Shown here piece by piece: positions 1 to 64,000 of a DNA stretch of 64,000 nt; the stretch's first letter is position 1, and each line of letters begins with the position of its first letter. Position numbers and translations under genes: made by a program. This stretch comes from Nitrospirota bacterium (GTDB lineage Bacteria; Nitrospirota; Nitrospiria; Nitrospirales; Nitrospiraceae). The notes beneath the pieces are model-generated. The model was not told where the DNA came from, did no database searches, and was given only the letters and a program-made list of their open reading frames with translations. The stretch covers positions 1-64,000 of the forward strand of contig JACRLR010000018.1 of NCBI GenBank assembly GCA_016219645.1, given 5' to 3'.

Positions 1-67
1 ACCGTTCCCGGCGAGTGGGCTTGCGATACTGTTCAAACGTAACCTCGGCAAATGTCGATTGCTGCAT
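1..67 (-). CDS. IS5-like transposase, N-terminal fragment (runs off the window)
   Basis: Reading leftwards from an ATG at 67, the translation begins MQQSTFAEVTFEQYRKPTRR and stays open to the window edge. This resembles the start of many IS5-family DDE transposases (a 'TFA...F..Y.K.TRRE.F' opening). Only about 22 residues are visible, so the catalytic domain cannot be checked. The gene would lie mostly outside the window, with its 5' end facing the orphan genes to the right. Confidence 0.6.
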   Translation of the reverse strand, partial: MQQSTFAEVTFEQYRKPTRRER

Positions 68-141
68 GGGCGCGCCTCCCGTTCAGTGCTGCGCTACCCT
101 TAGCACATCATGAACGGAGAATAAATCAGACCTTCCCTAAA
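1..141 (-). mobile_element. Right end of an IS5-like insertion sequence
   Basis: The transposase start at 67 is followed by about 70 non-coding bases ending in a stretch whose complement reads TTTAGGGAAGGTCTGATTTAT (minus strand of roughly 121-141), a plausible terminal inverted repeat. The exact boundary is a guess because the other end is outside the window. Confidence 0.4.
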
Positions 142-166
142 TAATAAATCATGCCCGGTTATTGTA

Positions 167-535
167 ATGGATTTTGACATAGCTATCAAAAAGAGCCTAA
201 AGCTGCTCTTGGAGGAATGCAGTAATGTTGATGCGGGGCTTAGAGTGCTGTCGAATGTTCTGCCCTGGGAAGAGATTACTGCCGGCTTCTCTATTTTTAA
301 CCCGACAGACAAGGCTAAGCTCTTTTTGAGTACAGTGTCAGGATATCTGCTGAATACTCTTAGACTAGATGTACAGCAGTGGTGGATAGATCAAAATGCA
401 TTGGAGTGTGCGGCTAGATTCTCTAAAAAGAACGGGTTCGTCCATAAGAACATTTTTAAAACTCTTCCTCAGTATGCTGTGATCCCAACTGGCTCGTACG
501 ATTCAAAAATCGCGCAGCTGAAAGCTGCAATATAA
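167..535 (+). CDS. Hypothetical protein (122 aa)
   Basis: This is a small open frame starting at ATG 167 next to the insertion sequence end. It has no signal peptide, membrane segment or motif that I recognise, and the composition is that of a small soluble protein with a helical first half. No clear ribosome-binding site precedes the ATG. The surrounding DNA is more A+T rich than the rest of the window, which fits recently acquired DNA. I cannot assign a function. Confidence 0.4.
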   Translation: MDFDIAIKKSLKLLLEECSNVDAGLRVLSNVLPWEEITAGFSIFNPTDKAKLFLSTVSGYLLNTLRLDVQQWWIDQNALECAARFSKKNGFVHKNIFKTLPQYAVIPTGSYDSKIAQLKAAI

Positions 536-764
536 GGCGAGCTGTGTCTCACTTTGAATGGCGCAATATTCCCCCATGGTTAAAACGTGCGAGTTGAGCG
601 TATTTTCCCCAAGAGTTGCTTTTGCTTGGAGCGGGCAGATCAATCCCCACCCCTGGGCCTCTCACAACCTGAAGGTGGTGCTAATGCTGGCGACCAAAGA
701 CGTGCTCGTATGGTCTCAAATGCCTGGCACATGACGGCACTTAGAACAATATAAAGTTCCTCCT

Positions 765-1802
765 ATGCTTACGAACAGTGCTTACAGATTTGCAAATAAT
801 AGATGCGAAAATTTCCCTGTTCAATGGCTTACGGTTCTGCCCTTACAAGGAATTGCTCTCCTACTATTTCTCGTGGCTGGCTTCATATTGCCGTCACAGG
901 GTGCCGCACAGGAGATGTTGAGGCCTGATCAGGTTATTTATTTTTCATCTGGATGGAGGGTGAATGAGCCCTCACCCCAAAATGTGCTTCAACTCGGGAC
1001 CGTATTTCATTGTGGTGTGGATTGGTGCATGGAGTATGAGGAGTTTCTTGGGAAGGACAATTTGCCTCGTGCGCCGTTGACCTTTAGGCATGAAATGGAC
1101 GCGCCATACGGGGCGCACCGCTGCACGAACGAACAGATTACAACCATCCACGGTATCATCCATAGCGGAGTGCCGGCTTTGGTAATAGATGAGGAACGTG
1201 GGCTTGTTATACGGGCAGGTATTTACGAGTACACTTGGGACCGGGACACATCACCAGCTGGTGGATTTGTTCTTGTTAAAGCGCGCGACACAGGTAGCGA
1301 TGTGCCGTTTAAACAGCCCGTCGGATTCGCCTATGAATCTGAGGACCACACGGGGCGACAGATTCGCCCCGGCGATTTGAGCACCTACTTCGATGGTGAG
1401 GTTGCCCACAAGAATATGCTCATGGGCGTCATGGATGAATGGTCGCAAAAACAGTCGAGCCTAAATCTTCAGAAGTTTAAAACTGCGTCTATTAGTTCAG
1501 TAATGGCACTTGACCTGCCAGCTCTTCCAGGCGTCGCGCTCAAGTACAGAAAGCCGATGATGTGGGTGCATCATAGCGTGTTGACTCCCCAGGCGAACTC
1601 GGGACGGCTCAATTATATTCTTCATGAGTATGGTCATGATTTTAATGCCAATGGCTGCTTTGACGAATTCGGGCACAACAAATTGTTATTGCCAGTGCTT
1701 CGTGGTGGTGTGATATCTGCACTTGTGTATATCGAGTACAGCCCCGACACACGTGACGGCGTGCCGATGATATCGGTTGGTAGGTATTTTAGGAATCGGT
1801 AA
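765..1802 (+). CDS. Secreted or membrane-anchored orphan protein with an HEYGH motif
   Basis: The 345-residue product has a hydrophobic segment at about residues 22-47 ending in an AAQ-type site, so it is probably exported or anchored. Residues 287-291 read HEYGH, which fits the HExxH zinc-protease signature, and an N/D-rich stretch plus a further His follow (FDEFGHN). I do not recognise the rest of the fold, and the motif lies near the C-terminus with no obvious third ligand, so a metallopeptidase is only one reading; a calcium-loop-like DxNxNG segment is the other. It stands alone between the insertion sequence and the broken hydrolase genes. Confidence 0.55.
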   Translation: MLTNSAYRFANNRCENFPVQWLTVLPLQGIALLLFLVAGFILPSQGAAQEMLRPDQVIYFSSGWRVNEPSPQNVLQLGTVFHCGVDWCMEYEEFLGKDNLPRAPLTFRHEMDAPYGAHRCTNEQITTIHGIIHSGVPALVIDEERGLVIRAGIYEYTWDRDTSPAGGFVLVKARDTGSDVPFKQPVGFAYESEDHTGRQIRPGDLSTYFDGEVAHKNMLMGVMDEWSQKQSSLNLQKFKTASISSVMALDLPALPGVALKYRKPMMWVHHSVLTPQANSGRLNYILHEYGHDFNANGCFDEFGHNKLLLPVLRGGVISALVYIEYSPDTRDGVPMISVGRYFRNR

Positions 1803-1849
1803 TGGCTAAAATCATAAAGGCAATGTGACTAGGTAAGCCGAGGAGTTGA

Positions 1850-2038
1850 TCGGATGTATCAATGTGTTGGCCTATATTCCATCCGGGCAGTTATTAGTTT
1901 CGATCATGAGCTTAAATGGGGGGATCGCTTACATATGGGAATACCCCCCCCCCCACCCCTCATGAAGTCGATGCGGATTGTTATGCAGCGATTTAGCAGT
2001 TGTCAGATTAATCTTCGATAAAGGAGATAGTTACGACC
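1850..2038 (+). pseudogene. Decayed N-terminal domain of the hydrolase gene that follows
   Basis: This stretch is recognisably homologous to the coding sequence at about 3490-3690. Shared landmarks are CGGATGTATCAA at 1851 and the codons for an 'AAI' tripeptide at about 1985. It no longer reads through: codon-by-codon alignment puts a TAG at 1994 where the paralog has CAG, and a TAA at 2009 where it has TGG. The frame also shifts between 1851 and 1982, probably at the C-run at 1944-1954. It is therefore the dead 5' part of the gene annotated from 2039. Confidence 0.75.
1944..1954. repeat. Poly-C tract of 11
   Basis: Eleven consecutive C residues lie inside the decayed N-terminal domain. The intact paralog has only four C at the matching place. 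Such tracts slip easily, and this one probably caused or marks the frameshift. Confidence 0.9.
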
Positions 2039-3193
2039 ATGGAAGAGACAGTGCCTACTAGTCATGCCAATTGCTCGATCCAAAAGGTCGTTCTCAGGCA
2101 CGAGCCGGGCGATATGCTGGTGGCAACCGTGGTGTCCAACGCATCAGAGGCTGGACAGTTCGCATTTTATCTGTATCGAAATGGAGAGCGGATTCATACT
2201 CAGTGGTATTCTCCAAACCCTGTCTTTCGTTTTGGGATAAATGGGAAGGCAGGTCTGTACTCGGTTCTTTCGTACCTTCGCACTCCAGATAGCACTCCGA
2301 TTACAAAATACTCCAACCCACTGTTTCTATATCCTGTCGACTATAGACTAGGGCACGCATTGAAGAAGCCTCGGGCAGAAGAATGTACACTCATTTTGCA
2401 TGGCCAATATTGGAAATTTCCGTCTCTGTACTATGTAGGTCAAGAGCAGCAGCCGCTTTTCGTCATGTTGAGTAACAGGATCAACAGAAGCCAGCACAGT
2501 TTGCCGGCTTTTAGCCGCTGGACATGGGCTCAGCAGAAGAAGTTCCCTGGGCATGTGCTCTGCGTGGCAGACCCAACTCTTGAACTTCACAAAGATCTAG
2601 GATTGGGGTGGTACCTCGGTACTGCAGAACACGATGCCACTGATGATCTGGCGATGCTCATTCGTCGCTTTGCAGAAGGGCTGGGTATACCGGAAGGCAA
2701 GATTATCTTTTGGGGATCATCGGGGGGAGGCTTCAGTGCCCTTGCGCTGGCTAGCCGCATAGAGAATACCACCGCCGTTGCGATCAATGCTCAGACCGAT
2801 ATTTTCGCGTATGAGAGCGCGACAGATATCGAGAAAGTTAGAAGACACTGTTTTGGAGACAAACCAATAAAGGAGATTCAGGAGCAGTACGGTTCGCGCA
2901 TCAACATGGTCCAGGCGTGGAGGAATAATCGAAGTTCACGCGCGATACTTCTGCAGAATACGCTTGATGCCCATCACTATGCGTGCCATTTTACGTCCTT
3001 CTGGGAGTCGCTTGGCGGGAGGAGTGAAGGAGGGGCAACCGCTGGCGGTCGCCAATACGCCTGGCTTTATAGTGACTCTCGTGGTCATGCGCCTGAACCG
3101 GAGCAGATGATTCCTGAGATCGTGAATTTGATCAATCAAGAATCATTCACGGCATCAACCGTGATGCCTAGGACTCGCGCAGTCAACGAGTGA
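2039..3193 (+). CDS. Alpha/beta-hydrolase-like protein, 5'-truncated copy
   Basis: The 384 remaining residues have a beta-rich N-terminal module (about 10-100) and a hydrolase-like half. The latter carries GSSGG at about 226-230 (candidate nucleophile Ser228) and a late 'GHAPEP' segment that could supply the catalytic His. Full-length relatives should carry about 140 more residues, as preserved in the paralog at 3297-3967; here that region is dead. ATG 2039 is simply the first Met after the last stop, and AAGGAG at 2021 may act as a fortuitous ribosome-binding site. The neighbouring glycosyltransferases suggest a role in glycan modification, but that is inference. It may be a pseudogene. Confidence 0.6.
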   Translation: MEETVPTSHANCSIQKVVLRHEPGDMLVATVVSNASEAGQFAFYLYRNGERIHTQWYSPNPVFRFGINGKAGLYSVLSYLRTPDSTPITKYSNPLFLYPVDYRLGHALKKPRAEECTLILHGQYWKFPSLYYVGQEQQPLFVMLSNRINRSQHSLPAFSRWTWAQQKKFPGHVLCVADPTLELHKDLGLGWYLGTAEHDATDDLAMLIRRFAEGLGIPEGKIIFWGSSGGGFSALALASRIENTTAVAINAQTDIFAYESATDIEKVRRHCFGDKPIKEIQEQYGSRINMVQAWRNNRSSRAILLQNTLDAHHYACHFTSFWESLGGRSEGGATAGGRQYAWLYSDSRGHAPEPEQMIPEIVNLINQESFTASTVMPRTRAVNE

Positions 3194-3296
3194 GCCGCCC
3201 AACCCCTAGGCAGAACCAGAGGGAAGACACTCCACATTTTCCGGTGAACTTCTCAGCTCTAGGCTTCACGGTAGTTATACTGTTGGATTAAGGTGT

Positions 3297-3968
3297 TTGT
3301 TCAAGTCAGAAGAACTCTGGCGCCTATTGGAGGCAGGTTGGTTGATTCTTGTGGACAAGCTTAGGCGTCTTGGTCGCCTTGATCGGCTACGAGTCAACGA
3401 GGTGTTCTGGGATTCGCGAGCTGAAAAGGGAGGTAAATTCGAGCCGCACTTTTCAAACAGTCAAATCGATTCAGCCAACCAGTTCCTTAGCCGGATGTAT
3501 CAACGTATCAGCGTCGATGTCCCACCCGAGAAGTTCTTAAGATTCGATCAGGGATTAATGACGGGATCGATCGCGCACAAATGGGGAATCAGCCCCTTTC
3601 ATTATATCGATGCATATTATCATGCAGCGATTCAGCAGCTATGCGCATGGTCCTCGTTTAAGAGAGGGATCACGACTTCAAAAGAGACGGTGCCTATCTT
3701 TCGTGCCGAGTATTCGATCGAAAAAGTCATTCTTGAGCGTGAAGGCGATGTGCTTGTGGCAAGTGTGGTATGTGAGGCTCCACAGACAGGCCAGTTCGCG
3801 TTTTACGTATTTCGAAGCAAAGAACGGATCCATACCCAGTGGTATTCCCCCAACTCTACACTTCGGATTGACATAAAGGCGGAGCCGGGTCTGTATCGAG
3901 TGTTGGCGTTTCTTCGCGCCCCAGATGGCAAGACTATAAAGAAATACTCCAATCCCGTGTCTCTATAG
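3297..3968 (+). CDS. N-terminal half of the same hydrolase family, C-terminally truncated
   Basis: It starts at TTG 3297 and encodes 223 residues. About 1-140 are the N-terminal domain lost from the upstream copy, and about 145-223 match the beta-rich module at the start of that copy (shared 'QFAFY', 'HTQWYSPN', 'YSNP'). Translation ends at a stop exactly where the upstream gene enters its hydrolase domain, and homology fades within about 20 bases after it. The catalytic half is absent apart from a fragment near 4455-4577. The two copies together would rebuild one gene of about 520 codons. Confidence 0.6.
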   Translation: MFKSEELWRLLEAGWLILVDKLRRLGRLDRLRVNEVFWDSRAEKGGKFEPHFSNSQIDSANQFLSRMYQRISVDVPPEKFLRFDQGLMTGSIAHKWGISPFHYIDAYYHAAIQQLCAWSSFKRGITTSKETVPIFRAEYSIEKVILEREGDVLVASVVCEAPQTGQFAFYVFRSKERIHTQWYSPNSTLRIDIKAEPGLYRVLAFLRAPDGKTIKKYSNPVSL

Positions 3969-4015
3969 TCTGTCGTCTAGGCCAAGCCCGTGGGTTAGGC
4001 GTGGGAGGAGCAGCG

Positions 4016-4051
4016 GGACCGGCACCGCCGCAGACGACGGAGCCGGTCCCT
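4016..4051. terminator. Strong GC hairpin, possible terminator
   Basis: GGGACCGGC (4016-4024) pairs perfectly with GCCGGTCCC (4043-4051) across an 18-base loop. There is no clean T-run on either side. A second weaker fold (GGCCAG...CTGGCC) follows at about 4068-4093. Both sit in DNA that interrupts the hydrolase copy. Confidence 0.45.
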
Positions 4052-4170
4052 CTCCCGAATAGAAAGGGCCAGCCCCCTTGCGAGGACTGGCCAGGACTGT
4101 AGATGAATAGCCTGAACCCCTTCAGCCTACCGTCCTTAGCCTAAACACCTTTCCATTCCTCCCGAACGAG

Positions 4171-4482
4171 TCACGCGGCTTTCCGATGCGCTGCCTTGGT
4201 TCGAACGAGAAGCTCGATATCGCAATCCAGCACATGCAGTAAGGATAAGAGTTGATCGATTGACTTCCGGGAGTTGGTCTGATCGAGCAGACGATAGAAC
4301 TGCGTAGCGGAGGTTTGCAATGGCCGGTTCACTGCTACGACGACCCTCCGGCCGGCTGGCTCGATGCTCAGTCGGTCTCGTACCCTCTCCTTCTTGTGAA
4401 TACTGCGAGCTAAGTGTTGAGAAATAATGGAAGTTCCCGTGTGATCCAAATGCAAAATCGCTCGACACCCGTCACTATGCAT
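4171..4482 (-). CDS. Small HTH (antitoxin-like) protein inserted in the broken hydrolase gene
   Basis: The C-terminal 50 residues contain 'SATQFYRLLDQTN.RKSID..L.LL..L.C', which resembles the helix-turn-helix segment of small Xre/HTH-type regulators often paired with toxins. The open frame starts at 4482 inside hydrolase remnant sequence, so the first 30 or so residues are probably not native; the native start may be nearer 4415 or may be lost. No toxin partner is visible beside it. It is either a truncated orphan antitoxin or a decaying gene. Confidence 0.45.
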   Translation of the reverse strand: MHSDGCRAILHLDHTGTSIISQHLARSIHKKERVRDRLSIEPAGRRVVVAVNRPLQTSATQFYRLLDQTNSRKSIDQLLSLLHVLDCDIELLVRTKAAHRKAA

Positions 4483-4577
4483 GCCATTTTAAGCCTTACT
4501 GGGATGTTCTTGGCGGGACTGCTGAAGGAGGAGCCAGTGCTGACGGTCGCCATTATAGACTTCCAAACGGCCTGTAG
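4455..4577 (+). pseudogene. C-terminal fragment of the hydrolase gene
   Basis: About 37 in-frame codons (LDTRHYACHF... to a TAG at 4575) match the segment around 2960-3060 of the upstream copy (LDAHHYACHF...). This is the far end of the copy that begins at 3297. The intervening hydrolase core has been replaced by the roughly 480 bp that include the HTH gene. The next gene starts one base after the TAG. Confidence 0.75.
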
Positions 4578-5687
4578 ATGAAGCACATGCTTGAGACACT
4601 CGGCGCGTCTTTTGGTTTCCACCGGGTCACGCCGAGGGGGCCATTCCACAATTTGAAGATAGGGCTGATTGCCGATGAACTCACCCGGTCCTGCCTCGCC
4701 TTCGAATCCCAAGTTCGCGATATTACGCCGCTCAATTACATGTATGTCTTAAAGGTTTGGAAGCCCGACCTGTTGTTCGTGGAGTCGGCTTGGCATGGGC
4801 TGGGCAATGCCTGGAAGTATAAGATCGCCTCATTTCCTGATCACCCGGAACGGAACAATCACGCGCTCAGCAAGGTGGTTGCCTATGCGCGCGAACTCGA
4901 TATTCCCTGTCTATTTTGGAATAGGGAAGACGGCGTTCATTTCGAGAGGTTTTTCCCCAGCGCAAAACTGTTCGACTACATTTTTACAGTAGACGGGAAC
5001 TCCGTCCCGAGGTACCGGGCTCTCATCGGGCAGGCTGTGACTGTGGCGCCGCTGATGTTTGCCGTCCAGCCGGCGATTCATTTTCCATCTCACAGGGGCT
5101 ATGTGCACCGGCGGGCTTGCTTCCTGGGGAGTTATAGTTGGCATACTCACAATCGACGACGGTCGTGGCAAGAGATTCTGTTTGCCGCCTCGTCCGAGCT
5201 GGGCTTGACCGTGTTCGACCGCAATTCGGATCGACGTTCCCCGAACTATCGGTATCCAGACCTGCCCTGGCTGGAGGTCCGCCCTGGCGTGCACCATACA
5301 GAGACAGCCCAAATCTACCGAGATTATATGGTCTCTTTGAACGTGAACACGGTGGAGGGGTCAGGCACGATGTTCTCTCGCCGTCTGATTGAAATCCTTG
5401 CCTGCGGGGCTTTGGCGGTGACGACGCCCGGCATATCGGTCGATCGCTACTTCAGGGACTATTGCCATGTCGTCACCAGTGAGGAAGAGGCGCGGGATCT
5501 GATGTCTGGCTTGAAGAATGGTCTCACCCCCCGGGACCGTGACATGGTCGCAGCCGGCGCAGAATATGCGCTCAAACAACATTCGTGGGCCCATCGCCTG
5601 GAAGAGATGATGAAGGTCATTTCACATCGGAAAACCGGCACCGGATCTCGGATGGCGCTTGGAGAGGTTCGGAGTTTATCCGCGTAA
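4578..5687 (+). CDS. CgeB-like glycosyltransferase
   Basis: The 369 residues have the layout of CgeB/spore-maturation-type glycosyltransferases (GT-B fold). There is an N-terminal Rossmann-like part ('PDLLFVESAWHG', 'IPCLFWNREDGVHF'), a mid 'FLGSYS' strand, and a C-terminal nucleotide-sugar part with 'SRRLIEILACGALAVTTP', the usual E-x-x-A-C-G segment. It acts in the cytoplasm on a sugar-nucleotide donor; donor and acceptor are unknown. Followed by a kpsC-like gene, it probably belongs to a surface-polysaccharide locus. The ATG follows a stop codon by one base, a junction created by the rearrangement upstream. Confidence 0.75.
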   Translation: MKHMLETLGASFGFHRVTPRGPFHNLKIGLIADELTRSCLAFESQVRDITPLNYMYVLKVWKPDLLFVESAWHGLGNAWKYKIASFPDHPERNNHALSKVVAYARELDIPCLFWNREDGVHFERFFPSAKLFDYIFTVDGNSVPRYRALIGQAVTVAPLMFAVQPAIHFPSHRGYVHRRACFLGSYSWHTHNRRRSWQEILFAASSELGLTVFDRNSDRRSPNYRYPDLPWLEVRPGVHHTETAQIYRDYMVSLNVNTVEGSGTMFSRRLIEILACGALAVTTPGISVDRYFRDYCHVVTSEEEARDLMSGLKNGLTPRDRDMVAAGAEYALKQHSWAHRLEEMMKVISHRKTGTGSRMALGEVRSLSA

Positions 5688-5704
5688 TCCTTCGATGCCC
5701 GGAG

Positions 5705-5790
5705 TTTCTGGTTGCACGTTTCGGGTTTCAAGTTGCCAAATCGATCCTCAACATGAAACTAGAAACAAGGAACTCGCAACTCCCACACGA
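5705..5790. repeat. Fold-back element built of GTTTC/GTTGC words
   Basis: A left arm of GTTGC/GTTTC words (from about 5710) is mirrored by GAAAC/GCAAC words (to about 5785). Pairing is approximate. It occupies most of the gap before the KpsC gene and belongs to the same class of word-repeat fold-backs seen elsewhere in the window. Confidence 0.5.
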
Positions 5791-5823
5791 GAAATGTAAT
5801 CCCGGCGCGAACAATGGTTCTTT

Positions 5824-7794
5824 ATGAATCGCTATGGTGTGTTCAATCACGGACTCCGCAAGCTATCGACGCTGGGAGAATTCCTGGGCGAGACCATCGA
5901 ACCTGTCTATTTGGCCACTCCGGCAGGGCTGACAGCGACGCTGGGATGGGGCCGCCGGAAATATGCGCGCCGGGCCAGGCGCGTGGCAAAGTCACGAAAA
6001 ATTCCGTTTGTCTGCCTCGAAGACGGGTTTTTGCGCTCAGTCGGCCTGGGAAAGACTGAGCCACCACTCTCCATCGTTGTCGATGATCTTGGCATCTATT
6101 ACGATGCGTCCCATCCTTCACGCCTCGACTCTCAGATTGCCCGGCCGCTGACCGGTGAAGAAACGGCCCGCGCTCGGGCGATGATCGCAGCCTGGCGCAA
6201 CGGGCGAGTCTCCAAATACAATTATGCGCCGGACTATGCAGGGGATCTCCCGGAGCGTTACGTGTTGGTTGTGGATCAGACTTGGGGTGATGCGTCGATC
6301 AGCTTTGGGATGGCGGATGAATCCAGCTTCCAGCGCATGCTTGATCGCGCTCTCCTAGAGCACCCTGCATGCACGGTGCTGTTGAAGGTGCACCCGGAGG
6401 TCTTGGCCGGTCGCAAACGCGGGCACTTCGATCTGGAGAGGGCCGCGCGCCGTCCAAACGTGCAGGTCATCGGGGATGATGTCCACCCCGTGAATCTAAT
6501 TGAGCATGCCGAGGCTGTCTATGTAGTGACGTCGCAGATGGGATTTGAGGGTCTTCTGTGGGGAAAGCCCGTACGGACGTTTGGTATGCCGTTTTATGCA
6601 GGATGGGGTCTGACACAGGATGAGCTTCCCGCTCCCGAGCGGCGCAGACCGGTCCCGCTGGAGAATCTTATCCATGCAGCCTTGATCGAGTACCCTCGCT
6701 ATGTTGATCCGGAAACCGGTCGGAGGTGCGAGGCAGAGCGGGTAGTCGAATGGATGGGATTGCAGCGGAGGATGCGCACACGCTTCCCCAACGATATCTT
6801 TGCGCTATCGTTCTCACCCTGGAAAAAGCCGATCGTGCGGAGGTTTTTCCAAGGCAACAGGGTGCATTTCGTGGATGCGATCGATCAGATCCCGGAAGAA
6901 GCCACGTTGGCGATATGGGGCCAAGGTCATCAAGACGAGAAACGCTTGGTGATTCGCCTGGAGGACGCCTTTTTACGATCGGTTGGGCTGGGCGCCGATC
7001 TCATACGGCCTCTCTCATGGGTGATGGATAGCCGGGGCATGTACTACGATGCCACGGCTCCATCGGAATTAGAGCATGCACTCCTGACCACGGAATTTTC
7101 CGCTGATTTGTCGGCGCGCGCGAAACGGTTGCGAGATCGTATCGTCGAGGGAGGCCTGACCAAGTACAACGTAGGGGCTGGAACCTGGAGCCGACCCAAA
7201 GACGCGCTTCGAGTCGTGTTGGTGCCTGGTCAGGTCGAGTCGGACGCATCTATTCGGTATGGTGGCTCGTCGATCCGATCGAACATGGGGCTGCTCCAAG
7301 CAGTACGTGAAGCGAATCCATCAACTCATGTCATTTATAAGCCGCACCCGGATGTATTGGCCGGTCTTCGAACGAAGGGCGCAGGCGAAGACGAGGCATT
7401 GCGCTGGTGCGATGAAGTCGTGACCGATGTCGCCATGGGAACGTTGCTGTCCGCCGTAGATGAAGTCCACGTCCTGACGTCCCTGGCCGGGTTCGAGGCC
7501 CTCCTGCGCGGGAAGAAGGTTACCTGTTACGGACAGCCCTTTTACGCCGGCTGGGGACTGACCGATGACATCATGCCGCCGGCGCGTCGCACCAGCCGGT
7601 TGACTCTCGATGAGCTGGTCGCCGGCTCCCTTATTCTCTATCCCACGTATGTGAGCCGGGTCACCGGAAAATTCACCACGGCAGAACGGGCCCTGGATGA
7701 ATTGTTGGAATGGCGACAGCAGAAGCCGACCGGTATGCCCCTGTGGCGAAAGGCTCTGCGGCTTGTGCTCCGGCTCGGGAAAAAACCTGATTAG
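5824..7794 (+). CDS. kpsC: KpsC-like capsule polysaccharide beta-Kdo transferase
   Basis: The 656 residues contain two tandem copies of the KpsC module. Each has 'LED.FLRSVGLG', a 'G(I/M)YYDA..PS.L' strand, 'K.HP(E/D)VLAG', and 'TS..GFE.LL.GK...(Y/F)G.PFYAGWGLT.D'. The first spans about 1-330 and the second about 335-640. KpsC proteins build the short beta-linked Kdo primer on lysophosphatidylglycerol in ABC-transporter-dependent capsule synthesis; the double module is the usual full-length form. No kpsS, kpsM/T or other capsule genes are visible here, so the locus is partial. The ATG at 5824 is the natural start of the N-terminal strand. Confidence 0.88.
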   Translation: MNRYGVFNHGLRKLSTLGEFLGETIEPVYLATPAGLTATLGWGRRKYARRARRVAKSRKIPFVCLEDGFLRSVGLGKTEPPLSIVVDDLGIYYDASHPSRLDSQIARPLTGEETARARAMIAAWRNGRVSKYNYAPDYAGDLPERYVLVVDQTWGDASISFGMADESSFQRMLDRALLEHPACTVLLKVHPEVLAGRKRGHFDLERAARRPNVQVIGDDVHPVNLIEHAEAVYVVTSQMGFEGLLWGKPVRTFGMPFYAGWGLTQDELPAPERRRPVPLENLIHAALIEYPRYVDPETGRRCEAERVVEWMGLQRRMRTRFPNDIFALSFSPWKKPIVRRFFQGNRVHFVDAIDQIPEEATLAIWGQGHQDEKRLVIRLEDAFLRSVGLGADLIRPLSWVMDSRGMYYDATAPSELEHALLTTEFSADLSARAKRLRDRIVEGGLTKYNVGAGTWSRPKDALRVVLVPGQVESDASIRYGGSSIRSNMGLLQAVREANPSTHVIYKPHPDVLAGLRTKGAGEDEALRWCDEVVTDVAMGTLLSAVDEVHVLTSLAGFEALLRGKKVTCYGQPFYAGWGLTDDIMPPARRTSRLTLDELVAGSLILYPTYVSRVTGKFTTAERALDELLEWRQQKPTGMPLWRKALRLVLRLGKKPD

Positions 7795-7799
7795 GGTAC

Positions 7800-7886
7800 T
7801 TGGTCTGTCTGGTCTGTCTCGTTTATTTGGTTGACGGAAATTTCAACGAAACAAACCAAACAAACCAAATAAACCAAATCAACCAG
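7800..7886. repeat. T/C-pentamer hairpin, copy A
   Basis: The left arm is GGTCTGTCT/GTTTATTTGG words; the centre is TTGACGGAAATTTCAACG; the right arm is AAACAAACC/AAATAAACC words reading as its approximate complement. It fills the gap between the KpsC gene and gpsA. The same centre recurs in copy E and, inverted, in copy C. Confidence 0.9.
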
Positions 7887-7992
7887 TCTCACACCCCTCA
7901 TTCATTGACAGGTGAAAGAACCGGTTCCTATAATCCGTGTAACTTGCAAATCCTGTTGATGACACCCCTTCCGTCATAGTCGCTTCTTAACC

Positions 7993-9024
7993 ATGTCATC
8001 CACCCATTCACCCATCCATCGTATAGGAGTGATTGGAGCCGGTGCCTGGGGCACCGCCCTGGCGAAACATCTGGCAGAGAAGGGCCTTGAGGTTCGTCTC
8101 TGGGCCTATGAACGGGAGGTAGTGGCTGCGATCAATGGGCAACACGAGAATCCGGTCTTTCTGCCTGGCGTCGCGCTCCCTCCGTCGCTCGTCGCCACCG
8201 GATCCTTGACGAATCTTGCCGCGGAGAGCGAGGGGCTGCTGTTGGTCGTGCCGTCCCATGTCGCACGTCCAGTGTTGCGAGAGCTGGTCCGGTCCCTGTC
8301 CACTCCTATCCCCTTTATCAGCGCGACAAAGGGAGTTGAAGAAGATACGCTGAATTTGATGACCCAGGTCATGACCGATGTCCTTCCCCCTGCCGTGCAA
8401 CGTGACTTCATGGTGTTGTCCGGCCCGAGCTTTGCGACCGAAGTCAGCGCAGGGAAACCGGCGGTGCTCTGTTTAGCCGGAAGTAACGAGGAACTGACCA
8501 GGACATTCCAAGCTGCGCTGATGACACCGGCCTTTCGTGTGTACGTCGACAGCGATGTATTGGGCGTCCAGCTCGGCGGCGCGCTCAAGAATGTGATGGC
8601 GCTCGCGGCCGGCGTCGTGGATGGATTGGATCTCGGTCATAATGTGCGGGCGGCATTGATCACGAGAGGCTTAGCGGAAATGGTACGGTTGGGCGTTGCG
8701 ATGGGCGCGGATCCACGAACATTCTACGGACTGTCCGGCGTCGGCGACTTGGTGTTGACCTGTACGGGGGGACTGAGCCGGAACCATACGGTCGGCGTAC
8801 GACTGGGGAAGGGCGAGCGGTTGGAATCGATCCTCGGGACTATGCAGGCAGTGGCTGAAGGTGTCAGGACGGCGAAGGCGGCGTTAGGATTGGCGCGACG
8901 TCATCGTGTCGACATGCCGATCGTGCAAGAAATCAACGCGGTCTTGTTCGAGGGCAAGTCCTGTCGCAAGGCGGTGACAGATCTGATGGAGCGGGACGCA
9001 AAACCAGAGAAAGGACAGGCATGA
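7993..9024 (+). CDS. gpsA: Glycerol-3-phosphate dehydrogenase [NAD(P)+]
   Basis: This 343-residue cytoplasmic enzyme reduces dihydroxyacetone phosphate to sn-glycerol 3-phosphate, the backbone for phospholipids. The N-terminal dinucleotide fold has GVIGAGAWGTALA. The C-terminal substrate domain has the conserved Lys/Asn segment 'GGALKNVMALAAG' and 'NVRAALITRGLAEM', followed by 'GLSGVGDLVLTC'. Length is normal for the family. Its stop codon overlaps the start of larB (ATGA), so the two are probably cotranslated. Confidence 0.95.
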   Translation: MSSTHSPIHRIGVIGAGAWGTALAKHLAEKGLEVRLWAYEREVVAAINGQHENPVFLPGVALPPSLVATGSLTNLAAESEGLLLVVPSHVARPVLRELVRSLSTPIPFISATKGVEEDTLNLMTQVMTDVLPPAVQRDFMVLSGPSFATEVSAGKPAVLCLAGSNEELTRTFQAALMTPAFRVYVDSDVLGVQLGGALKNVMALAAGVVDGLDLGHNVRAALITRGLAEMVRLGVAMGADPRTFYGLSGVGDLVLTCTGGLSRNHTVGVRLGKGERLESILGTMQAVAEGVRTAKAALGLARRHRVDMPIVQEINAVLFEGKSCRKAVTDLMERDAKPEKGQA

Positions 9025-9782
9025 ATCCTCAGGCACTTGAACGATTGCTCACGAAGGTGCGAGCCGGCTCTCTGTCTGTGGAGGCAGCAATCCAACAGCT
9101 CCGCACGCTGCCTTTTGAAGATCTCGGGTTTGCCTCGGTCGATCACCACCGGTCGTTGCGGCAGGGGTTTCCCGAGGTCATTTTCTGCGAAGGGAAGACG
9201 CCGGCCCAGGTCCGCGCCATTTCGAAGGCTCTGTTGAAACATCATCGCCCCCTGTTGGCGACGCGCGCGACTCGCCAGGTCGCCACGATTATCAAACGGC
9301 TCGACCGTCGAGCGGTTTATCATGACGAGGCGCGCGTGGTGTCGATCCGCGATCCCAAGAGGCAACTGCTGGGACACGTGTTGGTCATTACAGCCGGCAC
9401 CGTGGATATTCCCGTTGCGGAAGAAGCACGAGTGACGGCGGAGGTGATGGGGAGCAGGGTTGAGACGATCTATGACGTGGGTGTGGCCGGCATTCATCGG
9501 TTACTGGAACGTCAGAGCAGACTGATGCAAGCCCGTGTGGTCGTGGTCGTTGCAGGGATGGATGGAGTCTTACCGAGCGTGGTCGGCGGGTTGGTTCCCT
9601 GTCCCGTTGTCGCCGTGCCGACGAGTCAAGGCTACGGTGCGAGTTTCGGCGGCCTGGCTGCCTTGTTGACGATGCTGAATTCCTGTGCGGCGGGGGTCGG
9701 TGTGATGAACATCGACAACGGGTTTGGGGCCGGCTGTCTGGCCCACCGGATTAATTCGTTAGGCGTGAAACGTGAGGCGTGA
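9021..9782 (+). CDS. larB: LarB, pyridinium carboxylase/hydrolase of nickel-pincer cofactor synthesis
   Basis: LarB carboxylates nicotinate adenine dinucleotide and hydrolyses it, the first step in making the nickel-pincer nucleotide. The 253 residues show an N-terminal helical part ('FEDLGFASVDHHRSLRQGFPEVIF') and a PurE-like C-terminal domain ('ITAGTVDIPVAEEA', 'VVVAGMDGVLPSVVGGL', 'GYGASFGGLAALLTMLNSC'). It overlaps gpsA by 4 bp. The last residues (VKREA and stop) are encoded by the heptamer repeat that begins at about 9762, so the original C-terminus has been replaced or extended. larC lies about 1 kb downstream; larE and larA are not in the window. Confidence 0.93.
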   Translation: MNPQALERLLTKVRAGSLSVEAAIQQLRTLPFEDLGFASVDHHRSLRQGFPEVIFCEGKTPAQVRAISKALLKHHRPLLATRATRQVATIIKRLDRRAVYHDEARVVSIRDPKRQLLGHVLVITAGTVDIPVAEEARVTAEVMGSRVETIYDVGVAGIHRLLERQSRLMQARVVVVVAGMDGVLPSVVGGLVPCPVVAVPTSQGYGASFGGLAALLTMLNSCAAGVGVMNIDNGFGAGCLAHRINSLGVKREA

Positions 9783-9840
9783 GGCGTTCGCTGTTTCTCC
9801 GTTTCAGGTCGCCTGACGCCTAACCCCTCACCCCTCACGG
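9762..9840. repeat. GTGARGC heptamer fold-back, copy 1
   Basis: The left arm GGCGTGAAACGTGAGGCG... and the right arm CGCCTGACGCC...CCCCTCACGG are approximate reverse complements made of degenerate heptamers. The left arm overlaps and encodes the end of larB. The element lies between convergent genes and could also serve as a terminator. Confidence 0.8.
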
Positions 9841-9844
9841 TCTG

Positions 9845-10396
9845 CTATTTCACTTCGATCGTGCCCCGTTTCGGCCAGGCCACCATCTGTGTCCTGGGAC
9901 CCTTCTCATCATTGGCTAGCAACTTGGCCCGTACTTCGAATTGATAGACCCCTGCGCCAGATGGGGCTTTCTTCTGATCCAACCCGTCCCACGTCAGGTG
10001 GACAGAAATTTGTGGAGGGGCGGTGCCGTCGGTCGAGGCGATGCGCGGCTCCAGTGCGGTACGCGTCGTCAAAAAACGGAGCGAGTTTTTCGAAGGTGAG
10101 GTGATGAACGAGGAGACTTCGAGCAGAGTTGCACCGTTCAGCTCCTTGGGGAGCCTGACGAGGGCAGTAAACTGCAACGAACCGGATGAGATTGTGTAGG
10201 GGTTAGGGGAGACTTGCACGTCAAGAATCTTGAGCTCCGGTTCCGGGCGCGGGGCACGTGGGGGTTTCGATTTTGCCGAAGCGGCAAGCGGCGCCCAGAG
10301 TAGGAGCGAGGCACAGAGCACTGCCCAGACGATCCGACCACTCCACCAGCCAAACACCTTTGAGCGGGACGTGACTGAGGACCGGCAGATTGTCAT
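9845..10396 (-). CDS. Exported hypothetical protein, Ig-like fold suspected
   Basis: It has 183 residues. A basic N-terminus and a hydrophobic stretch (about 20-40) end at an ASA-K signal-peptidase-type site. The mature part begins with a Pro/Arg/Lys-rich linker and then a beta-rich domain with 'VQVSPNPYTISSGSLQFTALVRLP', which resembles the FlgD-like or Ig-like modules of periplasmic proteins. No catalytic residues stand out. It is divergent from larC and flanked by repeats, so no operon partner is evident. Confidence 0.65.
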   Translation of the reverse strand: MTICRSSVTSRSKVFGWWSGRIVWAVLCASLLLWAPLAASAKSKPPRAPRPEPELKILDVQVSPNPYTISSGSLQFTALVRLPKELNGATLLEVSSFITSPSKNSLRFLTTRTALEPRIASTDGTAPPQISVHLTWDGLDQKKAPSGAGVYQFEVRAKLLANDEKGPRTQMVAWPKRGTIEVK

Positions 10397-10418
10397 AGAG
10401 TATGTGAGAACCGGATAG

Positions 10419-10530
10419 TCTTTCTTGTCTATCTGGTCTATTCGGTCTGTCCAGTCTGTCTAGTTGGCAGAATCGGAGAACTAAAGACACCAGACAGACC
10501 AGATAGACAAGAGAGACCAGATAGACCCGC
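10419..10530. repeat. T/C-pentamer hairpin, copy B (C-rich type)
   Basis: The left arm is CTATCTGGTCTATTCGGTC-type words; the right arm is AGACAGACCAGATAGAC-type words. The arms are approximately complementary around an unmatched centre near 10465-10490. It is one of two such hairpins in the 420-bp gap between the exported protein and larC. Confidence 0.85.
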
Positions 10531-10649
10531 AGAGTTTGTCCACAAGCCGTTCGGGTGAGTGCAGTGGGATAACACAGCGTCGGTAGGCTGTCAATGCATC
10601 CGGTAAAGCGCGCGACAGGCGAGAGAGGCGTGACGGGCGGGACTGGCAA

Positions 10650-10743
10650 GACCGGTTGATCTGGTTCATTTAGTTTGTTTGGTTTGTTTCGTTGAAATTT
10701 CCGCCAACTAAACAAACAAGACAAACCAAATAGACAAGACAGA
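10650..10743. repeat. T/C-pentamer hairpin, copy C
   Basis: The left arm is GGTTCATTTAGTTTGTTTGG-type words; the centre CGTTGAAATTTCCG is the complement of the centre in copies A and E; the right arm is AACAAACAAGACAAACC-type words. The opposite orientation shows that the family is placed both ways round. Confidence 0.9.
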
Positions 10744-10823
10744 CCTCCTGAGTCACGGTCGTTGCCGTTCGCTTCTGCCTTGGGTAAGATGGCCAGGTTT
10801 TAAAGAGACGAGAAAGGATGTGC

Positions 10824-12035
10824 ATGGACACTCATCTCCATTTCGATTGTTATTCAGGCATTAGCGGCGACATGATCCTCGGCGCGCTTGTAGACGTGGG
10901 AGTCCCGTTTCCCGACTTGGTGAGCGGTTTGAAGCAACTACGGCTTTCCGGCTTCACGTTACGGAAACGGCGGGTGCATCGAGGGGCGATCCATGCCACG
11001 AAAGTGGACGTCGTGATCACGTCTGGATTGCGCAAGCCTCTCTCGCTTCGTCGGATCCATGCCATCCTCTCCGCGAGTCGGATACCCGACAAGATCAAGC
11101 AGCAAAGCCGGTCGGTGTTTGATCGGTTGGCCGAAGCGGAAGGGCAGGCTCATCGCGTGGCCAAGGATCACGTCCATTTTCATGAAGTGGGAGTCCTGGA
11201 TTCATTTGTCGATATCGTCGGTGGCCTGATCTGCTGCGATCTGTTGGGCGTCACGCGTGTGACGGCCTCCCCTGTCAATGTTGGAGCTGGGGCGCTGCAA
11301 TCGGCTCATGGGATTCTTCCTGTACCTGGTCCGGCGGTTGCCATTCTGGCGAAAGGGATTCCGGTTTACAGTGCGGGCCCTTCCCGTGAACTCACCACGC
11401 CGACCGGTCTGGCGCTGTTGCGTGCGCTGACATCGGAGTTCGGCCCCATGCCGGTGATGACGCCGACGGCCATCGGCTATGGGGCGGGCGATGCGGATCC
11501 AGACGGCTGGCCGAATGCCTTGCGCGTATTGCTCGCGCGGCCCTCATCCCGGGGAGTGCGCGAACAGGATACGGTCCTACAGGTTGAAGCGAATCTCGAC
11601 GATGTCCATCCACAAACGTACGAGTATGTGATGGAACAGTTATTCTCGCGTGGGGCCCTCGATGTGACGCTTGCACCGGTCATTATGAAACGGGGACGAC
11701 CCGGCATCGTGCTGACCTGCCTCGCAGCTCCGGCGCAGCGGGATCAGATTCTCGACGTCTTGTTTCAGGAGACGACGGCGCTGGGGGTCCGGGTTTGTGA
11801 AGTGACGCGGCAGGTTCTCCCCCGGCGTTTTGTCCCGGTGAAGGTGCCCGGGGGAGTCGTCCGCATGAAGATCGCCAATGTGAGCAGGACGACGACCAAA
11901 GCGGCTCCGGAATATCTCGATTGCAAGCGGATTGCCGAACAAACGGGTCACCCCCTCAAAGATGTGATGGAAGAAGCGCGTGACGCCTATCGGTGCGCAC
12001 AAAGCAAAAGCAAAAATAAAAAACAAACAACGTGA
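10824..12035 (+). CDS. larC: LarC, CTP-dependent nickel insertase of nickel-pincer cofactor synthesis
   Basis: LarC inserts nickel into the pincer nucleotide using CTP. The N-terminal hallmark 'HFDCYSGISGDMILGAL', the middle 'HFHEVGVLDSFVDIVG' and the C-terminal 'VEANLDDVHPQTYEYVMEQLF' are all present, so both halves (LarC1/LarC2 in lactobacilli, where a frameshift joins them) lie in one uninterrupted frame of about 403 residues. I prefer ATG 10824, which has AAAGGA 7 bases upstream, over ATG 10818. It is probably a functional partner of larB, but is separated from it by two hairpins and an opposing gene. Confidence 0.93.
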   Translation: MDTHLHFDCYSGISGDMILGALVDVGVPFPDLVSGLKQLRLSGFTLRKRRVHRGAIHATKVDVVITSGLRKPLSLRRIHAILSASRIPDKIKQQSRSVFDRLAEAEGQAHRVAKDHVHFHEVGVLDSFVDIVGGLICCDLLGVTRVTASPVNVGAGALQSAHGILPVPGPAVAILAKGIPVYSAGPSRELTTPTGLALLRALTSEFGPMPVMTPTAIGYGAGDADPDGWPNALRVLLARPSSRGVREQDTVLQVEANLDDVHPQTYEYVMEQLFSRGALDVTLAPVIMKRGRPGIVLTCLAAPAQRDQILDVLFQETTALGVRVCEVTRQVLPRRFVPVKVPGGVVRMKIANVSRTTTKAAPEYLDCKRIAEQTGHPLKDVMEEARDAYRCAQSKSKNKKQTT

Positions 12036-12093
12036 CAAACACCATGTACGCTTTCTCATTTCTCATTTGTCATTTTCCACTTGCAGAACGCGC

Positions 12094-13098
12094 GTGACGG
12101 TCTTCCTCTACAGCCTCCTGTTCCTCGTTTCCGTCGCGGTGACATTGGGCGCCTGTACGCTCTTCACGAACGCCATTGAGTGGGTGGGCAAGCGGTTCAA
12201 TCTGTCCGAAGGCGCGGTCGGCGGGGTGTTGGCTGCCATCGGTACGACACTCCCTGAAACGTCGATTCCCGTCATCGCGATTTTCTTCGGGGCGAGCCGC
12301 GCAGAGGCCGAGGTGGGGTTGGGCGCGATCCTCGGCGCCCCCTTCATGCTGACCACGCTGGTCATACCCATCCTGGCCATCCTCCTGATGGTCTATGCCG
12401 GACTTGGCAAGCGAACCGCTTCCTTCCGACTGAACTATCGCGATGTGAAGGGCGATCTCTGTTTTTTTGTGGGAGCCTACAGTGCCGCGTTGGCCTGTGT
12501 CTTCGTCCCCTCTCGAGTGGTCCATGCCGTGGCCGCTGTCGGGTTGATCAGCCTCTATCTCTATTACGTCAAGCTGAAGTTCAGTGAGGCGAATGAGGAA
12601 GGGGAAGTCGGCGGAGTTGAGCCATTGTTGTTTGCCAGAAAAACTGCCGTTCCGCCGTTTGGGCTCATCAGTCTTCAAGCAGTTCTCGGCTTGGCCGGGC
12701 TCGCGCTCGGCGCGCATCTCTTCGTGCTCGCCGCAGAAACGATTGCGGGAGCCCTCTCGATTTCCCCATTGATCCTGGCCCTGCTTATCGCCCCGCTGGC
12801 GACTGAATTGCCCGAGATGTCGAACAGTTTCCTCTGGCTCTACCGAAAGAAAGATCGTTTGGCTGTTGGGAATGTCACGGGCGCGATCGTGTTCCAAGGA
12901 ACCATTCCGGTCTCGATCGGGCTCCTGGGTACGGATTGGGTGTTGGCACCGACGGCGTTGATGACGATGGTGCTCGCCGTGGCGGCGGCCACCTTCTTCT
13001 TGGTGCAGGCTCTGTGGGGGGAGTTCTGGCGACCCTGGTTGCTGAGTGGGAGTGCCATCCTTTATATAGGGTATGCGGTGTATCTCTATGGTTGGTGA
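12094..13098 (+). CDS. Sodium/calcium exchanger family membrane protein
   Basis: The protein has about ten hydrophobic segments and the two characteristic inverted repeats of the CaCA family: 'GAVGGVLAAIGTTLPETSIPV' in the first half and 'LILALLIAPLATELPEMSNSF' in the second. It probably exchanges Ca2+ or other cations across the inner membrane. The frame is open back to ATG 11980 inside larC, but the first transmembrane helix starts right after GTG 12094, so I place the start there; TTG 12067 is an alternative. No partner gene is evident. Confidence 0.85.
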   Translation: MTVFLYSLLFLVSVAVTLGACTLFTNAIEWVGKRFNLSEGAVGGVLAAIGTTLPETSIPVIAIFFGASRAEAEVGLGAILGAPFMLTTLVIPILAILLMVYAGLGKRTASFRLNYRDVKGDLCFFVGAYSAALACVFVPSRVVHAVAAVGLISLYLYYVKLKFSEANEEGEVGGVEPLLFARKTAVPPFGLISLQAVLGLAGLALGAHLFVLAAETIAGALSISPLILALLIAPLATELPEMSNSFLWLYRKKDRLAVGNVTGAIVFQGTIPVSIGLLGTDWVLAPTALMTMVLAVAAATFFLVQALWGEFWRPWLLSGSAILYIGYAVYLYGW

Positions 13099-13104
13099 GC
13101 AGGT

Positions 13105-13212
13105 AAGAATGTTTGTTTGGTTTATTTCGTTCATTTGGTTGGTTTGGTTTTAACGGAGAGGGAGTCAATGAAGTCCCAACTAAACAAACCAAAAAAACAA
13201 AATAAACCAGAC
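13105..13212. repeat. T/C-pentamer hairpin, copy D, extending into pdxA
   Basis: The left arm lies upstream of pdxA (GTTTGTTTGG/TTTATTTCG words). The centre carries the pdxA ribosome-binding site and ATG at 13168. The right arm (ACTAAACAAACC and ACAAAATAAACC words) is translated as the first residues of PdxA. Confidence 0.85.
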
Positions 13213-14202
13213 AAACCTCTTCTCGGAATCACCATGGGCGATCCGGCGGGGATCGGCCCGGAGGTGATTGCGAAGGCTCTGGCAGGAAGAGCATTGCGGC
13301 GCCTCTGTCGCCCGCTTGTCATCGGCTCCTTTCCGGTGATGCAGCAGGCGGTCAAGAGTCTGAAACTCAAGTTGAACGTCATTTGTGTGGAGGATCACGA
13401 ACCGGTGCTCCCACGGTCGAATCATCTCGCCGTGCTGGACCCGCTCGATCACCCTCTCGGGCGGTTCACACGCGGAGTGGCGGCGATTGAAACCGGGGCA
13501 GCCTCCGTGCGGTTCATCCGGAAAGCCGTGGAACTGGCGCAGCTTGGCTGCATCGACGGCATGGTCACTGCACCGATCAACAAAGAAGCGATCAACATGG
13601 CCGGCTGTCATTTTCCTGGCCATACGGAACTGCTGGCAGACCTGACCGGGGCGCAAGAATCCGGCATGATGATTATCGGTGGACCGCTTCGAATCATGTT
13701 CGTGACGACCCATGTCGCGATCAAAGACTTGCCGTCGCTCCTCACCCGGGCCAAGATTGAGAAAGCCATCAGACTGGCTCATCTGGCGTTGAGGGATCTG
13801 TTCGGAATTAAGAAGCCGAGGATCGGTGTCGCTGCGTTAAATCCTCATGCCGGAGAACATGGACTGTTCGGAGACGAAGAGGCGCAAGTCATTCTCCCTG
13901 CGGCTCGTGCGGCGCAGGCCCAGGGCATTCGAGCCAGTGATCCCTTACCGGCCGATACGTTGTTCGGCAAGGCGGCGAGGGGTGAGTATGACGCGGTGGT
14001 GGCCCTGTACCACGACCAGGGGCTCATTCCCCTCAAGCTTGTCGCCTTCGGCACCTGTGTGAATCTGACGGTGGGGTTGCCGATCATTCGCACTTCGGTC
14101 GATCATGGGACAGCGTTTGATATCGTGGGAAAGGGTATTGCAGATCCCGGCAGTCTGATCGAAGCGATCAAGCTGGCCGCCAGGCTAGCCAAAAAACGAT
14201 AA
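13168..14202 (+). CDS. pdxA: 4-hydroxythreonine-4-phosphate dehydrogenase
   Basis: This NAD-dependent enzyme of pyridoxal 5'-phosphate synthesis oxidises 4-phosphohydroxy-L-threonine. It shows 'ITMGDPAGIGPEV', 'TAPINKEAIN.AG..FPGHTE', 'NPHAGEHGLFG' and 'LYHDQGLIPLK', including the metal-binding His residues. ATG 13168 is preceded by GGAGAGGGAG. Residues 4-17 (QLNKPKKQNKPDKP) are encoded by the right arm of hairpin D and precede the normal start of the family (LLGITMGDP). The enzyme therefore carries a repeat-derived basic N-terminal tail. rsmA lies two genes downstream, a common pairing. Confidence 0.93.
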   Translation: MKSQLNKPKKQNKPDKPLLGITMGDPAGIGPEVIAKALAGRALRRLCRPLVIGSFPVMQQAVKSLKLKLNVICVEDHEPVLPRSNHLAVLDPLDHPLGRFTRGVAAIETGAASVRFIRKAVELAQLGCIDGMVTAPINKEAINMAGCHFPGHTELLADLTGAQESGMMIIGGPLRIMFVTTHVAIKDLPSLLTRAKIEKAIRLAHLALRDLFGIKKPRIGVAALNPHAGEHGLFGDEEAQVILPAARAAQAQGIRASDPLPADTLFGKAARGEYDAVVALYHDQGLIPLKLVAFGTCVNLTVGLPIIRTSVDHGTAFDIVGKGIADPGSLIEAIKLAARLAKKR

Positions 14203-14207
14203 GACGT

Positions 14208-14310
14208 TGGTGAAAGGTTTGTTTGGTTTGTCTTGTTTGTTTGGTTGACGGAAATTTCAACGAAACAAACCAAATAAACCAAATAAACAAAACAAACCAG
14301 ATAAACAGGA
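14208..14310. repeat. T/C-pentamer hairpin, copy E
   Basis: GGTTTGTTTGG... left arm, centre TTGACGGAAATTTCAACG identical to copy A, right arm AAACAAACCAAATAAACC words. It ends just before the ribosome-binding site of the next gene. Confidence 0.92.
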
Positions 14311-14318
14311 GCTTTTCG

Positions 14319-14645
14319 ATGACCAACCAATCGGGTGCGGCAAGTGACATACTTCAGAAGCAACTGAAAGAATTGGACCAGATTTTCCAGGACACCATGC
14401 AAACGCTGAACGTCGCTTCTGGAACCGAGCGAGTGGCGAAGTGGAAAGTCAGAACCGTCTCGCTCATCGCTGAGTGCTTGGGCCAGAAGGAAGGGCAGAA
14501 GTTTGCCGCCCTTCAGCCGGGGCCCTCTTTTACCAACGACCTGACCGAAGAGTTTACCGACCTTATCGATTATTTCAAAACTCCGCTTACCGATTTGGCG
14601 AAACGGATAGCGCAAACAGCTCCTCCTTCTTCCCGCGGGAATTAA
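14319..14645 (+). CDS. Small soluble hypothetical protein (108 aa)
   Basis: The frame is open through hairpin E, but the ATG at 14319 with AGGAG nine bases upstream is the sensible start (MTNQSGAAS). The product is helical, with a probable coiled segment at 12-45 and no membrane segment. It lies 3 bases upstream of the rsmA start and is probably cotranscribed with it. I do not recognise the family. Confidence 0.7.
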   Translation: MTNQSGAASDILQKQLKELDQIFQDTMQTLNVASGTERVAKWKVRTVSLIAECLGQKEGQKFAALQPGPSFTNDLTEEFTDLIDYFKTPLTDLAKRIAQTAPPSSRGN

Positions 14646-14648
14646 TCT

Positions 14649-15455
14649 GTGCCGATTGCTAATCTCCCTCCTCCGAACAAGCGGCTCGGCCAGAATTTTC
14701 TGATCGATCCGAACATCGTGCGCAAAATCGTATCGTTGGCGCAACTGGACCCCAACGACCATGTGTTGGAAATCGGCCCAGGTCGCGGTTTCCTGACGGA
14801 AGCGCTGTGCCAGGCCGCCGGCCGTATCACGGCGGTCGAAGTAGACCCGCGGCTGCATGCCTATCTCGAAACCAGGCGGGCGGAGCTTCCGAACGTGGAG
14901 CTGGTCTGTGAGGACGCGCTGACCTATCCGGTCGAGAGTTTGCCGACTGGTACGGTTGTCGTGGCGAATCTGCCCTACTACATATCGACGCCCCTGCTCT
15001 TCCGACTGCTCGATCAACGAGACCGGTTTCCGCGTATGGTCCTCATGCTTCAAAATGAAGTGGTAGATCGATTGGTGGCAAAGCCCGGCGGCTCCGACTA
15101 TGGGGTGCTCTCGGTCATGGCGCAGTACGCAGCTGTGATGACGAAGGCCTTCCGAGTCTCAGCCCAATGCTTTCGCCCCAGGCCGGATGTCGGCTCGGCA
15201 GTGGTCTTGCTGCGCGCGAAAGACCGCACGAGGCTCAACCACGAGGAAGAAGCCGCGTTTCGCGCACTCGTGAAGGCAGCTTTCGCGCATCGGAGAAAGA
15301 CGCTCGTCAATTCCCTGCGAGACGAAGGGTACGCACCTCATCCTCTTGACGAGACATTGCAGCGACTCGATATTGTCCAGACTCGCCGTGCAGAGACGTT
15401 GTCGGTCGAAGAGTTCATTCAGCTTGCCCTTGCACTTTCCCTCCACCGTCTTTAG
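14649..15455 (+). CDS. rsmA: 16S rRNA (adenine(1518)-N6/adenine(1519)-N6)-dimethyltransferase
   Basis: RsmA/KsgA dimethylates two adjacent adenines in the 3' hairpin of 16S rRNA during small-subunit maturation. The 268 residues show 'KRLGQNFLIDPNIV', the SAM motif 'VLEIGPGRGFLTEAL', the catalytic 'VANLPYYISTPLLF' and the C-terminal 'FRPRPDVGSAVV', in order and at normal length. It starts at GTG 14649. The upstream gene ends 3 bases before it. Confidence 0.95.
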   Translation: MPIANLPPPNKRLGQNFLIDPNIVRKIVSLAQLDPNDHVLEIGPGRGFLTEALCQAAGRITAVEVDPRLHAYLETRRAELPNVELVCEDALTYPVESLPTGTVVVANLPYYISTPLLFRLLDQRDRFPRMVLMLQNEVVDRLVAKPGGSDYGVLSVMAQYAAVMTKAFRVSAQCFRPRPDVGSAVVLLRAKDRTRLNHEEEAAFRALVKAAFAHRRKTLVNSLRDEGYAPHPLDETLQRLDIVQTRRAETLSVEEFIQLALALSLHRL

Positions 15456-15464
15456 GAGGTGGTC

Positions 15465-15640
15465 TGGATTGTCCCCCACTGCGCGCGTCCAACGAGGTTC
15501 TTCCCGATTCTTCATACTTCTTTTAAGGGGAGTGGCCAAGGCGGCCCTTCACTGCGCGCATCGAACGAGCACATTCTTATCGTGCGCGTTCTGCGAGCAA
15601 GAAGGGCACCTGGCTGCTCCCCTCTCCTCCGCTTCGTTTG
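15465..15640. repeat. GC-rich constant-core hairpin R1 (with a partial copy in front)
   Basis: The main copy runs from about 15528 to 15630. Its outer stem (AGGGGAGTGGCC.../...GGCTGCTCCCCT) encloses the conserved core ACTGCGCGCATCGAACGAGC...GTTCTGCGAGCAAG. A fragment with CTGCGCGCGTCCAACGAG precedes it at about 15479. It fills the rsmA-ftsK gap. Confidence 0.8.
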
Positions 15641-15674
15641 AATTGATCAATCCCCTGTGCTAGCATCGCGGATC

Positions 15675-18089
15675 ATGGCTGTCACCACTTCGGCCAAGCG
15701 GGGCGAGGCCCGCGGTGCCGCTTCCCCCCCATCACACATCAAACGGGAAGTGATCGGAGTCGTCCTGATCGCGTTGGCGCTCTTGACGCTTCTCAGCCTG
15801 CTGTCCTTTGTGTCGAGTGAGGTCAAGGCCGGGACATCTGCGACGCCTCCATCCAGGAACCTCATCGGGGCGGTCGGCGCATTTTTCGCGTCCACCATCT
15901 TCTGGACGATCGGCGCGGCAGGCTACATGTTTCCGATACTCCTCGGCCTCATGGGTGTCCGTTGTTTTACGCAGGACAACCTGTCGATCCGTTTGCGGAA
16001 CGCTGCCGCTTCGCTGGCCGCGTTGCTGTTTCTCGCGGGCTTTCTCCATCTCGAAGTCACGGGGGTGCCGACCGTCTCAAGCGGCCTGATTTATCGAGGG
16101 ATGGCGGGGGGCATCTTCGGGCGGGTGTTGGCTGAGAGCTTGCGCATTTATTTTGCGAGCACCGGCGCTCATATCTTGATCATGGCAGGACTCCTGGTGT
16201 CGCTCCTCTTCACGACGTCTATCTCACTGGCGAAAGTTGCTCAGCGGATTCCCGGTCTGGGTAATTGGATGTTCAACAGGGCTCGTGCCTTGATTCCCGA
16301 CCGCCCGGAGGAAGAAGCCGCTTCTGAACCCCTACGGAAAGCCAAACAGAGGTCGTCGAAATCTATCCGTGAGGTCATTGAAGAAGCGCTTCCTGAGGCG
16401 GCTGGGGAGCCGGAATTGGATTGGCCGGTCATTCAGCCATCGCGACAACCGACTTCCGAACCGGTTGAGCCGGTGGAATCAGAGCCGGAGCCGCAGATCG
16501 TTGCCGCTCAAGCCAGGGCGGGAGACTATATCTTGCCGGATCCGGCCCTGCTCTTGAGCGAACCTTCAGGCCCGCTCGGGCGTGTGACGGAAGATGAAAT
16601 CAAGGCGCAATCGGATGTGCTGACCCGCGCCCTGCTCAGTTTCGGCATTGCGGGGAAGGTCACAGAGGTTCGCCCTGGACCGGTCGTGACGATGTATGAG
16701 TTCGAGCCGGCGTCGGGGACCAAAGTTGCGCGCATTGTGAATTTGGCTGATGATCTGGCGTTGGCGCTGAAGGCGATCAGCCTTCGAATTGTTGCGCCGA
16801 TTCCAGGAAAATCGGTCGTAGGGATCGAGGTGCCGAATCTCTATCGCGAGACAGTATCGATGAGAGAGGTCGTCACGAGCGAGGTGTTTTCACGTGCCAG
16901 ATCGAAGCTCAGCTTAGCCTTGGGGAAGGATATCTTCGGAGCCCCCATGATCGCCGATCTGAAAACGATGCCTCACTTGCTGGTTGCCGGCGCCACAGGA
17001 GCAGGGAAAAGTGTCAGCCTCAATACGATGTTGCTGAGCCTGTTGTTTTCGGCTCGACCCAATGAGGTCAAGCTACTCCTGATCGACCCCAAGATGCTCG
17101 AATTTCAAACGTACGACGGCATTCCTCATCTGCTGCGTCCGGTCATTACCGATCCAAAGTCGGCGGCGCGCGGGCTCAGTTGGGTTGTCGCGGAAATGGA
17201 GCGACGCTACAAATTGCTTGCTGAGGCAGGGGTGCGAAATATCGATGCCTATAATCGAAAGGTTTCCGGAGGACAGGGGATATCCGAGGTAGACTCAGCG
17301 GCCAAGTTGGAGCAGCCGGAATTGCCCATCCAGTTTCTACCTGAAGAGGAGCGGCTCTCTGCCGGAGAAACTACGCTTCCGGATGGCAGCCCCGGATCGT
17401 TCTTGCCGCCGCCGACTCCGCCTGAGCCCCTGCCCTATATCGTGGTGATGATCGATGAGTTGGCGGATCTGATGATGGTGGCGCCGAAGGAAGTGGAAGA
17501 CAAGATTGCGCGTTTAGCGCAGATGGCCCGTGCGTCAGGCATCCATCTCGTGCTGGCGACGCAGCGCCCGTCGGTCGATGTGCTGACCGGTTTGATCAAG
17601 GCGAACTTCCCGGCCCGCATCGCCTTTCAGGTGTCGTCGAAGACCGATTCGCGCACCATCCTGGATGCGAACGGCGCGGAAGCGCTCCTTGGCCGAGGGG
17701 ACATGCTCTATCTGGCTTCTGGAACCGGGCGCCTTATGCGGGGGCACGGGTCGTTTGTCTCGGATGACGATGTCCGCCGCGTGGTCGAGTTTGTGAAGGA
17801 TCAAGCCAGGCCTGCCTATAATCAGGAGTTGCAGACCGCCCTGAAACAGGAAGAGGCGAAAGAGGAAGAGGCGTTGGACGAGGTGTATGAACAGGCCAAG
17901 GAACTCGTCCTGACGACCGGACAGGCTTCTGCCTCGCTGATTCAGCGTCGGCTGCGGGTGGGTTACCCTCGGGCGGCTCGGATGATCGAGCAGATGGAGG
18001 CAGACGGCCTCGTGGGCGCAGCTGGTCGCGATGGACGGAGAGAGATCGTCGGGCGGCGAGGGCCGGTGGGGGCAGAGGAACAGGCATGA
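15675..18089 (+). CDS. ftsK: DNA translocase FtsK
   Basis: FtsK is an inner-membrane, septum-located ATPase that pumps chromosomal DNA during division and supports dimer resolution. About 804 residues: four transmembrane helices in the first 190; a variable acidic linker (about 215-290); the alpha/beta motor with Walker A 'GATGAGKS' near 440 and Walker B 'IVVMIDELADLMM' near 590; and the C-terminal gamma winged helix (about 725-795, 'SASLIQRRLRVGYPRAARMIEQME') that reads KOPS sites. An insertion of about 60 residues rich in Pro/Glu lies just before Walker B. ATG 15675 is preferred over GTG 15657. lolA overlaps its stop, a frequent ftsK-lolA order. Confidence 0.95.
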   Translation: MAVTTSAKRGEARGAASPPSHIKREVIGVVLIALALLTLLSLLSFVSSEVKAGTSATPPSRNLIGAVGAFFASTIFWTIGAAGYMFPILLGLMGVRCFTQDNLSIRLRNAAASLAALLFLAGFLHLEVTGVPTVSSGLIYRGMAGGIFGRVLAESLRIYFASTGAHILIMAGLLVSLLFTTSISLAKVAQRIPGLGNWMFNRARALIPDRPEEEAASEPLRKAKQRSSKSIREVIEEALPEAAGEPELDWPVIQPSRQPTSEPVEPVESEPEPQIVAAQARAGDYILPDPALLLSEPSGPLGRVTEDEIKAQSDVLTRALLSFGIAGKVTEVRPGPVVTMYEFEPASGTKVARIVNLADDLALALKAISLRIVAPIPGKSVVGIEVPNLYRETVSMREVVTSEVFSRARSKLSLALGKDIFGAPMIADLKTMPHLLVAGATGAGKSVSLNTMLLSLLFSARPNEVKLLLIDPKMLEFQTYDGIPHLLRPVITDPKSAARGLSWVVAEMERRYKLLAEAGVRNIDAYNRKVSGGQGISEVDSAAKLEQPELPIQFLPEEERLSAGETTLPDGSPGSFLPPPTPPEPLPYIVVMIDELADLMMVAPKEVEDKIARLAQMARASGIHLVLATQRPSVDVLTGLIKANFPARIAFQVSSKTDSRTILDANGAEALLGRGDMLYLASGTGRLMRGHGSFVSDDDVRRVVEFVKDQARPAYNQELQTALKQEEAKEEEALDEVYEQAKELVLTTGQASASLIQRRLRVGYPRAARMIEQMEADGLVGAAGRDGRREIVGRRGPVGAEEQA

Positions 18090-18907
18090 GGTGGTATGGG
18101 GTCACTAAGGCGCTCTCCTTGCTCGCGCAACGCGCGGTCGCGGACTCCCCTCGTTGGACGCGCGCAGTGGAGAGCACCTCAGCGACTCCATCTGGCCTAA
18201 TCAAAGTGGGACTGGCATTTGTGTGCATGTGGGCTCTCGTACCAGTGCCGTTCCTGAGCGCTGAGGAGAACGATGAGAAAGCGTTGGGAGAGGTGCGGGA
18301 GGTGGTCAAGCAGCTTCAGGCGCGGTATGAGAAAACGAAAGATCTTCAGGCGGACTTTACGCAAAAGACGATGATCGAGGGGTTCGAGCGGCCCATCACG
18401 TCCTCGGGCAAGGTCTATATCAAAAAGCCGGGCCGGTTACGATGGAACTATCTCGACCCGTCGGTCGAGGACATCTATGTCAATCGGGATGACATCAAAG
18501 TGTATGTGCCGGAGCATAAGCAGGTATTGGTGGGGAAGCTCACGCAAATGGCGGCCTCTAAGGCTCCGTTAGAGCTCTTGCAGGGGGCAGCCACCTTGGA
18601 GGAGTCGTTCGACATTGAGCCGACACCGGGGAAGGGACGCGGCGTGGGAGGAATCCGGTTACTCACCCTCCTGCCGAAGTCGCGTGAAGGTGAGGCGGGG
18701 AGATCGTTACAACGGATCGTGGTGGAAGTGTTTCCCAAGACCTATTTCATCCGGACCATCTCTCTCTACGAAGTCAGCGGCAATGTCGCAAGTTTTGAAT
18801 TTTCTTCGCTCCAGTACAACGTCGGCCTCGCCAACGCACTCTTCGACCTGAAGTTGCCGGCCGATGTGGTCGTCGTGAAGGCTCCCGTGCTCAGTACTCC
18901 GCAGTGA
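18086..18907 (+). CDS. lolA: Outer-membrane lipoprotein carrier protein LolA
   Basis: LolA shuttles lipoproteins through the periplasm to the outer membrane. The mature part shows the family pattern 'LQARYEKTKDLQADFTQKT', 'SGKVYIKKPGRLRWNYLDP', 'DDIKVYVPEHKQVLVG'. The annotated ATG overlaps the ftsK stop (ATGA). A GC-rich hairpin repeat lies between this ATG and the signal peptide, read in frame as 'KALSLLAQRAVADSPRWTRA'. The signal peptide proper begins near GTG 18206 (GLAFVCMWALVPVPF, cleavage near LSA-E). Either the leader now has about 40 extra residues or translation starts at 18206 or ATG 18227. Confidence 0.88.
   Translation: MRWYGVTKALSLLAQRAVADSPRWTRAVESTSATPSGLIKVGLAFVCMWALVPVPFLSAEENDEKALGEVREVVKQLQARYEKTKDLQADFTQKTMIEGFERPITSSGKVYIKKPGRLRWNYLDPSVEDIYVNRDDIKVYVPEHKQVLVGKLTQMAASKAPLELLQGAATLEESFDIEPTPGKGRGVGGIRLLTLLPKSREGEAGRSLQRIVVEVFPKTYFIRTISLYEVSGNVASFEFSSLQYNVGLANALFDLKLPADVVVVKAPVLSTPQ
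18101..18187. repeat. GC-rich constant-core hairpin R2 inside the lolA leader
   Basis: GTCACTAAGGCGCTCTCC pairs with GGAGAGCACCTCAGCGAC at 15 of 18 positions. The core between them (TTGCTCGCGCAACGCGCG...CTCGTTGGACGCGCGCAG) matches the family. It is a multiple of three long and has no stop in the lolA frame. Confidence 0.8.
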
Positions 18908-18929
18908 GTGTAGACAGGATGCGGGGAGG

Positions 18930-19040
18930 TTGATCTGGTTCATTTTGTTTATTTGGTTCATCTGGTTAGTTTCGTCTAACCAAAAAACCAGACAAACCGA
19001 ATGAACAAGACAAGCTGAGGGGCTTTTTCAGCAGCCTGGT
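18930..19040. repeat. T/C-pentamer hairpin, copy F, plus a stub of the 125-bp palindrome
   Basis: The hairpin spans about 18930-19016 (GGTTCATTTTGTTTATTTGG... / ...AACCAAAAAACCAGACAAACC). Immediately after it, GGGGCTTTTTCAGCAGCCTG (19020-19039) matches one outer arm of the 125-bp palindrome family without its partner. Confidence 0.8.
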
Positions 19041-19064
19041 GGGTGAGTGGGAAATGGTGACGAT

Positions 19065-19832
19065 ATGAATCAGTCGATGGTTAGTTCCCTCGGTGAAGCG
19101 GTCGATGAAGCAGTGAAGCGATTGGATCTCGATCGACTCTCGCGTGAGTATTGGGATCAAAACGAATTCCTCTTCGTTCCACAGTTTCTTTCCCGGTCGG
19201 TGGTGGAAGAGTATCTTGTTCCTCAAGCGCAGGGGGTGAAAGGCGAGCTGAATCGTAACTATATTCCCGGCCATAAAAAAGGTGGGAGCGTCAGCTACTA
19301 TACGGTGATGGAGAAGGCCCCACGCTTTCTCGATCTCTATCGATCTGAAGCATTCATCGAATTCTTAAGCCGTCTGGTACGGGCCAAGCTCAGTCGATGT
19401 CCTGAGAGCGATCCCCATTCCTGCGCGCTCTACTACTATACGGAACCAGGGGACCATATCGGGTTTCACTATGACACGTCCTACTATAAGGGGGCTCGCT
19501 ATACCATTCTGATGGGGATTGTCGATCGGTCTACGCAATGCAAACTGGTCTGCGAACTGTTCAAGGACGATCCTGTGAAAACCCCTAAACATCTTGAACT
19601 GATTACACAACCAGGGGACCTCGTCATTTTCAATGGAGATAAACTCTGGCATGCGGTTACTCCGCTCGGCGAGGGGGAAGAACGGATTGCCCTCACGATG
19701 GAATATGTCACCGACCCTGACATGGGAGCTTTCAAACGGCTCTATTCCAACCTCAAAGACTCCATCGCCTACTTCGGCCTCCGCACGGTCTTCAAGCAGG
19801 CGATCACGGGTTCCAATCGCCCTCGCTCCTAG
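19065..19832 (+). CDS. 2-oxoglutarate/Fe(II)-dependent oxygenase-like protein
   Basis: About 255 residues with a double-stranded beta-helix signature: 'HIGFHYDTSYY' (H-x-D iron ligands), 'LWHAVTPL' (distal His), and 'ERIALTMEY' with the Arg expected to hold 2-oxoglutarate. This is the facial-triad arrangement of the phytanoyl-CoA-hydroxylase-like group. The substrate is unknown. ATG 19065 is preferred over GTG 19047, which lies in repeat-derived sequence. It stands alone between two hairpins. Confidence 0.75.
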   Translation: MNQSMVSSLGEAVDEAVKRLDLDRLSREYWDQNEFLFVPQFLSRSVVEEYLVPQAQGVKGELNRNYIPGHKKGGSVSYYTVMEKAPRFLDLYRSEAFIEFLSRLVRAKLSRCPESDPHSCALYYYTEPGDHIGFHYDTSYYKGARYTILMGIVDRSTQCKLVCELFKDDPVKTPKHLELITQPGDLVIFNGDKLWHAVTPLGEGEERIALTMEYVTDPDMGAFKRLYSNLKDSIAYFGLRTVFKQAITGSNRPRS

Positions 19833-19833
19833 T

Positions 19834-19926
19834 TGGTCTTTCTGGTCTATCTCGTCTGTCTGGTGTCTTTAGTTATCTGATTCTGGCAACCTGATAGACC
19901 AGACGGACCGAATAGACGAAATAGAC
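19834..19926. repeat. T/C-pentamer hairpin, copy G (C-rich type)
   Basis: The left arm (TGGTCTTTCTGGTCTATC...) and right arm (...GATAGACCAGACGG...AATAGACC) share the pentamer register; mismatches fall mostly at the variable positions of each pentamer. Confidence 0.85.
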
Positions 19927-19998
19927 CTTCTCCGTCTCTCCCATTTCATATGGTCGTCGTTGCTTTCATAGTCACTGCCGTCTATAGTTTGATGCACT

Positions 19999-21063
19999 GT
20001 GAATCGCCTTTTCCAGCATAGTGTGATCGGTTTGTTGGTCCTGTGCCTCGTTGTCATTTCTCCTCAGGTATTGGTCTCGGCGGCGGCTGAGCAACCGGAT
20101 GTCGCCAAGCGCGAGTACGAGCGAGGTATCGCGCTGTTGCGAACAGGTGATCTTGCTGCGGCATCTGAGGCTGCCCGAAAAGCTGTCGAGCTCAATCCCT
20201 CCTCGGCCGAGGTGCACCATCTGCTCGGCATGATCGCGTTCAAAGAAAGGAAACCGGATCAGGCGATCGAGTCGTTCATCCACGCGCTCAAGCTGAAGCC
20301 GGCTTATCCTGAAGCTCTGAACGATCTGGCCGAGATCTATCTGATTCAAGGAAAATCGGCCCAAGCGGAGCAGGCTCTCAAACGGGCGATCGAGATCGAT
20401 CAAAAACATGCGGATTCATTCTTCGATTTAGCCAGGCTGTACGAGCAACGTCGCGATGTCGCTGCAGCCACCAGAACCTATCGATCCTTGTTAGCCGCCC
20501 ATCCGAGCCACCGTGGCGCCCTCTACAATCTTGCATTGCTCTACGAAGCACAGGGAGACAATCGCGGCGCACAAGAGACGGTGAGCCGCCTCCTCAAACT
20601 CGATCCTAAGCATGCTGACGGCTGGTACCTTGCCGGGCGGATCGCGGAAAAGAACAACGACCTTGTGGAAGCCGCCCATGCCTATAGACAGGCCATCGTA
20701 GTGAAGCCCGCGTTAGTGGATGCGCACTATAACCTCGCGTTTATTTACCGGAGCCAAGGCAAGCCCGTGGAGGCAGAGCGGGAATATCTCGAAGTCTTGC
20801 GGTATCGCCCGGAGTATGCCGAAGCGCATATGAACCTGGGTGTGACCTATACAGGTCTAAACAGGCTTGAAGAGGCAGAACGTTCCTACGAGCGAGCCGT
20901 TGCGTTGAAGCCGGACTACGCTGAAGCGCATTACAATTTGGGTGTCTTCTATGAGTTGCATCGGAAAGATCTTCCGAAAGCGCTGGCTCACTATCACGCG
21001 TACCTGAACCTCGGTGGGCGCGACGATCGTGTTGAGCGAATCGTCGGCTCCGGAGGTCGATGA
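19999..21063 (+). CDS. Exported TPR-repeat protein
   Basis: The 354 residues begin with a signal peptide or anchor (about 6-30, GLLVLCLVVISPQVLVSAAA). About nine tandem tetratricopeptide repeats follow, with the typical 'A...L...Y' and 'P....A..NL' spacing (for example 'YAEAHYNLGVFYELHRKDLPKA'). TPR proteins are scaffolds, so it is probably a periplasmic or outer-membrane assembly factor; the partner is unknown. The start is GTG 19999. It converges on the Slp lipoprotein gene across a 125-bp palindrome. Confidence 0.85.
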   Translation: MNRLFQHSVIGLLVLCLVVISPQVLVSAAAEQPDVAKREYERGIALLRTGDLAAASEAARKAVELNPSSAEVHHLLGMIAFKERKPDQAIESFIHALKLKPAYPEALNDLAEIYLIQGKSAQAEQALKRAIEIDQKHADSFFDLARLYEQRRDVAAATRTYRSLLAAHPSHRGALYNLALLYEAQGDNRGAQETVSRLLKLDPKHADGWYLAGRIAEKNNDLVEAAHAYRQAIVVKPALVDAHYNLAFIYRSQGKPVEAEREYLEVLRYRPEYAEAHMNLGVTYTGLNRLEEAERSYERAVALKPDYAEAHYNLGVFYELHRKDLPKALAHYHAYLNLGGRDDRVERIVGSGGR

Positions 21064-21080
21064 CAATTGTGTGATCAGAG

Positions 21081-21206
21081 CAGGATGCTCAAAAAGTCCG
21101 TTCAGCAAGGCCGCAGCGAGTGAAGGCCTGAGGCGTACCCTTGCGGTACGTTGAGGGTCTGAACGATGCGAGAACGAAGCTGGTGGACTTTTTGAGCATC
21201 CTGCTA
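21081..21206. repeat. 125-bp palindrome, copy 1
   Basis: The outer 20 bases GCAGGATGCTCAAAAAGTCC pair perfectly with GGACTTTTTGAGCATCCTGC. The core includes CAGCAAGGCCGCAGCGAGTG and a GTACC...GGTAC centre. It separates convergent genes, and its end supplies the stop codon of the Slp gene. Confidence 0.92.
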
Positions 21207-21752
21207 CCAATAGGGCCAAGGTCGCCAATAGGGGCTCCAGTAAGGACCCCAATATGGACCTGGCCCCGAATAATAATAGGGGTGGACACGGGGGGCCACG
21301 TCTTCCGATTTGGTCCAGACGCGTAGTTGTTTGATATTGATGACGGGATAGGTGTAGTCGGTCTCATCCAGCGGTAACGTGACGGAACCGGAGATCTCGC
21401 CGGTCACGGTAACTCTGGTCCCTGGGGGGAGAGTTGCAGGATCGAGGAATTCTCGCTGGAAGGCGATGAAGCGGCCTTGTGATTGGGTCAAATCATATCC
21501 GGGACGCGTCGATCGATCGAGCGGCAACTGTAAGATCTCGATCCTGGTGCCATCTTTCAGACGTCGGCCTGTCAACACGTTGCCGCCAAAGACTACCGCT
21601 TGCCCCTTCAGGGAGTCCGGTGCTGCCTTGACCTGGAGAAAAGGAAGGGCCTGTGTGTCCGGGCCGTCTCCTGCCTTTTGCATCGAAGTACAACCTGTGA
21701 GCGTGACGAGTACGGCGACGATAAAGAAGATGGTACGTGCTTGCATACGCAT
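21204..21752 (-). CDS. slp: Slp-family outer-membrane lipoprotein
   Basis: The 182 residues begin with a lipoprotein signal ('VAVLVTLTGC', lipobox L-T-G-C near residue 21), so it is lipid-anchored and probably outer-membrane. The body matches the Slp family ('VVFGGNVLTGRRLKDGTRIEIL', 'GRFIAFQREFLDPATLPPGTRVTVTGEI'). Unusually, the last 25 residues are a Tyr/Trp/Pro/Gly tail (PYWGPYWSPYWRPWPYW), and the stop codon lies at the edge of a palindromic repeat. Slp proteins are induced in stress or stationary phase elsewhere; that role here is inferred. Confidence 0.82.
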   Translation of the reverse strand: MRMQARTIFFIVAVLVTLTGCTSMQKAGDGPDTQALPFLQVKAAPDSLKGQAVVFGGNVLTGRRLKDGTRIEILQLPLDRSTRPGYDLTQSQGRFIAFQREFLDPATLPPGTRVTVTGEISGSVTLPLDETDYTYPVINIKQLRVWTKSEDVAPRVHPYYYSGPGPYWGPYWSPYWRPWPYW

Positions 21753-21899
21753 AGTCTAACATAGTGAGTAAGGAGTAAGTTCACGGCACATTCGCTATAA
21801 TGAGCGATCAGTGTTGATCCAGCAGACCGTGGGAAACCATCTTGACAGAGGGGAACTGCGACGGCTGCCAGGGTTGGAATCAGAGGAGAACACAAATCG

Positions 21900-22024
21900 C
21901 AGGATGCTCAAAAAGGTCGCCCAGCAAGGCCGCAGCGAGTGAAGACCCGAATCGTACCCCAAGGGGTACGTTGAGGGTCTGAGCGATGCAAGAACGAAGC
22001 TGGCGGGCTTTTTCAGCATCCTGC
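21900..22024. repeat. 125-bp palindrome, copy 2
   Basis: Same family as copy 1: outer arms GCAGGATGCTCAAAAAG / CTTTTTCAGCATCCTGC, core CAGCAAGGCCGCAGCGAGTG, centre GTACCCC..GGGGTAC. It ends directly upstream of the ribosome-binding site (AAAGGGAG) of the DsbA-like gene, so it must lie within that gene's 5' untranslated region or promoter. Confidence 0.92.
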
Positions 22025-22040
22025 CAGAAAGGGAGTGGAT

Positions 22041-22697
22041 ATGATGCGAGAGCGCTGTGCGCAATGGGTCTCAGTCGTCTGTGCGGCTGTATGGGGCGTT
22101 GTCGTCTTGTGGAGCGCACCAGCTGCTGCCTTGCCCCTTGATTTAAAGGGCAAGTTCGAAATTCTGACTGGCGAGGTGTCCACTCATACGCCTGGCAAGG
22201 TGAAGCTGATGGAGTTCGCCGACTTCTATTGCCCACATTGTCACCACTTCGAAGAGACAGGGTTGCCGTTGCTTGTGAAAGAGTTCGGGAATAAGTTGGA
22301 GATCACGATGGTGGGGTTCCCTGTGATTCGTGGAAAACTCCCGACCGCATTCGATATGTATGAGCAGGCGAGGGCGATGGGTAAAGGCAACGAAATGAGG
22401 ACGGTCTTGTTTCGCACGATCCACAAAGACAAAATTGATGGCGTGCTGGATCGCTCGATTCGGGAGATTCTGATTAAGGAAGTTGGTCTCGATCCGAAAG
22501 CGTTCGAAGAAGGAATGGCCAGCGGGAAACCGGCTAGGGCCGTTGAAGACGGGCGCAGGTGGGGAGAGCGGATTCAGGTGTCGTCAACTCCATCGATCTT
22601 GTTGGATGGCAATATCAAAGTCGATGGTGCGAATATGACTCCTGACAATGTCCTCACGATCATTCGGAGTATCCTGGATGCAGATGCAAAGAAGTAA
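22041..22697 (+). CDS. dsbA: DsbA-family thiol:disulfide interchange protein
   Basis: About 218 residues. A signal peptide (to about residue 30, 'SAPAAA') is followed by a thioredoxin-like fold with the active site 'FYCPHC' and a later cis-proline loop 'VSSTPSILL'. It probably oxidises cysteines in the periplasm. CPHC is the classical DsbA dipeptide. The start is ATG 22041, eight or so bases after AAAGGGAG; GTG 22035 is in frame but less likely. No dsbB is visible. Confidence 0.88.
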   Translation: MMRERCAQWVSVVCAAVWGVVVLWSAPAAALPLDLKGKFEILTGEVSTHTPGKVKLMEFADFYCPHCHHFEETGLPLLVKEFGNKLEITMVGFPVIRGKLPTAFDMYEQARAMGKGNEMRTVLFRTIHKDKIDGVLDRSIREILIKEVGLDPKAFEEGMASGKPARAVEDGRRWGERIQVSSTPSILLDGNIKVDGANMTPDNVLTIIRSILDADAKK

Positions 22698-22819
22698 TGG
22701 GTCAGGCGCGAGACGAGCGAGACTAGCGGGACAGGCGAGAAATGGTCTGGAATATTTGCGGTGACATGCGTGCGATGTTCATTCGAGCCAACGTATCGTT
22801 GCGTCACTTGGCTTGCCCG

Positions 22820-22860
22820 GTGCGCTTCACGCTTCACGTCTCACGCTTCACGGTATTGTG
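22820..22860. repeat. GTGARGC heptamer repeat, single arm
   Basis: CGCTTCACGCTTCACGTCTC and following words form a run of four to five degenerate heptamers directly in front of the copper ATPase ATG. A matching arm is not obvious (weak candidates near 22700), so this may be half an element. Confidence 0.6.
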
Positions 22861-25401
22861 ATGGCGATCGATCCAATCTGCGGGATGACGGTTGATCCCG
22901 CTTCGGCAGCCGGAAGTCACGAGCATAAAGGCCAGCGCTATTATTTTTGCGGTCTGTCCTGCCTGGAGCGATTCAAGGCCGATCCGGAGCGGGTGTTGCA
23001 GCCTCAGTTGGTGAGTGTTGCCAAGCCGACCACAAGAAAACCCCTTCCCATGATGCAGCCTGCCCCGGTCATGATGGGGCCTGTGGCGGTCGATCCCGTG
23101 TGCGGGATGACGGTGCAGCAGGCCACGGCAGCCGGCTCCTATGAATATCAAGGGAAGACCTACTACTTCTGTGCGGCGAGTTGCCTGACCAAGTTTCGGG
23201 CTGAGCCGAACTACTATTTGACTCCCCCTGAACAGCGCGCCCCACGAGTGACGCCGGTTCCATCCGGTGGAGTGGTTGAGTACATCTGTCCGATGGACCC
23301 GGAGGTGCTGGAAACCAAACCGGGCGCCTGCCGGATTTGCGGGATGGCACTGGAGCCAAAAGTCGTCTCGCTCAACGATGAGCGGAACCCCGAACTTGAG
23401 GACATGACCAGGAGATTTTGGGTCTGCCTCGGGCCTTCAATCTTGGTGATGCTCTCGGCGATGGTCGACATGGTCCCCGGCTTCTCCTTTCCCGAGGCCC
23501 TCACCGGTTCGACAAGGAACTGGGCGCAATGGCTGCTGGCGACGCCGGTGGTGCTCTGGGGCGGCTGGCCATTTTTCCAGCGAGGGTGGATCTCGGTGGT
23601 GAACCGGGCTCCCAACATGTTTACGCTCATCGCCATGGGAACGGGGGCGGCCTATGGCTACAGTACTGTGGCGACCGTTGCGCCGGCGCTGCTTCCCAGC
23701 TCATTCAAATTACATGACGGCTCGGTCGCAGTCTATTTTGAAGCAGCGGCCATCATTACTGTGCTGGTCCTGCTCGGCCAGGTTCTAGAACTGAAGGCTC
23801 GCAGTCAGACGAGTTCCGCGATTCGTTCCCTGCTTCGCCTTGCCCCGAAGACCGCCAGGCTGATCAAGCCTGGCGGACAAGAAGAAGATGTTCCACTTGA
23901 GCACATTCAGGTAGGCAATCGGCTACGTGTCAGGCCGGGGGAGAGAGTGCCGGTCGATGGGATGGTTCAAGAAGGTACAACATCTGTAGATGAATCCATG
24001 ATCACTGGCGAGTCTATTCCAGTCCAAAAGACAGTGGGGATGAGGGTGACCGGTGGAACCATCAACGGCTCAGGCGGGATGGTGATGGTCGCTGAACAAG
24101 TCGGGCGAGACACGATGTTGGCTCGGATTGTGCAGATGGTCGGTGAAGCGCAACGGAGTCGGGCGCCGATCCAGCGTCTCGCCGACGTGACCGCTGCGTA
24201 CTTTGTCCCATTGGTGGTGGCGACCGCGCTGATCACTGCCGTGGCCTGGGCGATCTGGGGCCCTGAGCCGAAATTGGCCTATGCGCTGGTCAACGCCGTG
24301 GCGGTCTTGATCATTGCCTGTCCCTGTGCATTGGGATTGGCGACGCCGATGTCGATCATGGTTGGGACCGGTCGTGGAGCGACGGTGGGTGTCTTGGTGA
24401 AGAAAGCTGAAGCGTTGGAGGTGTTCGGCAAGGTGGATACGCTCGTGATCGATAAGACCGGCACCCTCACGGAGGGCAAACCGAAACTGCTGTCGGTGCT
24501 GGCTGTGCCGCCCTGGTCCGAGGCCGACCTGTTGCGCCACGCTGCGAGTCTTGAACGGAGCAGTGAACATCCGCTGGCTGTCGCGGTGGTGGCGGGAGCG
24601 GAGGCGCGAGGGGTTGCCCCTGCCCCGGTTGAGAAATTCAGTTCGGTTACGGGGAAGGGTGTGACAGGGACGGTCGCGGGCCGTCGCATCGCGATCGGGA
24701 CTGCTGCATTCTTGCAAGTCGACGTTGGGGTGGCCAGCCAAAGCCTCGCGCAGTTGGATGAGAAAGCGGCCTCTCTTCGTCGCGAAGGGCAGACGATGCT
24801 GTTCGTCGCAATCGATGAGCAAGCCGCTGGTATTCTCGGCGTGGCAGATCCGATCAAGGTGTCTACGCGGGACGCAGTGAAGGAACTCATGGCCGAAGGC
24901 ATTCGCGTCGTCATGGTAACGGGAGATCACCGCGATACGGCCGACGCTGTGGCTCGCCAACTTGGCATTGAGGAGGTCATGGCTGGTGTGTTGCCGGACC
25001 AAAAGGGACAGATCGTTGCGCGCCTCAAGTCCCAAGGCCGCGTGGTGGCGATGGCCGGAGACGGTATCAACGATGCCCCGGCCCTTGCATCGGCCGATGT
25101 TGGAATTGCCATGGGAACTGGAACGGACACGGCCATTGAGAGTGCGGGGATTACGCTGATCAAAGGGGACCTGCGCGGGCTGCTCCGTGCGCGGAGGCTG
25201 AGCCAAGCCACGATGCGGAACATTCGGCAAAATCTCCTATTCGCGTTTCTCTATAATGTGATCGGCGTGCCGATCGCGGCGGGTGTGCTCTATCCGGTCT
25301 GGGGGTTACTCCTGAGCCCTATGATTGCCAGCGCCGCCATGACATTCAGTTCCGTGTCTGTCATCTCCAACGCCCTCCGCCTGCGTCAGGTGGATTTGTG
25401 A
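22861..25401 (+). CDS. copA: Copper-translocating P-type ATPase with two YHS domains
   Basis: The 846 residues contain, in order: YHS domain 1 (about 1-46, '[10 protein letters not shown]...[12 protein letters not shown]'); YHS domain 2 (about 75-120); a heavy-metal-binding segment ('[22 protein letters not shown]', about 138-163); then a P1B ATPase core with 'TGESIPV', '[15 protein letters not shown]', '[11 protein letters not shown]', the 'SEHPLA' nucleotide site and '[16 protein letters not shown]'. The CPC motif indicates Cu+ or Ag+ export from the cytoplasm. The doubled YHS replaces the usual ferredoxin-like HMA domains. The start is ATG 22861. No regulator is adjacent. Confidence 0.93.
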
Positions 25402-25439
25402 GTGCGCCTTCGACGCACGCATGCTAGGCTAGCGCCTAG

Positions 25440-25533
25440 TTCATGGTTTGTTTCGTTGATTTGGTTGATTTGGTTTATCTGATTAATTCCGTTCAACCAA
25501 AAAACCAAATAGACCAAACAAACCAAAAGAACG
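25440..25533. repeat. T/C-pentamer hairpin, copy H
   Basis: The left arm is GGTTTGTTTCGTTGATTTGG-type words and the right arm CAACCAAAAAACCAAATAGACC-type words. It makes an open frame that would extend the protease gene upstream with a repeat-encoded leader; I do not accept that start. Confidence 0.88.
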
Positions 25534-25541
25534 GTCTTTTT

Positions 25542-26957
25542 ATGCTGTTTCGACCCACTCTCATATCGCGAATCGTGATCGGCCTCTGTCTCGGAGGCTC
25601 GATCGTCGGTGGATCAGCCCTGGCCGTGAGTCCTGTGATTCCTGTGGCTGGCGGAGCTGAACTCCAGGCGCAAGTCAAGGCGACTGCGACAAAAGTTATT
25701 CCCGCTGTCGTCAGCATTGCCTCCACGGTCATGGTCCGCGATCAAGGGTTCAGCGACGAAGCGCTGCCGTTCGGATTATTCAGGGATGCCCCGCCGCGGC
25801 GGCAATATGGTCAGGGCTCCGGTGTCATTGTGTCGCCGGACGGGTACATTCTTACCAACAACCATGTCATTGCCGATGCATTCGATGTGGATGTGATTCT
25901 CGCCGATCGGCGGCAATACAAAGGGAAAGTGGTGGCCACTGATCCAAGAACCGATGTGGCTGTGGTGAAAATTCACGCGGCCAATTTGCCGACGGTGACG
26001 TGGGGGGATTCGAGCAGTCTCGCAGTCGGCGAATTTGTACTGGCGATCGGAAATCCGCTTGGGCTGAGCCGGAGCGTGACGTTCGGCATTGTCAGTGCTG
26101 TCGGTCGAGCCGACGTCGGCGTTGCCGACTTCGAAGATTTCATTCAAACCGACGCCCCCATCAATCCCGGCAGTTCCGGCGGGGCATTGGTGACCATCAA
26201 TGGAGAATTGGTGGGGATCAATACCGCCATCGCCAGCCCCACAGGGGGGAGTGTCGGTGTGGGCTTCGCCATTCCGAGCAATATGGCTCGGGCCGCGATG
26301 CAGAGCCTCATCAAGACCGGTCGTGTCGTCCGGGGGTTCCTCGGCGCCTCGACGCAGGATGTCACGCCTCTGTTAGGGAAGGTTTTTCGTCTCCCCGATG
26401 TGAAAGGCGCGATCGTCACCGATGTGCAGGCAAAGGGATCTGCCGAGAGAGCTGGACTCAAACGTGGCGACGTGGTCGTGCGCTTCGACGGACGTGACGT
26501 GATGGACAGCGGACACCTTCGGAACCTCGTGGCTGCGTCGACGATCGGAAGTAAACACCGCCTCGATCTCATGCGCGACAGTAAACAATATCAGGCTGAC
26601 CTGGTAGTGCAGGAGGCGCCGCGTGAAAGGGCCAAAAAGAGCCAGTCTGCATCTGCTTCTGCCGCCACGGCTCATCCCCTTGCCGGAGTCGTCTTCGACG
26701 ATGTAACTGTGCCCTTGGCCCGGCAGATGGATCTGGCTGTCACCAGCGGGGTGGTGGTGACGGATATTGAAGAAGGCAGTCTGGCAGAGTCCTCCGGTCT
26801 CCAGCCCGGCGACGTCGTGCTCGAACTCAATCGACAGCCAATTCTCAACTTCGCCATGTTTCAGCGACTGGCCGATCCGATTAAGCCCACCGATCTTGCC
26901 CTCCTGCTGGTCAACCGGCAGGGGAATGCCCTCTACATTCCGATTCAAAACGAATAG
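25542..26957 (+). CDS. degP: DegP/HtrA-type periplasmic serine protease
   Basis: 471 residues from ATG 25542. A signal peptide (about 1-30) is followed by a trypsin-like domain with His108 (NNHVIAD), Asp138 (TDVAVVK) and Ser212 (GSSGG), then two PDZ domains (about 265-355 and 375-465, 'RGFLGASTQDVT', 'AERAGLKRGDVVVRFDG', 'AESSGLQPGDVVLELN'). It degrades or refolds misfolded envelope proteins. Domain order and length are those of two-PDZ DegP/DegQ proteins. Copper efflux and DsbA genes just upstream suit an envelope-stress neighbourhood. Confidence 0.93.
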   Translation: MLFRPTLISRIVIGLCLGGSIVGGSALAVSPVIPVAGGAELQAQVKATATKVIPAVVSIASTVMVRDQGFSDEALPFGLFRDAPPRRQYGQGSGVIVSPDGYILTNNHVIADAFDVDVILADRRQYKGKVVATDPRTDVAVVKIHAANLPTVTWGDSSSLAVGEFVLAIGNPLGLSRSVTFGIVSAVGRADVGVADFEDFIQTDAPINPGSSGGALVTINGELVGINTAIASPTGGSVGVGFAIPSNMARAAMQSLIKTGRVVRGFLGASTQDVTPLLGKVFRLPDVKGAIVTDVQAKGSAERAGLKRGDVVVRFDGRDVMDSGHLRNLVAASTIGSKHRLDLMRDSKQYQADLVVQEAPRERAKKSQSASASAATAHPLAGVVFDDVTVPLARQMDLAVTSGVVVTDIEEGSLAESSGLQPGDVVLELNRQPILNFAMFQRLADPIKPTDLALLLVNRQGNALYIPIQNE

Positions 26958-26963
26958 AGCGGG

Positions 26964-27140
26964 GGCAGGGGTGGCCAGGTGCCCTTTTTGCTCGCAGAAC
27001 GCGCACGATGAAACTGTGCTCGTCCGATGCGCGCAGTAAAGGGCAGCCTCGGTCACCCCTGCTAGGAAAGGTATAGAAAATTGAAGATTCTTGTTGGGCA
27101 CGCGCAGTGAAGGGAAGCCTCGGGTACTCCCTTTGGAGCT
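26964..27140. repeat. GC-rich constant-core hairpin R3, plus a fragment
   Basis: The main copy (about 26964-27060) has outer stem AGGGGTGGCCAGGTGCCC / GGGCAGCCTCGGTCACCCCT and core TTGCTCGCAGAACGCGCACG...GATGCGCGCAGT. A piece of the same family (CACGCGCAGTGAAGGGAAGCC, about 27099-27119) follows. Together they fill much of the 342-bp gap before nikR; the remaining 27141-27229 shows nothing recognisable. Confidence 0.8.
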
Positions 27141-27229
27141 AAAGGGTGACGTACGCAGGCTGCGTTAACTCCGGCCCCAACCTGTTGCAGCCATAGATTC
27201 CAGTTGAGGTGTTCCCTGCTCCAGTGGAG

Positions 27230-27299
27230 TAACGAAGTATTGATTTCGCCGATCTGGGAATGCTACGTTTATTAAATTCGTGCTACTACCAATACTATT
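27230..27299. promoter_or_regulatory. Candidate nikR control region
   Basis: AGTATTG (27236-27242) and CAATACT (27290-27296) are perfect inverse copies flanking an A/T-rich segment, with a direct repeat TGCTACG/TGCTACT between. NikR proteins usually bind inverted repeats and autoregulate, but this spacing is wider than the Escherichia coli operator, so the assignment is weak. Confidence 0.3.
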
Positions 27300-27716
27300 A
27301 TGAAGAAGCTTATTCGGTTCGGTGTGTCGTTGGACCATCATCTCCTCGATGATTTTGATCGGCACATCAAGAAGCGCAAGTATACGAATCGATCTGAAGC
27401 ATTGAGAGATCTGATCCGGGACAACCTGGTTGGGCAGGAGTGGGACGACAACAAAGAAACGGTCGGCACGATCACGTTTGTGTATGACCATCATGTGCGC
27501 GACCTGACAAGAAAACTGACTCATATACAACATGACTTCCAAGGTCACATCATGGCGGGCATGCATGTCCATCTCGACCATGACCATTGTCTTGAGGTCT
27601 TAGTGGTAAAGGGAAAAGGGTCAGAGGTCCAGAAGGTGGCGGATGCTCTGGTCTCGGTCAAGGGTGTGAAACACGGAAAGCTGACCATGACGACGACCGG
27701 CAAGGGTTTGGTGTAG
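27300..27716 (+). CDS. nikR: Nickel-responsive regulator NikR
   Basis: The 138 residues form an N-terminal ribbon-helix-helix DNA-binding domain (about 1-45, 'IRFGVSLDHHLLDDFD') and a C-terminal ACT-like nickel-sensing domain. The high-affinity nickel ligands of E. coli NikR (H76, H87, H89, C95) match H78, H89, H91 and C97 here with identical spacing. It is a cytoplasmic tetrameric repressor of nickel uptake. It is followed four bases later by the DUF3842 gene and then a TonB-dependent receptor, which are likely in its regulon. Confidence 0.95.
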   Translation: MKKLIRFGVSLDHHLLDDFDRHIKKRKYTNRSEALRDLIRDNLVGQEWDDNKETVGTITFVYDHHVRDLTRKLTHIQHDFQGHIMAGMHVHLDHDHCLEVLVVKGKGSEVQKVADALVSVKGVKHGKLTMTTTGKGLV

Positions 27717-27719
27717 GTC

Positions 27720-28145
27720 GTGCGTGTCTGCGTGATCGACGGCCGGGGCGGAGGTCTCGGATCTCGGCTGGTCGCAGGGCTCCAGTCGGAACTCGGCTCG
27801 GCCCATCACATTGTGGCGTTGGGAACCAACAACGTTGCGGCGGCGGCGATGAAACAAGCAGGGGCTGTACAGGTGGGTGTAGGGTCTCGGGCGATTGCCG
27901 GCACGCTGCCCTCAGTGGACGTGATTGTCGCCTCGTTGAATCTGGTATTGCCGGGCGCGATGCCGGGAGAGGTCACACCGGAGATCGTTCAAGCCATTCT
28001 CGGCGCGCGGGCCACGAAGGTCCTGCTGCCGCTCAATCGGGTTCGCCTTGAAATTGTCGGTGCTGGGACCTGTACCCTTGAGGCATTGATTACGGAGTCT
28101 TTGTCCCGAGTCCGTTCCTTGGTCAATTCGGTCAGGCCTGCCTAG
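27720..28145 (+). CDS. DUF3842-family protein
   Basis: The 141 residues have a nucleotide-binding-like N-terminus ('VCVIDGRGGGLGSRLVAGL') and the conserved 'VGVGSRAIAGTLPSVDVIVA' typical of DUF3842. The function of the family is unknown. It starts at GTG 27720, three bases after the nikR stop, so it is probably cotranscribed with nikR and may act in nickel handling; that link is contextual only. Confidence 0.8.
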   Translation: MRVCVIDGRGGGLGSRLVAGLQSELGSAHHIVALGTNNVAAAAMKQAGAVQVGVGSRAIAGTLPSVDVIVASLNLVLPGAMPGEVTPEIVQAILGARATKVLLPLNRVRLEIVGAGTCTLEALITESLSRVRSLVNSVRPA

Positions 28146-28271
28146 GCTGGTTCTTCCAAGTCATAGTTGTCGCCAGGCCACGAGGGTCTGCGCCAGCCGG
28201 TGAGACGGCTGTCGATAGATCATCGTGGGCGCCTCATCCGTCCATGCATGTGACCGTGACGAGGTCTGACG

Positions 28272-30323
28272 ATGCGACGCTTTCTGCTATTCCTGGCGGC
28301 TGTAACATTTGGACTGACCTTTGTGGAGTCGGCACAGCCCCACGATCCCGACGATACCGAATTGGAAATCCCGGAGGTCACGGTTAAGGGAGCACGCCCG
28401 GTCGCAGCCTCTTCTCAACAGTTCATCACGGACAAGGAAATTCTTCTCCAGCCGCAGGGCCGTCCGGCGCAGATACTGCGTCTGATTCCGGGTTTCATCA
28501 TTGCTGAACATTCTGGCGGCGCCGGGAAGGCAGATCAATATTTCTTGAGAGGATTCGATGCCGATCATGGAACAGACGTGGCGTTCTTTATCGACAACAT
28601 GCCGATCAATTTACGCACGCACGGGCACGGCCAAGGCTACACTGACCTCAATTTCATCATTCCGGAAACGATTCAGGGCATCGACGTAGTGAAGGGGACC
28701 TATCACGCCGAATTCGGCGACTTCAATACGGCCGGCGCCGTCCGGTTCAAAACTCGCGACGTGTTGCAAGAGAACGTGGTGCAGGGATCCGGCGGGCAGT
28801 TCGACACGCAGCGGTATCTCTTGATGCTGTCGCCCACCAAGGATAAAGTGCGGACGTTGTTTGCCGCGGAGGGCTATTACACGAATGGACCGTTTGAGAA
28901 TGACAATCGCTATTTTCGTTTCAATCTTTTAGGCAAGGCGACCATGAACCCGACGGTTCGCTCGGAGTTCAGCATCACAGCGAGCTATAACAAAGCGAAC
29001 TGGAACGGCTCAGGAGAAATTCCCCTCCGTGCTGTCACGGACGGCACAATTGATCGCTTCGGCGCGATTGATCCCTCTGAAGGAGGCAGGACGGAGCGTG
29101 CGACCGGCCGACTGCAATACCACTATGACACGCCTTCTAATGGGCGATTCTTCGCCGATGCCTACTTGATGTACTACAAGTTTGACCTTTGGACCAATTT
29201 CACGTTTTTTCTGGATGACCCGGTGAACGGCGACGGCATCCATCAATATGATCAGCGGTACATGTATGGCGGGAATCTGGGGTATCAGCAGGCAGGAGAA
29301 CTCTTGGGCATTCCCAGTGCTGCGACGGCGGGGTTCCAGGTCCGCGCTGATAGTATCTCCAATATCCGACTCGGGACACAAACGACGCGTGTTCCTACTG
29401 GGACCATTGTGCAGAGTGCGGTTGAGGAAGCGTCCTACTCGCCTTATGTGAAGCTGGAGCTGCAGCCGCTGCCCTGGATGCGGTTAGTAGGCGGTATCCG
29501 TGCCGACTACTTCACGTTCGATGTCACAAATCTCTGCGACACCTGCCCTCAACAGCCGGCCGGCAGCAAGGCCTCGGGCCAGGTCAGTCCGAAGGCCAAC
29601 TTGATCCTGGGTCCATGGTTCAATACCGAACTCTTTGTCAACTATGGCACCGGGTTCCACAGTAACGATGCGCGGTCCACAGTCGCGGGTGCGAGCACGC
29701 CTCTCGCTAGGGCGCAAGGCACAGAGGTAGGTGTGCGGTCGAGACCCTGGGGTCCGGAGCGGCTGGAATTGCTCGCAACGTTCTGGTGGTTGAATATCAA
29801 CTCCGAACTCGTGTTCGTGGGAGATGCAGGCACCACCGAGGCTCGTGGGCCCACTAGACGTTACGGGGTGGAAGTAGGGGCGCGTGGACAGGTCTACGGA
29901 CCATTTTATGTGAACGGCAGCTTCACCTGGACCCATGCCGAATTCAAAGACGGACTCGCCATTCCGTTGGCGCCTGACTTAACCGCGTTCACGGCATTGA
30001 TCATGCGATGGCCGGAGGGTCTCTCCTCGCAGATACAAATGACCTATCTCGGAGTGAGGAACTTGACCGAGGATCGTTCGGTCAAAGCGCCATCGTGGAC
30101 CGTCTTTGATTTGACCGAACGGTATCAGTTGCCGATCAAGCTCTCCCATGGGCGTCTTGAAGCCTTTATGTTTGTCCAGAACCTTTTCGATTCCACCTGG
30201 GAGGGGGCTACGTATGCATTCGCATCCCGTCTGTCCGGCGAGCCGGCGGGCGGAGTGCAGGACGTCCACTTCGTGCCGGGCAATCCACGCTTTTTTATGG
30301 GCGGCGTCGCATGGTACTTCTAG
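28272..30323 (+). CDS. TonB-dependent outer-membrane receptor, probably for nickel
   Basis: The 683 residues include a signal peptide (about 1-21), a plug domain (about 45-160: 'FIIAEHSGGAGKADQYFLRGFDADHGTDV', 'ETIQGIDVVKGTYHAEFGDFNTAGAVRF') and a 22-strand-type barrel ending in an aromatic C-terminal strand (GVAWYF). The plug contains a His-rich loop 'RTHGHGQGYTD'. Such receptors import scarce metals or metal chelates using TonB energy. Placement after nikR suggests nickel as substrate, by analogy with NikR-controlled receptors in other bacteria. Substrate assignment is inference. Confidence 0.88.
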   Translation: MRRFLLFLAAVTFGLTFVESAQPHDPDDTELEIPEVTVKGARPVAASSQQFITDKEILLQPQGRPAQILRLIPGFIIAEHSGGAGKADQYFLRGFDADHGTDVAFFIDNMPINLRTHGHGQGYTDLNFIIPETIQGIDVVKGTYHAEFGDFNTAGAVRFKTRDVLQENVVQGSGGQFDTQRYLLMLSPTKDKVRTLFAAEGYYTNGPFENDNRYFRFNLLGKATMNPTVRSEFSITASYNKANWNGSGEIPLRAVTDGTIDRFGAIDPSEGGRTERATGRLQYHYDTPSNGRFFADAYLMYYKFDLWTNFTFFLDDPVNGDGIHQYDQRYMYGGNLGYQQAGELLGIPSAATAGFQVRADSISNIRLGTQTTRVPTGTIVQSAVEEASYSPYVKLELQPLPWMRLVGGIRADYFTFDVTNLCDTCPQQPAGSKASGQVSPKANLILGPWFNTELFVNYGTGFHSNDARSTVAGASTPLARAQGTEVGVRSRPWGPERLELLATFWWLNINSELVFVGDAGTTEARGPTRRYGVEVGARGQVYGPFYVNGSFTWTHAEFKDGLAIPLAPDLTAFTALIMRWPEGLSSQIQMTYLGVRNLTEDRSVKAPSWTVFDLTERYQLPIKLSHGRLEAFMFVQNLFDSTWEGATYAFASRLSGEPAGGVQDVHFVPGNPRFFMGGVAWYF

Positions 30324-30325
30324 TA

Positions 30326-30452
30326 GACCGCTGAAAACGACTTCCAACTGCGTTCTCGTCTCGAAAGCATCCTCAACGTACCCGAGAGGGTACGCCTCCG
30401 GTGCTTTCTTTGCCTGCGGCCTTGTTGGAAGATCGTTTTGAGCGGTCTATAG
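30326..30452. repeat. 125-bp palindrome, copy 3 (different outer stem)
   Basis: The outer arms are GACCGCTGAAAACGACTTCC / GGAAGATCGTTTTGAGCGGTC, unrelated in sequence to copies 1 and 2 yet self-complementary. The core keeps CCTCAACGTACCC...GGGTACGCCT and TGCGGCCTTG, inverted relative to them. It lies between the receptor and the glycosylase gene. Confidence 0.88.
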
Positions 30453-30461
30453 TGAAGCCAT

Positions 30462-31052
30462 ATGAAGACCAAGCCAAGAATTCTTCCGCGCATCTATTTC
30501 AATCGTCCGACGCTTATGGTCGCACGGTCGTTGATCGGCAAGTATCTCGTTCGGGCGATCGATGGCCGTACACTCGCGGGTAAAATTGTCGAAGTGGAGG
30601 CCTATGTGGGACAGGAGGACAAAGCCTGCCATGCGTCGAAAGGGAGAACGCAGCGAACGGATGTCATGTTTGGTCCAGGAGGGGTTGCCTACGTCTACCT
30701 CATCTATGGGATGTACCATTGTCTGAATGTTGTGACTGAGCGGGATAAATTCCCCGCAGCCGTCTTGATCAGAGCGGTTGAAATAAATGGAGCATTGATC
30801 GATGGACCGGGACGGCTCTGTCGGGCGATGCAGATCGATCGAGGCCTCAACCGTGCGGATCTTACGACCGGAGAATTGATCTGGTTCGAGGATCGAGGGG
30901 AACTAATGAAGAGAGGTGATGTGGGGATCCATCCTCGAATCGGTGTCGACTATGCAGGCGAGTGGGCCAAGAAACCCTGGCGATTCCGGTTGCGTACGAT
31001 GACCGCTCTCGCTCGGACCGGGCACAGAAATAAACAGGGAGGGGCCGGATAG
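30462..31052 (+). CDS. mpg: DNA-3-methyladenine glycosylase (AAG/MPG family)
   Basis: The 196 residues match the alkyladenine glycosylase family: 'ARSLIGKYLVR', 'GKIVEVEAYVGQEDKACHAS', 'RTDVMFGPGGVAYVYLIYGMYHCLNVV', 'AAVLIRAVEI', 'GPGRLCRAMQID'. The catalytic Glu sits in VEAY. It removes alkylated or deaminated purines in base-excision repair. Length is normal. It starts at ATG 30462, nine bases after a palindromic repeat. Confidence 0.92.
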   Translation: MKTKPRILPRIYFNRPTLMVARSLIGKYLVRAIDGRTLAGKIVEVEAYVGQEDKACHASKGRTQRTDVMFGPGGVAYVYLIYGMYHCLNVVTERDKFPAAVLIRAVEINGALIDGPGRLCRAMQIDRGLNRADLTTGELIWFEDRGELMKRGDVGIHPRIGVDYAGEWAKKPWRFRLRTMTALARTGHRNKQGGAG

Positions 31053-31070
31053 GTCCGACACCTCCCTGTT
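31033..31070. terminator. Bidirectional hairpin between convergent genes
   Basis: AACAGGGAGG (31033-31042) pairs perfectly with CCTCCCTGTT (31061-31070). It overlaps the mpg stop codon and lies between two convergent genes. There is no long T-run, so its strength is uncertain. Confidence 0.55.
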
Positions 31071-31090
31071 GCAGCCAGTTGAGGGCTTGA

Positions 31091-31459
31091 CTATTCGATC
31101 TTCCGATCGCCGGAAATCTTTGTGGCCGAGGTTACCGGAGGAGCAATCTTGATCTGTGGCCCCTGCACGGTCGGCAGCTGACCTGCTCCCTGGCCTTTGG
31201 TAATCCGCTCATTGTCTGTTTTCATCAGATTCTGCTGGACGTGGGTGTCGTCGTGCGCGGCGGCCTTGAGCTCGGCTTTTTCACCACTGGCGTTAGTCTG
31301 GCCAGGATCGTTGGCAGTCGGCTGGCCTGTCACAGGACTCCCGCTGTTCTTCATCGGGTAGCCTTCATGTTTGGGGAGGAGCGATGGATTCGCCGAGGCC
31401 ATTGATAGGGCAAAGAGGACACCGGAGACAGTGGCAACAGTGCCGATGATGAGCTTCAT
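31091..31459 (-). CDS. Small secreted hypothetical protein
   Basis: About 122 residues. The signal peptide 'IIGTVATVSGVLFALSMASA' is followed by a mature chain rich in Gly, Thr, Asn, Gln and Lys with no Cys. The start is ATG 31459, with AAAGGAG eight bases upstream on the minus strand; the longer frame to 31501 lacks that site. It looks intrinsically disordered. I do not recognise a family. Confidence 0.65.
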   Translation of the reverse strand: MKLIIGTVATVSGVLFALSMASANPSLLPKHEGYPMKNSGSPVTGQPTANDPGQTNASGEKAELKAAAHDDTHVQQNLMKTDNERITKGQGAGQLPTVQGPQIKIAPPVTSATKISGDRKIE

Positions 31460-31571
31460 ACGCCTACTCCTTTGAATAGTTAAATGGTAGCAGGAGGACA
31501 TACATTTTCAACGTCAAGGTCGAATCAAGTGGGGAAGATCATAGCCAGGATGGGGTGTGTCTGTCAAAGGG

Positions 31572-31900
31572 AGAATGGAAGGGGAGTGGCCAGGTGCCCT
31601 TCTTGCTCGCAGAGCCCCCACGATGAAACAGTGGTCGCTCGATGCGCGCAGTAAAGGGCAACCTAGGCCGCTCCCCTTGGGGGCACAGTGGGGGGGGGAT
31701 GAAAAGGGTTGGATGGGTGGTCTGTTGGCCTCCTTTGCTCGCGCCACGCGCACGATAAGGGGATGGAGGGACACCCCTGTTGGTCCTGTGCTCCCGGAAC
31801 GCGCGCCCCCTGAGAAGGGCCTCGTTCGACGGCCGCACGTAAACCAACAGGGGTGTCCTTCCACGAGACAAAAAGAGGCAAGCGTTGCGCGCAATCGAGG
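31572..31900. repeat. GC-rich constant-core hairpins R4 and R5
   Basis: R4 (about 31574-31680): outer stem AGGGGAGTGGCC...GCCGCTCCCCTT, core TTGCTCGCAGAGCCCCCACG...GATGCGCGCAGT. R5 (about 31767-31862): outer stem GGACACCCCTGTTGGT / ACCAACAGGGGTGTCC, core with GAACGCGCGCCC...CTCGTTCGACGGCCGCACGT. A partial core (TTTGCTCGCGCCACGCGCACG) lies between them. The rest of 31502-32138 holds no gene I can support. Confidence 0.8.
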
Positions 31901-32138
31901 GTCGACCAGGCGACCCTTGAAAATGTCATGGGGAATTGAAAGAACACATGCAGTGGAAGATTAATCAGCCCCCATCCCTGAAGAGACGACGAGCGAGCTT
32001 GGAGGGAGTATTTAGACAAGCTACCTCAAAAAATTCGTTCTGAAATTGGGTACAGGTCGATTTTCTGCGTGATATCAATTATTCTCTGGCCTGTTCAAAC
32101 ATGAACTGCCTTGGACAGTGCAGCAAGAAGGCGGAGAG

Positions 32139-32495
32139 ATGAAGCCCCAGAAATCCAAATTCGATGGCCTGGCGCGGCTGCTTAAGCGCATAGGGGGGAG
32201 CAGGGTACTGCCCGCGGCCTTGGAAGAGCGGCTGGCGTCCGCCGGCAATGCAGATGATCACCTCGCGGCGGCCATGCTGTATCAGGAGAAGGCGCGAGAG
32301 CTGGAGGCCGAGGCTGTCGAATTCGAGACTGCCGTCTCAAAGATCGGCCCCTATGAAGACACCAAGGGATTCCGGAAGAGCGCATTAAAGACCGCAGCGC
32401 AACAAAAGCGGTATCGTGCGAAGCAGATGCAAGAGCTCCATGCCGCACATCTGGAGAAAGCGCGCTTCCTGCACGGGACAGCGCAATCTGAATAA
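32139..32495 (+). CDS. Small coiled-coil hypothetical protein
   Basis: It has 118 residues from ATG 32139 (GGAGAG upstream). The sequence is strongly helical and charged, with likely coiled-coil at about 45-118 (Ala/Glu/Lys/Arg heptads). There is no signal peptide or membrane segment. Its location between a repeat cluster and an opposing kinase gene gives no functional clue. I do not recognise it. Confidence 0.6.
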   Translation: MKPQKSKFDGLARLLKRIGGSRVLPAALEERLASAGNADDHLAAAMLYQEKARELEAEAVEFETAVSKIGPYEDTKGFRKSALKTAAQQKRYRAKQMQELHAAHLEKARFLHGTAQSE

Positions 32496-32657
32496 TCAGC
32501 ATCGAAAGCAATGGTCGTTCATCCTGAATCCGACTGAGGCTTTCGCCCTCCAGATCTCCTTGTAGCAACCTGCACAACCATCAGAATTGGGAGCTTTGGC
32601 CACAGATACGGAGCTGGCGCGGGCTAGGTGATGGTTGGGAAGAACGGTGTTCTTACG

Positions 32658-34463
32658 CTATCGCCGGGCGGGCCGCCGGCGGCCGCGTCCTCGATAGGAT
32701 GGGCCATGGCTGAGACCGGGGAGGCGGATGGTCACGGTGGTGCCTTCATCAGGCGCGCTGCCGATGGTAATGGAGCCGCCATGTTCTTCGACGATCTTCT
32801 TGACCGTGGCGAGACCCAGACCGATCCCGGTTCGCTTCGTGGTGAAAAACGGCTCGAAGACCTTATCGACGATTTCTGCTGGAATGGGCGCCCCGTCATT
32901 CTTGATGAGGATCACATCTTCGACGCCCCGCCCCGCGCGATGTTGGGTGACTTGAATATGGAGATGCCCGCCTGGGCTCATGGCTTCACTCGCGTTCCTG
33001 AAAATACTGAGGAAGACCTGCTGGAGCTTGGCTTCGTCGCCGCGGACGGGCGCGATGACGGTCGCATAGTCTTTGGTCACCTGTATCCTGGTGACTTCGA
33101 AGTCAGTCGCAACAACCGTTAGGGCACTTTCGATCACTTCAGGGATACGGAGGAGCCGTCGAGTCAGTTTGAGTGGTTTGGCAAAATCCAAAATCTCGTT
33201 CAAGATAGCTTCGATACGAATCAGATTGCGCATGGCGTTCTCGACGCGCGTCTGCGGGTCGAAATCGAGGATGCCTTCACCCGTGACTTCTTCCAATTGG
33301 GCGCGGATGGAGGCGAGTGGCTCACGCACTTCAGTAGCCAGAAACATGCTGAACTCCCCGATCGCGGCCTGCCGTTCCTGTTTTCTGATCATGGGTTCAG
33401 ATGGACCTGGAGCTGTTGGGGCTCCGGAGGTTCCGGCCGGCCCAGTGACAGGGGCTTGGCTGGCCGGCGCCGGCGCTTGGAGAAGATCCGCGATCTTCAT
33501 AATCGTCGGCTCAAGCGAGCGGGCATCGGTCTGTTGGTAGCGACCGGCTTCTTTCGAGGCCAAGGTGATCGTCCCGCCGACCTGTCCGCGGACGAAGAAT
33601 GGGACAACGAGGGAAGAAAGAAATCGGTCCTTGAACAGATATTTGTGATCGAGAAATCTCCCCTGTGTAGAGGCCAAATCATGATCCACTCGTGGCTTAC
33701 GATGGCGGACTGCCCAGCCGGACGCTGAGCTGTCGAGCGCGAGGCGGTGGCCCGGTTTCAGATCTTTTTTCCCATCTTTCTGTTCGCTCTTCAGATCGCC
33801 GGCCATTCCCAGCACTTCGACATTGCCGGCAAGGGGATCGTAGTGACAGGTCCAGATGCGATCGTAATCGACGTATTGGCGGGCATCCGTCAAGGCGGCA
33901 ATGATGGTGCTTTGGAGTTCCGGTGTGAGTTGTGACAGTGGAACCGGGAACATGTCTGCGGGAGTGGATGCTGCAGGGACCGGTTCATGCGCGACAAATG
34001 GCCGACTGAGCAGGAGATTCATATCGAACAGGTTTTCGCGATCGAGGGCTTTCGTGACCTCCTCGCCGGCCTGCTCCATCAAGGTTTTTTCTTTTTTCAC
34101 GAACGCGGCGCTTTCTTTTCGTCCAATGACGAGGAAGCCGTACGTCCGGTTACGATGCAGAAGGGGGGCTGCGAGCAACGACTTCGCGCCCGGCGTGATC
34201 AAGCGGAGGCGAATGGTGCGCCCGCTTTCTTGCTCACTCGCGGGAGTTGCTGACGCGACGGCAGGGGCTGAAAGCGCGCGGAGGATGGCTTGGATATCGC
34301 GGGGCGTGAAGCCTCGTGCGGCATGGCCGACGAGTGGACCCTGGTCGCAATGGAACAGGGCGGCGAGGGCTGCCTCGACCGGCAGGTCGTTGAGCACAGA
34401 CGTTAAGGTCCGCTGGAGCGTCGTCTCGGGAATCGGCTTGCTGTGCGGAGCTGTGGACGTCAT
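32658..34463 (-). CDS. GAF-domain sensor kinase-like protein lacking the phospho-acceptor His
   Basis: About 601 residues with no membrane segment. There are two GAF-type sensory domains (about 20-165 and 180-330), a linker rich in Ala/Pro, a HisKA-like helix and a HATPase domain with N-box 'FRNASEAMSPGG', 'VFEPFFTTKRTGIGLGLATVKKIVEEHGG' and 'GTTVTIRLP'. In the H-box the usual 'LAHE(I/V)R.PL' reads LATEVREPL: the phospho-acceptor His is Thr (codon ACT, near residue 374). It may bind ATP and sense signals but cannot autophosphorylate at the normal site. No response regulator is adjacent. ATG 34463 is preferred over the longer frame. Confidence 0.85.
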   Translation of the reverse strand: MTSTAPHSKPIPETTLQRTLTSVLNDLPVEAALAALFHCDQGPLVGHAARGFTPRDIQAILRALSAPAVASATPASEQESGRTIRLRLITPGAKSLLAAPLLHRNRTYGFLVIGRKESAAFVKKEKTLMEQAGEEVTKALDRENLFDMNLLLSRPFVAHEPVPAASTPADMFPVPLSQLTPELQSTIIAALTDARQYVDYDRIWTCHYDPLAGNVEVLGMAGDLKSEQKDGKKDLKPGHRLALDSSASGWAVRHRKPRVDHDLASTQGRFLDHKYLFKDRFLSSLVVPFFVRGQVGGTITLASKEAGRYQQTDARSLEPTIMKIADLLQAPAPASQAPVTGPAGTSGAPTAPGPSEPMIRKQERQAAIGEFSMFLATEVREPLASIRAQLEEVTGEGILDFDPQTRVENAMRNLIRIEAILNEILDFAKPLKLTRRLLRIPEVIESALTVVATDFEVTRIQVTKDYATVIAPVRGDEAKLQQVFLSIFRNASEAMSPGGHLHIQVTQHRAGRGVEDVILIKNDGAPIPAEIVDKVFEPFFTTKRTGIGLGLATVKKIVEEHGGSITIGSAPDEGTTVTIRLPGLSHGPSYRGRGRRRPARR

Positions 34464-34534
34464 TCGTGAGTCATTAGAGCCAGGCTGGCATTGTAACAAT
34501 GACAAATGAGCAATTCAATGAGAACTGGTGCCTT

Positions 34535-34620
34535 GGTTGGTTTGGTTTATTTTGTTTATTTGGTTCGTTCGGTTGATCTGCTTCAACCAAACAAACGAGA
34601 CAAACCAAATAAACTAAATA
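34535..34620. repeat. T/C-pentamer hairpin, copy I
   Basis: The left arm is TTGGTTGGTTTGGTTTATTT-type words and the right arm CAACCAAACAAACGAGACAA-type words. It lies between two minus-strand genes, upstream of the sensor kinase. Confidence 0.88.
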
Positions 34621-34631
34621 ACGATCTTATT

Positions 34632-35090
34632 TCATTCGTCTGGATTGATGATTTTGGGCGGGCGTTGAGGGAACGTCTGACGTTCTGTGTGACGACCGTC
34701 AGAGGTCCATGCATTGAGGATCATGGTAACCAGACTAATCACGACCGCACCACCTACGGCAGGCCAGAATCCCGCTACCGAGAATCCGGTGACAAGGTAT
34801 GAAGTTAATTCCAGCAAGAGCGCGTTGACGACGATGAGAAAGAGCCCCAGCGAGAGGACGATCAAGGGAAGGATCAAGACAAAGAGAAGCGGCCGGACCA
34901 AGAGGTTCAGAAATGTGAGCACGAGGACCGCTGCGAGTCCCGCGCTGAACGAATGAACCTCAAGGCCCGGCACAATCATGACGGCCAGAAATACCGCGAT
35001 GCCCGTAATCAGGACTCGAATGAACGCGGTGCGAATCCCGCCACTCAAAAAATGGTTCTTCACCTCACCTGTAAACTGAAACGGTGGCAT
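34632..35090 (-). CDS. Phage-holin-family-IV-like membrane protein
   Basis: The 152 residues have four hydrophobic segments with 'GLAAVLVLTFLNLLVRPLLFVLILPLIVLSLGLF', the hallmark of the widespread bacterial holin-superfamily-IV membrane proteins (PF04020-like). These are chromosomal inner-membrane proteins of unclear function, not evidence of a prophage. It lies 8 bp downstream of the DUF5666-like gene, so the two are probably cotranscribed. Confidence 0.8.
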   Translation of the reverse strand: MPPFQFTGEVKNHFLSGGIRTAFIRVLITGIAVFLAVMIVPGLEVHSFSAGLAAVLVLTFLNLLVRPLLFVLILPLIVLSLGLFLIVVNALLLELTSYLVTGFSVAGFWPAVGGAVVISLVTMILNAWTSDGRHTERQTFPQRPPKIINPDE

Positions 35091-35098
35091 CGGGCACC

Positions 35099-35455
35099 CT
35101 ACTCAACCGGAACCGGCTCGATGGAAATCGGTACGCGTCTGGCCGTGGAAAAATGAATTTCAGTAGCGAGCAACAGCGGATCGCCTTTTTTGGCCCCCTT
35201 TTTCTCGTTCTTTGTGGCAACGATAATCACGCGATCGCCCACCTCAGGCATGGTGGTGCCTTTCGGATTGTGCTGGTCTTTGAATTTGGTCTGCTTGTTG
35301 ACCTGCAGGTCCACCAGGCCCTTGGATGTTTTGATCTCAATGTGTTTTGCATCAATGGCCATCACGGTGCCGAGCACATGCTGGTCGGCGCCGTGGACGA
35401 AACTGGGCGTGGACATGAAGAGGCCGACAACCGCCACCATCAGATATAACCACAT
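35099..35455 (-). CDS. Exported small beta-rich protein, DUF5666-like
   Basis: It has 118 residues with a signal peptide (about 1-22, ending VHG-A). The mature domain 'VLGTVMAIDAKHIEIKTSKGLVDLQVNKQTKF' and 'EVGDRVIIVA' has the OB-like pattern of small periplasmic DUF5666-type domains. Ligand unknown. It has a good ribosome-binding site (GGAGAAAG) and precedes the holin-like gene. Confidence 0.65.
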   Translation of the reverse strand: MWLYLMVAVVGLFMSTPSFVHGADQHVLGTVMAIDAKHIEIKTSKGLVDLQVNKQTKFKDQHNPKGTTMPEVGDRVIIVATKNEKKGAKKGDPLLLATEIHFSTARRVPISIEPVPVE

Positions 35456-35625
35456 GGTAGGTTCTTTCTCCTTCGGTGGTCGACGTATTTGTGACGATGA
35501 CCGGTGCCGGCTTGCGCAATCGCCGCGTCGTTCTTAAAGCCCGGTCCGCGGATGAACCCGAGTCATTTCGTTCGCCTTGATCCCGCTCTCCACTATACAA
35601 AGTCTGTTTTATGATTGCCACCGGG

Positions 35626-36435
35626 TCAGCCAGACCGAGAGGTACTGTGTGGTCTTGTGAGACGAAACAGCAGTAGTGCAAGGACGGGGAGGTGCATCAG
35701 CAAACCGCTTATTCCTATGAGCAATTCGCTGATCCAAAACGCCACACTGAGATTGAAGGCCAGGATGCCATGGTAGAGGCCGACGCCCAGTAGGAGGTGA
35801 GGAGTGACCGATGGAGGCGTCGAAAGTGCGGAGAGTCGTCGCTCGATCGGAAAATAGATGGCGAGAGAGATGAGTCCGACGACAATCCACCCCGCATAGT
35901 TGGTGAGCGGCACGCCAAAGTGAATGCCTGGATCAGCGTAATGATAAATCTTCCCTAAAAACCAGCGCTCGCCGCGGAGGGCCACGGGATCGATGACCAT
36001 ATCGATTAATGCAAACAAGCAGGCAGTGATCAACAGCACGGGCCAACTGGTTCGTGCTGCGATATCGAAACGCAGTGGCTTGAGCAGCGGTTGAGTGGAA
36101 GGCGAGGACTGGTCGATTGGGAGGACGAGACAGAGCGCAACGCAGTAGGCGGCGTACAGCAGAAAACTGAACGAGATCGAAGCCATGATGGGGACGTTGA
36201 AGAAGTAGAGTTCCTGGCCCATGGTCGAACCGTTGTAGATGTACCATCCGAAGGGAATGCCGGTACGCGTGGACGAGAATTCACAGATAAGGGCCGTGGC
36301 CCAACTGATCAGCCAGAATCGCCAGGTTCTCGGCCAACCGATCAGCTGGATCGCAGCAAACAGGAACGCGGCCAGGAAGAGGAAGACGTAGGGGCGAAAG
36401 AGGATGGTTTTCAGGAAGAGGGTGAAAAAGTCCAT
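35626..36435 (-). CDS. cruF: Carotenoid biosynthesis membrane protein (CruF-type)
   Basis: About 269 residues with seven to eight transmembrane segments. The pattern 'STRTGIPFGWY.Y', 'G.ELYFFNVPIMASISFSFLLYAAY' and 'DMVIDPVALRGERWFLGKIYHY' with 'FGVPLTNYAGW' is that of the CruF carotenoid hydratase family, which adds water across the terminal double bond of acyclic carotenoid ends. The start is ATG 36435. It lies in a minus-strand run with hpnA and ispA, which supply hopanoid and prenyl-diphosphate functions. Confidence 0.85.
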   Translation of the reverse strand: MDFFTLFLKTILFRPYVFLFLAAFLFAAIQLIGWPRTWRFWLISWATALICEFSSTRTGIPFGWYIYNGSTMGQELYFFNVPIMASISFSFLLYAAYCVALCLVLPIDQSSPSTQPLLKPLRFDIAARTSWPVLLITACLFALIDMVIDPVALRGERWFLGKIYHYADPGIHFGVPLTNYAGWIVVGLISLAIYFPIERRLSALSTPPSVTPHLLLGVGLYHGILAFNLSVAFWISELLIGISGLLMHLPVLALLLFRLTRPHSTSRSG

Positions 36436-36444
36436 CGATGGGTA

Positions 36445-36520
36445 ATGGTAAATGGTCAAGGTTGAATTTAAGAGATTCTGAGGAGTCCACCATTAAACAT
36501 AAACCATTCACCATTCGCAG
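36445..36520. repeat. ATGGTAA-word fold-back
   Basis: GGTAATGGTAAATGGTCAAGG on the left is mirrored by CCATTAAACATAAACCATTC and following words on the right. It is another word-repeat hairpin, directly after hpnA and in front of cruF. Confidence 0.65.
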
Positions 36521-37504
36521 TTACGCATAGTGATGATCCCGGAACCAACGCACGGCCTTTTCCAGCGCAACCTCCGGTGGTGTCTGGGGGATGCCAAGTT
36601 CCCTGATCGCTTTACTGCAGTCGTAGTGCATCTTGTACTTGGCCATCTTCACCCCTTCGAGCGGAATCCGCGGGGGCTGGCCAGTCATGTTAGCGACCCA
36701 TAGATTCAGATAGGCCAAGGGAAGAATCGCGAGTCGTGGCAGTTTGATCGTGGGCGCCTTCACGCCGCTCAGGCGGCTCAAGATCTCAAGCACCTCACGC
36801 AACATCAAGTTCTTGCCGCCCAAAATGTAGCGCTCACCGGTCCGGCCCTTTTCCATCGCGAGCAGATGGCCGGCGGCCACGTCATCGACGTCGACAATAT
36901 TCAATCCGGTTTCAATATAGGCCGGCATGCGGCCTTTCATGAAATCGACGACGATCTGTCCTGTCGGGGTTGGTTTCACATCGGCTGCGCCGACCGGGGC
37001 GCTCGGATTCACGATGACCACCGGCAGCCCGGCCTTCGCGAGCTTCAAGACCTCTTGCTCTGCCAGGTACTTCGATCGTTTGTAATGTCCCGCCATCTGT
37101 TCGAGCGAGACGGGCGTCTCCTCCGTACCGAGTCCTCCGCTCGGGGGGAGGCCAATCGCCCCGATGGTGCTGCAGTAGACGATCCGTTCGGTGCCAACGT
37201 CCCGGGCCGCCTCCAATAGATTTTTTGTACCGAGGACGTTGACGTCGTAAAAGATCGAAGGATCTTTGGCCCAGAGCGCATAGTGGGCTGCCACGTGGTA
37301 GAGCTGGCTGCAACCGGTGAGGGCGCTTCGCAACGAGGCCTGATCACGCAGATCACCCGTGACCAGCTCATGAGGCAATCCCTGTAGATTCTGGAGATCG
37401 GATCCGCCGCGGGCAATGACTCGGACGTCGATGCCGCGTCTGACCAGCGCACGTGCGACTGCCCCGCCGACAAATCCGGTTGCGCCGGTGACGAGAGCCT
37501 TCAT
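36521..37504 (-). CDS. hpnA: Hopanoid-associated sugar epimerase HpnA
   Basis: This 327-residue extended short-chain dehydrogenase has 'VTGATGFVGGAVARAL' (NAD site), 'YCSTIGAIG', the catalytic 'YKRSKYLAE' (YxxxK) and the HpnA-typical tail 'PRIPLEGVKMAKYKMHYDCSKA..ELG'. HpnA is thought to modify the side-chain sugar of extended hopanoids. It sits between ispA and a carotenoid gene, suggesting an isoprenoid-lipid neighbourhood. Hopene cyclase (shc) is not in the window. Confidence 0.88.
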   Translation of the reverse strand: MKALVTGATGFVGGAVARALVRRGIDVRVIARGGSDLQNLQGLPHELVTGDLRDQASLRSALTGCSQLYHVAAHYALWAKDPSIFYDVNVLGTKNLLEAARDVGTERIVYCSTIGAIGLPPSGGLGTEETPVSLEQMAGHYKRSKYLAEQEVLKLAKAGLPVVIVNPSAPVGAADVKPTPTGQIVVDFMKGRMPAYIETGLNIVDVDDVAAGHLLAMEKGRTGERYILGGKNLMLREVLEILSRLSGVKAPTIKLPRLAILPLAYLNLWVANMTGQPPRIPLEGVKMAKYKMHYDCSKAIRELGIPQTPPEVALEKAVRWFRDHHYA

Positions 37505-37509
37505 CTTGA

Positions 37510-37613
37510 GGACGTGAAGCGTGAAGCATGAAGCGTGAAACGTAAGGTGTAGAGAGTTGGTACTGGAGCAGCAAAGAGCTTTCGTTTCACGCCTGACGCC
37601 TCACGCCTGACGA
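37510..37613. repeat. GTGARGC heptamer fold-back, copy 3
   Basis: GACGTGAAGCGTGAAGCATG...-type heptamers on the left pair with TTTCACGCCTGACGCCTCAC...-type heptamers on the right around a centre of about 40 bases. It fills the ispA-hpnA gap. Confidence 0.82.
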
Positions 37614-38504
37614 TCAGTTCTTCCGAGAGGTGATATATCGGGCCAGTTCGCGGAGCGGGTCGGCGGCCGGGCCGAACGGGGAGAGGCGTGTGATCGCACG
37701 GGCCACACAGTCGTCCGCCAATTTTCTCGCTCCCTCTGTCCCGTAGAACGTCGGATAGGTTTTCTTCCCTCTTTCCGCGTCGGTATTGGGGTTCTTGCCC
37801 AGTTCCTCGCGGGTTCCTGTCACGTTGAGCACATCATCCGCGATCTGGAACGCCAGTCCAACATCTTCGGCATAGCTCGTAAGGTCATCCAGCGGTCGAT
37901 CCTCTGCGCCGGCGGCAATGGCGCCCATCCGCACCGCCGCGCGGATCAACATGCCGGTTTTATGCTTGTGGATGTTCTGGAGTGTCGGAAGATCGATGTC
38001 TTTATTTTCAGCCTGGATATCGAACACCTGACCACCCACCATCCCCACGTTTCCCGAGCCATGCGCCAATTCTTGAATCAACCGCACTTGGCGTGCCGGG
38101 TCGCAGCCCTTCATCAGATCCGGACGGCTGCAGAGATCGAATGCCATCGTCAGCAACGCATCGCCTGCCAATATCGCCATCGCGTCGCCGAACACTTTGT
38201 GGTTCGTCGGATTCCCACGGCGGAAGTCGTCGTTATCCATTGCGGGCAAGTCGTCGTGAATCAAAGAATAGGTGTGAATCAATTCCAACGAGCAGGCAAT
38301 CGGCATCAATCCCGGCGCCGGCTGTCCTACCGCTTCTGCCGCGGCGATAGCCAGGATAGGGCGGACGCGCTTTCCTCCCGCCATGAGACTGTATCGCATG
38401 CTCTCATGCAGCGTTGTCGGTGGTGTGGTGGAGGTGGGACTGACGGAGTCCAGAAATCGATCGACCTCAACCCTCTTCTGTTCGAGGTAGTCCTTGATAT
38501 TCAT
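37614..38504 (-). CDS. ispA: Farnesyl/geranyl diphosphate synthase
   Basis: The 296 residues are a trans-prenyltransferase with 'GGKRVRPIL', the first Asp-rich motif 'IHDDLPAMDND' preceded by 'LIHTYSL', 'GDALLT.AF', and the second Asp-rich motif 'FQIADDVLNVTG', plus 'DAERGKKTYPT'. It condenses IPP with DMAPP/GPP to C15 (possibly C20) diphosphate in the cytoplasm. ATG 38504 is the natural start; the frame continues upstream only through a GC-rich repeat. It feeds the hopanoid and carotenoid steps encoded downstream. Confidence 0.92.
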   Translation of the reverse strand: MNIKDYLEQKRVEVDRFLDSVSPTSTTPPTTLHESMRYSLMAGGKRVRPILAIAAAEAVGQPAPGLMPIACSLELIHTYSLIHDDLPAMDNDDFRRGNPTNHKVFGDAMAILAGDALLTMAFDLCSRPDLMKGCDPARQVRLIQELAHGSGNVGMVGGQVFDIQAENKDIDLPTLQNIHKHKTGMLIRAAVRMGAIAAGAEDRPLDDLTSYAEDVGLAFQIADDVLNVTGTREELGKNPNTDAERGKKTYPTFYGTEGARKLADDCVARAITRLSPFGPAADPLRELARYITSRKN

Positions 38505-38584
38505 AGGGGTAAGGCTGGGCTCGTCACAACAGGCCCTGAATCCGCTCGGAGCGTAACAAAAGGCCTGGAGGCTGTCAAACAAGA

Positions 38585-38690
38585 GGGGGAGGGGAACAGC
38601 CAGACCATCCTTCTTGCTCGCAGAACGCGCACGATCAGAATGTGCTCGTCCGATGCGCGCAGTGAAGGACAGTCTGGCTGTTCCCCTCAA
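38585..38690. repeat. GC-rich constant-core hairpin R6
   Basis: This is the cleanest member. GGGGAACAGCCAGAC pairs perfectly with GTCTGGCTGTTCCCC, then ATCCTTC/GAAGGA(C), enclosing TTGCTCGCAGAACGCGCACG and GTGCTCGTCCGATGCGCGCAG. Confidence 0.92.
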
Positions 38691-38876
38691 GGCCAAAGTG
38701 GGAAAATTGGAAGGCCTTCGCCCGAGCTAATGGCACGTTCCGGTGTGCCAGTGAGCGGGCGGGTGAGAAAGCTGCGCGCACAGTGGGAGCCCTATGAGAC
38801 CCCTCTCCTTTGAAAAGAAACGAGCAATCTCAAAGGGCAATAAGGGAGTTTCGACTGGCTCTGTCAAAGCAGGGCG

Positions 38877-39119
38877 GTGGCTACCTCAGTTGATGTGGTC
38901 ACAATTTGTGACCACGGCCAGGAGACGGCCGGTGAAAGAATCAATTCATCGAGTTCATCGCAATCTGCGATGAACTCGATGCAGAGCCATGACAGTGCGG
39001 TAAATGTCCGGAACCGGTCGCAAATTGCGACCAGTTCACACGGTGGAAGACGGCATTGCCCTTGGGCCTTCACCAAGCACGGTGCTATCATGGCCGCCAA
39101 CATACTCCCAGGGCATTAA
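38877..39119 (+). pseudogene. Remnant of an ORF6N-domain protein gene, with three internal palindromes
   Basis: The C-terminal half of this frame reads 'NRSQIATSSHGGRRHCPWAF' then 'TKHGAIMAANIL', closely following the ORF6N-domain pattern (SQ-x-x-TSS..GGRR..P.AFTE.G..M...VL). The N-terminal part of the domain is missing or out of frame. Three palindromes lie inside: GTGGTCACAATTTGTGACCAC (about 38891-38911), a 16-bp-arm hairpin around CATCGCAATCTGCGATG (about 38947-38981), and GGTCGCAAATTGCGACC (about 39018-39034). The first, read in the next frame, encodes WSQFVTT, resembling RSQIATS of the third. Confidence 0.6.
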
Positions 39120-39193
39120 AGTTCGATGGCTGATTCTGATCGCCGGTGGGAATATAAATGTTCCTTCCAAGAGTCCCCAATCTCTCATACAGC

Positions 39194-39300
39194 TCTTAAG
39201 GGGAGTGGCCAAGGCTGCCCTTTACTGCGCGCGTCCAACGAGGGCCTTCCGAGGCCGCGCGTTGCGCGAGCACAGAAGATCATCAGGCCCCATCCCCTCC
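39194..39300. repeat. GC-rich constant-core hairpin R7
   Basis: Outer arms AAGGGGAGTGGCC / GGCCCCATCCCCTCC, core ACTGCGCGCGTCCAACGAGG...CCGCGCGTTGCGCGAGCACA. It lies just upstream of the zinc-finger gene. Confidence 0.8.
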
Positions 39301-39343
39301 TCCTCCTTGTTTTCCCGCCGGCTGCTTCGCTATACTTAACTCC

Positions 39344-39631
39344 ATGAGCATCAGAAATCTCGCTGGGACATGGGAGCCGATGCTGCTGGGGATTGAACCC
39401 AGGAACTGCAAGGTCTGCAATGAAGGGCTCTATCGCAACAAAACATTTTTCAGCGGCGGGTGGTCTCGCTGTGCCCAGTGCGAAGAGTTCGTCCACTACA
39501 GCTGCCTAGCCACCGGCAAAGTCTCTTTCCTGAAAGCCCGCCCGCGCCTGTGCAAGACCTGCCGCGCTGCCCAAGGGGATACTCCTTCTTCTTCGACGAA
39601 GGTCACGACCCCGGTGGCCGTCGGGTCGTGA
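39344..39631 (+). CDS. Small Cys-rich protein with a PHD-like C4HC3 zinc finger
   Basis: It has 95 residues. Eight metal-ligand candidates, C22, C25, C43, C46, H51, C54, C70 and C73, follow the order Cys4-His-Cys3 with spacing C-x2-C-x17-C-x2-C-x4-H-x2-C-x15-C-x2-C. This fits the PHD/treble-clef finger consensus, with 'CEEFVHYSCL' like the central PHD segment. The tail is a flexible Ser/Thr stretch. The gene overlaps the following membrane-protein gene at GTGA, so the pair is probably translated together. Role unknown; it may bind protein or nucleic acid. Confidence 0.7.
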   Translation: MSIRNLAGTWEPMLLGIEPRNCKVCNEGLYRNKTFFSGGWSRCAQCEEFVHYSCLATGKVSFLKARPRLCKTCRAAQGDTPSSSTKVTTPVAVGS

Positions 39632-39963
39632 ATTCCAGCTCACAAGCAAGTCCGGTCGAAGCCCGCTCGGGCAGACCAGCCCTTTTCCCCAACCTAGTCC
39701 GGTTCGCCCTGGCGCCGTTGATTCTGGCCGCCAGCGGTTTTTTTACGGCGAATTTCCTCATCAGCGGCCAATACACCTGGTCGCGGACAATTCGTACGCT
39801 GGCGCTGATGCTGACAGTGGTGATCCTTTCCTATGAATTCGTCTACAAGGAACAGCTGGCGCGCGACGAGCCGCCGGCCCTTGCCCGGTTTGCACTGCTC
39901 TATTCTTGTGCGCTCCCCTATGTCATCGGCGTGGGGGTGATGATAGCGTTGTGGGCACTTTAG
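39628..39963 (+). CDS. Small inner-membrane protein
   Basis: About 111 residues from GTG 39628, which overlaps the stop of the zinc-finger gene (GTGA). Three hydrophobic segments are visible: 'FALAPLILAASGFFTANFLI', 'TLALMLTVVILSYEFVY' and 'ALLYSCALPYVIGVGVMIAL'. The frame is open further upstream inside the previous gene, but translational coupling makes 39628 the better start. Family not recognised. It may work with the finger protein. Confidence 0.65.
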   Translation: MNSSSQASPVEARSGRPALFPNLVRFALAPLILAASGFFTANFLISGQYTWSRTIRTLALMLTVVILSYEFVYKEQLARDEPPALARFALLYSCALPYVIGVGVMIALWAL

Positions 39964-40040
39964 TTGGTTTGTTTGGTTTATTTAGTTTGTTTGGTTGAAC
40001 GAAATTAACCAAATGAACCAAACAAACAAAATGAACCGAG
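39961..40040. repeat. T/C-pentamer hairpin, copy J
   Basis: GGTTTGTTTGGTTTATTTAG left arm, short centre TTGAACGAAATTAACC, right arm AAATGAACCAAACAAAC. It starts at the stop codon of the membrane protein gene. Confidence 0.9.
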
Positions 40041-40071
40041 TTGGCAATCTGTTTCGATGTGAGAAAGGTCG

Positions 40072-40440
40072 ATGGCAGAGATTATCCGCAGCGGCGCCTT
40101 CCTCCAACAATGTTGGTCGGTGCATCCGCTCTGCCTGACGGTCAAACGCATCGAAGCAGATCGCATTGTGGTGCTGACCTGCAGTTCATGCCGCATGGTG
40201 CACCGTGTGACGGCCGTCATGATCACCAAAAAGGTATGGACGGGAGACTCTTCCCTGCCTGAATTGCATCCTGCGCAGACGGATGGGCTCGCGGTCTTGA
40301 AAACCTGTTTGGGCGCCCATGCCCCTGCCCTGTCTGTTCGGGAGATGGACGTCTTTCAGGATGCGCTGTGGGTCCGCTGTGCTGAATGCCGGGCGCAGTT
40401 CGACCTCACAGTCTCTCAATTCGAGACACATCAGAAATAG
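40072..40440 (+). CDS. Small zinc-ribbon-like hypothetical protein
   Basis: It has 122 residues with two CxxC pairs, 'LTCSSC' near 37-40 and 'VRCAEC' near 102-105, which could form one metal site. There is no signal peptide or membrane segment. It lies 33 bp upstream of the next hypothetical gene and probably shares its transcript. Family not recognised. Confidence 0.65.
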   Translation: MAEIIRSGAFLQQCWSVHPLCLTVKRIEADRIVVLTCSSCRMVHRVTAVMITKKVWTGDSSLPELHPAQTDGLAVLKTCLGAHAPALSVREMDVFQDALWVRCAECRAQFDLTVSQFETHQK

Positions 40441-40473
40441 TCGGCACCCTTCGAGCCGGCGTTCGGCCGATCA

Positions 40474-41094
40474 ATGACCATGCCATACCGATTCACAGAT
40501 GAAGAAGCGGCCTTGATGGCCGATCAGCACTTCTTTTGCGCCAAGGCGCAGATCATGGCCAAGGTGCGAGACATGCTCGATGCCACCCATGCGGCGTTGA
40601 AAGAAGAGGTGGACGTGGCCTCGCTCGTGACCCCGCCGGATTTTGATCCTATCAGCTGCCAGTTTGTCAAAGGCGAGCATCTCGAATTGTTTCCCTATCA
40701 ATATCTGGATTTTCCGAAACACTTTCACGATTCGAATGCGTTTACTTTCCGTACGCTGTTCTGGTGGGGCTACCATGTGGCCTGCGCGCTTCTGCTCGAA
40801 GGCGCGGGGATCAAACAATACAAAAAGCACATCGTGGATCGCTTCCACCAATTGGCAGGAAGGGATCTGGAATTGTCACTGGCTCCCACGCTCTGGGAGT
40901 GGAAGCGGGGCGAAGGCTATACGCTGCCGATCACCCATGATCGCAAGGCGCAGATTGCTGCTGTCCTGGCTGAGCGGTCTTTTGTGAAGATTGTCCGCTT
41001 CCTTCCGTGTACCGACCCGAGGATTCGATCTGGGGAAGTACCGGCATTCAGCCGCGAGACGTTTCGCGCACTTCTCCCCGTCGTGACCAGCTAG
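40474..41094 (+). CDS. Hypothetical soluble protein (206 aa)
   Basis: It starts at ATG 40474 (ATG 40480 is also possible). The product is globular, with a helical N-terminus ('ALMADQHFFCAKAQIMAKV') and an aromatic-rich middle ('YQYLDFPKHFHDSNAFTFRTLFWW'). No known motif or catalytic signature stands out. It may be cotranscribed with the CxxC protein upstream. I do not recognise the family. Confidence 0.65.
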   Translation: MTMPYRFTDEEAALMADQHFFCAKAQIMAKVRDMLDATHAALKEEVDVASLVTPPDFDPISCQFVKGEHLELFPYQYLDFPKHFHDSNAFTFRTLFWWGYHVACALLLEGAGIKQYKKHIVDRFHQLAGRDLELSLAPTLWEWKRGEGYTLPITHDRKAQIAAVLAERSFVKIVRFLPCTDPRIRSGEVPAFSRETFRALLPVVTS

Positions 41095-41099
41095 AAAGT

Positions 41100-41230
41100 G
41101 GCAGCATCGGAAGAAGGTTGAGGTCGAGGTTAAGGTTAAGTGTCGATCAGGACCCCCTTTGCTCAGCCTCAACCTTAGCCTTAACCTTCCAAAGCCCTGG
41201 CGGGCTTTTTCAGCGGCCTGCCCCTCGGTA
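41100..41230. repeat. GGTTAA-word fold-back and a stub of the 125-bp palindrome
   Basis: GAAGGTTGAGGTCGAGGTTA on the left pairs with TAGCCTTAACCTTCC on the right (about 41116-41191). Next to it, GGCGGGCTTTTTCAGCGGCC (about 41200-41219) matches one arm of the 125-bp palindrome, alone. Confidence 0.7.
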
Positions 41231-41307
41231 TTTGTCTCTGATCGGTGACTTGGGTACACTGGGCCTGTTTCGACGGCAAGGCGACCAATGGCAAGGAGGA
41301 TGGCATC

Positions 41308-41964
41308 GTGAAACAGACAAGAGAACGACTGGGCCTCGGTATCGTGCTAGTGGCTGGTCTCTTGATGGGAGCGGGCTGCGGGGGTACCGGGAAGACCTTC
41401 TATCTCGATCTTCAGCAGAAACAAGCGGTGGCGCAATATCAGGAGCCGGAACCGGTAAGCGTCGTCATCGAACCATTTGAAGATCGTCGACTGGAGAACA
41501 ATTGGCTTGGTGTGCGAACCCATGTGTGGGGCGGGGTCACCTACTTCAACGTGGTGGGAGAGAGGCCGGGGGGCGTGGTCGCCCAGGCTCTCGCGGATCG
41601 CCTGAAGACGCGCGGCTGGAAGGGCCGCCCTTGGATGGTGCGAATGGCTTCCGGCGGGGCTCCGTCGAGTCTGAACGATACGGATATCGTGATCAGCGGG
41701 CAGTTGCTCGAATTTTCAGCCGGCGCCAAGAGTCGATTCTTTTCGACGGTGGTGAACACGAGCAGCAAGATGGTGATCACTGCGAGGAATCTTGGAGATC
41801 AGAGCACGACGATCAGAACGGTTGAGGGGGCAGAGCGCGATACCGTGTTTTGGTTTAACGAAGCCGACGTGCAACAGTTACTGGCGTCAACTCTGAAAGA
41901 CTGCATCGATCGGTATATTGACGATACCACGATCGATCAGAAAGCTCTTCGTCCGACACGTTGA
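41308..41964 (+). CDS. Lipoprotein, YajG-like or tri-partite accessory type
   Basis: 218 residues from GTG 41308, preceded by AAGGAGGA at good spacing. Lipobox 'LLMGAGC' gives a lipid-anchored protein. The body has alternating beta/alpha structure ('VSVVIEPFEDRR', 'VVAQALADRLKTRGWK', 'DTDIVISGQLLEFSA', 'LASTLKDCIDRYI'), a pattern shared with YajG- or LpoB-like periplasmic lipoproteins. The specific family is uncertain. Confidence 0.7.
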   Translation: MKQTRERLGLGIVLVAGLLMGAGCGGTGKTFYLDLQQKQAVAQYQEPEPVSVVIEPFEDRRLENNWLGVRTHVWGGVTYFNVVGERPGGVVAQALADRLKTRGWKGRPWMVRMASGGAPSSLNDTDIVISGQLLEFSAGAKSRFFSTVVNTSSKMVITARNLGDQSTTIRTVEGAERDTVFWFNEADVQQLLASTLKDCIDRYIDDTTIDQKALRPTR

Positions 41965-41990
41965 TGGTCGGAGGGAAGGAATGACCCGCC

Positions 41991-43052
41991 GTGCGTGAAC
42001 GTCGTTGGGAAACGACGACCTCACTGACCTTCAGTCAGGTGCTTACCGTGGGCGAACGTCTGGCTGCCTTGGGATTGAAGCCGGCGGTGCCTGCAAGAGA
42101 CGTGATCTGTTACGTCGAAGAGTGGACGGTCAAGTCTCCAGAGGATTTCGACCAGTTGGACGCCTGGTCCACCGAAGACGTGACCTTGATCCACGTCCGA
42201 GAGGGTTGGCGCGGCGACTTTTTTCTCCTGGTTGGCGCGTACCACACTGTCTACCAGCGCTATCAGGATGTGGGCACCTACTGCTCAATCAGCCATCCCT
42301 GGCATATTCGCGATCCGTTACGACTCCATGATCCCCGCAGCATGCTTTGGCTGGGATTCCGCCACGCCCATTCGTTTATCCGCATACGGCTCCACACGAA
42401 AGATGTCATCACTCCGGGCGAGACGCGCGGCGATGACGAGCGGGTACAGTGGTTGGAGGAACGGCGCACGGCCTTTCTCGAAGCCATCACGCTATTAGAG
42501 CTTCCGGTCGAGACTTTGGTGGAAAAACAGCAACTGGTGATGCGTCCGGTCGATCCTTCCGTACCCTTCTTTTGCTCCTGGCCCGACGCCTTTGGGCCCT
42601 GCCAGTTTGAGTACAACACGGCAGACGCCTATGAGTTCCTGGTGCCGGCCAGTAAGTTGGCCGCGACGTCTGTGCCGGAACCAGTAGGTGTCCGGGCCTA
42701 TCTGACGGGCTTTTCAGAGGACGCGCTCGTCGACTTTCTGAAGATTGACCCCCCTGCCCGGTCTGTTTATCGCTGCTCCGTGCATTGCCCGCTCGACGAT
42801 TTGCCCGAGATTCGATCTGTGATTGAGCCAGACGGCCGCCTCTACACCACGCTCTGTGAATTCCAAACTCAGGAACTGCTTCCCGACGGCAGAGATGCTT
42901 CGGCTATCATCGGCGTGGTGGGCTCACGTGCGGGCTTTGGCATCGAGGTTCGTTTAAACAAGGCGCCGCTGAGCGAAGAGATGATGATCGGTTGGCTGGA
43001 GCAGCTCATCGCTCATCCAGTGGTGTATGCGCCTCTCCCCCCCTTCGTGTGA
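41991..43052 (+). CDS. Hypothetical protein (353 aa)
   Basis: It starts at GTG 41991 and is cytoplasmic by sequence (no signal or membrane segment). It contains several His/Cys residues ('YCSISHPWHIRDPLRLHDPRS', 'CSVHCPLDDLPEIRS') and no motif I recognise. It lies 27 bp downstream of the lipoprotein gene and may be cotranscribed. Function unknown. Confidence 0.65.
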   Translation: MRERRWETTTSLTFSQVLTVGERLAALGLKPAVPARDVICYVEEWTVKSPEDFDQLDAWSTEDVTLIHVREGWRGDFFLLVGAYHTVYQRYQDVGTYCSISHPWHIRDPLRLHDPRSMLWLGFRHAHSFIRIRLHTKDVITPGETRGDDERVQWLEERRTAFLEAITLLELPVETLVEKQQLVMRPVDPSVPFFCSWPDAFGPCQFEYNTADAYEFLVPASKLAATSVPEPVGVRAYLTGFSEDALVDFLKIDPPARSVYRCSVHCPLDDLPEIRSVIEPDGRLYTTLCEFQTQELLPDGRDASAIIGVVGSRAGFGIEVRLNKAPLSEEMMIGWLEQLIAHPVVYAPLPPFV

Positions 43053-43084
43053 CGGACGGCTGAGAATGATCCCCGGTATTCAGC

Positions 43085-43165
43085 TCAGGTTAAGGTCAAC
43101 GCTGAGGCTAAGTTGAAATCGCCGATGCTCTCGCTCAACGTTGACCTTGCTCTCTGCAGGGATTC
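43085..43165. repeat. GGTTAA/GGTCAA-word fold-back
   Basis: CAGGTTAAGGTCAACGCTGA on the left is mirrored by CTCAACGTTGACCTTGC on the right. The gap 43053-43226 holds nothing else recognisable. Confidence 0.6.
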
Positions 43166-43226
43166 AGCCTTCTCGTGAATCCAATTTTTCGTTGATGAAT
43201 TCGGTCGAATTGCACAGAGTGGGAGC

Positions 43227-44336
43227 ATGAGCCCACTGTCCAGAGTGCAATCGTTCCTCGCGAAGCCCTTCATGCCGGCGTTGTTCTTTTTTTCAGGTGT
43301 CGGCTATGACACTTTAACCCTGACCCGCATCGATAGGCTCCAAGACAATCTCTTGCTGCTGCTCTATCTGGTACTGTTGGGTCTGCTCATTGTGCTGACA
43401 GGGCGGTTGGGCATTGAGCCGTTGCCGGGTCGGGAACAGTTAACCTCGCTCACACCCTTTACCAGCTGGGTGCTGCGGATGAGGCCCTACTTTCCAATGG
43501 CCGTGCAATTCCTCTTGGGCGGCCTCTTCAGCGCCTATGCCGTGTTCTACTCCCGCAGCGCAACACTCACGAGCACGGGGATTTTCTTTGCCCTGCTAGT
43601 CGCGCTGTTGGTCGGCAATGAATTTCTGCGCGATCGGCTTTCCAGTCTGCGTCTTTTAGTGAGTCTCTACGCGGTAGTCTGCTTCGCCTTTTTCACATTC
43701 TTTCTGCCGGTTATGACCGGTTTCATGAATGTTGCGATCTTTCTGGTTGGGGCGGGGCTCAGCGTTGCCGTGACCCTTCGGGTTGTCCAACTGATTTACC
43801 GAAACAACCCGGACCGCTCAAAGCGCGAGGCAATCGGAGTGACGGCTCCTGCCTGCGCCCTTATCGGCCTCCTCGTCTGCTTCTATTTTCTCAACTGGAT
43901 CCCACCTGTGCCGCTCGCGTTGAAATTCGGCGGTATTTATCATGAGGTGAAGAAGACCGGCGACCAGTTCGAACTGACGTTTGATAAGAAGTGGTATCAA
44001 ATTTGGAAACGGTCTGACGATACCTTTCCGGCCAACGAGCCCATCTACTGCTTCACCGCGGTCTTTGCCCCTGTTGCTCTGAATACCACGGTCTACCATC
44101 ACTGGTACTTTCGCCCCAATGATAATACGCCCTTCACACACGCAGACAAAATCCCACTCAAGATTTCCGGCGGGCGCGAAGGTGGCTATAGGGCCTATAC
44201 GTTCAAGCAACGACTCGATCCCGGCGACTGGCGCGTGGACGTTGAAGCTGAAGACGGACGCATCATCGGGCGTGTCTCAGTCAAGGTTGAAGATCAAGGA
44301 GCGGCACAACCGGCGTTGAGGGCATTCTCGTACTGA
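43227..44336 (+). CDS. Polytopic membrane protein with a C-terminal DUF2914 domain
   Basis: The 369 residues comprise about seven transmembrane segments (to residue 230) followed by a beta-rich soluble domain (about 260-360: 'NEPIYCFTAVFAPVALNTTVYHHWYF', 'GGYRAYTFKQRLDPGDWRVDVEAEDGRIIGRVSV'), the DUF2914 pattern. The soluble domain should face the periplasm and bind an unknown partner. The function of the family is not established. Confidence 0.78.
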   Translation: MSPLSRVQSFLAKPFMPALFFFSGVGYDTLTLTRIDRLQDNLLLLLYLVLLGLLIVLTGRLGIEPLPGREQLTSLTPFTSWVLRMRPYFPMAVQFLLGGLFSAYAVFYSRSATLTSTGIFFALLVALLVGNEFLRDRLSSLRLLVSLYAVVCFAFFTFFLPVMTGFMNVAIFLVGAGLSVAVTLRVVQLIYRNNPDRSKREAIGVTAPACALIGLLVCFYFLNWIPPVPLALKFGGIYHEVKKTGDQFELTFDKKWYQIWKRSDDTFPANEPIYCFTAVFAPVALNTTVYHHWYFRPNDNTPFTHADKIPLKISGGREGGYRAYTFKQRLDPGDWRVDVEAEDGRIIGRVSVKVEDQGAAQPALRAFSY

Positions 44337-44471
44337 GTCCATACATAACAGGCATCAGCCTGCAAGTGGTCTACCGGGATAAGGGTATTCCGGATTTGAC
44401 CCTATCTGACGGGCATCGGCTGTCGAGATCTGGTTGCGAGGGCTTGTTTAAGAGCGTAAAGTCCACGGGCC

Positions 44472-44834
44472 ATGAGCATACGGACCCTCGCCCCTTGCCC
44501 CGCCAGTCCTAACTGCGTCTCGACGCAAGCGCAGGACGAGGGCCATGCCATTCTGCCGATTCGTTACCGCAAGTCTCGGGTTGAGGCCAAGGAGGGGTTG
44601 AAGGAATTTATCCGGGCTTTGCCCCGTACCAGACTCGTCGAGGAAGACGAGTCCTACCTGCATTACGAGTTCACCAGCCTGCTGCTCCGGTTCGTGGACG
44701 ATGTGGAGTTTGTCTTCGACGACGAAGCGAAGACAATTCACTTTCGTTCTGCTTCACGGACCGGCTATGGCGATTTGGGCGTCAATCGCGCCCGCATGGA
44801 ACAGGTACGCGCCCTTGCGGGAGAAAAGCTGTAG
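44472..44834 (+). CDS. DUF1499-family protein
   Basis: The 120 residues show the family hallmarks: 'CPASPNCVSTQA' at the N-terminus, a central 'YLHYEFTSLLLRFVDDVEFVFDD' and the C-terminal 'FRSASRTGYGDLGVNRARMEQVR'. Function unknown; relatives are small periplasmic or cytoplasmic proteins. It is complete, with start ATG 44472. The 135-bp gap before it shows nothing notable. Confidence 0.85.
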   Translation: MSIRTLAPCPASPNCVSTQAQDEGHAILPIRYRKSRVEAKEGLKEFIRALPRTRLVEEDESYLHYEFTSLLLRFVDDVEFVFDDEAKTIHFRSASRTGYGDLGVNRARMEQVRALAGEKL

Positions 44835-44902
44835 TATCTTTCAGTATTTTTCTTTGGAGAGGGTTGGGCTGTTGGTATGATTCTCCGAAGTAGGAGGGGC
44901 GC

Positions 44903-45226
44903 ATGGGGTTCAAGCGAAAAGCATCACGCGTCGAGACCGGCCGGGATGGCCGGCTGCAGCGAGGATCACTCTCAGCGCCCTGTAAGGTATTGGATGTCAG
45001 CGAGACTGGTGTCCGGATTGAGAGCCGTTTGTTTGTGAAGACCGGTGATGCGCTTCAACTTGTCATCGAGCTTGAGAGGGGGAGAACGTTGACTTGTGGC
45101 TTGCAGGTTGTCCATGTGCGCACCCCTAAGTTCGGCACAAAGATCGTCTCGATCAGTCCAGAGGACAACGAGCGACTGGCCCATATCCTCGACGACAATG
45201 TGCAGACCAGTTTTTCTCGCCGGTAA
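44903..45226 (+). CDS. PilZ-domain protein
   Basis: The 107 residues contain both c-di-GMP-binding signatures: RKASR (RxxxR) near 5-9 and 'DVSETG' (DxSxxG) near 32-37, followed by a PilZ-like beta-barrel. It is a single-domain effector likely to respond to cyclic di-GMP. The ATG has a nearby GGAGGG. Four more PilZ genes lie at 52.0-53.7 kb. Confidence 0.82.
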   Translation: MGFKRKASRVETGRDGRLQRGSLSAPCKVLDVSETGVRIESRLFVKTGDALQLVIELERGRTLTCGLQVVHVRTPKFGTKIVSISPEDNERLAHILDDNVQTSFSRR

Positions 45227-45231
45227 TCGGC

Positions 45232-45343
45232 CTTGTTCATTTAGTCTCTCAAGTCTATCCGGTCTATCTTGTCTGTCTGGTTCATCTGGTTAGGTTTGTT
45301 CAACCAAATAGACGAGACAGACCGAATAGACCAGATAGACCAA
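45232..45343. repeat. T/C-pentamer hairpin, copy K
   Basis: CTATCCGGTCTATCTTGTC-type left arm and AGACCGAATAGACCAGATAG-type right arm. It lies between convergent genes and touches the end of the small zinc-ribbon gene. Confidence 0.87.
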
Positions 45344-45344
45344 G

Positions 45345-45551
45345 TCAGTGCGCGGGGCTGGGTGGTTTCGGGCCGAGCCTGGTTGTGTGTTGGAAGACGC
45401 ACTTCGGGCAGGTGTAGTGGACGAACTGCTTGCCGCCGACCAGGCGCTTTTTCATCGGGAGTCGGCACCAGGTGCAGAGGCGATCTGGGAGGTCGGCTGG
45501 GAGCGGAGGCTGGTTCGGTGTTGGGGAAGTGACATTGGTCATATGCGGCAT
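45345..45551 (-). CDS. Small zinc-ribbon protein (68 aa)
   Basis: Two Cys pairs, 'LCTWC' and 'TCPKC', separated by about 20 residues make a plausible four-Cys zinc ribbon ('KKRLVGGKQFVHYTCPKC'). The N-terminal 20 residues are Pro-rich. Small size and lack of a recognised family keep the call tentative, but the motif argues for a real gene. Confidence 0.55.
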   Translation of the reverse strand: MPHMTNVTSPTPNQPPLPADLPDRLCTWCRLPMKKRLVGGKQFVHYTCPKCVFQHTTRLGPKPPSPAH

Positions 45552-45721
45552 TCTCTCCGACCGCCGAGAACCTTGTCAATCGATCGAGTGACATCCGACC
45601 GCTTCGGTGCGAAAAAAAAGTTTCTCCATCCTCTCTCATGTGAAAAGTTTCGTGGTATAGTCCGGACTACTAGTCGACCGTCACAGCTTTTTCACCCTCC
45701 AACAGAAAGGTGTCAGCCTTT

Positions 45722-46162
45722 ATGAGTAGCTCGACTGATTCCGAGTCCGCAATCTTTCCATCTGAGTCCCCGGTAGCCGCTTCCCTCGCACCCCAGGAGA
45801 TGGTGGGTGAGGGGAAGGCATGGGGACTCTGCACCGCAGTTGACCTTCAAGAGTGTCACCCCGACCTGATCCGCAATGCCGACCATATCCGTCGCTATGT
45901 CGTCGAACTGTGCGAGCTCATCGACATGAAGCGTTTTGGCGAGTGCCAGGTCGTCGATTTCGGCTCAGGCCGCGTGGCCGGCTATTCCATGGTGCAGCTG
46001 ATCTCGACGTCGTTGATCAGCGGCCATTTCGCGAATGATACGAACAACGCCTACCTCGACATTTTCAGCTGCAAGGGTTATGACCCTGCCGTCGTCGAGG
46101 CGTTCTCCAAGGAATTTTTTGGCGCCCGTCGCAGCGCCGCGACCGTTACGCTTCGTTACTAG
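45722..46162 (+). CDS. Divergent S-adenosylmethionine-decarboxylase-like protein
   Basis: 146 residues from ATG 45722. After an N-terminal tail of about 35 residues, the chain aligns with bacterial AdoMet decarboxylase (SpeH/SpeD class). The catalytic Ser/His/Cys of the Thermotoga enzyme (S63, H68, C83) match a Ser-x4-His in 'STSLISGHF' and a Cys 15 residues later in 'YLDIFSCK', with identical spacing. The canonical ESH self-cleavage motif reads TSL instead. It could be a pyruvoyl-dependent decarboxylase with altered substrate, or a non-processing relative. The SCP2 gene follows about 70 bp later. Confidence 0.65.
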   Translation: MSSSTDSESAIFPSESPVAASLAPQEMVGEGKAWGLCTAVDLQECHPDLIRNADHIRRYVVELCELIDMKRFGECQVVDFGSGRVAGYSMVQLISTSLISGHFANDTNNAYLDIFSCKGYDPAVVEAFSKEFFGARRSAATVTLRY

Positions 46163-46231
46163 GAATGGACCGGGGGCCGCGGCAGTGCGGCTCCCGGCGC
46201 CGATCCGAGATACACGACCTTTCCGAGAACG

Positions 46232-46564
46232 ATGAATCCCACCACTGTCAAAGAGATTTTCGAACGTCTTCCAGGCCAGCTCGATTCAGATGCCGCCGAG
46301 GATCTTGACGCGGTCTACCAGTTCGATCTGAGCGGCGCGCAGGGCGGGCAATACATTCTCACGATCCGGGAGGGAGCCTGTCAGGTCGCGGAAGGGATCC
46401 ATGTGGACCCGCACGTCGTGTTCTCGATGGCTGGAGAGGACTGCATCAAGGTTCTGAACGGCCAGTTGAGCGGGACAGCCGCAGCGATGTCGGGCCGGCT
46501 CAAGATCAGCGGGGATATTGGCCTGGCGATGCAACTGAAGGCACTCTTTCCAACCCTCGGATAA
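46232..46564 (+). CDS. SCP2 sterol-binding-domain protein
   Basis: The 110 residues have the SCP2 fold pattern: 'VKEIFERLPGQLDSDAAEDLDAVYQFDLSG', 'VDPHVVFSMAGEDCIKVLNGQLSGTAAAMSGRLKISGDIGLAMQL'. It is a single cytoplasmic domain expected to bind a lipid or hydrophobic ligand. It may be cotranscribed with the AdoMet-decarboxylase-like gene. Confidence 0.85.
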   Translation: MNPTTVKEIFERLPGQLDSDAAEDLDAVYQFDLSGAQGGQYILTIREGACQVAEGIHVDPHVVFSMAGEDCIKVLNGQLSGTAAAMSGRLKISGDIGLAMQLKALFPTLG

Positions 46565-46587
46565 GCAACCAGCTTCGCGCACTAAAA

Positions 46588-46695
46588 CGCGGTCTATCTG
46601 GTCTATTCAGTCTGTCTCGTCTGTTTGGCGGAACAAAACTAACCAGATAAACCAGACAGACTAGATAGACCAGATGAACCAGACAGACCATCTGA
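46588..46695. repeat. T/C-pentamer hairpin, copy L
   Basis: Left arm CGGTCTATCTGGTCTATTC..., right arm ...AGATAGACCAGATGAACC plus an extra pentamer run. It separates the SCP2 gene from the convergent efflux operon. Confidence 0.87.
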
Positions 46696-46712
46696 CTGGT
46701 TGAGCGTTCTGC

Positions 46713-49700
46713 CTATCGGCCAGCCGGCACCTGTCCCGGCTCTGGCGGTATCCAGTCGGCATCTTCCGGGGGGTTGTCTCTATGCCGCGGGAACCATTCC
46801 TCCAAGATCACATAGACCGTGGGGATCAGGAAGAGTGTGAGGATCGTGGAGACACTGAGTCCTCCGACGACTGCGCGCGCCAAGGGAGCGTTCGTCTCAC
46901 CGCCGGTCCCCCATCCGATGGCCATGGGAAGCAGTCCAAGGACGGTGGCAAGGGAAGTCATCAGAATGGGCCGGAGCCTAGTCCGGGCAGCGGCGACTGC
47001 CGCGTCGTGTAGCTCCTGTCCCCGCCTCCGCAGCACGTTTGTATAATCCACCAGCAGGACGCCGTTTGAGACGACGATGCCCAGCATCATGATGATGCCC
47101 ATCATCGAAGTGGTGGAGAGGGTTGTCTCGGTCAGAAAAAGGATCAGGATCACTCCGGGGAAACCCATCGGAACCGAAAACATGATCACGAAGGGGTCGA
47201 TCAACGACTTGAACTGAGCGGCCATCACCATATACACAAGGGCCAGGGCCAGGACCGATGCAAACAGCAAGCCTTCAAACGTTTCTCTCTGCTGCTGGAT
47301 CTGGCCGGCCAACCGGATGTTGAAGCCCGTGGGCAGCTGGATCTTGGCCAGGGCCTCCTCCAGGTCGGTGGCGATGGCACCGAGGTCCCGGTCCACGGGG
47401 TTAGCGGTTAGATGGATCACCCGCTGAAAGTACTTGCGGTCGATCTTCACCGGGCCGGCATTGAGCTTGAGCGAGGCGACGTTTTTGAGAAGGATCGGTT
47501 CTCCGGTTCGTGAGGTCAACACGATATTTTCGATTGCCGTCAGATCCTTTCGATGCTCCTCCGCGAGCCAGGCGCTGATGTAGTACTCGTTCCCGTTTTG
47601 GGGGTCGGTGTAGATGATGGGGTCGGTTTGGCCGTTGCCATTGAGTGAGAAGAGGACGGCGGTGGCGACGTCTGTTTCACTGATACCGAGGAGAGCAGCC
47701 TTCTCACGGTCCACCACCACGTTGACCTCGGGATAATTCTCCTCGCGGCTGACTTCGATGTCGGCGAGACCCGGTGTTTGCTGCATGACACTTTCGACCT
47801 GCCGGATGACCTCCCGCGCTTTCTCGAAATCGTACCCATAAATTTCGACGTCGACAGACTTCTGCGATCCAAAACTGGTGATCCGCTTGATGAGCCCGCC
47901 CGGGTCAAAAAACATCGCGACACCCGGAAAGAGTGCTAATACCTTGGGCCTCACGTCGTTCATAATTTGCACCTGGCTTCGCTTCCGTTTGTCCGGCGTG
48001 ACGAGATGGACGGAGATGCCCGACGTATGGGGCCCGGTGTTCGGATTGAACAGGGAGGACCGGCCCTGGGCCAACACGCCGGTACTGGAGACGATGGTTT
48101 CCAGCTCCTCGGCAGGAATATGTGCCCGCAGCACCCGTTCGACCTCGGCCACCTGCTGCTCGGTTTTTTCCACTCGTTGACCGACCGGTCCGCGCAGTAT
48201 GATCCGGAACTGACTTTCATCCGACACTGGCAAAAATTCCGTCCCGATCTTAGGCACCAGCGCGAGCGAGGAGGCGAAGAGGAGCAGGACGCTAGTGATG
48301 AAGAGCCGGCGGTGCGCCAAGACCCAGCGGAGTGATTCGTCGTAACTTCTGTCCAGGGACTCGTAGCGTTCGCGGCTCCAGTCGAACAGGCGGATGAACC
48401 ATGGCGGCATCGACCGGTGAGAATCCTGTTCCGGCTTCAGGAATTTGTAGCAGAGTGCCGGGGTCACCGTGCGGGACACGAAGAAGGAAGTAAACAGTGA
48501 AATCGCGATCGTGATGGTCAAGGGAATCAGGAGCAGGCGGGCAATTCCCGCGACGAAGAAAATCGGGAGAAAGACGACGACCGTGGTGACTGTCGAAGCG
48601 AAAATAGGCATGGCCACCTCGCGGGCCGCTTCCAGGATCGCGTCCCAGCGGCGACGCGTGGTATTCAAATGGCGTTGAATGTTTTCGAGTTCCACGATGG
48701 AATCGTCGACGAGTCGGCCGATCCCGAGGGCCAGGCCTCCCAGGGTGAACACGTTCAGGGTTTGTCCTGAGAAGTACAGCACGATGAAGGTCACCATGAT
48801 CGAGAGGGGAATGGCGACTGAGATGATCAGCGTGCTCGTAAGACTACGGAGGAAGATCAGGATGACTAATGCGGCCAGCAGCGATCCGTGCAGCGCCTGT
48901 TCGGCGAGGTTTCTGATCGACTGGCGGATATAGACCGATTGGTCGAAGGAGATGCCGACCTTCACACCTGGCGGAATGCCGACCATCTTCGGCAGGGCGG
49001 CACGCAGCGCATCCACCACCGCCACGGTGTTGGCGATGGGCTGTTTGTTCACCCGCAGATACACGGCCCTGGCCCCGTCCGTCCTCACGATGTTGGTCTG
49101 AATGTCCGACGAATCGGTCACGGTCCCGACATCCCGCACTCGCACGGGGCTGCCTTGCTGGTTGACCTTTACGATCACATCCTGGATCGGATCGACGGTA
49201 CGGAACTGATTATTGGTGAAGACGTTGTAGTCCAAATTGCCGGCTTTGATGTCGCCCGAGGGGAGAATGAGGTTGGCGGCCTTTACAGATTTGACGACAT
49301 CAAGGATTGAAAGGCTCCTGGCGTTCAACAGCGCCGGGTCGAGGTTGATGTTGATTTGACGGATCTTCCCGCCTTCCACGGTGGCAGCGGCGACGTTGGC
49401 AATCTGTTCGATCTGCGGTGCAATTGTATTATAGGCCAGGTCGTACAGGGCCCGTTCGTCGAGATCGTCGCTCGAGACCGTCACGAGGGAGACGGGGATA
49501 TTCGAGACATCGAACTTGACGATGAAAGGTTGCAGAATGCCTGGCGGGAGGCTGTTAAGAATTTGGGTGACTCGCTGCATCACCTCCATCTGGCCGGCGT
49601 TAATGTCCGTGCCCCAGTTGAACCAGATCTGCACCGCACCGATGCCCTGCTTGGCGAACGACTCGACATGTTCGACGTTCGACGCGGAACTGACGGCTTT

Positions 49701-49904
49701 CTCGATGGGATAGACGACACTCTGTTCGATGTCGAGCGGCGGGGCACCTTTATAGATGACCCCGACGAACGCCACGGGCACTTGAATCTGTGGAAAGAGA
49801 TCAACCGGTAGCCGTTGTACGGAGGTGCCGCCCAGGATCAGCATGGCCAAGGACAGCATCAGGACGCCGATGCGATTGCGAAGTGCGAGGAGGGTCAGCC
49901 ACAT
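46713..49904 (-). CDS. RND-family efflux pump inner-membrane transporter
   Basis: 1063 residues, normal for RND transporters. There are twelve transmembrane helices in two halves, with large periplasmic loops (about 35-330 and 555-860). Helix 4 carries 'GGLALGIGRLVDDSIVELENI', which includes the proton-relay Asp pair. The N-terminus 'LLALRNRIGVLMLSLAMLI..GG.SVQRLPVDLFPQI' is of the hydrophobe/amphiphile or CzcA-like type; the substrate cannot be told from sequence. It is the last gene of a tetR-MFP-RND operon; no outer-membrane factor is present. Confidence 0.92.
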   Translation of the reverse strand: MWLTLLALRNRIGVLMLSLAMLILGGTSVQRLPVDLFPQIQVPVAFVGVIYKGAPPLDIEQSVVYPIEKAVSSASNVEHVESFAKQGIGAVQIWFNWGTDINAGQMEVMQRVTQILNSLPPGILQPFIVKFDVSNIPVSLVTVSSDDLDERALYDLAYNTIAPQIEQIANVAAATVEGGKIRQININLDPALLNARSLSILDVVKSVKAANLILPSGDIKAGNLDYNVFTNNQFRTVDPIQDVIVKVNQQGSPVRVRDVGTVTDSSDIQTNIVRTDGARAVYLRVNKQPIANTVAVVDALRAALPKMVGIPPGVKVGISFDQSVYIRQSIRNLAEQALHGSLLAALVILIFLRSLTSTLIISVAIPLSIMVTFIVLYFSGQTLNVFTLGGLALGIGRLVDDSIVELENIQRHLNTTRRRWDAILEAAREVAMPIFASTVTTVVVFLPIFFVAGIARLLLIPLTITIAISLFTSFFVSRTVTPALCYKFLKPEQDSHRSMPPWFIRLFDWSRERYESLDRSYDESLRWVLAHRRLFITSVLLLFASSLALVPKIGTEFLPVSDESQFRIILRGPVGQRVEKTEQQVAEVERVLRAHIPAEELETIVSSTGVLAQGRSSLFNPNTGPHTSGISVHLVTPDKRKRSQVQIMNDVRPKVLALFPGVAMFFDPGGLIKRITSFGSQKSVDVEIYGYDFEKAREVIRQVESVMQQTPGLADIEVSREENYPEVNVVVDREKAALLGISETDVATAVLFSLNGNGQTDPIIYTDPQNGNEYYISAWLAEEHRKDLTAIENIVLTSRTGEPILLKNVASLKLNAGPVKIDRKYFQRVIHLTANPVDRDLGAIATDLEEALAKIQLPTGFNIRLAGQIQQQRETFEGLLFASVLALALVYMVMAAQFKSLIDPFVIMFSVPMGFPGVILILFLTETTLSTTSMMGIIMMLGIVVSNGVLLVDYTNVLRRRGQELHDAAVAAARTRLRPILMTSLATVLGLLPMAIGWGTGGETNAPLARAVVGGLSVSTILTLFLIPTVYVILEEWFPRHRDNPPEDADWIPPEPGQVPAGR

Positions 49905-50035
49905 AGCTGGTAGGGGGTGAGAGGTAAGGGGTGAGGCGTGAGGCGTAAGGCGTTAGGGGAAGGAAATAGAGGGCGGAATGATGTATTCGCAGCACCCCTC
50001 ACGCCTCACCCCTCACGCTTCACGGGTTCAAGAGG
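49905..50035. repeat. GTGARGC heptamer fold-back, copy 4
   Basis: AGGGGTGAGGCGTGAGGCG-type heptamers from about 49918 pair with CTCACGCCTCACCCCTCACG-type heptamers to about 50025. It lies inside the efflux operon, between adaptor and transporter genes, and the right arm encodes the adaptor's final residues. Confidence 0.85.
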
Positions 50036-51193
50036 CTGCACCTGTACGGGGCTGCCTTCATGCACGAGGTCTTTCCCGGAGACGATCACCTGCTCCGACC
50101 CGTCCAAGCCCTTGGTGATCTCCACCCGGTTTTCGTCGCGGAATCCGATTTCCACTGGTACCCGCTGGGCCTTTCCCTCACGTACAATGTAGACATATTG
50201 GGCGTCTTCCAACCGACTCACGGCGTCGATGGGGATCTGAAGGGCGTTTCGATGGGTGCCGACTAGGATCTCGACGCGGGCGAACATGCCGCCTTTCAAA
50301 ACATGGTCCTTGTTGGGGAGGTCCACCTCGATCGTCATTGTGCGAGTGGCTCGGTTCAGGGCCTGGACCACACGGGTGACGGTACCCTCAAAGACGCGAT
50401 CGGGGTAGGCCTCAGCGCGAATTTCCGCTTTTCGACCCGCCTGGATGAGCGGGACATCCTTTTCGACGACCTCGATCAGGATGCGGACCGTCTGGATCTC
50501 ATGGAGGGTAAGAATCCCGCGTGACGTCGTGGAAGCGCCGGCAGTCGCCCCGCTGACGTAGGCTCCGAGATCCAGGTTGCGCTCGGCGACATAGCCCGCG
50601 AACGGCGCACGAATATAGGAATAGGCCAGGTTTGTCTCGGCCTGTGCCAGGGCGACTTCCATTTGCTGGACCTGGGCGCGGAGCGAGTCGAGCGCCGCCG
50701 CTGCCGCGTCGTAGGCAACTTGGGCGTTATCCAGGTCCTGTTGAGACACAAACTGGTCTTTGATAAGTGCCTGCATCCGATTGAGCGTGAGAGTGGCGTT
50801 GCGCATGCTCGCGTCCTGCTGTGCGACTCTCGCCCTGGCTGCGGACAGGTTGGCTTTGGCCTGGTTGACGGCATGCTGATAATCCGTGTGATCGATCTCG
50901 ATCAGAAGCTGGTTTGCTTTGACCAGATCGCCTTTGTCGACGTGAAGTCTGGCAATGTAGCCGTTAACCCGTGAAAACAGATTGACGGTTTGATTGGGGG
51001 TGATGTCGGCGGTGTAGGTCAGTCGTATGTCCAGGTCCTGTTTCAGCGGTGCCACTGTGGCGACCGTGATGGATCTGGCCTTGCGGGCATCGCTCTTGGC
51101 CCCGCTGCTGAGGCGAAATACCACAAGGGCAGTGATCGCGAAGAACACGATAACCCCGAGTGTGACAATCGGATGTTGCTTCAGGGGATTCAT
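50006..51193 (-). CDS. RND efflux periplasmic adaptor (MFP)
   Basis: The 395 residues begin with an N-terminal membrane anchor (about 12-30), then a lipoyl-like half ('VNLFSRVNGYIARLHVDKGDLVKANQLLIEID'), a long coiled-coil hairpin (about 105-190), the second lipoyl half ('IRAPFAGYVAERNLDLGAYV') and a beta-barrel/MP domain. It bridges the RND pump to an outer-membrane channel. The C-terminal VKREG and stop are encoded by the heptamer repeat, the same tail motif as LarB. It overlaps the tetR gene by 4 bp. Confidence 0.9.
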   Translation of the reverse strand: MNPLKQHPIVTLGVIVFFAITALVVFRLSSGAKSDARKARSITVATVAPLKQDLDIRLTYTADITPNQTVNLFSRVNGYIARLHVDKGDLVKANQLLIEIDHTDYQHAVNQAKANLSAARARVAQQDASMRNATLTLNRMQALIKDQFVSQQDLDNAQVAYDAAAAALDSLRAQVQQMEVALAQAETNLAYSYIRAPFAGYVAERNLDLGAYVSGATAGASTTSRGILTLHEIQTVRILIEVVEKDVPLIQAGRKAEIRAEAYPDRVFEGTVTRVVQALNRATRTMTIEVDLPNKDHVLKGGMFARVEILVGTHRNALQIPIDAVSRLEDAQYVYIVREGKAQRVPVEIGFRDENRVEITKGLDGSEQVIVSGKDLVHEGSPVQVQPLEPVKREG

Positions 51194-51855
51194 CGCGTCT
51201 TTTCTCCCACCGTCTTCCGGTCGTCCGGCCTCTTGGTCAGTCCGGTGAGGAACAGGTCGACGTAGGCCGTGACTGTGTCCTCATGGGATTGATGCAGGGG
51301 CACTCCGAATATCTCGTGAAGGAGACGGTGATGGACGACCACACCGATGAATGCGCGGGCTGCCAGGAGTGGGTCGACCGGCCTGAATGCGCCGTCTTCA
51401 ATTCTCGTGTGGATGTACGCAGCGAGGTGGTCATAGAAGACTTTTAGATGTTTGCCAAAGAACATCTCGGAAAGCTCGTGCCCTTCCAGGGCGCTGAACA
51501 GAAGGAGCCGTAAGAACGTCGAATCGACGCCGGGGCGAATGCGATAGCTTGCGATGATCGTAAACACCAGATGATCGTCGTGTTTCTTGGCGGCGTCTTC
51601 CAAGGGTTCGATGAGTTCGTTTACGGTCACTTTTTCTGCCAGGATTGCGGCGTAGAGTGTCCGTTTTGTCGGAAAATGTTTGAAGACTAAAGCCTCGCTC
51701 ACGTGCGCCGCTTTGGCGATGGCTTTCGTGGTCGTACCGTTGAACCCTTTAGCGGCGAAGAGTGAAGCGGCAGCAGCAATGAGGCTGGCTTGACGATCGT
51801 ATGCAGAGGCACGCTGCCCGTTCCCCTGTGTGGCCTGCTTGGGTCGTCTATTCAT
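51190..51855 (-). CDS. TetR-family regulator of the efflux operon
   Basis: About 221 residues from ATG 51855. The N-terminal HTH ('LIAAAASLFAAKGFNGTTTKAIAKAAHVSEALVFKHFPTKRTLYAAIL') is classical TetR/AcrR; the C-terminal ligand domain has 'FLRLLLFSALEGHELSEMFF'. A longer frame starts at 51897, but it would run through the palindrome at 51857-51876. It overlaps the adaptor gene by 4 bp and probably represses its own operon until a pump substrate binds. Confidence 0.88.
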   Translation of the reverse strand: MNRRPKQATQGNGQRASAYDRQASLIAAAASLFAAKGFNGTTTKAIAKAAHVSEALVFKHFPTKRTLYAAILAEKVTVNELIEPLEDAAKKHDDHLVFTIIASYRIRPGVDSTFLRLLLFSALEGHELSEMFFGKHLKVFYDHLAAYIHTRIEDGAFRPVDPLLAARAFIGVVVHHRLLHEIFGVPLHQSHEDTVTAYVDLFLTGLTKRPDDRKTVGEKTR

Positions 51856-51856
51856 A

Positions 51857-51876
51857 GTAAGTAAGTACTCACTCAC
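51857..51876. promoter_or_regulatory. Candidate TetR operator
   Basis: GTAAGTAAGTACTCACTCAC is a 20-bp imperfect palindrome (16 of 20 positions symmetric) immediately upstream of the ATG of the TetR gene. Size, symmetry and position fit an autoregulatory TetR/AcrR-type operator. Confidence 0.55.
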
Positions 51877-52005
51877 CAAGATCGTAGCATGCTTCATTTT
51901 TAGAGGGCAAGCATTGGAGTGGTACTGAAACTCTTGGGGGAGGTAACGGGAAGGTATAGGTATGCAGAGGCAGGATGCAGCCGCAGTGCCTATAAATACT
52001 CTGGG

Positions 52006-52461
52006 TTAGGGCACAGACTTAAGATGCGGCCCCTGTGGGCTCGGAGGCTCAACCAGAGTGAATAGGGGCGGCCCGCCTGTGAGGGTAGAGCGGTTCAAGT
52101 GTTTCCAGATGAACTGGCGTAGCCTGGTCAGTTCTCGTGTCGTGACGTCAGGAAATTCGATCCCGCATTCGTTTTCCGCAGCCCAGACCACTTGAACTTC
52201 TGAGATGAGAACCGGGCGGGACGTCTCTGAGACTGTCAGGTAGAGATTCCAGGAGCTCCCTACAGGCAACCGCTCCGTACTGGAGAGTTTGCAGCCGATC
52301 TCGGACAGGTCAAGGGTCATCCCATTGCCAAGTTGAAATCGGTCTGTTGCTGAGAACCGGGCTACAACTTGAACAGAAGCCCGCTGAGCTGTCCTCAGAT
52401 CAGTGGTTTGAGCCTTTGTGTCTGTTGTCATTTTTTTGCCATTCCGTCGCTGTCCGCTCAT
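52006..52461 (-). CDS. PilZ-domain protein (array member 4)
   Basis: It has 151 residues. RTAQR (RxxxR) and 'DLSEIG' (DxSxxG) mark an intact c-di-GMP site, followed by the beta-barrel ('SSWNLYLTVSETSRPVLISEVQVVWAAENECGIEF'). The C-terminal tail is Pro-rich. An alternative start is ATG 52431. It is the last of four consecutive PilZ genes on the minus strand. Confidence 0.82.
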   Translation of the reverse strand: MSGQRRNGKKMTTDTKAQTTDLRTAQRASVQVVARFSATDRFQLGNGMTLDLSEIGCKLSSTERLPVGSSWNLYLTVSETSRPVLISEVQVVWAAENECGIEFPDVTTRELTRLRQFIWKHLNRSTLTGGPPLFTLVEPPSPQGPHLKSVP

Positions 52462-52488
52462 GGGGTACTCTACGTGACAGAAGTCAAT

Positions 52489-52872
52489 CTAATCAGAATA
52501 CGCAAGGTTCGATCGCAGGAAGTACCGCAGTCGGTTTTGTTCTCGGAGATTCATCTTGAGGATCTCGACTCCGAACCGGCGTCCTGAGGTCCAAGCCACC
52601 CTCGTTTCCATCACGAAGAGCGGGTCTTGTCCTGGGAGGTACAGAAAGATCATGAGTTCCATCCCAGGCCTGACCGGGGTGTTGCCGCGAATACCTAAAC
52701 CCGTAGGTGAGAGATCTGTGACCATGCCGTCGCCCATGAGGACCTCGCCGGAGCCGTTTTGGGCCGAGTACATCAACCCAAACTCTACCGGAGGCCGGTG
52801 GTTTTGCCTCCGATTGTGTGTTTCTGCTATGGACTGAAGCCCCTTCCCCAATGCAACCTGTACTCGTTTCAT
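52489..52872 (-). CDS. PilZ-domain protein (array member 3)
   Basis: About 127 residues from ATG 52872, preceded by GGAGGTGCC. RQNHR (RxxxR) and 'DLSPTG' (DxSxxG) are intact; 'GRRFGVEILKMNLREQNRLRYFL' closes the domain. It is closely similar to member 2 in its C-terminal half (both have 'GRRFGV' and a run of NxLRxFL), so tandem duplication is likely. Confidence 0.85.
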   Translation of the reverse strand: MKRVQVALGKGLQSIAETHNRRQNHRPPVEFGLMYSAQNGSGEVLMGDGMVTDLSPTGLGIRGNTPVRPGMELMIFLYLPGQDPLFVMETRVAWTSGRRFGVEILKMNLREQNRLRYFLRSNLAYSD

Positions 52873-52895
52873 GAGGGCACCTCCTTGTGACAGTT

Positions 52896-53294
52896 TCAGA
52901 TGCGATGGTCGTGGTCTAAGCGGGTGACGCGATCCCACAAGAAGACTCGGAGATGATTCTTTTCCTTCAACGTCAGAGGGCCCAATGTCACTCCAAAACG
53001 ACGTCCAGCAACCCAGGAGACTCGGTTCTGGGCAATGCACAACGGCTTCTCCATTCCAGGAAGGCTGACAAAGAGGGCTATTCTCATGCCGGGTATGACC
53101 GAGCGATTCCCGTATATGGTAACCCCGCGTAGTGAGAGATTGGTGCCGATGCCGTCGGCGACCAGAAACTGGCCCTTGTCCATGCCGGAATAGAAAAGTG
53201 GGAAGACTGCGGGGGTACGATTGCCATGGCGACGATCGGCTTGATCGGGACGTTCAGCAACTGAGGTAGCGGGAGGGGCGATCTGAATAGGCAT
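52896..53294 (-). CDS. PilZ-domain protein (array member 2)
   Basis: 132 residues from ATG 53294 with a strong GGGAGGAA site. RHGNR (RxxxR) and 'NLSLRG' (NxSxxG) form the c-di-GMP site; 'AGRRFGVTLGPLTLKEKNHLRVFLWD' closes the barrel. It lies 23 bp upstream of member 3, which suggests a shared transcript. Confidence 0.85.
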   Translation of the reverse strand: MPIQIAPPATSVAERPDQADRRHGNRTPAVFPLFYSGMDKGQFLVADGIGTNLSLRGVTIYGNRSVIPGMRIALFVSLPGMEKPLCIAQNRVSWVAGRRFGVTLGPLTLKEKNHLRVFLWDRVTRLDHDHRI

Positions 53295-53322
53295 GGTTTC
53301 CTCCCTGACATTGGGTTGATGC

Positions 53323-53739
53323 TTAAACGATGCGAAACCCCGTTCGCCGATGGTCTACGGCTGACAAGCTGATATTTTTAAAGATCACTTCCTGCAGCCG
53401 TTGCCGTTGTTCCGGTGACAGCTTGGGAAACCTGACAGAAAAAGAGTCTTTGGCAACCCAGGAAACGAGAGTGTCGTCGAGTCGTACGGGGGATTGCGCA
53501 TCCTCCAGATATAGGAGCAGGGTGAGGCGGCTACCCAGCGAGATCGTGGCTGTGCTCAATATCTTGCAGCCGCTTTTCGAGAGATTTTTCAGAATGCCTT
53601 CTCCTCTGACGATTCGTGCCCCTTCTGCTCCTGAATAGGCTACTCGGTACCGAATTGGAACTCGTTCGGCATAGCGTCGGTCCAAGAGAGAATGAGGTTT
53701 CTGATCGTTGAGCTTGAATAAGGGGTGGGACAGTTTCAT
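53323..53739 (-). CDS. PilZ-domain protein (array member 1)
   Basis: About 138 residues from ATG 53739. RYAER (RxxxR) and 'NLSKSG' (NxSxxG) are intact. The barrel includes 'LTLLLYLEDAQSPVRLDDTLVSWVAKDSFSVRFPKLSPEQRQRLQEVIF'. It is the first of the four-gene array. A longer frame upstream to 53808 lacks support. Confidence 0.82.
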   Translation of the reverse strand: MKLSHPLFKLNDQKPHSLLDRRYAERVPIRYRVAYSGAEGARIVRGEGILKNLSKSGCKILSTATISLGSRLTLLLYLEDAQSPVRLDDTLVSWVAKDSFSVRFPKLSPEQRQRLQEVIFKNISLSAVDHRRTGFRIV

Positions 53740-54167
53740 CGGTATCTCCGCAGTGGTCTCGCCGGGTGTTCTTTGCCCCTCGCGACAGTCTGAGAATACC
53801 GCACCCAAGAAATTCGACCATCCCTCAGGAGGGGGGATTCCTGTCCCATCAGAAGGGGGGTGCGGCGGGCGGTGAGCGTTAATTCACAAGGGTTTTAGGG
53901 GAATAGAGCCTCGATAACTAGCAGTGTGTTGACAAACTACTTGAGCAGAACAGGCATGCAAGGTCTGGATACGCGCAGACCCGTTCAGAAGCCATCGCAG
54001 GCTGTTCAGAAAGGCCGCTTTCTCACCCGCCCAACCCCGGCAACTACTTCACCCGCCCGCCCTGAGTCTGCCAAGACAGCCTCTTTACCCATAGACGCGC
54101 CGTTGCCGCGGGCAAGGCCGCAGCAAGCAACTCAAGATAGCTCTTCCAAGCTTGCTTGGTTACTGTA

Positions 54168-54300
54168 CTCCGGGATGGCTCGGATGAGTCCCCCACTGCG
54201 CGCGTCCAACGAGGGTCTTCTGAGACCGCACGTTGCGCGAGCACAGGGGATTCACCGGGCCATCCCACCCCACGCTGGCGGACTTTATCAACAGCCTGCT
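54168..54300. repeat. GC-rich constant-core hairpin R8, plus a stub of the 125-bp palindrome
   Basis: Outer stem GGGATGGCTCGGATGAGTCC / GGGGATTCACCGGGCCATCCC, core ACTGCGCGCGTCCAACGAGG...CGTTGCGCGAGCAC. GGACTTTATCAACAGCCTG follows at about 54280-54299 and resembles a solo arm of the 125-bp palindrome. The rest of the 53740-54363 gap contains no gene I can support. Confidence 0.8.
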
Positions 54301-54363
54301 AGCGGAGTGCAGGAAGGTTGACTGTGAGAGGGAAGGGACCGAAGGGGAAGAGAATGCCAATAA

Positions 54364-54858
54364 TCAATCGGTGATCTTTCGGCGAAGTTCTTGGCTCTCG
54401 AAAAAGATAATGCCGCGATCGGTTTCTGTCTCGTATCGGAGGGTCACATCTGTCTCAAATCCCGTCCATTTATAAAATTTGACGGGGCCGCTGGTGATCT
54501 GTCCTGGTGTGCGGTCGAGCGAGCCATAGAGGGATTGGAGATAGGCGAGGATCTGATCGTGGGAGCCCTTGCCTTGGTAACGGACTGTGACGCGCGCGAA
54601 TTGGCCGTAGGAGGTGACGAATTTCATGGAATCAACCGGTACAGGACCAAGCGAGGGGGCCCCGGATTTGAGTTCATAGGTTTGAGCCCGCCCGGTGTCC
54701 TCAACTTTCTTGTGCCTGTCGGTTTCGGAAAATGGGGCACCCCAAGGGATTCCTTCGAATCCGTTAGGATCATTTTCCATGGGCACGGCGAACGCAAAGG
54801 TGCCTTGAAGGATGCACGAGAGGAAGAGTAGGAGGAGGAAGACGGGACGGAGAGGCAT
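54364..54858 (-). CDS. Secreted hypothetical protein, paralog pair member 2
   Basis: 164 residues from ATG 54858. The signal peptide 'RPVFLLLLFLSCILQGTFAFA' is followed by a domain opening 'ENDPNGFEGIPWGAPFSET', with 'SMKFVTSYGQFARVTVRYQGKGSHDQILAYLQSLYGSLDRTPGQ' matching its upstream neighbour almost position by position. The conserved 'NDPNGF...WG' opening occurs in families of small periplasmic proteins of unknown role. It starts one base after the stop of the neighbour, so the pair is an operon. Confidence 0.75.
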   Translation of the reverse strand: MPLRPVFLLLLFLSCILQGTFAFAVPMENDPNGFEGIPWGAPFSETDRHKKVEDTGRAQTYELKSGAPSLGPVPVDSMKFVTSYGQFARVTVRYQGKGSHDQILAYLQSLYGSLDRTPGQITSGPVKFYKWTGFETDVTLRYETETDRGIIFFESQELRRKITD

Positions 54859-54859
54859 G

Positions 54860-55393
54860 CTACTCCGCAGAGTCTGTAATATGGTCGTTGAACCTGGGGG
54901 CAAGCGTGCGGCTGTCGATAAAAAGAAATCCACGTTCCGTGTTTGCATGGTAGGTCAAGCTGATCTCGGTATCAGTCCCGCGCCAAATATACTGTTGACT
55001 AAGACCCCGCATCATCTGCCCTGGGGTGCGCTCAAGTGAACCAAACTGTTGCTCCAGATGGCTGAGAATTTGTTTGTGCCGATCGTCGCCCTGATAGCGG
55101 ATGGTTACACGGGCGAATTGTTCATCGACTGCTAAGAAGCGGAGGCTTTCGACCGGTATTCCCGCAAACAGAGGCTGACTGTCCCTCAATTGGTATTCGC
55201 TCACATGCGGGCCTGCTTTCGCGACTTGCAAGTCCGGCCTCGTGGTGAGAGTTGAACCCCAGATGAGACTCTGAAAACCATTCGGATCGTTTACCATCTG
55301 CACGGCCTGGGCAAGAAAGGGGTAGTTCATACAGAGGACTAGCCCCAGTGAGATAAGGTAGCGGCCCGCGCGATGTCTCTGTTGTCCGGTCAT
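54860..55393 (-). CDS. Secreted hypothetical protein, paralog pair member 1
   Basis: 177 residues with a signal peptide (about 10-30, ending AQA-V) and the same domain as the next gene: 'VNDPNGFQSLIWGSTLTTR', 'VESLRFLAVDEQFARVTIRYQGDDRHKQILSHLEQQFGSLERTPGQ', 'TYHANTERGFLFIDSRTL'. The pair clearly arose by tandem duplication. Function unknown; small periplasmic location is likely. Confidence 0.75.
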   Translation of the reverse strand: MTGQQRHRAGRYLISLGLVLCMNYPFLAQAVQMVNDPNGFQSLIWGSTLTTRPDLQVAKAGPHVSEYQLRDSQPLFAGIPVESLRFLAVDEQFARVTIRYQGDDRHKQILSHLEQQFGSLERTPGQMMRGLSQQYIWRGTDTEISLTYHANTERGFLFIDSRTLAPRFNDHITDSAE

Positions 55394-55513
55394 GTCAGAA
55401 CGCTACCATGGACGATTGGATGGCGCAACTCCCTCAGTTTTGTTGAGAATGTCCTGAGGCGTAGCTATAATGCGCGGGTTTTCCCACATGTGTTGCGGCG
55501 AGGAACCGACCCC

Positions 55514-56011
55514 ATGATTGACAGCGATGCGTTCGTTCAAGCGGTACAAGATATCGGAGTCGATTTCTTTACGGGGGTTCCGGATTCGATCTTAGGCGGC
55601 ATCATTGCCGAGTTGATGGAACGGCGTCTCTACACCCCGGCTGTTCGGGAAGATGAAGCGGTCGCCATGGCTGCCGGGGCCTATATGTCCGGCAAGGTTC
55701 CCGCCGTGCTCATGCAGAATTCGGGGTTGGGCACGTCCCTCAACACCCTCATTTCGTTGAACATGATCTATTGCCAGCCCTGTATTTTGATTGTGTCCTG
55801 GCGTGGCTATCAAGGTAAAGATGCGCCGGAGCATCTCGTGATGGGTGAGGTGATGCCGCAGTTTCTGGACACGATGAAAATCCCGCATCGAACCCTCTCG
55901 GAAAAGACGGCGATTGACGATCTGAAATGGCTGGCGGAGACGTTCATGAAGCAGCGCATTCCCGTCGCCCTCTTGATAACGAAGGGTGTTGTGAGAGGGG
56001 TGCACCCATGA
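55514..56011 (+). CDS. Phosphonopyruvate/sulfopyruvate decarboxylase-type ThDP enzyme, Pyr-domain subunit
   Basis: The 165 residues form the pyrimidine-binding half of a ThDP decarboxylase: 'VDFFTGVPDSILGGIIAEL', the catalytic-Glu region 'REDEAVAMAAGAYMSGKVPAVLMQNSGLGTSLN', and 'VSWRGYQGKDAPEHLVMG'. Phosphonopyruvate decarboxylases are usually one chain of about 380 residues; here the two halves are separate genes overlapping by 4 bp, as in archaeal ComD/ComE. With phnW and a cytidylyltransferase downstream, phosphonoacetaldehyde formation is the likelier reaction. Confidence 0.82.
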   Translation: MIDSDAFVQAVQDIGVDFFTGVPDSILGGIIAELMERRLYTPAVREDEAVAMAAGAYMSGKVPAVLMQNSGLGTSLNTLISLNMIYCQPCILIVSWRGYQGKDAPEHLVMGEVMPQFLDTMKIPHRTLSEKTAIDDLKWLAETFMKQRIPVALLITKGVVRGVHP

Positions 56012-56586
56012 GACCGGAAGAAGGCACGATGCAGAGCCGGGCAATGGCCATGGCGGCACTGCTGGAACTACTGACCGACCAACCGGTGATTATTTGCAAC
56101 GGGTTTCCCTCTCGCGAAGCCTATAAGATTGCCGATCGTCCGACTCATTTCTATATGATCGGGTCCATGGGGAATGCCCCGGCCATTGCGCTAGGTGTCG
56201 CGCTCGCCAAGCCGAACAAGCAGGTGGTGGTGTTCGATGGGGACGGCAACGTCTTGATGGGCCTGGGGACGCTCGCGACGGTGGGCGCGTTGAAACCAAA
56301 AAATTTCATCCATGTGGTGTTCGACAATGAAGTCTATGGCACGACAGGGAACCAGCCGACGATTTCCAATGTCGTTCCGCTGGAGAAGGTGGCCAAGGCG
56401 GCCGGGTATGTGAATGTCGAACGGGTACGGGAACGTGAGGACCTCGTCTACGAATTCAAAGACATGTTAAAGAAGGATGGGCCGAGCCTGTTGTTGGTCA
56501 AAGTCAATGAGATGGTGGAGGATGTCGGGCGCGTGATGCTCGATCCGCCGGACATTACCAAGCGGTTCATGAAAGCGATACAATAG
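56008..56586 (+). CDS. Phosphonopyruvate/sulfopyruvate decarboxylase-type ThDP enzyme, PP-domain subunit
   Basis: 192 residues from ATG 56008 (overlaps the previous stop). The diphosphate-binding half has 'FYMIGSMGNAPAIALGVALA', the ThDP motif 'VVVFDGDGNVLMGLGTLATVGALKPKNFIHVVFDNEVYG' (GDG...DN) and 'TTGNQPTISN'. It binds ThDP-Mg2+ and pairs with the Pyr-domain subunit to form the active site. Together they decarboxylate a 3-phosphono- or 3-sulfo-pyruvate. A PEP mutase gene, needed to supply phosphonopyruvate, is not in the window. Confidence 0.85.
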   Translation: MRPEEGTMQSRAMAMAALLELLTDQPVIICNGFPSREAYKIADRPTHFYMIGSMGNAPAIALGVALAKPNKQVVVFDGDGNVLMGLGTLATVGALKPKNFIHVVFDNEVYGTTGNQPTISNVVPLEKVAKAAGYVNVERVREREDLVYEFKDMLKKDGPSLLLVKVNEMVEDVGRVMLDPPDITKRFMKAIQ

Positions 56587-56684
56587 CGTCTCGTGAGGGG
56601 TAAGGCGTAAGGGGTGAGTGGGGTAGAACCAATCTTCCCAGGCGATTTCGCCTAACGTCTCACACCTCACGCCTAACGAGGTTT
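56587..56684. repeat. GTGARGC heptamer fold-back, copy 5
   Basis: CTCGTGAGGGGTAAGGCGTA-type words on the left pair with CCTAACGTCTCACACCTCAC-type words on the right. It fills the gap between the decarboxylase and transaminase genes. Confidence 0.82.
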
Positions 56685-57767
56685 ATGATCTTATTGAATC
56701 CAGGGCCGGTGAATGTGTCGGAGCGGGTGCGGCAGGCGCTGTTGCGGCCGGATGTCTGCCACCGGGAGTCGGAATTTACTGAACTCCTGCACGGGATCCA
56801 AGCGAAGCTGCTGAAGCTCTTTGTGCCGGGGGCGGAAGCGGAGTACGCCGCTGTTGTGTTAACTGGATCAGGCACTGCGGCAGTGGAGTCGGCCGTCATG
56901 TCGGCGCTCCCGCACGGTAAACGGATGCTGGTACTCAACAACGGCGTCTATGGCGAGCGCATCTCCCAGATGGTCGGGCTGTCTCGCCTGGGCGTGTCTG
57001 AACTCAAATACGATTGGACGATGAGGCCGGATCCTGAACGGCTGCGGCTGGCGTTGCGACAACATCCGGAAGCCCAGGCAGTCGCCATGGTCCATCATGA
57101 GACGACCACCGGACTCATCAATCCAGTCAAAGAGATTGCGGACGTCGTCGACAGCCAGAATCGGGTGTTTATTCTGGACGCGGTCAGTGCGTTGGCAGGG
57201 GAGCTGCTGGATATCGCCGGGTCTCACATCTATATGGTGGCTGGCACGTCAGGCAAGTGTATTCAGGGATTCCCCGGCCTGTCTTTCGTGCTCGTCCGCA
57301 AGGGGTTTCTCGAGCGGATGCGCGCGTACCCTAGACGGTCGATCTATCTCCATATCACGCAGTATGTCGATGACCAGGGTCGCGGAACGATTCCCTTCAC
57401 GCCGGCTGTACAGGTCTATTATGCGTTCGATGAGGCGTTGAATGAACTCATGGAGGAAGGGGTTGCCAAGCGGATTCAGCGATATAAGACCGTGGCGACC
57501 CTCATTCGAGACCGCATGGCGAAACTTGGCGTGAAGCCGCTGTTGACTCCGGAGAAACATTCGAACACGATTACGGCCTTTCATCTTCCCGAGGGTGTCA
57601 CGTATCGGTCGTTGCACGATCGATTAAAAGAAGCGGGCTACGTGATCTATGCGGGCCAAGGCCAACTCGAGAGCAAGATTTTCCGCATTGCCAACATGGG
57701 CGCCCTCACAGAGGCCCAGTTTGTCGGATTTCTCGACGCATTTGAACGGATTTGCGGCACAGCATGA
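56685..57767 (+). CDS. phnW: PhnW-like 2-aminoethylphosphonate transaminase
   Basis: This 360-residue class V aminotransferase has 'LLNPGPVNVSERVRQALLRPDVCHRESEF', 'VVLTGSGTAAVESAVMSALP', 'MVHHETTTGLINPV', 'FILDAVSALAGE' and the PLP-lysine loop 'AGTSGKCIQGFPGLSFVLV', all in the PhnW order. PhnW interconverts phosphonoacetaldehyde and 2-aminoethylphosphonate (AEP). Next to the decarboxylase it should run in the AEP-forming direction. Its stop overlaps the nucleotidyltransferase gene (ATGA). Confidence 0.87.
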   Translation: MILLNPGPVNVSERVRQALLRPDVCHRESEFTELLHGIQAKLLKLFVPGAEAEYAAVVLTGSGTAAVESAVMSALPHGKRMLVLNNGVYGERISQMVGLSRLGVSELKYDWTMRPDPERLRLALRQHPEAQAVAMVHHETTTGLINPVKEIADVVDSQNRVFILDAVSALAGELLDIAGSHIYMVAGTSGKCIQGFPGLSFVLVRKGFLERMRAYPRRSIYLHITQYVDDQGRGTIPFTPAVQVYYAFDEALNELMEEGVAKRIQRYKTVATLIRDRMAKLGVKPLLTPEKHSNTITAFHLPEGVTYRSLHDRLKEAGYVIYAGQGQLESKIFRIANMGALTEAQFVGFLDAFERICGTA

Positions 57768-58483
57768 AAGCCATCATCCTCGCAGCAGGAGTCGGGAAGC
57801 GTCTGTGGCAACTCACGCAACACCGCCCGAAGTGCCTCATCGAGATTGGCGGGCGGACCCTTTTGCATCGCTATCTTACGTCGCTCCGGAGCGTCGGCAT
57901 TCACAATGCCGACGTGGTTGTAGGCTACAAGCAGGAGATGATTCGCGCGGCTGTGGCAGCGGACTCCTGTGGCGTGCGTGTGAATTTCCTCGTCAACGAG
58001 CAGTTCCATCGCGGCAGCATTTCTTCGCTCTGGATCGCGCGCAATGTGCTGGATGATAATGCGATTATCATGGACGCAGATGTGCTCTTCCATCAAGAGA
58101 TCTTGCGTCGTTTGGTGCAGTCTCCTTATGAGAATGCCTTGCTCATGGATGAGACTGTCAAGCAGATAGGGGAAGAGTGTATGGTTGTGGTCGAAGGGGG
58201 GCGCGTGATTGCGTTGACCAAGAAGATGCCGTTGCATTATGACTATGCCGGAGAAGGCGTGGGATTTCTCAAGATCCGGCATGCCGATGGGCCGTCTGTT
58301 GTGGCGTCGCTCAGAACTCATGTGGATCATGAGGCCTGGCAGATGGAATACGAGGATGCTCTTTTCGAATTTTTTCGTGACGTGAAAGTCGGCCATGAGA
58401 AAATTGGAGGACTCCCCTGGACCGAAATCGACTTTGTGGAGGATGTATCGAAAGCGGAACGGGATGTGTTGCCGAAACTGTAG
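57764..58483 (+). CDS. PntC-like (2-aminoethylphosphonate) cytidylyltransferase
   Basis: 239 residues from ATG 57764, overlapping phnW. The sugar-nucleotidyltransferase signature 'AIILAAGVGKRLWQLTQHRPKCLIEIGG' and metal-binding 'IIMDADVLFHQEI' are intact, followed by 'RGSISSLWIARNVL' typical of phosphonate/choline/inositol-phosphate cytidylyltransferases. In context it probably makes CMP-AEP for attachment to a lipid or glycan. Myo-inositol-phosphate or another phospho-alcohol is the alternative substrate. Confidence 0.8.
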   Translation: MKAIILAAGVGKRLWQLTQHRPKCLIEIGGRTLLHRYLTSLRSVGIHNADVVVGYKQEMIRAAVAADSCGVRVNFLVNEQFHRGSISSLWIARNVLDDNAIIMDADVLFHQEILRRLVQSPYENALLMDETVKQIGEECMVVVEGGRVIALTKKMPLHYDYAGEGVGFLKIRHADGPSVVASLRTHVDHEAWQMEYEDALFEFFRDVKVGHEKIGGLPWTEIDFVEDVSKAERDVLPKL

Positions 58484-58552
58484 CTGTGCCGTTGGTGGAG
58501 TGTTCCTCGTGAAGCACCGACCGGGTTTGCGAGATACGAGAGACGAGATAAT

Positions 58553-59980
58553 ATGAGCGAGAGCCTCATTCAAAAACGTGCCGATGTGCAAGGACTGAGC
58601 ACGGCAATTCTCTTGCCGTCGACGAGTCTGTTCGGAGAGCCTGCTGGATCGCATGCCGATGAGGTGGGTCCGCTGACCAGCGTTGTCGGCATCGGCCTTT
58701 TTCAGCGAGCCGTGCTGACCATGCAGCGAGCCGGTATCAGACAGCTCATGGTGCTGGTCGGGCCGGAGGAGAATCAGCTCAGACAGGCGTTGAGCAAAGG
58801 ACCACGTGTGACAGTTCCCGTGCGCTGGATGCCGATTCGCGAGTTTCCGCTGGATGATCCCCGTACGTGGGAATCGCTTGCTGCCGAAGTGCGGGGTTTC
58901 TGTCTTCTGTCCAGCGTGCAGGCTGTATTTGCGAGCCGCCTGATCGAGAGTCTGCGCCAGGAGGTGCAGGAGGGGCAGGCTCTTGTTGTGGCACGGGCGG
59001 ACAGCGGGCGAGATCGACGGCCATGCCGTTCGGATTTACGTGTGAAGGTGCGGTCCGGTCGGCTTGTCTCGATCACGTCGCGACAAGATGATGCGACACT
59101 GGTGGTGACAGACCTCGTGGTGCTCCCGGCAAGTTTCATGAGTGTGGTCGGTCAAGTTGGTGTGGAAGCCGGCACGGTGCCGATTCGTCGATGGCTTGAA
59201 CGTGCCGCGGTGGACGGATACGTGCGGGTGTTGTCTACGGAAACGAATCGGGCCCATTGGTATCAAGACGTGCGCGACGCTGCGGATGTGCAGGCTGCTG
59301 AGAAAAAGCTCTTCAATTCCCTCAAGGGCGAGTTCGAAGGGTTTGTCGACAGGTTTTTCAATCGGAAGGTGTCTCGCTGGTTCACACGTATATTTCTTGC
59401 CATAGGTTTCTCACCAAACGCCATCACGATCCTGGCGAGCTTGATTGGCCTGGTTGCGGCCGCCGGCTTCGGTGTCGGGACGTACAATGCCGGCATCGTT
59501 GCCGCGGTACTGTTTCAACTGGCGGCGATCATCGATTGCTGCGATGGTGAGCTGGCCAGACTGACCTTCACCGAGTCGCCCTTCGGCGCCTGGCTTGATA
59601 TCGCGATGGACAACGTGGTGCACATGGCGATCTTTGCCGGCATTGCCGTGGGCTCATACGTGCACCTGGCTGGGAGCGATGGGGCTTGGGTTCCGCTCGC
59701 CCTTGGTGCGGCAGCAGTGATTGGGAACGGGCTTTCATATTGGCTTGTCACCCGCGCGCAGAAAATTAAGTCTACGAGCGGCTGGAAAACACCGGTGCAG
59801 GCTGCCTGGTCGGATTTCATGCTGAAAAATGTCGCGAGCCGAGACTTCTCCGTCATCGTGCTGATTTTTGCGGCGATCGGCAAGCTCGATTGGTTCCTCT
59901 GGGTGGCCGCGATCGGATCCGTGGTGTTCTCGATCATTATGCTCTGGGTGATCAGACCGTCCGCCACTACCCGTGCTTAA
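58553..59980 (+). CDS. CDP-alcohol phosphotransferase fused to a degenerate nucleotidyltransferase-like domain
   Basis: It has 475 residues. About 1-240 resemble a nucleotidyltransferase fold, but the usual LAAGxGxR signature is lost (it reads AILLPSTSLFGEP). About 275-470 is a six-helix membrane domain with the full CDP-OH-P motif 'DCCDGELARLTFTESPFGAWLDIAMDN' (D-x2-DG-x2-AR-x8-G-x3-D-x3-D). It should transfer the CMP-activated group made by the preceding gene onto a lipid or alcohol in the inner membrane. The layout recalls bifunctional inositol-phosphate cytidylyltransferase/synthase enzymes. Confidence 0.82.
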   Translation: MSESLIQKRADVQGLSTAILLPSTSLFGEPAGSHADEVGPLTSVVGIGLFQRAVLTMQRAGIRQLMVLVGPEENQLRQALSKGPRVTVPVRWMPIREFPLDDPRTWESLAAEVRGFCLLSSVQAVFASRLIESLRQEVQEGQALVVARADSGRDRRPCRSDLRVKVRSGRLVSITSRQDDATLVVTDLVVLPASFMSVVGQVGVEAGTVPIRRWLERAAVDGYVRVLSTETNRAHWYQDVRDAADVQAAEKKLFNSLKGEFEGFVDRFFNRKVSRWFTRIFLAIGFSPNAITILASLIGLVAAAGFGVGTYNAGIVAAVLFQLAAIIDCCDGELARLTFTESPFGAWLDIAMDNVVHMAIFAGIAVGSYVHLAGSDGAWVPLALGAAAVIGNGLSYWLVTRAQKIKSTSGWKTPVQAAWSDFMLKNVASRDFSVIVLIFAAIGKLDWFLWVAAIGSVVFSIIMLWVIRPSATTRA

Positions 59981-60980
59981 GATAGTCCTACTTTTTGTCG
60001 GCCTCATCACCCTCGGATTCCTCGTCTGGCATATCGGCCCCGGGCGTATCTACGATGCGGCATCACAACTCGGGCCGGTCGCACTCCTCGTCCTGCTGAT
60101 TCCCTCCTGCATCATGTACGCCATCGATGCCTACGGGTGGAAAATCACGCTTGGCCCCTCGGCGAAGCATCTTCCCTTCTGGCGCGTGCTCGCGATAAGG
60201 ACAGCCGGTGAAGTGGTGAACATGACCACGCCGACCGCCTACGTTGGGGGCGAACCGCTCAAGGCCTATCTGCTCACGAAACATCGAGTGCCGATGGTGG
60301 AAGGGCTTGCCTCGGTCGTCATTGCAAAAACGACGATGGCGATTGCCGAGGCGGTCTTCATCCTTCTGGGCATTGCGCTCGCGTTCTGGAGTATCGGTGC
60401 CGACGGCTCATCCGGGCAGACCATCGCAGCGGCGCTGGTCAGTGTCGGCCTGCTGGTGCTCGTCACCGCCGCCCTCGTGTTTGTGCAGCAGCAAGGGTTC
60501 TTTACATCGCTGTTGAAATTTGCACGGAAAATCGGGCTCAAGATTCATTACTTCGAAGTGCGTGAGAAGAAGCTCCTCTCGCTGGATCGAACGATTTTGG
60601 ATTTTTACCGAGACAACCGCCTGACCTTTTGTTCTTCCATCGGACTGTTCTTTGCCGGTTGGCTGGCGGAGGCGGTTGAGGTCTACGTCATCATTTATTT
60701 GCTCGGTGGCCCGGCTATGGCGCTCTCCGCCATCGCCATCAGCGCCCTGTCCGTCTTCATCAAAAGCGGCACCTTCTTCATCCCCGGCAGTCTTGGCGCT
60801 CAAGACGGAGGCAATATGCTCTTGTTGAAAGCCTTTGGGTATTCCGATGTCACCGGCATCACCTTCGCGTTGCTTCGGCGGTTCCGCGAGTTGGTGTGGA
60901 TCGGCGTGGGGTTGGTGTGCTTAACCCTCGCCGGTGGGATGGCAACGGTCATTCGAGAAAGTCGCGCCGACGATTTATGA
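59973..60980 (+). CDS. Flippase-like membrane protein (LPG-synthase TM domain), tandem copy 1
   Basis: The 335 residues have about eight transmembrane helices with 'AGEVVNMTTPTAYVGGEPLKAYLL', 'VIAKTTMAIAEAVFILLGI' and 'SVFIKSGTFFIPGSLGAQDGGNMLLL', the signature of the lysylphosphatidylglycerol-synthase-TM (UPF0104-like) superfamily, whose members translocate or modify lipids. GTG 59973 overlaps the end of the CDP-alcohol phosphotransferase gene by 8 bp. It is probably the flippase for the product of that enzyme. Confidence 0.82.
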   Translation: MLKIVLLFVGLITLGFLVWHIGPGRIYDAASQLGPVALLVLLIPSCIMYAIDAYGWKITLGPSAKHLPFWRVLAIRTAGEVVNMTTPTAYVGGEPLKAYLLTKHRVPMVEGLASVVIAKTTMAIAEAVFILLGIALAFWSIGADGSSGQTIAAALVSVGLLVLVTAALVFVQQQGFFTSLLKFARKIGLKIHYFEVREKKLLSLDRTILDFYRDNRLTFCSSIGLFFAGWLAEAVEVYVIIYLLGGPAMALSAIAISALSVFIKSGTFFIPGSLGAQDGGNMLLLKAFGYSDVTGITFALLRRFRELVWIGVGLVCLTLAGGMATVIRESRADDL

Positions 60981-61035
60981 AATCGTTCCTGACGGCAGTC
61001 ATTGTCCGAGGGAATCAGACCGTCTTCCGTGACTC

Positions 61036-62055
61036 ATGCTCAAGCTTGCCCTCATCTGTGCCGGCCTCTTCGCAATCGGGCTCATCGTCTGGCATGTCGG
61101 GCCCGAGCGCATCTACGATGCGGCGGCGCAACTCGGCCCGGGCGCCCTGATCGTCCTGTTGATTCCCTCCACCATCATGTACCTCATTGAAGCCTACGGA
61201 TGGAAAGTCACGCTGGGGCCATCGGCCAAGAATATTCCCTTCTGGCGCGTGTTCGTGATCAAGACTGCCGGTGAAGTCGTCAATCTGACGACACCGGCCG
61301 GCTACATCGGCGGCGAGCCGGTCAAAGCCCATCTGCTCACGAGGCATCAGGTGCCCATGGTGGAGGGGCTTGCCTCGGTCGTGATCGCGAAAACGACGAA
61401 GACGGTCGCCGAAGTGCTCTTCATTCTCTTGGGCATCACGCTCGCGTTCTGGAGAACCGACAGCGACGGCTCACTGGAACAGACCGTCGTTGCGTCGCTG
61501 GTCAGTGTCGCAACGCTGCTCTTCGTGACCGCGTCGCTGGTGCTCGCGCAGCGGCGAGGATTCTTTACGTGGCTATTGCAATTTACCCGGAAAATCGGGC
61601 TCAAGATTGCTTTTCTCGAATCGCGTGAGGAAAAAATACGGTCACTGGATCGGATGATCTTGGACTACTACAGCCACAATCGGAAGGCTGTCTACTCATC
61701 GACCGGAGTCTTCTTTCTGAGTTGGCTGTCGGAAGCCTTCGAAGTGTACCTCATCATCTGGCTTCTGGGGGGGCCTGCGACGGCCCTCTCCGCCATCTCT
61801 ATCAACGCCCTCTCTGTCTTCATCAAAGGAGGCAGTTTTTTCATCCCCGGCAGTCTTGGCGCCCAAGACATCGGGAACTTTCTCCTGCTGAAGGACTTCG
61901 GTTATTCGGACGTCGCCAGCATGACCTTTGCCTTGGTGAGACGATATCGAGAGGTGGTCTGGATCGTGATCGGGTTAGTCTGTCTCGCGACGTTACGTGG
62001 GCGAGCAGCGGTTATTCAGGAGAGCCGCACACCCGACTCAGGAATTGGTTCCTGA
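61036..62055 (+). CDS. Flippase-like membrane protein, tandem copy 2
   Basis: 339 residues, colinear with copy 1 throughout ('AGEVVNLTTPAGYIGGEPVKAHLL', 'VIAKTTKTVAEVLFILLGI', 'SVFIKGGSFFIPGSLGAQDIGNFLLL'). It starts at ATG 61036; the 55-bp spacer in front contains ATCAGACCGTC, matching the 3' end of the CDP-alcohol phosphotransferase gene, so the duplicated unit carried part of that gene. Likely the same class of function with a shifted substrate. Confidence 0.82.
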   Translation: MLKLALICAGLFAIGLIVWHVGPERIYDAAAQLGPGALIVLLIPSTIMYLIEAYGWKVTLGPSAKNIPFWRVFVIKTAGEVVNLTTPAGYIGGEPVKAHLLTRHQVPMVEGLASVVIAKTTKTVAEVLFILLGITLAFWRTDSDGSLEQTVVASLVSVATLLFVTASLVLAQRRGFFTWLLQFTRKIGLKIAFLESREEKIRSLDRMILDYYSHNRKAVYSSTGVFFLSWLSEAFEVYLIIWLLGGPATALSAISINALSVFIKGGSFFIPGSLGAQDIGNFLLLKDFGYSDVASMTFALVRRYREVVWIVIGLVCLATLRGRAAVIQESRTPDSGIGS

Positions 62056-62157
62056 CCCTTAACCGGAGGCTCGCCCGATTTAACTGGATGCCGGCAACCA
62101 CATTTATGGTATGCTTCTTGACAATGCTCTGCGTGATGAGGCCTTCCCCCACAACCC

Positions 62158-63177
62158 ATGCTTAAAATTTCCCTCCTTTTTATGGGGCTTCTGACCCTCG
62201 GGCTCATCGTCTGGCATGTCGGCCCAGGGCGCATTTACGACGTGACGGCGCAGCTCGGGCCGGTGGCGCTCCTTGTCATGCTGATTCCATCCGTCATCAT
62301 GTACGTGGTCGAGGCATATGGATGGAAAGTGACGCTGGGTCCCTCGGCCAAGCACATTCCGTTTTGGCGCGTGCTCGCGATCCGGACAGCGGGGGAAGTT
62401 GTGAACATGACCACGCCGGCGGGCTACTCCGGGGGTGAGCCGCTCAAGGCCCATCTGTTGAAGAAACGCAACGTACCGATGGTAGACGGGGTCACCTCGG
62501 TCGTCATTGCGAAAACGACGATGACAGTTGCCGAAGTGTTGTTCATCCTCCTCGGCATCGGACTGGGGATGTGGCTGTTAGGCGGGAACGATTCATCCGG
62601 CCAGACCCTGGCCGCCGCACTTTTCAGCGTCGGCCTGCTGGCCTTCGGGACTGCTGCGTTTGTCTTTGTGCAGCGGCAAGGACTCTTTACCTGGTCATTG
62701 CAGTTTCTACGGAAGGTCGGACTGAAGATTCGTTATCTCGAAGCGCGCGAGGAAAAATTACGCTCGCTGGATCGGACGATCTTAGATTTTTACCGCCATC
62801 ACCGCCCGGTCTTTTATGCGTCCACCGGGTTATTCTTTCTCGGTTGGATGGCGGAAGCATTGGAAGTGTACGTCATCATCTATTTTCTCGGCGGTCCCGC
62901 CCTGGCCCTGTCCGCCATTTCGATCGGCGCCCTCTCGGTCTTCATCAAGGGAGGCACCTTCTTCATCCCAGGCAGCCTGGGTGCCCAGGACGGCGGGAAT
63001 TTGTTCTTGCTGAACGCCTTCGGTTACTCCGACGTCGCCGGCATCACCTTCGCGCTACTGAGGCGATTTCGTGAACTTGCCTGGATCGGAATCGGGCTCC
63101 TCTGTCTCGCGCTGCTGCGCGGGCATATCGCGAAAATTCCAGAAATCCGCACCCTCGATCCAGAAGTTGGCCCCTAA
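62158..63177 (+). CDS. Flippase-like membrane protein, tandem copy 3
   Basis: 339 residues, colinear with copies 1 and 2 ('AGEVVNMTTPAGYSGGEPLKAHLL', 'SVFIKGGTFFIPGSLGAQDGGNLFLL'). It is closer to copy 1 than to copy 2 in several loops. The 102-bp spacer upstream still contains a recognisable 3' end of the CDP-alcohol phosphotransferase gene ('CVMRPSPTTHA' beside 'WVIRPSATTRA'). Retention of three full-length copies suggests separate roles rather than decay. Confidence 0.82.
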   Translation: MLKISLLFMGLLTLGLIVWHVGPGRIYDVTAQLGPVALLVMLIPSVIMYVVEAYGWKVTLGPSAKHIPFWRVLAIRTAGEVVNMTTPAGYSGGEPLKAHLLKKRNVPMVDGVTSVVIAKTTMTVAEVLFILLGIGLGMWLLGGNDSSGQTLAAALFSVGLLAFGTAAFVFVQRQGLFTWSLQFLRKVGLKIRYLEAREEKLRSLDRTILDFYRHHRPVFYASTGLFFLGWMAEALEVYVIIYFLGGPALALSAISIGALSVFIKGGTFFIPGSLGAQDGGNLFLLNAFGYSDVAGITFALLRRFRELAWIGIGLLCLALLRGHIAKIPEIRTLDPEVGP

Positions 63178-63214
63178 TATCTGATCTCTTTTCCCATCCT
63201 CTGTTCGAGAAGGG

Positions 63215-63400
63215 AGGCGGGGGCGGCCTGGTTGATCTCTCACTGCGCGCGTCCGACGAAATACCGGTGCTCCTTCGAAGCTTGCTCGTTGTTCCTTTAG
63301 GGAGGGCACCCCTTGTCGGTCCGACTGCGGCCGTCGAGCGAGGCCCTTCTTAGGGCGCGCGCTCCGGGAGCAACGGACCGACAGGGGTGTCCTCCCGTTC
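63215..63400. repeat. GC-rich constant-core hairpin R9 (fragment plus full copy)
   Basis: A fragment with CACTGCGCGCGTCCGACG lies at about 63241. The full copy (about 63299-63400) has outer stem GGCACCCCTTGTCGGTCCG / CGGACCGACAGGGGTGTCC and core ACTGCGGCCGTCGAGCGAGG...GCGCGCGCTCCGGGAGCAA. It lies just upstream of cstA. Confidence 0.82.
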
Positions 63401-63420
63401 GTTTGTGCTAGGATGCCTGC

Positions 63421-64000
63421 ATGTCGGCGCTTAAGCTGCTCCTTTGGGCCTTTCTTGCCATCCTCGGTGCCGTCGCCCTCGCCTTTGTTACTGGCCTTAT
63501 AAATCCCCACGAAAAGGTCAACGGCCTCTGGCTGGTCGTGGCGGCGGCCTGCATCTATGTGCTGGCTTTTCGCTTCTATGGCCGGTGGATTGCGAAGAGT
63601 GTAACCGAACTGAATGATCAGCGCGTCACCCCGGCTGTCCGGTTGAATGACGGAGTCAACTTTCATCCCACCAACAAGTACGTCCTCTTCGGTCATCACT
63701 TTGCGGCGATTGCCGGTGCTGGGCCGTTACTGGGGCCTGTGTTAGCGGCGCAGTTCGGATTCTTGCCTGGTTTTCTCTGGCTCGTGATCGGTGCGGTGTT
63801 GGCTGGGGCGGTGCAGGACTTCATCGTTCTCGTTGCCTCGATGCGGCGAAATGGCCGCTCGCTACCTGAAATTGCGAGGGATGAACTGGGCCTTGTCACA
63901 GGTACTGCGACGGCGGTGGCGGTCCTCTTCATCGTGATCGTGGCGCTGGCAGGGCTGGGCTTTGCCGTCGTGAATGCGCTCTATCTCAATGCCTGGGGTA
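63421..64000 (+). CDS. cstA: Carbon starvation protein A (peptide/pyruvate transporter), N-terminal part
   Basis: From ATG 63421 the frame is open to the window edge (193 residues). It shows 'RVTPAVRLNDGVNFHPTNKYVLFGHHFAAIAGAGPLLGPVLAAQFG', 'FLWLVIGAVLAGAVQDFIVL.ASMRRNGRSL', diagnostic of CstA, plus at least four transmembrane helices. CstA proteins import peptides or pyruvate at the inner membrane. The rest of the gene lies outside the window. Confidence 0.93.
   Translation, partial: MSALKLLLWAFLAILGAVALAFVTGLINPHEKVNGLWLVVAAACIYVLAFRFYGRWIAKSVTELNDQRVTPAVRLNDGVNFHPTNKYVLFGHHFAAIAGAGPLLGPVLAAQFGFLPGFLWLVIGAVLAGAVQDFIVLVASMRRNGRSLPEIARDELGLVTGTATAVAVLFIVIVALAGLGFAVVNALYLNAWG

Follow-up and report, generated by a model that had tools for sequence, protein, structure and literature searches.

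A sensor kinase with threonine where the phospho-acceptor histidine belongs could be a decaying gene, a sequencing error or a protein that signals in another way. We asked which of these applies to a gene in a stretch of 64,000 nucleotides from a Nitrospirota bacterium of the Nitrospiraceae (contig JACRLR010000018.1, positions 1 to 64,000), hereafter the window, and, if the protein does signal, how it might do so.

Domain architecture of P0001

The open reading frame runs from 34463 down to 32658 and its product, P0001, is a soluble protein. Domain limits were taken from Pfam and from a structure model, giving the following features:

32658..34463, minus strand: GAF-GAF-DHp-CA pseudo-histidine kinase P0001, 601 aa, stop codon inside the span
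34014..34427, minus strand: GAF1, residues 13-150 (Pfam GAF_3 at 63-142; strands and helices of the model at 15-142)
33474..33929, minus strand: GAF2, residues 179-330 (Pfam GAF at 183-315; invariant core in 37 orthologs)
33174..33395, minus strand: DHp/HisKA-like dimerisation helices, residues 357-430 (Pfam HisKA at 370-429, below cut-off; helices 358-395 and 401-428)
33333..33335, minus strand: Thr377 codon ACT, phospho-acceptor site, in the H-box LATEVREPL
32715..33173, minus strand: CA/HATPase_c, residues 431-583 (Pfam HATPase_c at 475-582; VIA-align to ZraS, DivL and ThkA)
32661..32714, minus strand: Arg-rich C-terminal tail, residues 584-601 (R+K count, last 18 residues)

An earlier sequence-only reading had described a sensor kinase with two GAF domains and a threonine codon, ACT, in the H-box. 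The letters are correct, with the codon at 33335-33333, and both GAF domains match Pfam, which finds them instead of any PAS domain in P0001. HATPase_c is also a Pfam match (84.4 bits), and the HisKA score is 24.7 bits for the whole protein against a Pfam cut-off of 26.9, and 28.9 bits in the genome scan. The structure model (mean pLDDT 74.8, pTM 0.35) is good for the domains and not for their arrangement; it aligned with ZraS (Z 23.0, 225 residues, rmsd 6.3), with the DivL kinase core (Z 21.4, 218 residues, rmsd 7.1) and with the ThkA CA domain (Z 21.4, 144 residues, rmsd 1.7). By DHp-CA sequence, the nearest proteins are HisKA kinases of the AtoS/ZraS/NtrB type (AtoS model E 3.7e-50; ZraS structure 9jfj E 1e-28), and P0001 falls far below the cut-offs of the NCBIfam AtoS and ZraS equivalogs (170.9 against 646 bits and 134.3 against 479 bits). 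Kinases of this type have the histidine, an aspartate in the G1 box and NtrC-type partners. Judging from the fold, the family likely had a His-bearing ancestor.

The acceptor histidine is absent across the order

We searched 61 genomes, the own genome and 60 relatives from genus to order, and found matches in all of them and clear orthologs in most; named matches came from Nitrospira and other Nitrospirales, including Candidatus Nitrospira defluvii. The orthologs come from genome families f1 to f4, which are the search tool's labels, with f2 and f4 represented by 7 and 4 loci. An ortholog-level match was present in 81 of the 82 sampled f1 and f3 genomes (the exception being G018) and in none of the 34 genomes of the class that lie outside the order.

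The 193 loci carrying the gene reduced to 154 distinct proteins, 4 of which do not cover the acceptor site, leaving 150 to be counted. The count is of fetched loci, with some genomes that have fragments alone (G016, G034, G055 and G059) left out, and a deltaproteobacterial histidine kinase with His (L151) was dropped beforehand as a non-ortholog that matches over the kinase core only. At site 377 these 150 orthologs carry Thr in 134, Gln in 7, Ala in 4, Gly in 2, Ser in 2 and Met in 1, and neither His nor Tyr in any. Gln is the residue of f2, Ala arises in two separate lineages, Gly or Ser occurs in f4, and Met is found as well. This variation makes it unlikely that site 377 is an obligatory phospho-acceptor. 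One ortholog (L249, G276:C12:195256-197066) is in two pieces, matching 2-292 and 309-598 of the model, by frameshift or assembly error.

In the own genome there are 28 HisKA matches, P0001 included, one of them outside the profile coverage, and all 26 of the other aligned kinases have the histidine. An apparent threonine at this site in two of these (L164 and L165) was a misalignment: ELRTPM is preceded there by "msh" and "vsh", which shows the histidine to be present. According to PMC12632262, 722 of 76,471 HisKA domains (0.9%) lack the histidine. Given this base rate, the 26 of 26 other kinases with His and the 0 of 150 orthologs with it, Thr377 is not a product of chance or of sequencing error. 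The orthologs thus rule out both a sequencing error and a recent point mutation, and His-bearing orthologs, which the sequence-only reading had named as evidence against itself, were not found among the 150.

We also looked for a His-bearing sister of the same architecture outside the order and found none at ortholog level among the 34 class genomes; the best kinase matches of 6 of these 34 genomes align over the kinase core and carry the histidine. As genomes of the order carry a non-His ortholog and the sampled ones outside it have no ortholog-level match, the loss of the histidine dates back, by this distribution of sequences, at least to the origin of the order.

Selection on the pseudokinase gene

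A tree of the 143 orthologs of full length places 39 codon changes but 7 amino-acid changes at site 377, and the threonines of f1 and f3 use all of ACG (55), ACA (30), ACC (24) and ACT (19). For comparison we chose a canonical kinase that the same genomes encode (G000 C18:93.9 kb, a 585-aa frame), which has the histidine in 20/20; with this as the control, we measured pN/pS over the 14 close genomes out of those 20. The ratio was 0.037 for the pseudokinase against 0.046 for the control in the DHp domain, 0.074 against 0.111 in the CA domain, and 0 against 0.034 within 10 codons of the acceptor. The pseudokinase gene is constrained around Thr377 at least as strongly as a normal kinase.

A decaying gene, a point mutation or a sequencing error would fit the motifs lost in f4 and the one broken copy in G276, but order-wide loss combined with strong purifying selection counters it, and we give it practically no chance. 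With the histidine lost across the order and the protein under strong selection, it very probably signals by some route other than His phosphotransfer. The proposal of a regulatory pseudokinase is thus well supported, by the order-wide substitution, the absence of His orthologs and selection equal to that on a canonical kinase.

Constraint is unevenly spread over the protein. Mean entropy over the family is lowest in DHp (0.64), followed by CA (0.92), the tail (0.94), GAF2 (1.09) and GAF1 (1.41). In an alignment of 37 orthologs, single-residue invariance clusters in GAF2, where S246, G249, W250, R253, H254, R258, D260, L263-F270 and D272 are identical in 37/37. Used as a query, the GAF2 segment matched strongly once in each genome of the order; all its other matches were weak GAF matches, the best at 2.1e-7. 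Heme or an Fe-S cluster in the GAF domains was considered and set aside, the P0001 cysteines C39 and C206 not being conserved in this 37-ortholog alignment (A1).

ATP-binding boxes and their loss in one family

To the sequence-only reading the ATP-binding N, F and G boxes had looked intact. This holds for the F box, Lys543 and the G2 glycines; it does not hold for the N box, whose first Asn is Ser486, or for the G1 box (N522-D-G-A-P526), which reads NDGAPIP, an NxGxP variant and not DxGxG. In 32 aligned CA rows from the own genome, some of them fragments of one protein, the first N-box Asn is present in 30/32, the G1 Asp in 32/32 and Gly at the position of Pro526 in 32/32. N490 and the F and G2 boxes of the CA domain are retained in 140-141 of 143 orthologs.

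We rejected the G1 asparagine as proof against ATP binding. ThkA (Thermotoga TM1359, 3a0t) shares the NxGxPIP variant with P0001, its G1 box being NSGPPIP, and its structure was solved with ADP and Mg; the G1 change alone therefore does not exclude nucleotide binding. Unlike P0001, ThkA has the histidine.

In f4 there has been a second loss. The f4 orthologs (L047-L050; 28-32% identity), with Gly or Ser at the acceptor position, have Cys for N490, lack the G1, F and G2 motifs where these are covered, and have a shortened ATP-lid region. They retain GAF2, the end of the DHp domain (K429-P430-L431) and the basic, Arg-rich tail. A structure model of one of them (L048) matches histidine kinase CA domains (NtrB 1r62, Z 18.7, 124 residues, rmsd 1.4), though its alignment held kinase-intact homologs, which favours this fold. 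The family is tied to the rest by sequence, and its gene neighbourhood differs. Should the f4 proteins be functional, the core function can do without ATP chemistry. Both the loss of ATP motifs in this family and the non-canonical N and G1 boxes weaken the suggestion that P0001 is an ATP sensor. Separately, two f4 loci (L270 and L278) hold an odd HisKA kinase with the H box AHALKDPL, in which Ala replaces the acid after His, and the G1 box NEGPRIH.

These data bear on the possibility that P0001 is a Ser/Thr-type kinase whose CA domain phosphorylates Thr377 or a Ser/Thr of a substrate, for instance a sigma factor, as has been proposed for the plant chloroplast sensor kinase (CSK). Strong selection holds the threonine in families f1 and f3, both the F and the G2 box persist, and ThkA was solved with ADP and Mg despite its G1 variant; in addition, PMC6949291 describes CSK as having a GAF domain, having lost its histidine and response regulator, and showing Ser188 phosphorylation in Arabidopsis. 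However, Ala, Met and Gln substitute for Thr in lineages that retain the ATP boxes, Ser486 and Asn522 differ from the other kinases of the own genome, and the ATP motifs are wholly lost in f4. We consider this type of kinase unlikely.

C-terminal tail and genomic setting

The last 18 residues hold at least 5 Arg and Lys in the 143 full-length orthologs, with a median of 7 and a median of 0 acidic residues. In 26 other kinases of the own genome the Arg and Lys count has a median of 2 and does not exceed 5. The tail is of low confidence in the model.

To characterize the setting of the gene, we annotated its neighbors, whose functions are given here as family names:

31091..31501, minus strand: small exported protein (family 1), downstream; most conserved neighbor, with a KHxGYP-like motif
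34632..35090, minus strand: PF04020 (Phage_holin_4_2) membrane protein, upstream
35099..35455, minus strand: small protein with weak DUF5666 similarity, below cut-off, upstream
35626..36459, minus strand: Caroten_synth (CruF-like) membrane protein, by family match
36521..37504, minus strand: HpnA, hopanoid-associated sugar epimerase (TIGR03466, 467 bits against a cut-off of 368)
37614..38696, minus strand: farnesyl diphosphate synthase-type polyprenyl synthase (NF045485, PF00348), true start probably downstream of the listed ORF

In f1 and f3 the order, all on the same strand, is the FPP synthase-type gene, HpnA, the CruF-like gene and PF04020, then the pseudokinase and the small exported protein. 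Among loci with enough flank, the PF04020 gene is present in 54/61 for f1, 18/18 for f3, 0/7 for f2 and 0/3 for f4, and the exported-protein gene lies downstream in 45/47 for f1, 11/14 for f3, 5/6 for f2 and 0/2 for f4. The exported protein at 31091-31501 had no Pfam or NCBIfam match. A dispersed 92-nt repeat also occurs in the window (26968-27059, 31583-31674 and 38594-38685; the later copies are 85% and 74% identical to the first), with inverted relatives near 39170-39240; one copy lies in extra DNA that separates the pseudokinase from its downstream gene.

No linked response regulator was found among the characterised conserved neighbor families. This and the adjoining membrane-lipid and isoprenoid genes would suit a protein with no two-component role at all, in which a GAF-gated dimer uses its Arg-rich, RG-type C-terminus as the output, binding DNA, RNA or membrane. 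The tail is present in 143/143 full-length orthologs, including those of f4, and other kinases of the own genome are without it. Yet DHp is the most constrained domain, which is unexpected if it served mere dimerisation, and the tail is variable in sequence and poorly modeled. We rate an output through the tail as improbable, to the same degree as the Ser/Thr-type kinase.

Candidate partners

HisKA phosphatases use Thr or Asn at position H+4. Asn or Thr stands there in 25/27 aligned rows of the other own-genome kinases, against Glu in 132/143 orthologs of the pseudokinase and Arg in 7 (f2), which disfavors a role solely as a phosphatase acting on a response regulator, for which the histidine would be dispensable. 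Also against this role, there is no linked receiver, and PMC12632262 argues that phosphatase activity is not a general role of pseudo-histidine kinases. In its favor, the same paper states that the histidine is not essential to HisKA phosphatase activity, and an acid, E378, lies beside the acceptor site (Glu in 138/143, Asp in the other 5). A phosphatase-only role is in our view very unlikely.

We then considered genomes with few kinases. The reduced genomes G015, G020 and G211 (1.7-1.8 Mb) have 6, 7 and 7 HisKA matches, the pseudokinase included, and of the 22 receivers that score over the cut-off, 21 have the ATPase domain of another kinase within about 2 kb; the one receiver without such a domain nearby is a single-domain protein in G020. 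With 21/22 receivers near other kinases, none stands out as the pseudokinase's own. A NarL-type receiver that seemed to be an orphan in the reduced genomes was dropped as a partner, since its own HisKA_3 kinase is adjacent. At L312:4702-6598 (with equivalents at L313-L315, L317 and L319) we noted a HisKA_3 kinase whose sensor resembles an NAD(P)-binding Rossmann domain (DapB_N/GFO_IDH_MocA) and which adjoins a NarL-type receiver and, as apparent by eye, rplI, glyA and nrdR; this kinase is possibly a redox sensor.

A single-copy pseudo-receiver occurs in 75/78 genomes of the order (G000:C67:69953-70342; also L322, L323 and L324-L328). Asn occupies what appears to be its phospho-acceptor position, and the 6 distinct copies examined read ILNMND. 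As a partner it is a lead only, for G018 has the pseudo-receiver without the pseudokinase and any core gene would co-occur in this way. In a phosphate-free module, the GAF-gated pseudokinase would act with a phosphorylation-dead partner of this kind, or through its tail on nucleic acid or membrane, to link a metabolite to the isoprenoid and hopanoid membrane genes; we hold this to be a little less probable than either the Ser/Thr-type kinase or the tail output, and somewhat less remote than the phosphatase.

Comparison with known systems and proposed mechanism

The Nitrospirales pseudokinase family was not named in the open-licence literature that we searched. We compared it with three known proteins. 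DivL of Caulobacter resembles P0001 in having a histidine kinase fold, a non-His acceptor site, retained boxes and a conserved patch around the site; in PMC4211667, that site is Tyr (Ala in one homolog) and the protein shows no autokinase activity. DivL differs in its PAS sensors, its alphaproteobacterial origin and its binding of DivK~P; the P0001 family has GAF-GAF sensors, an Arg-rich tail, and Thr, Gln, Ala, Gly, Ser or Met at the site. CSK is the closest precedent in architecture and history, being a soluble GAF-containing histidine kinase whose green-lineage members lost the histidine and the response regulator, according to PMC6949291. Unlike P0001, it has orthologs in cyanobacteria that bear the histidine, and its GAF domain carries an Fe-S cysteine, whereas we found no His-bearing ortholog of the P0001 family and no invariant or nearly invariant cysteine in the 37-sequence alignment, which does not extend to the CSK cysteine itself. 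RocA of group A Streptococcus is a pseudokinase reported, in PMC7028121, to modulate a true kinase, CovS; unlike P0001 it is membrane-bound and still has its (dispensable) histidine. By analogy with DivL and RocA, it is plausible that P0001 modulates another kinase.

With somewhat more than even confidence, we propose that P0001 is an order-wide, single-copy regulatory pseudo-histidine kinase, a soluble dimer that is ligand-gated and has a contact-based output. GAF2, with its nearly invariant motif, would bind a small ligand, and the linker would relay the ligand state to the DHp-CA core. A nucleotide-binding CA domain may act structurally or allosterically in this core and not as a kinase. 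The DHp face that is conserved around Thr377 would contact and bias a partner, which may be a receiver or a genuine histidine kinase, with the Arg-rich tail anchoring the complex to an acidic surface. Two findings run counter to this proposal: Thr is strongly retained in f1 and f3, as phosphorylation of Thr would also predict, and the F and G2 boxes and N490 are conserved beyond the needs of a pure scaffold.

Pseudo-histidine kinases are a rare kind of protein that is already known, and few have been studied. This one is nearly universal in the order to which the main nitrite oxidisers belong and is retained even where kinases are few. As a second-step pseudokinase, f4 offers a natural experiment on which parts of the histidine kinase core serve signalling without phosphotransfer, and the invariant GAF2 and the conserved isoprenoid-gene setting provide handles for finding the signal.
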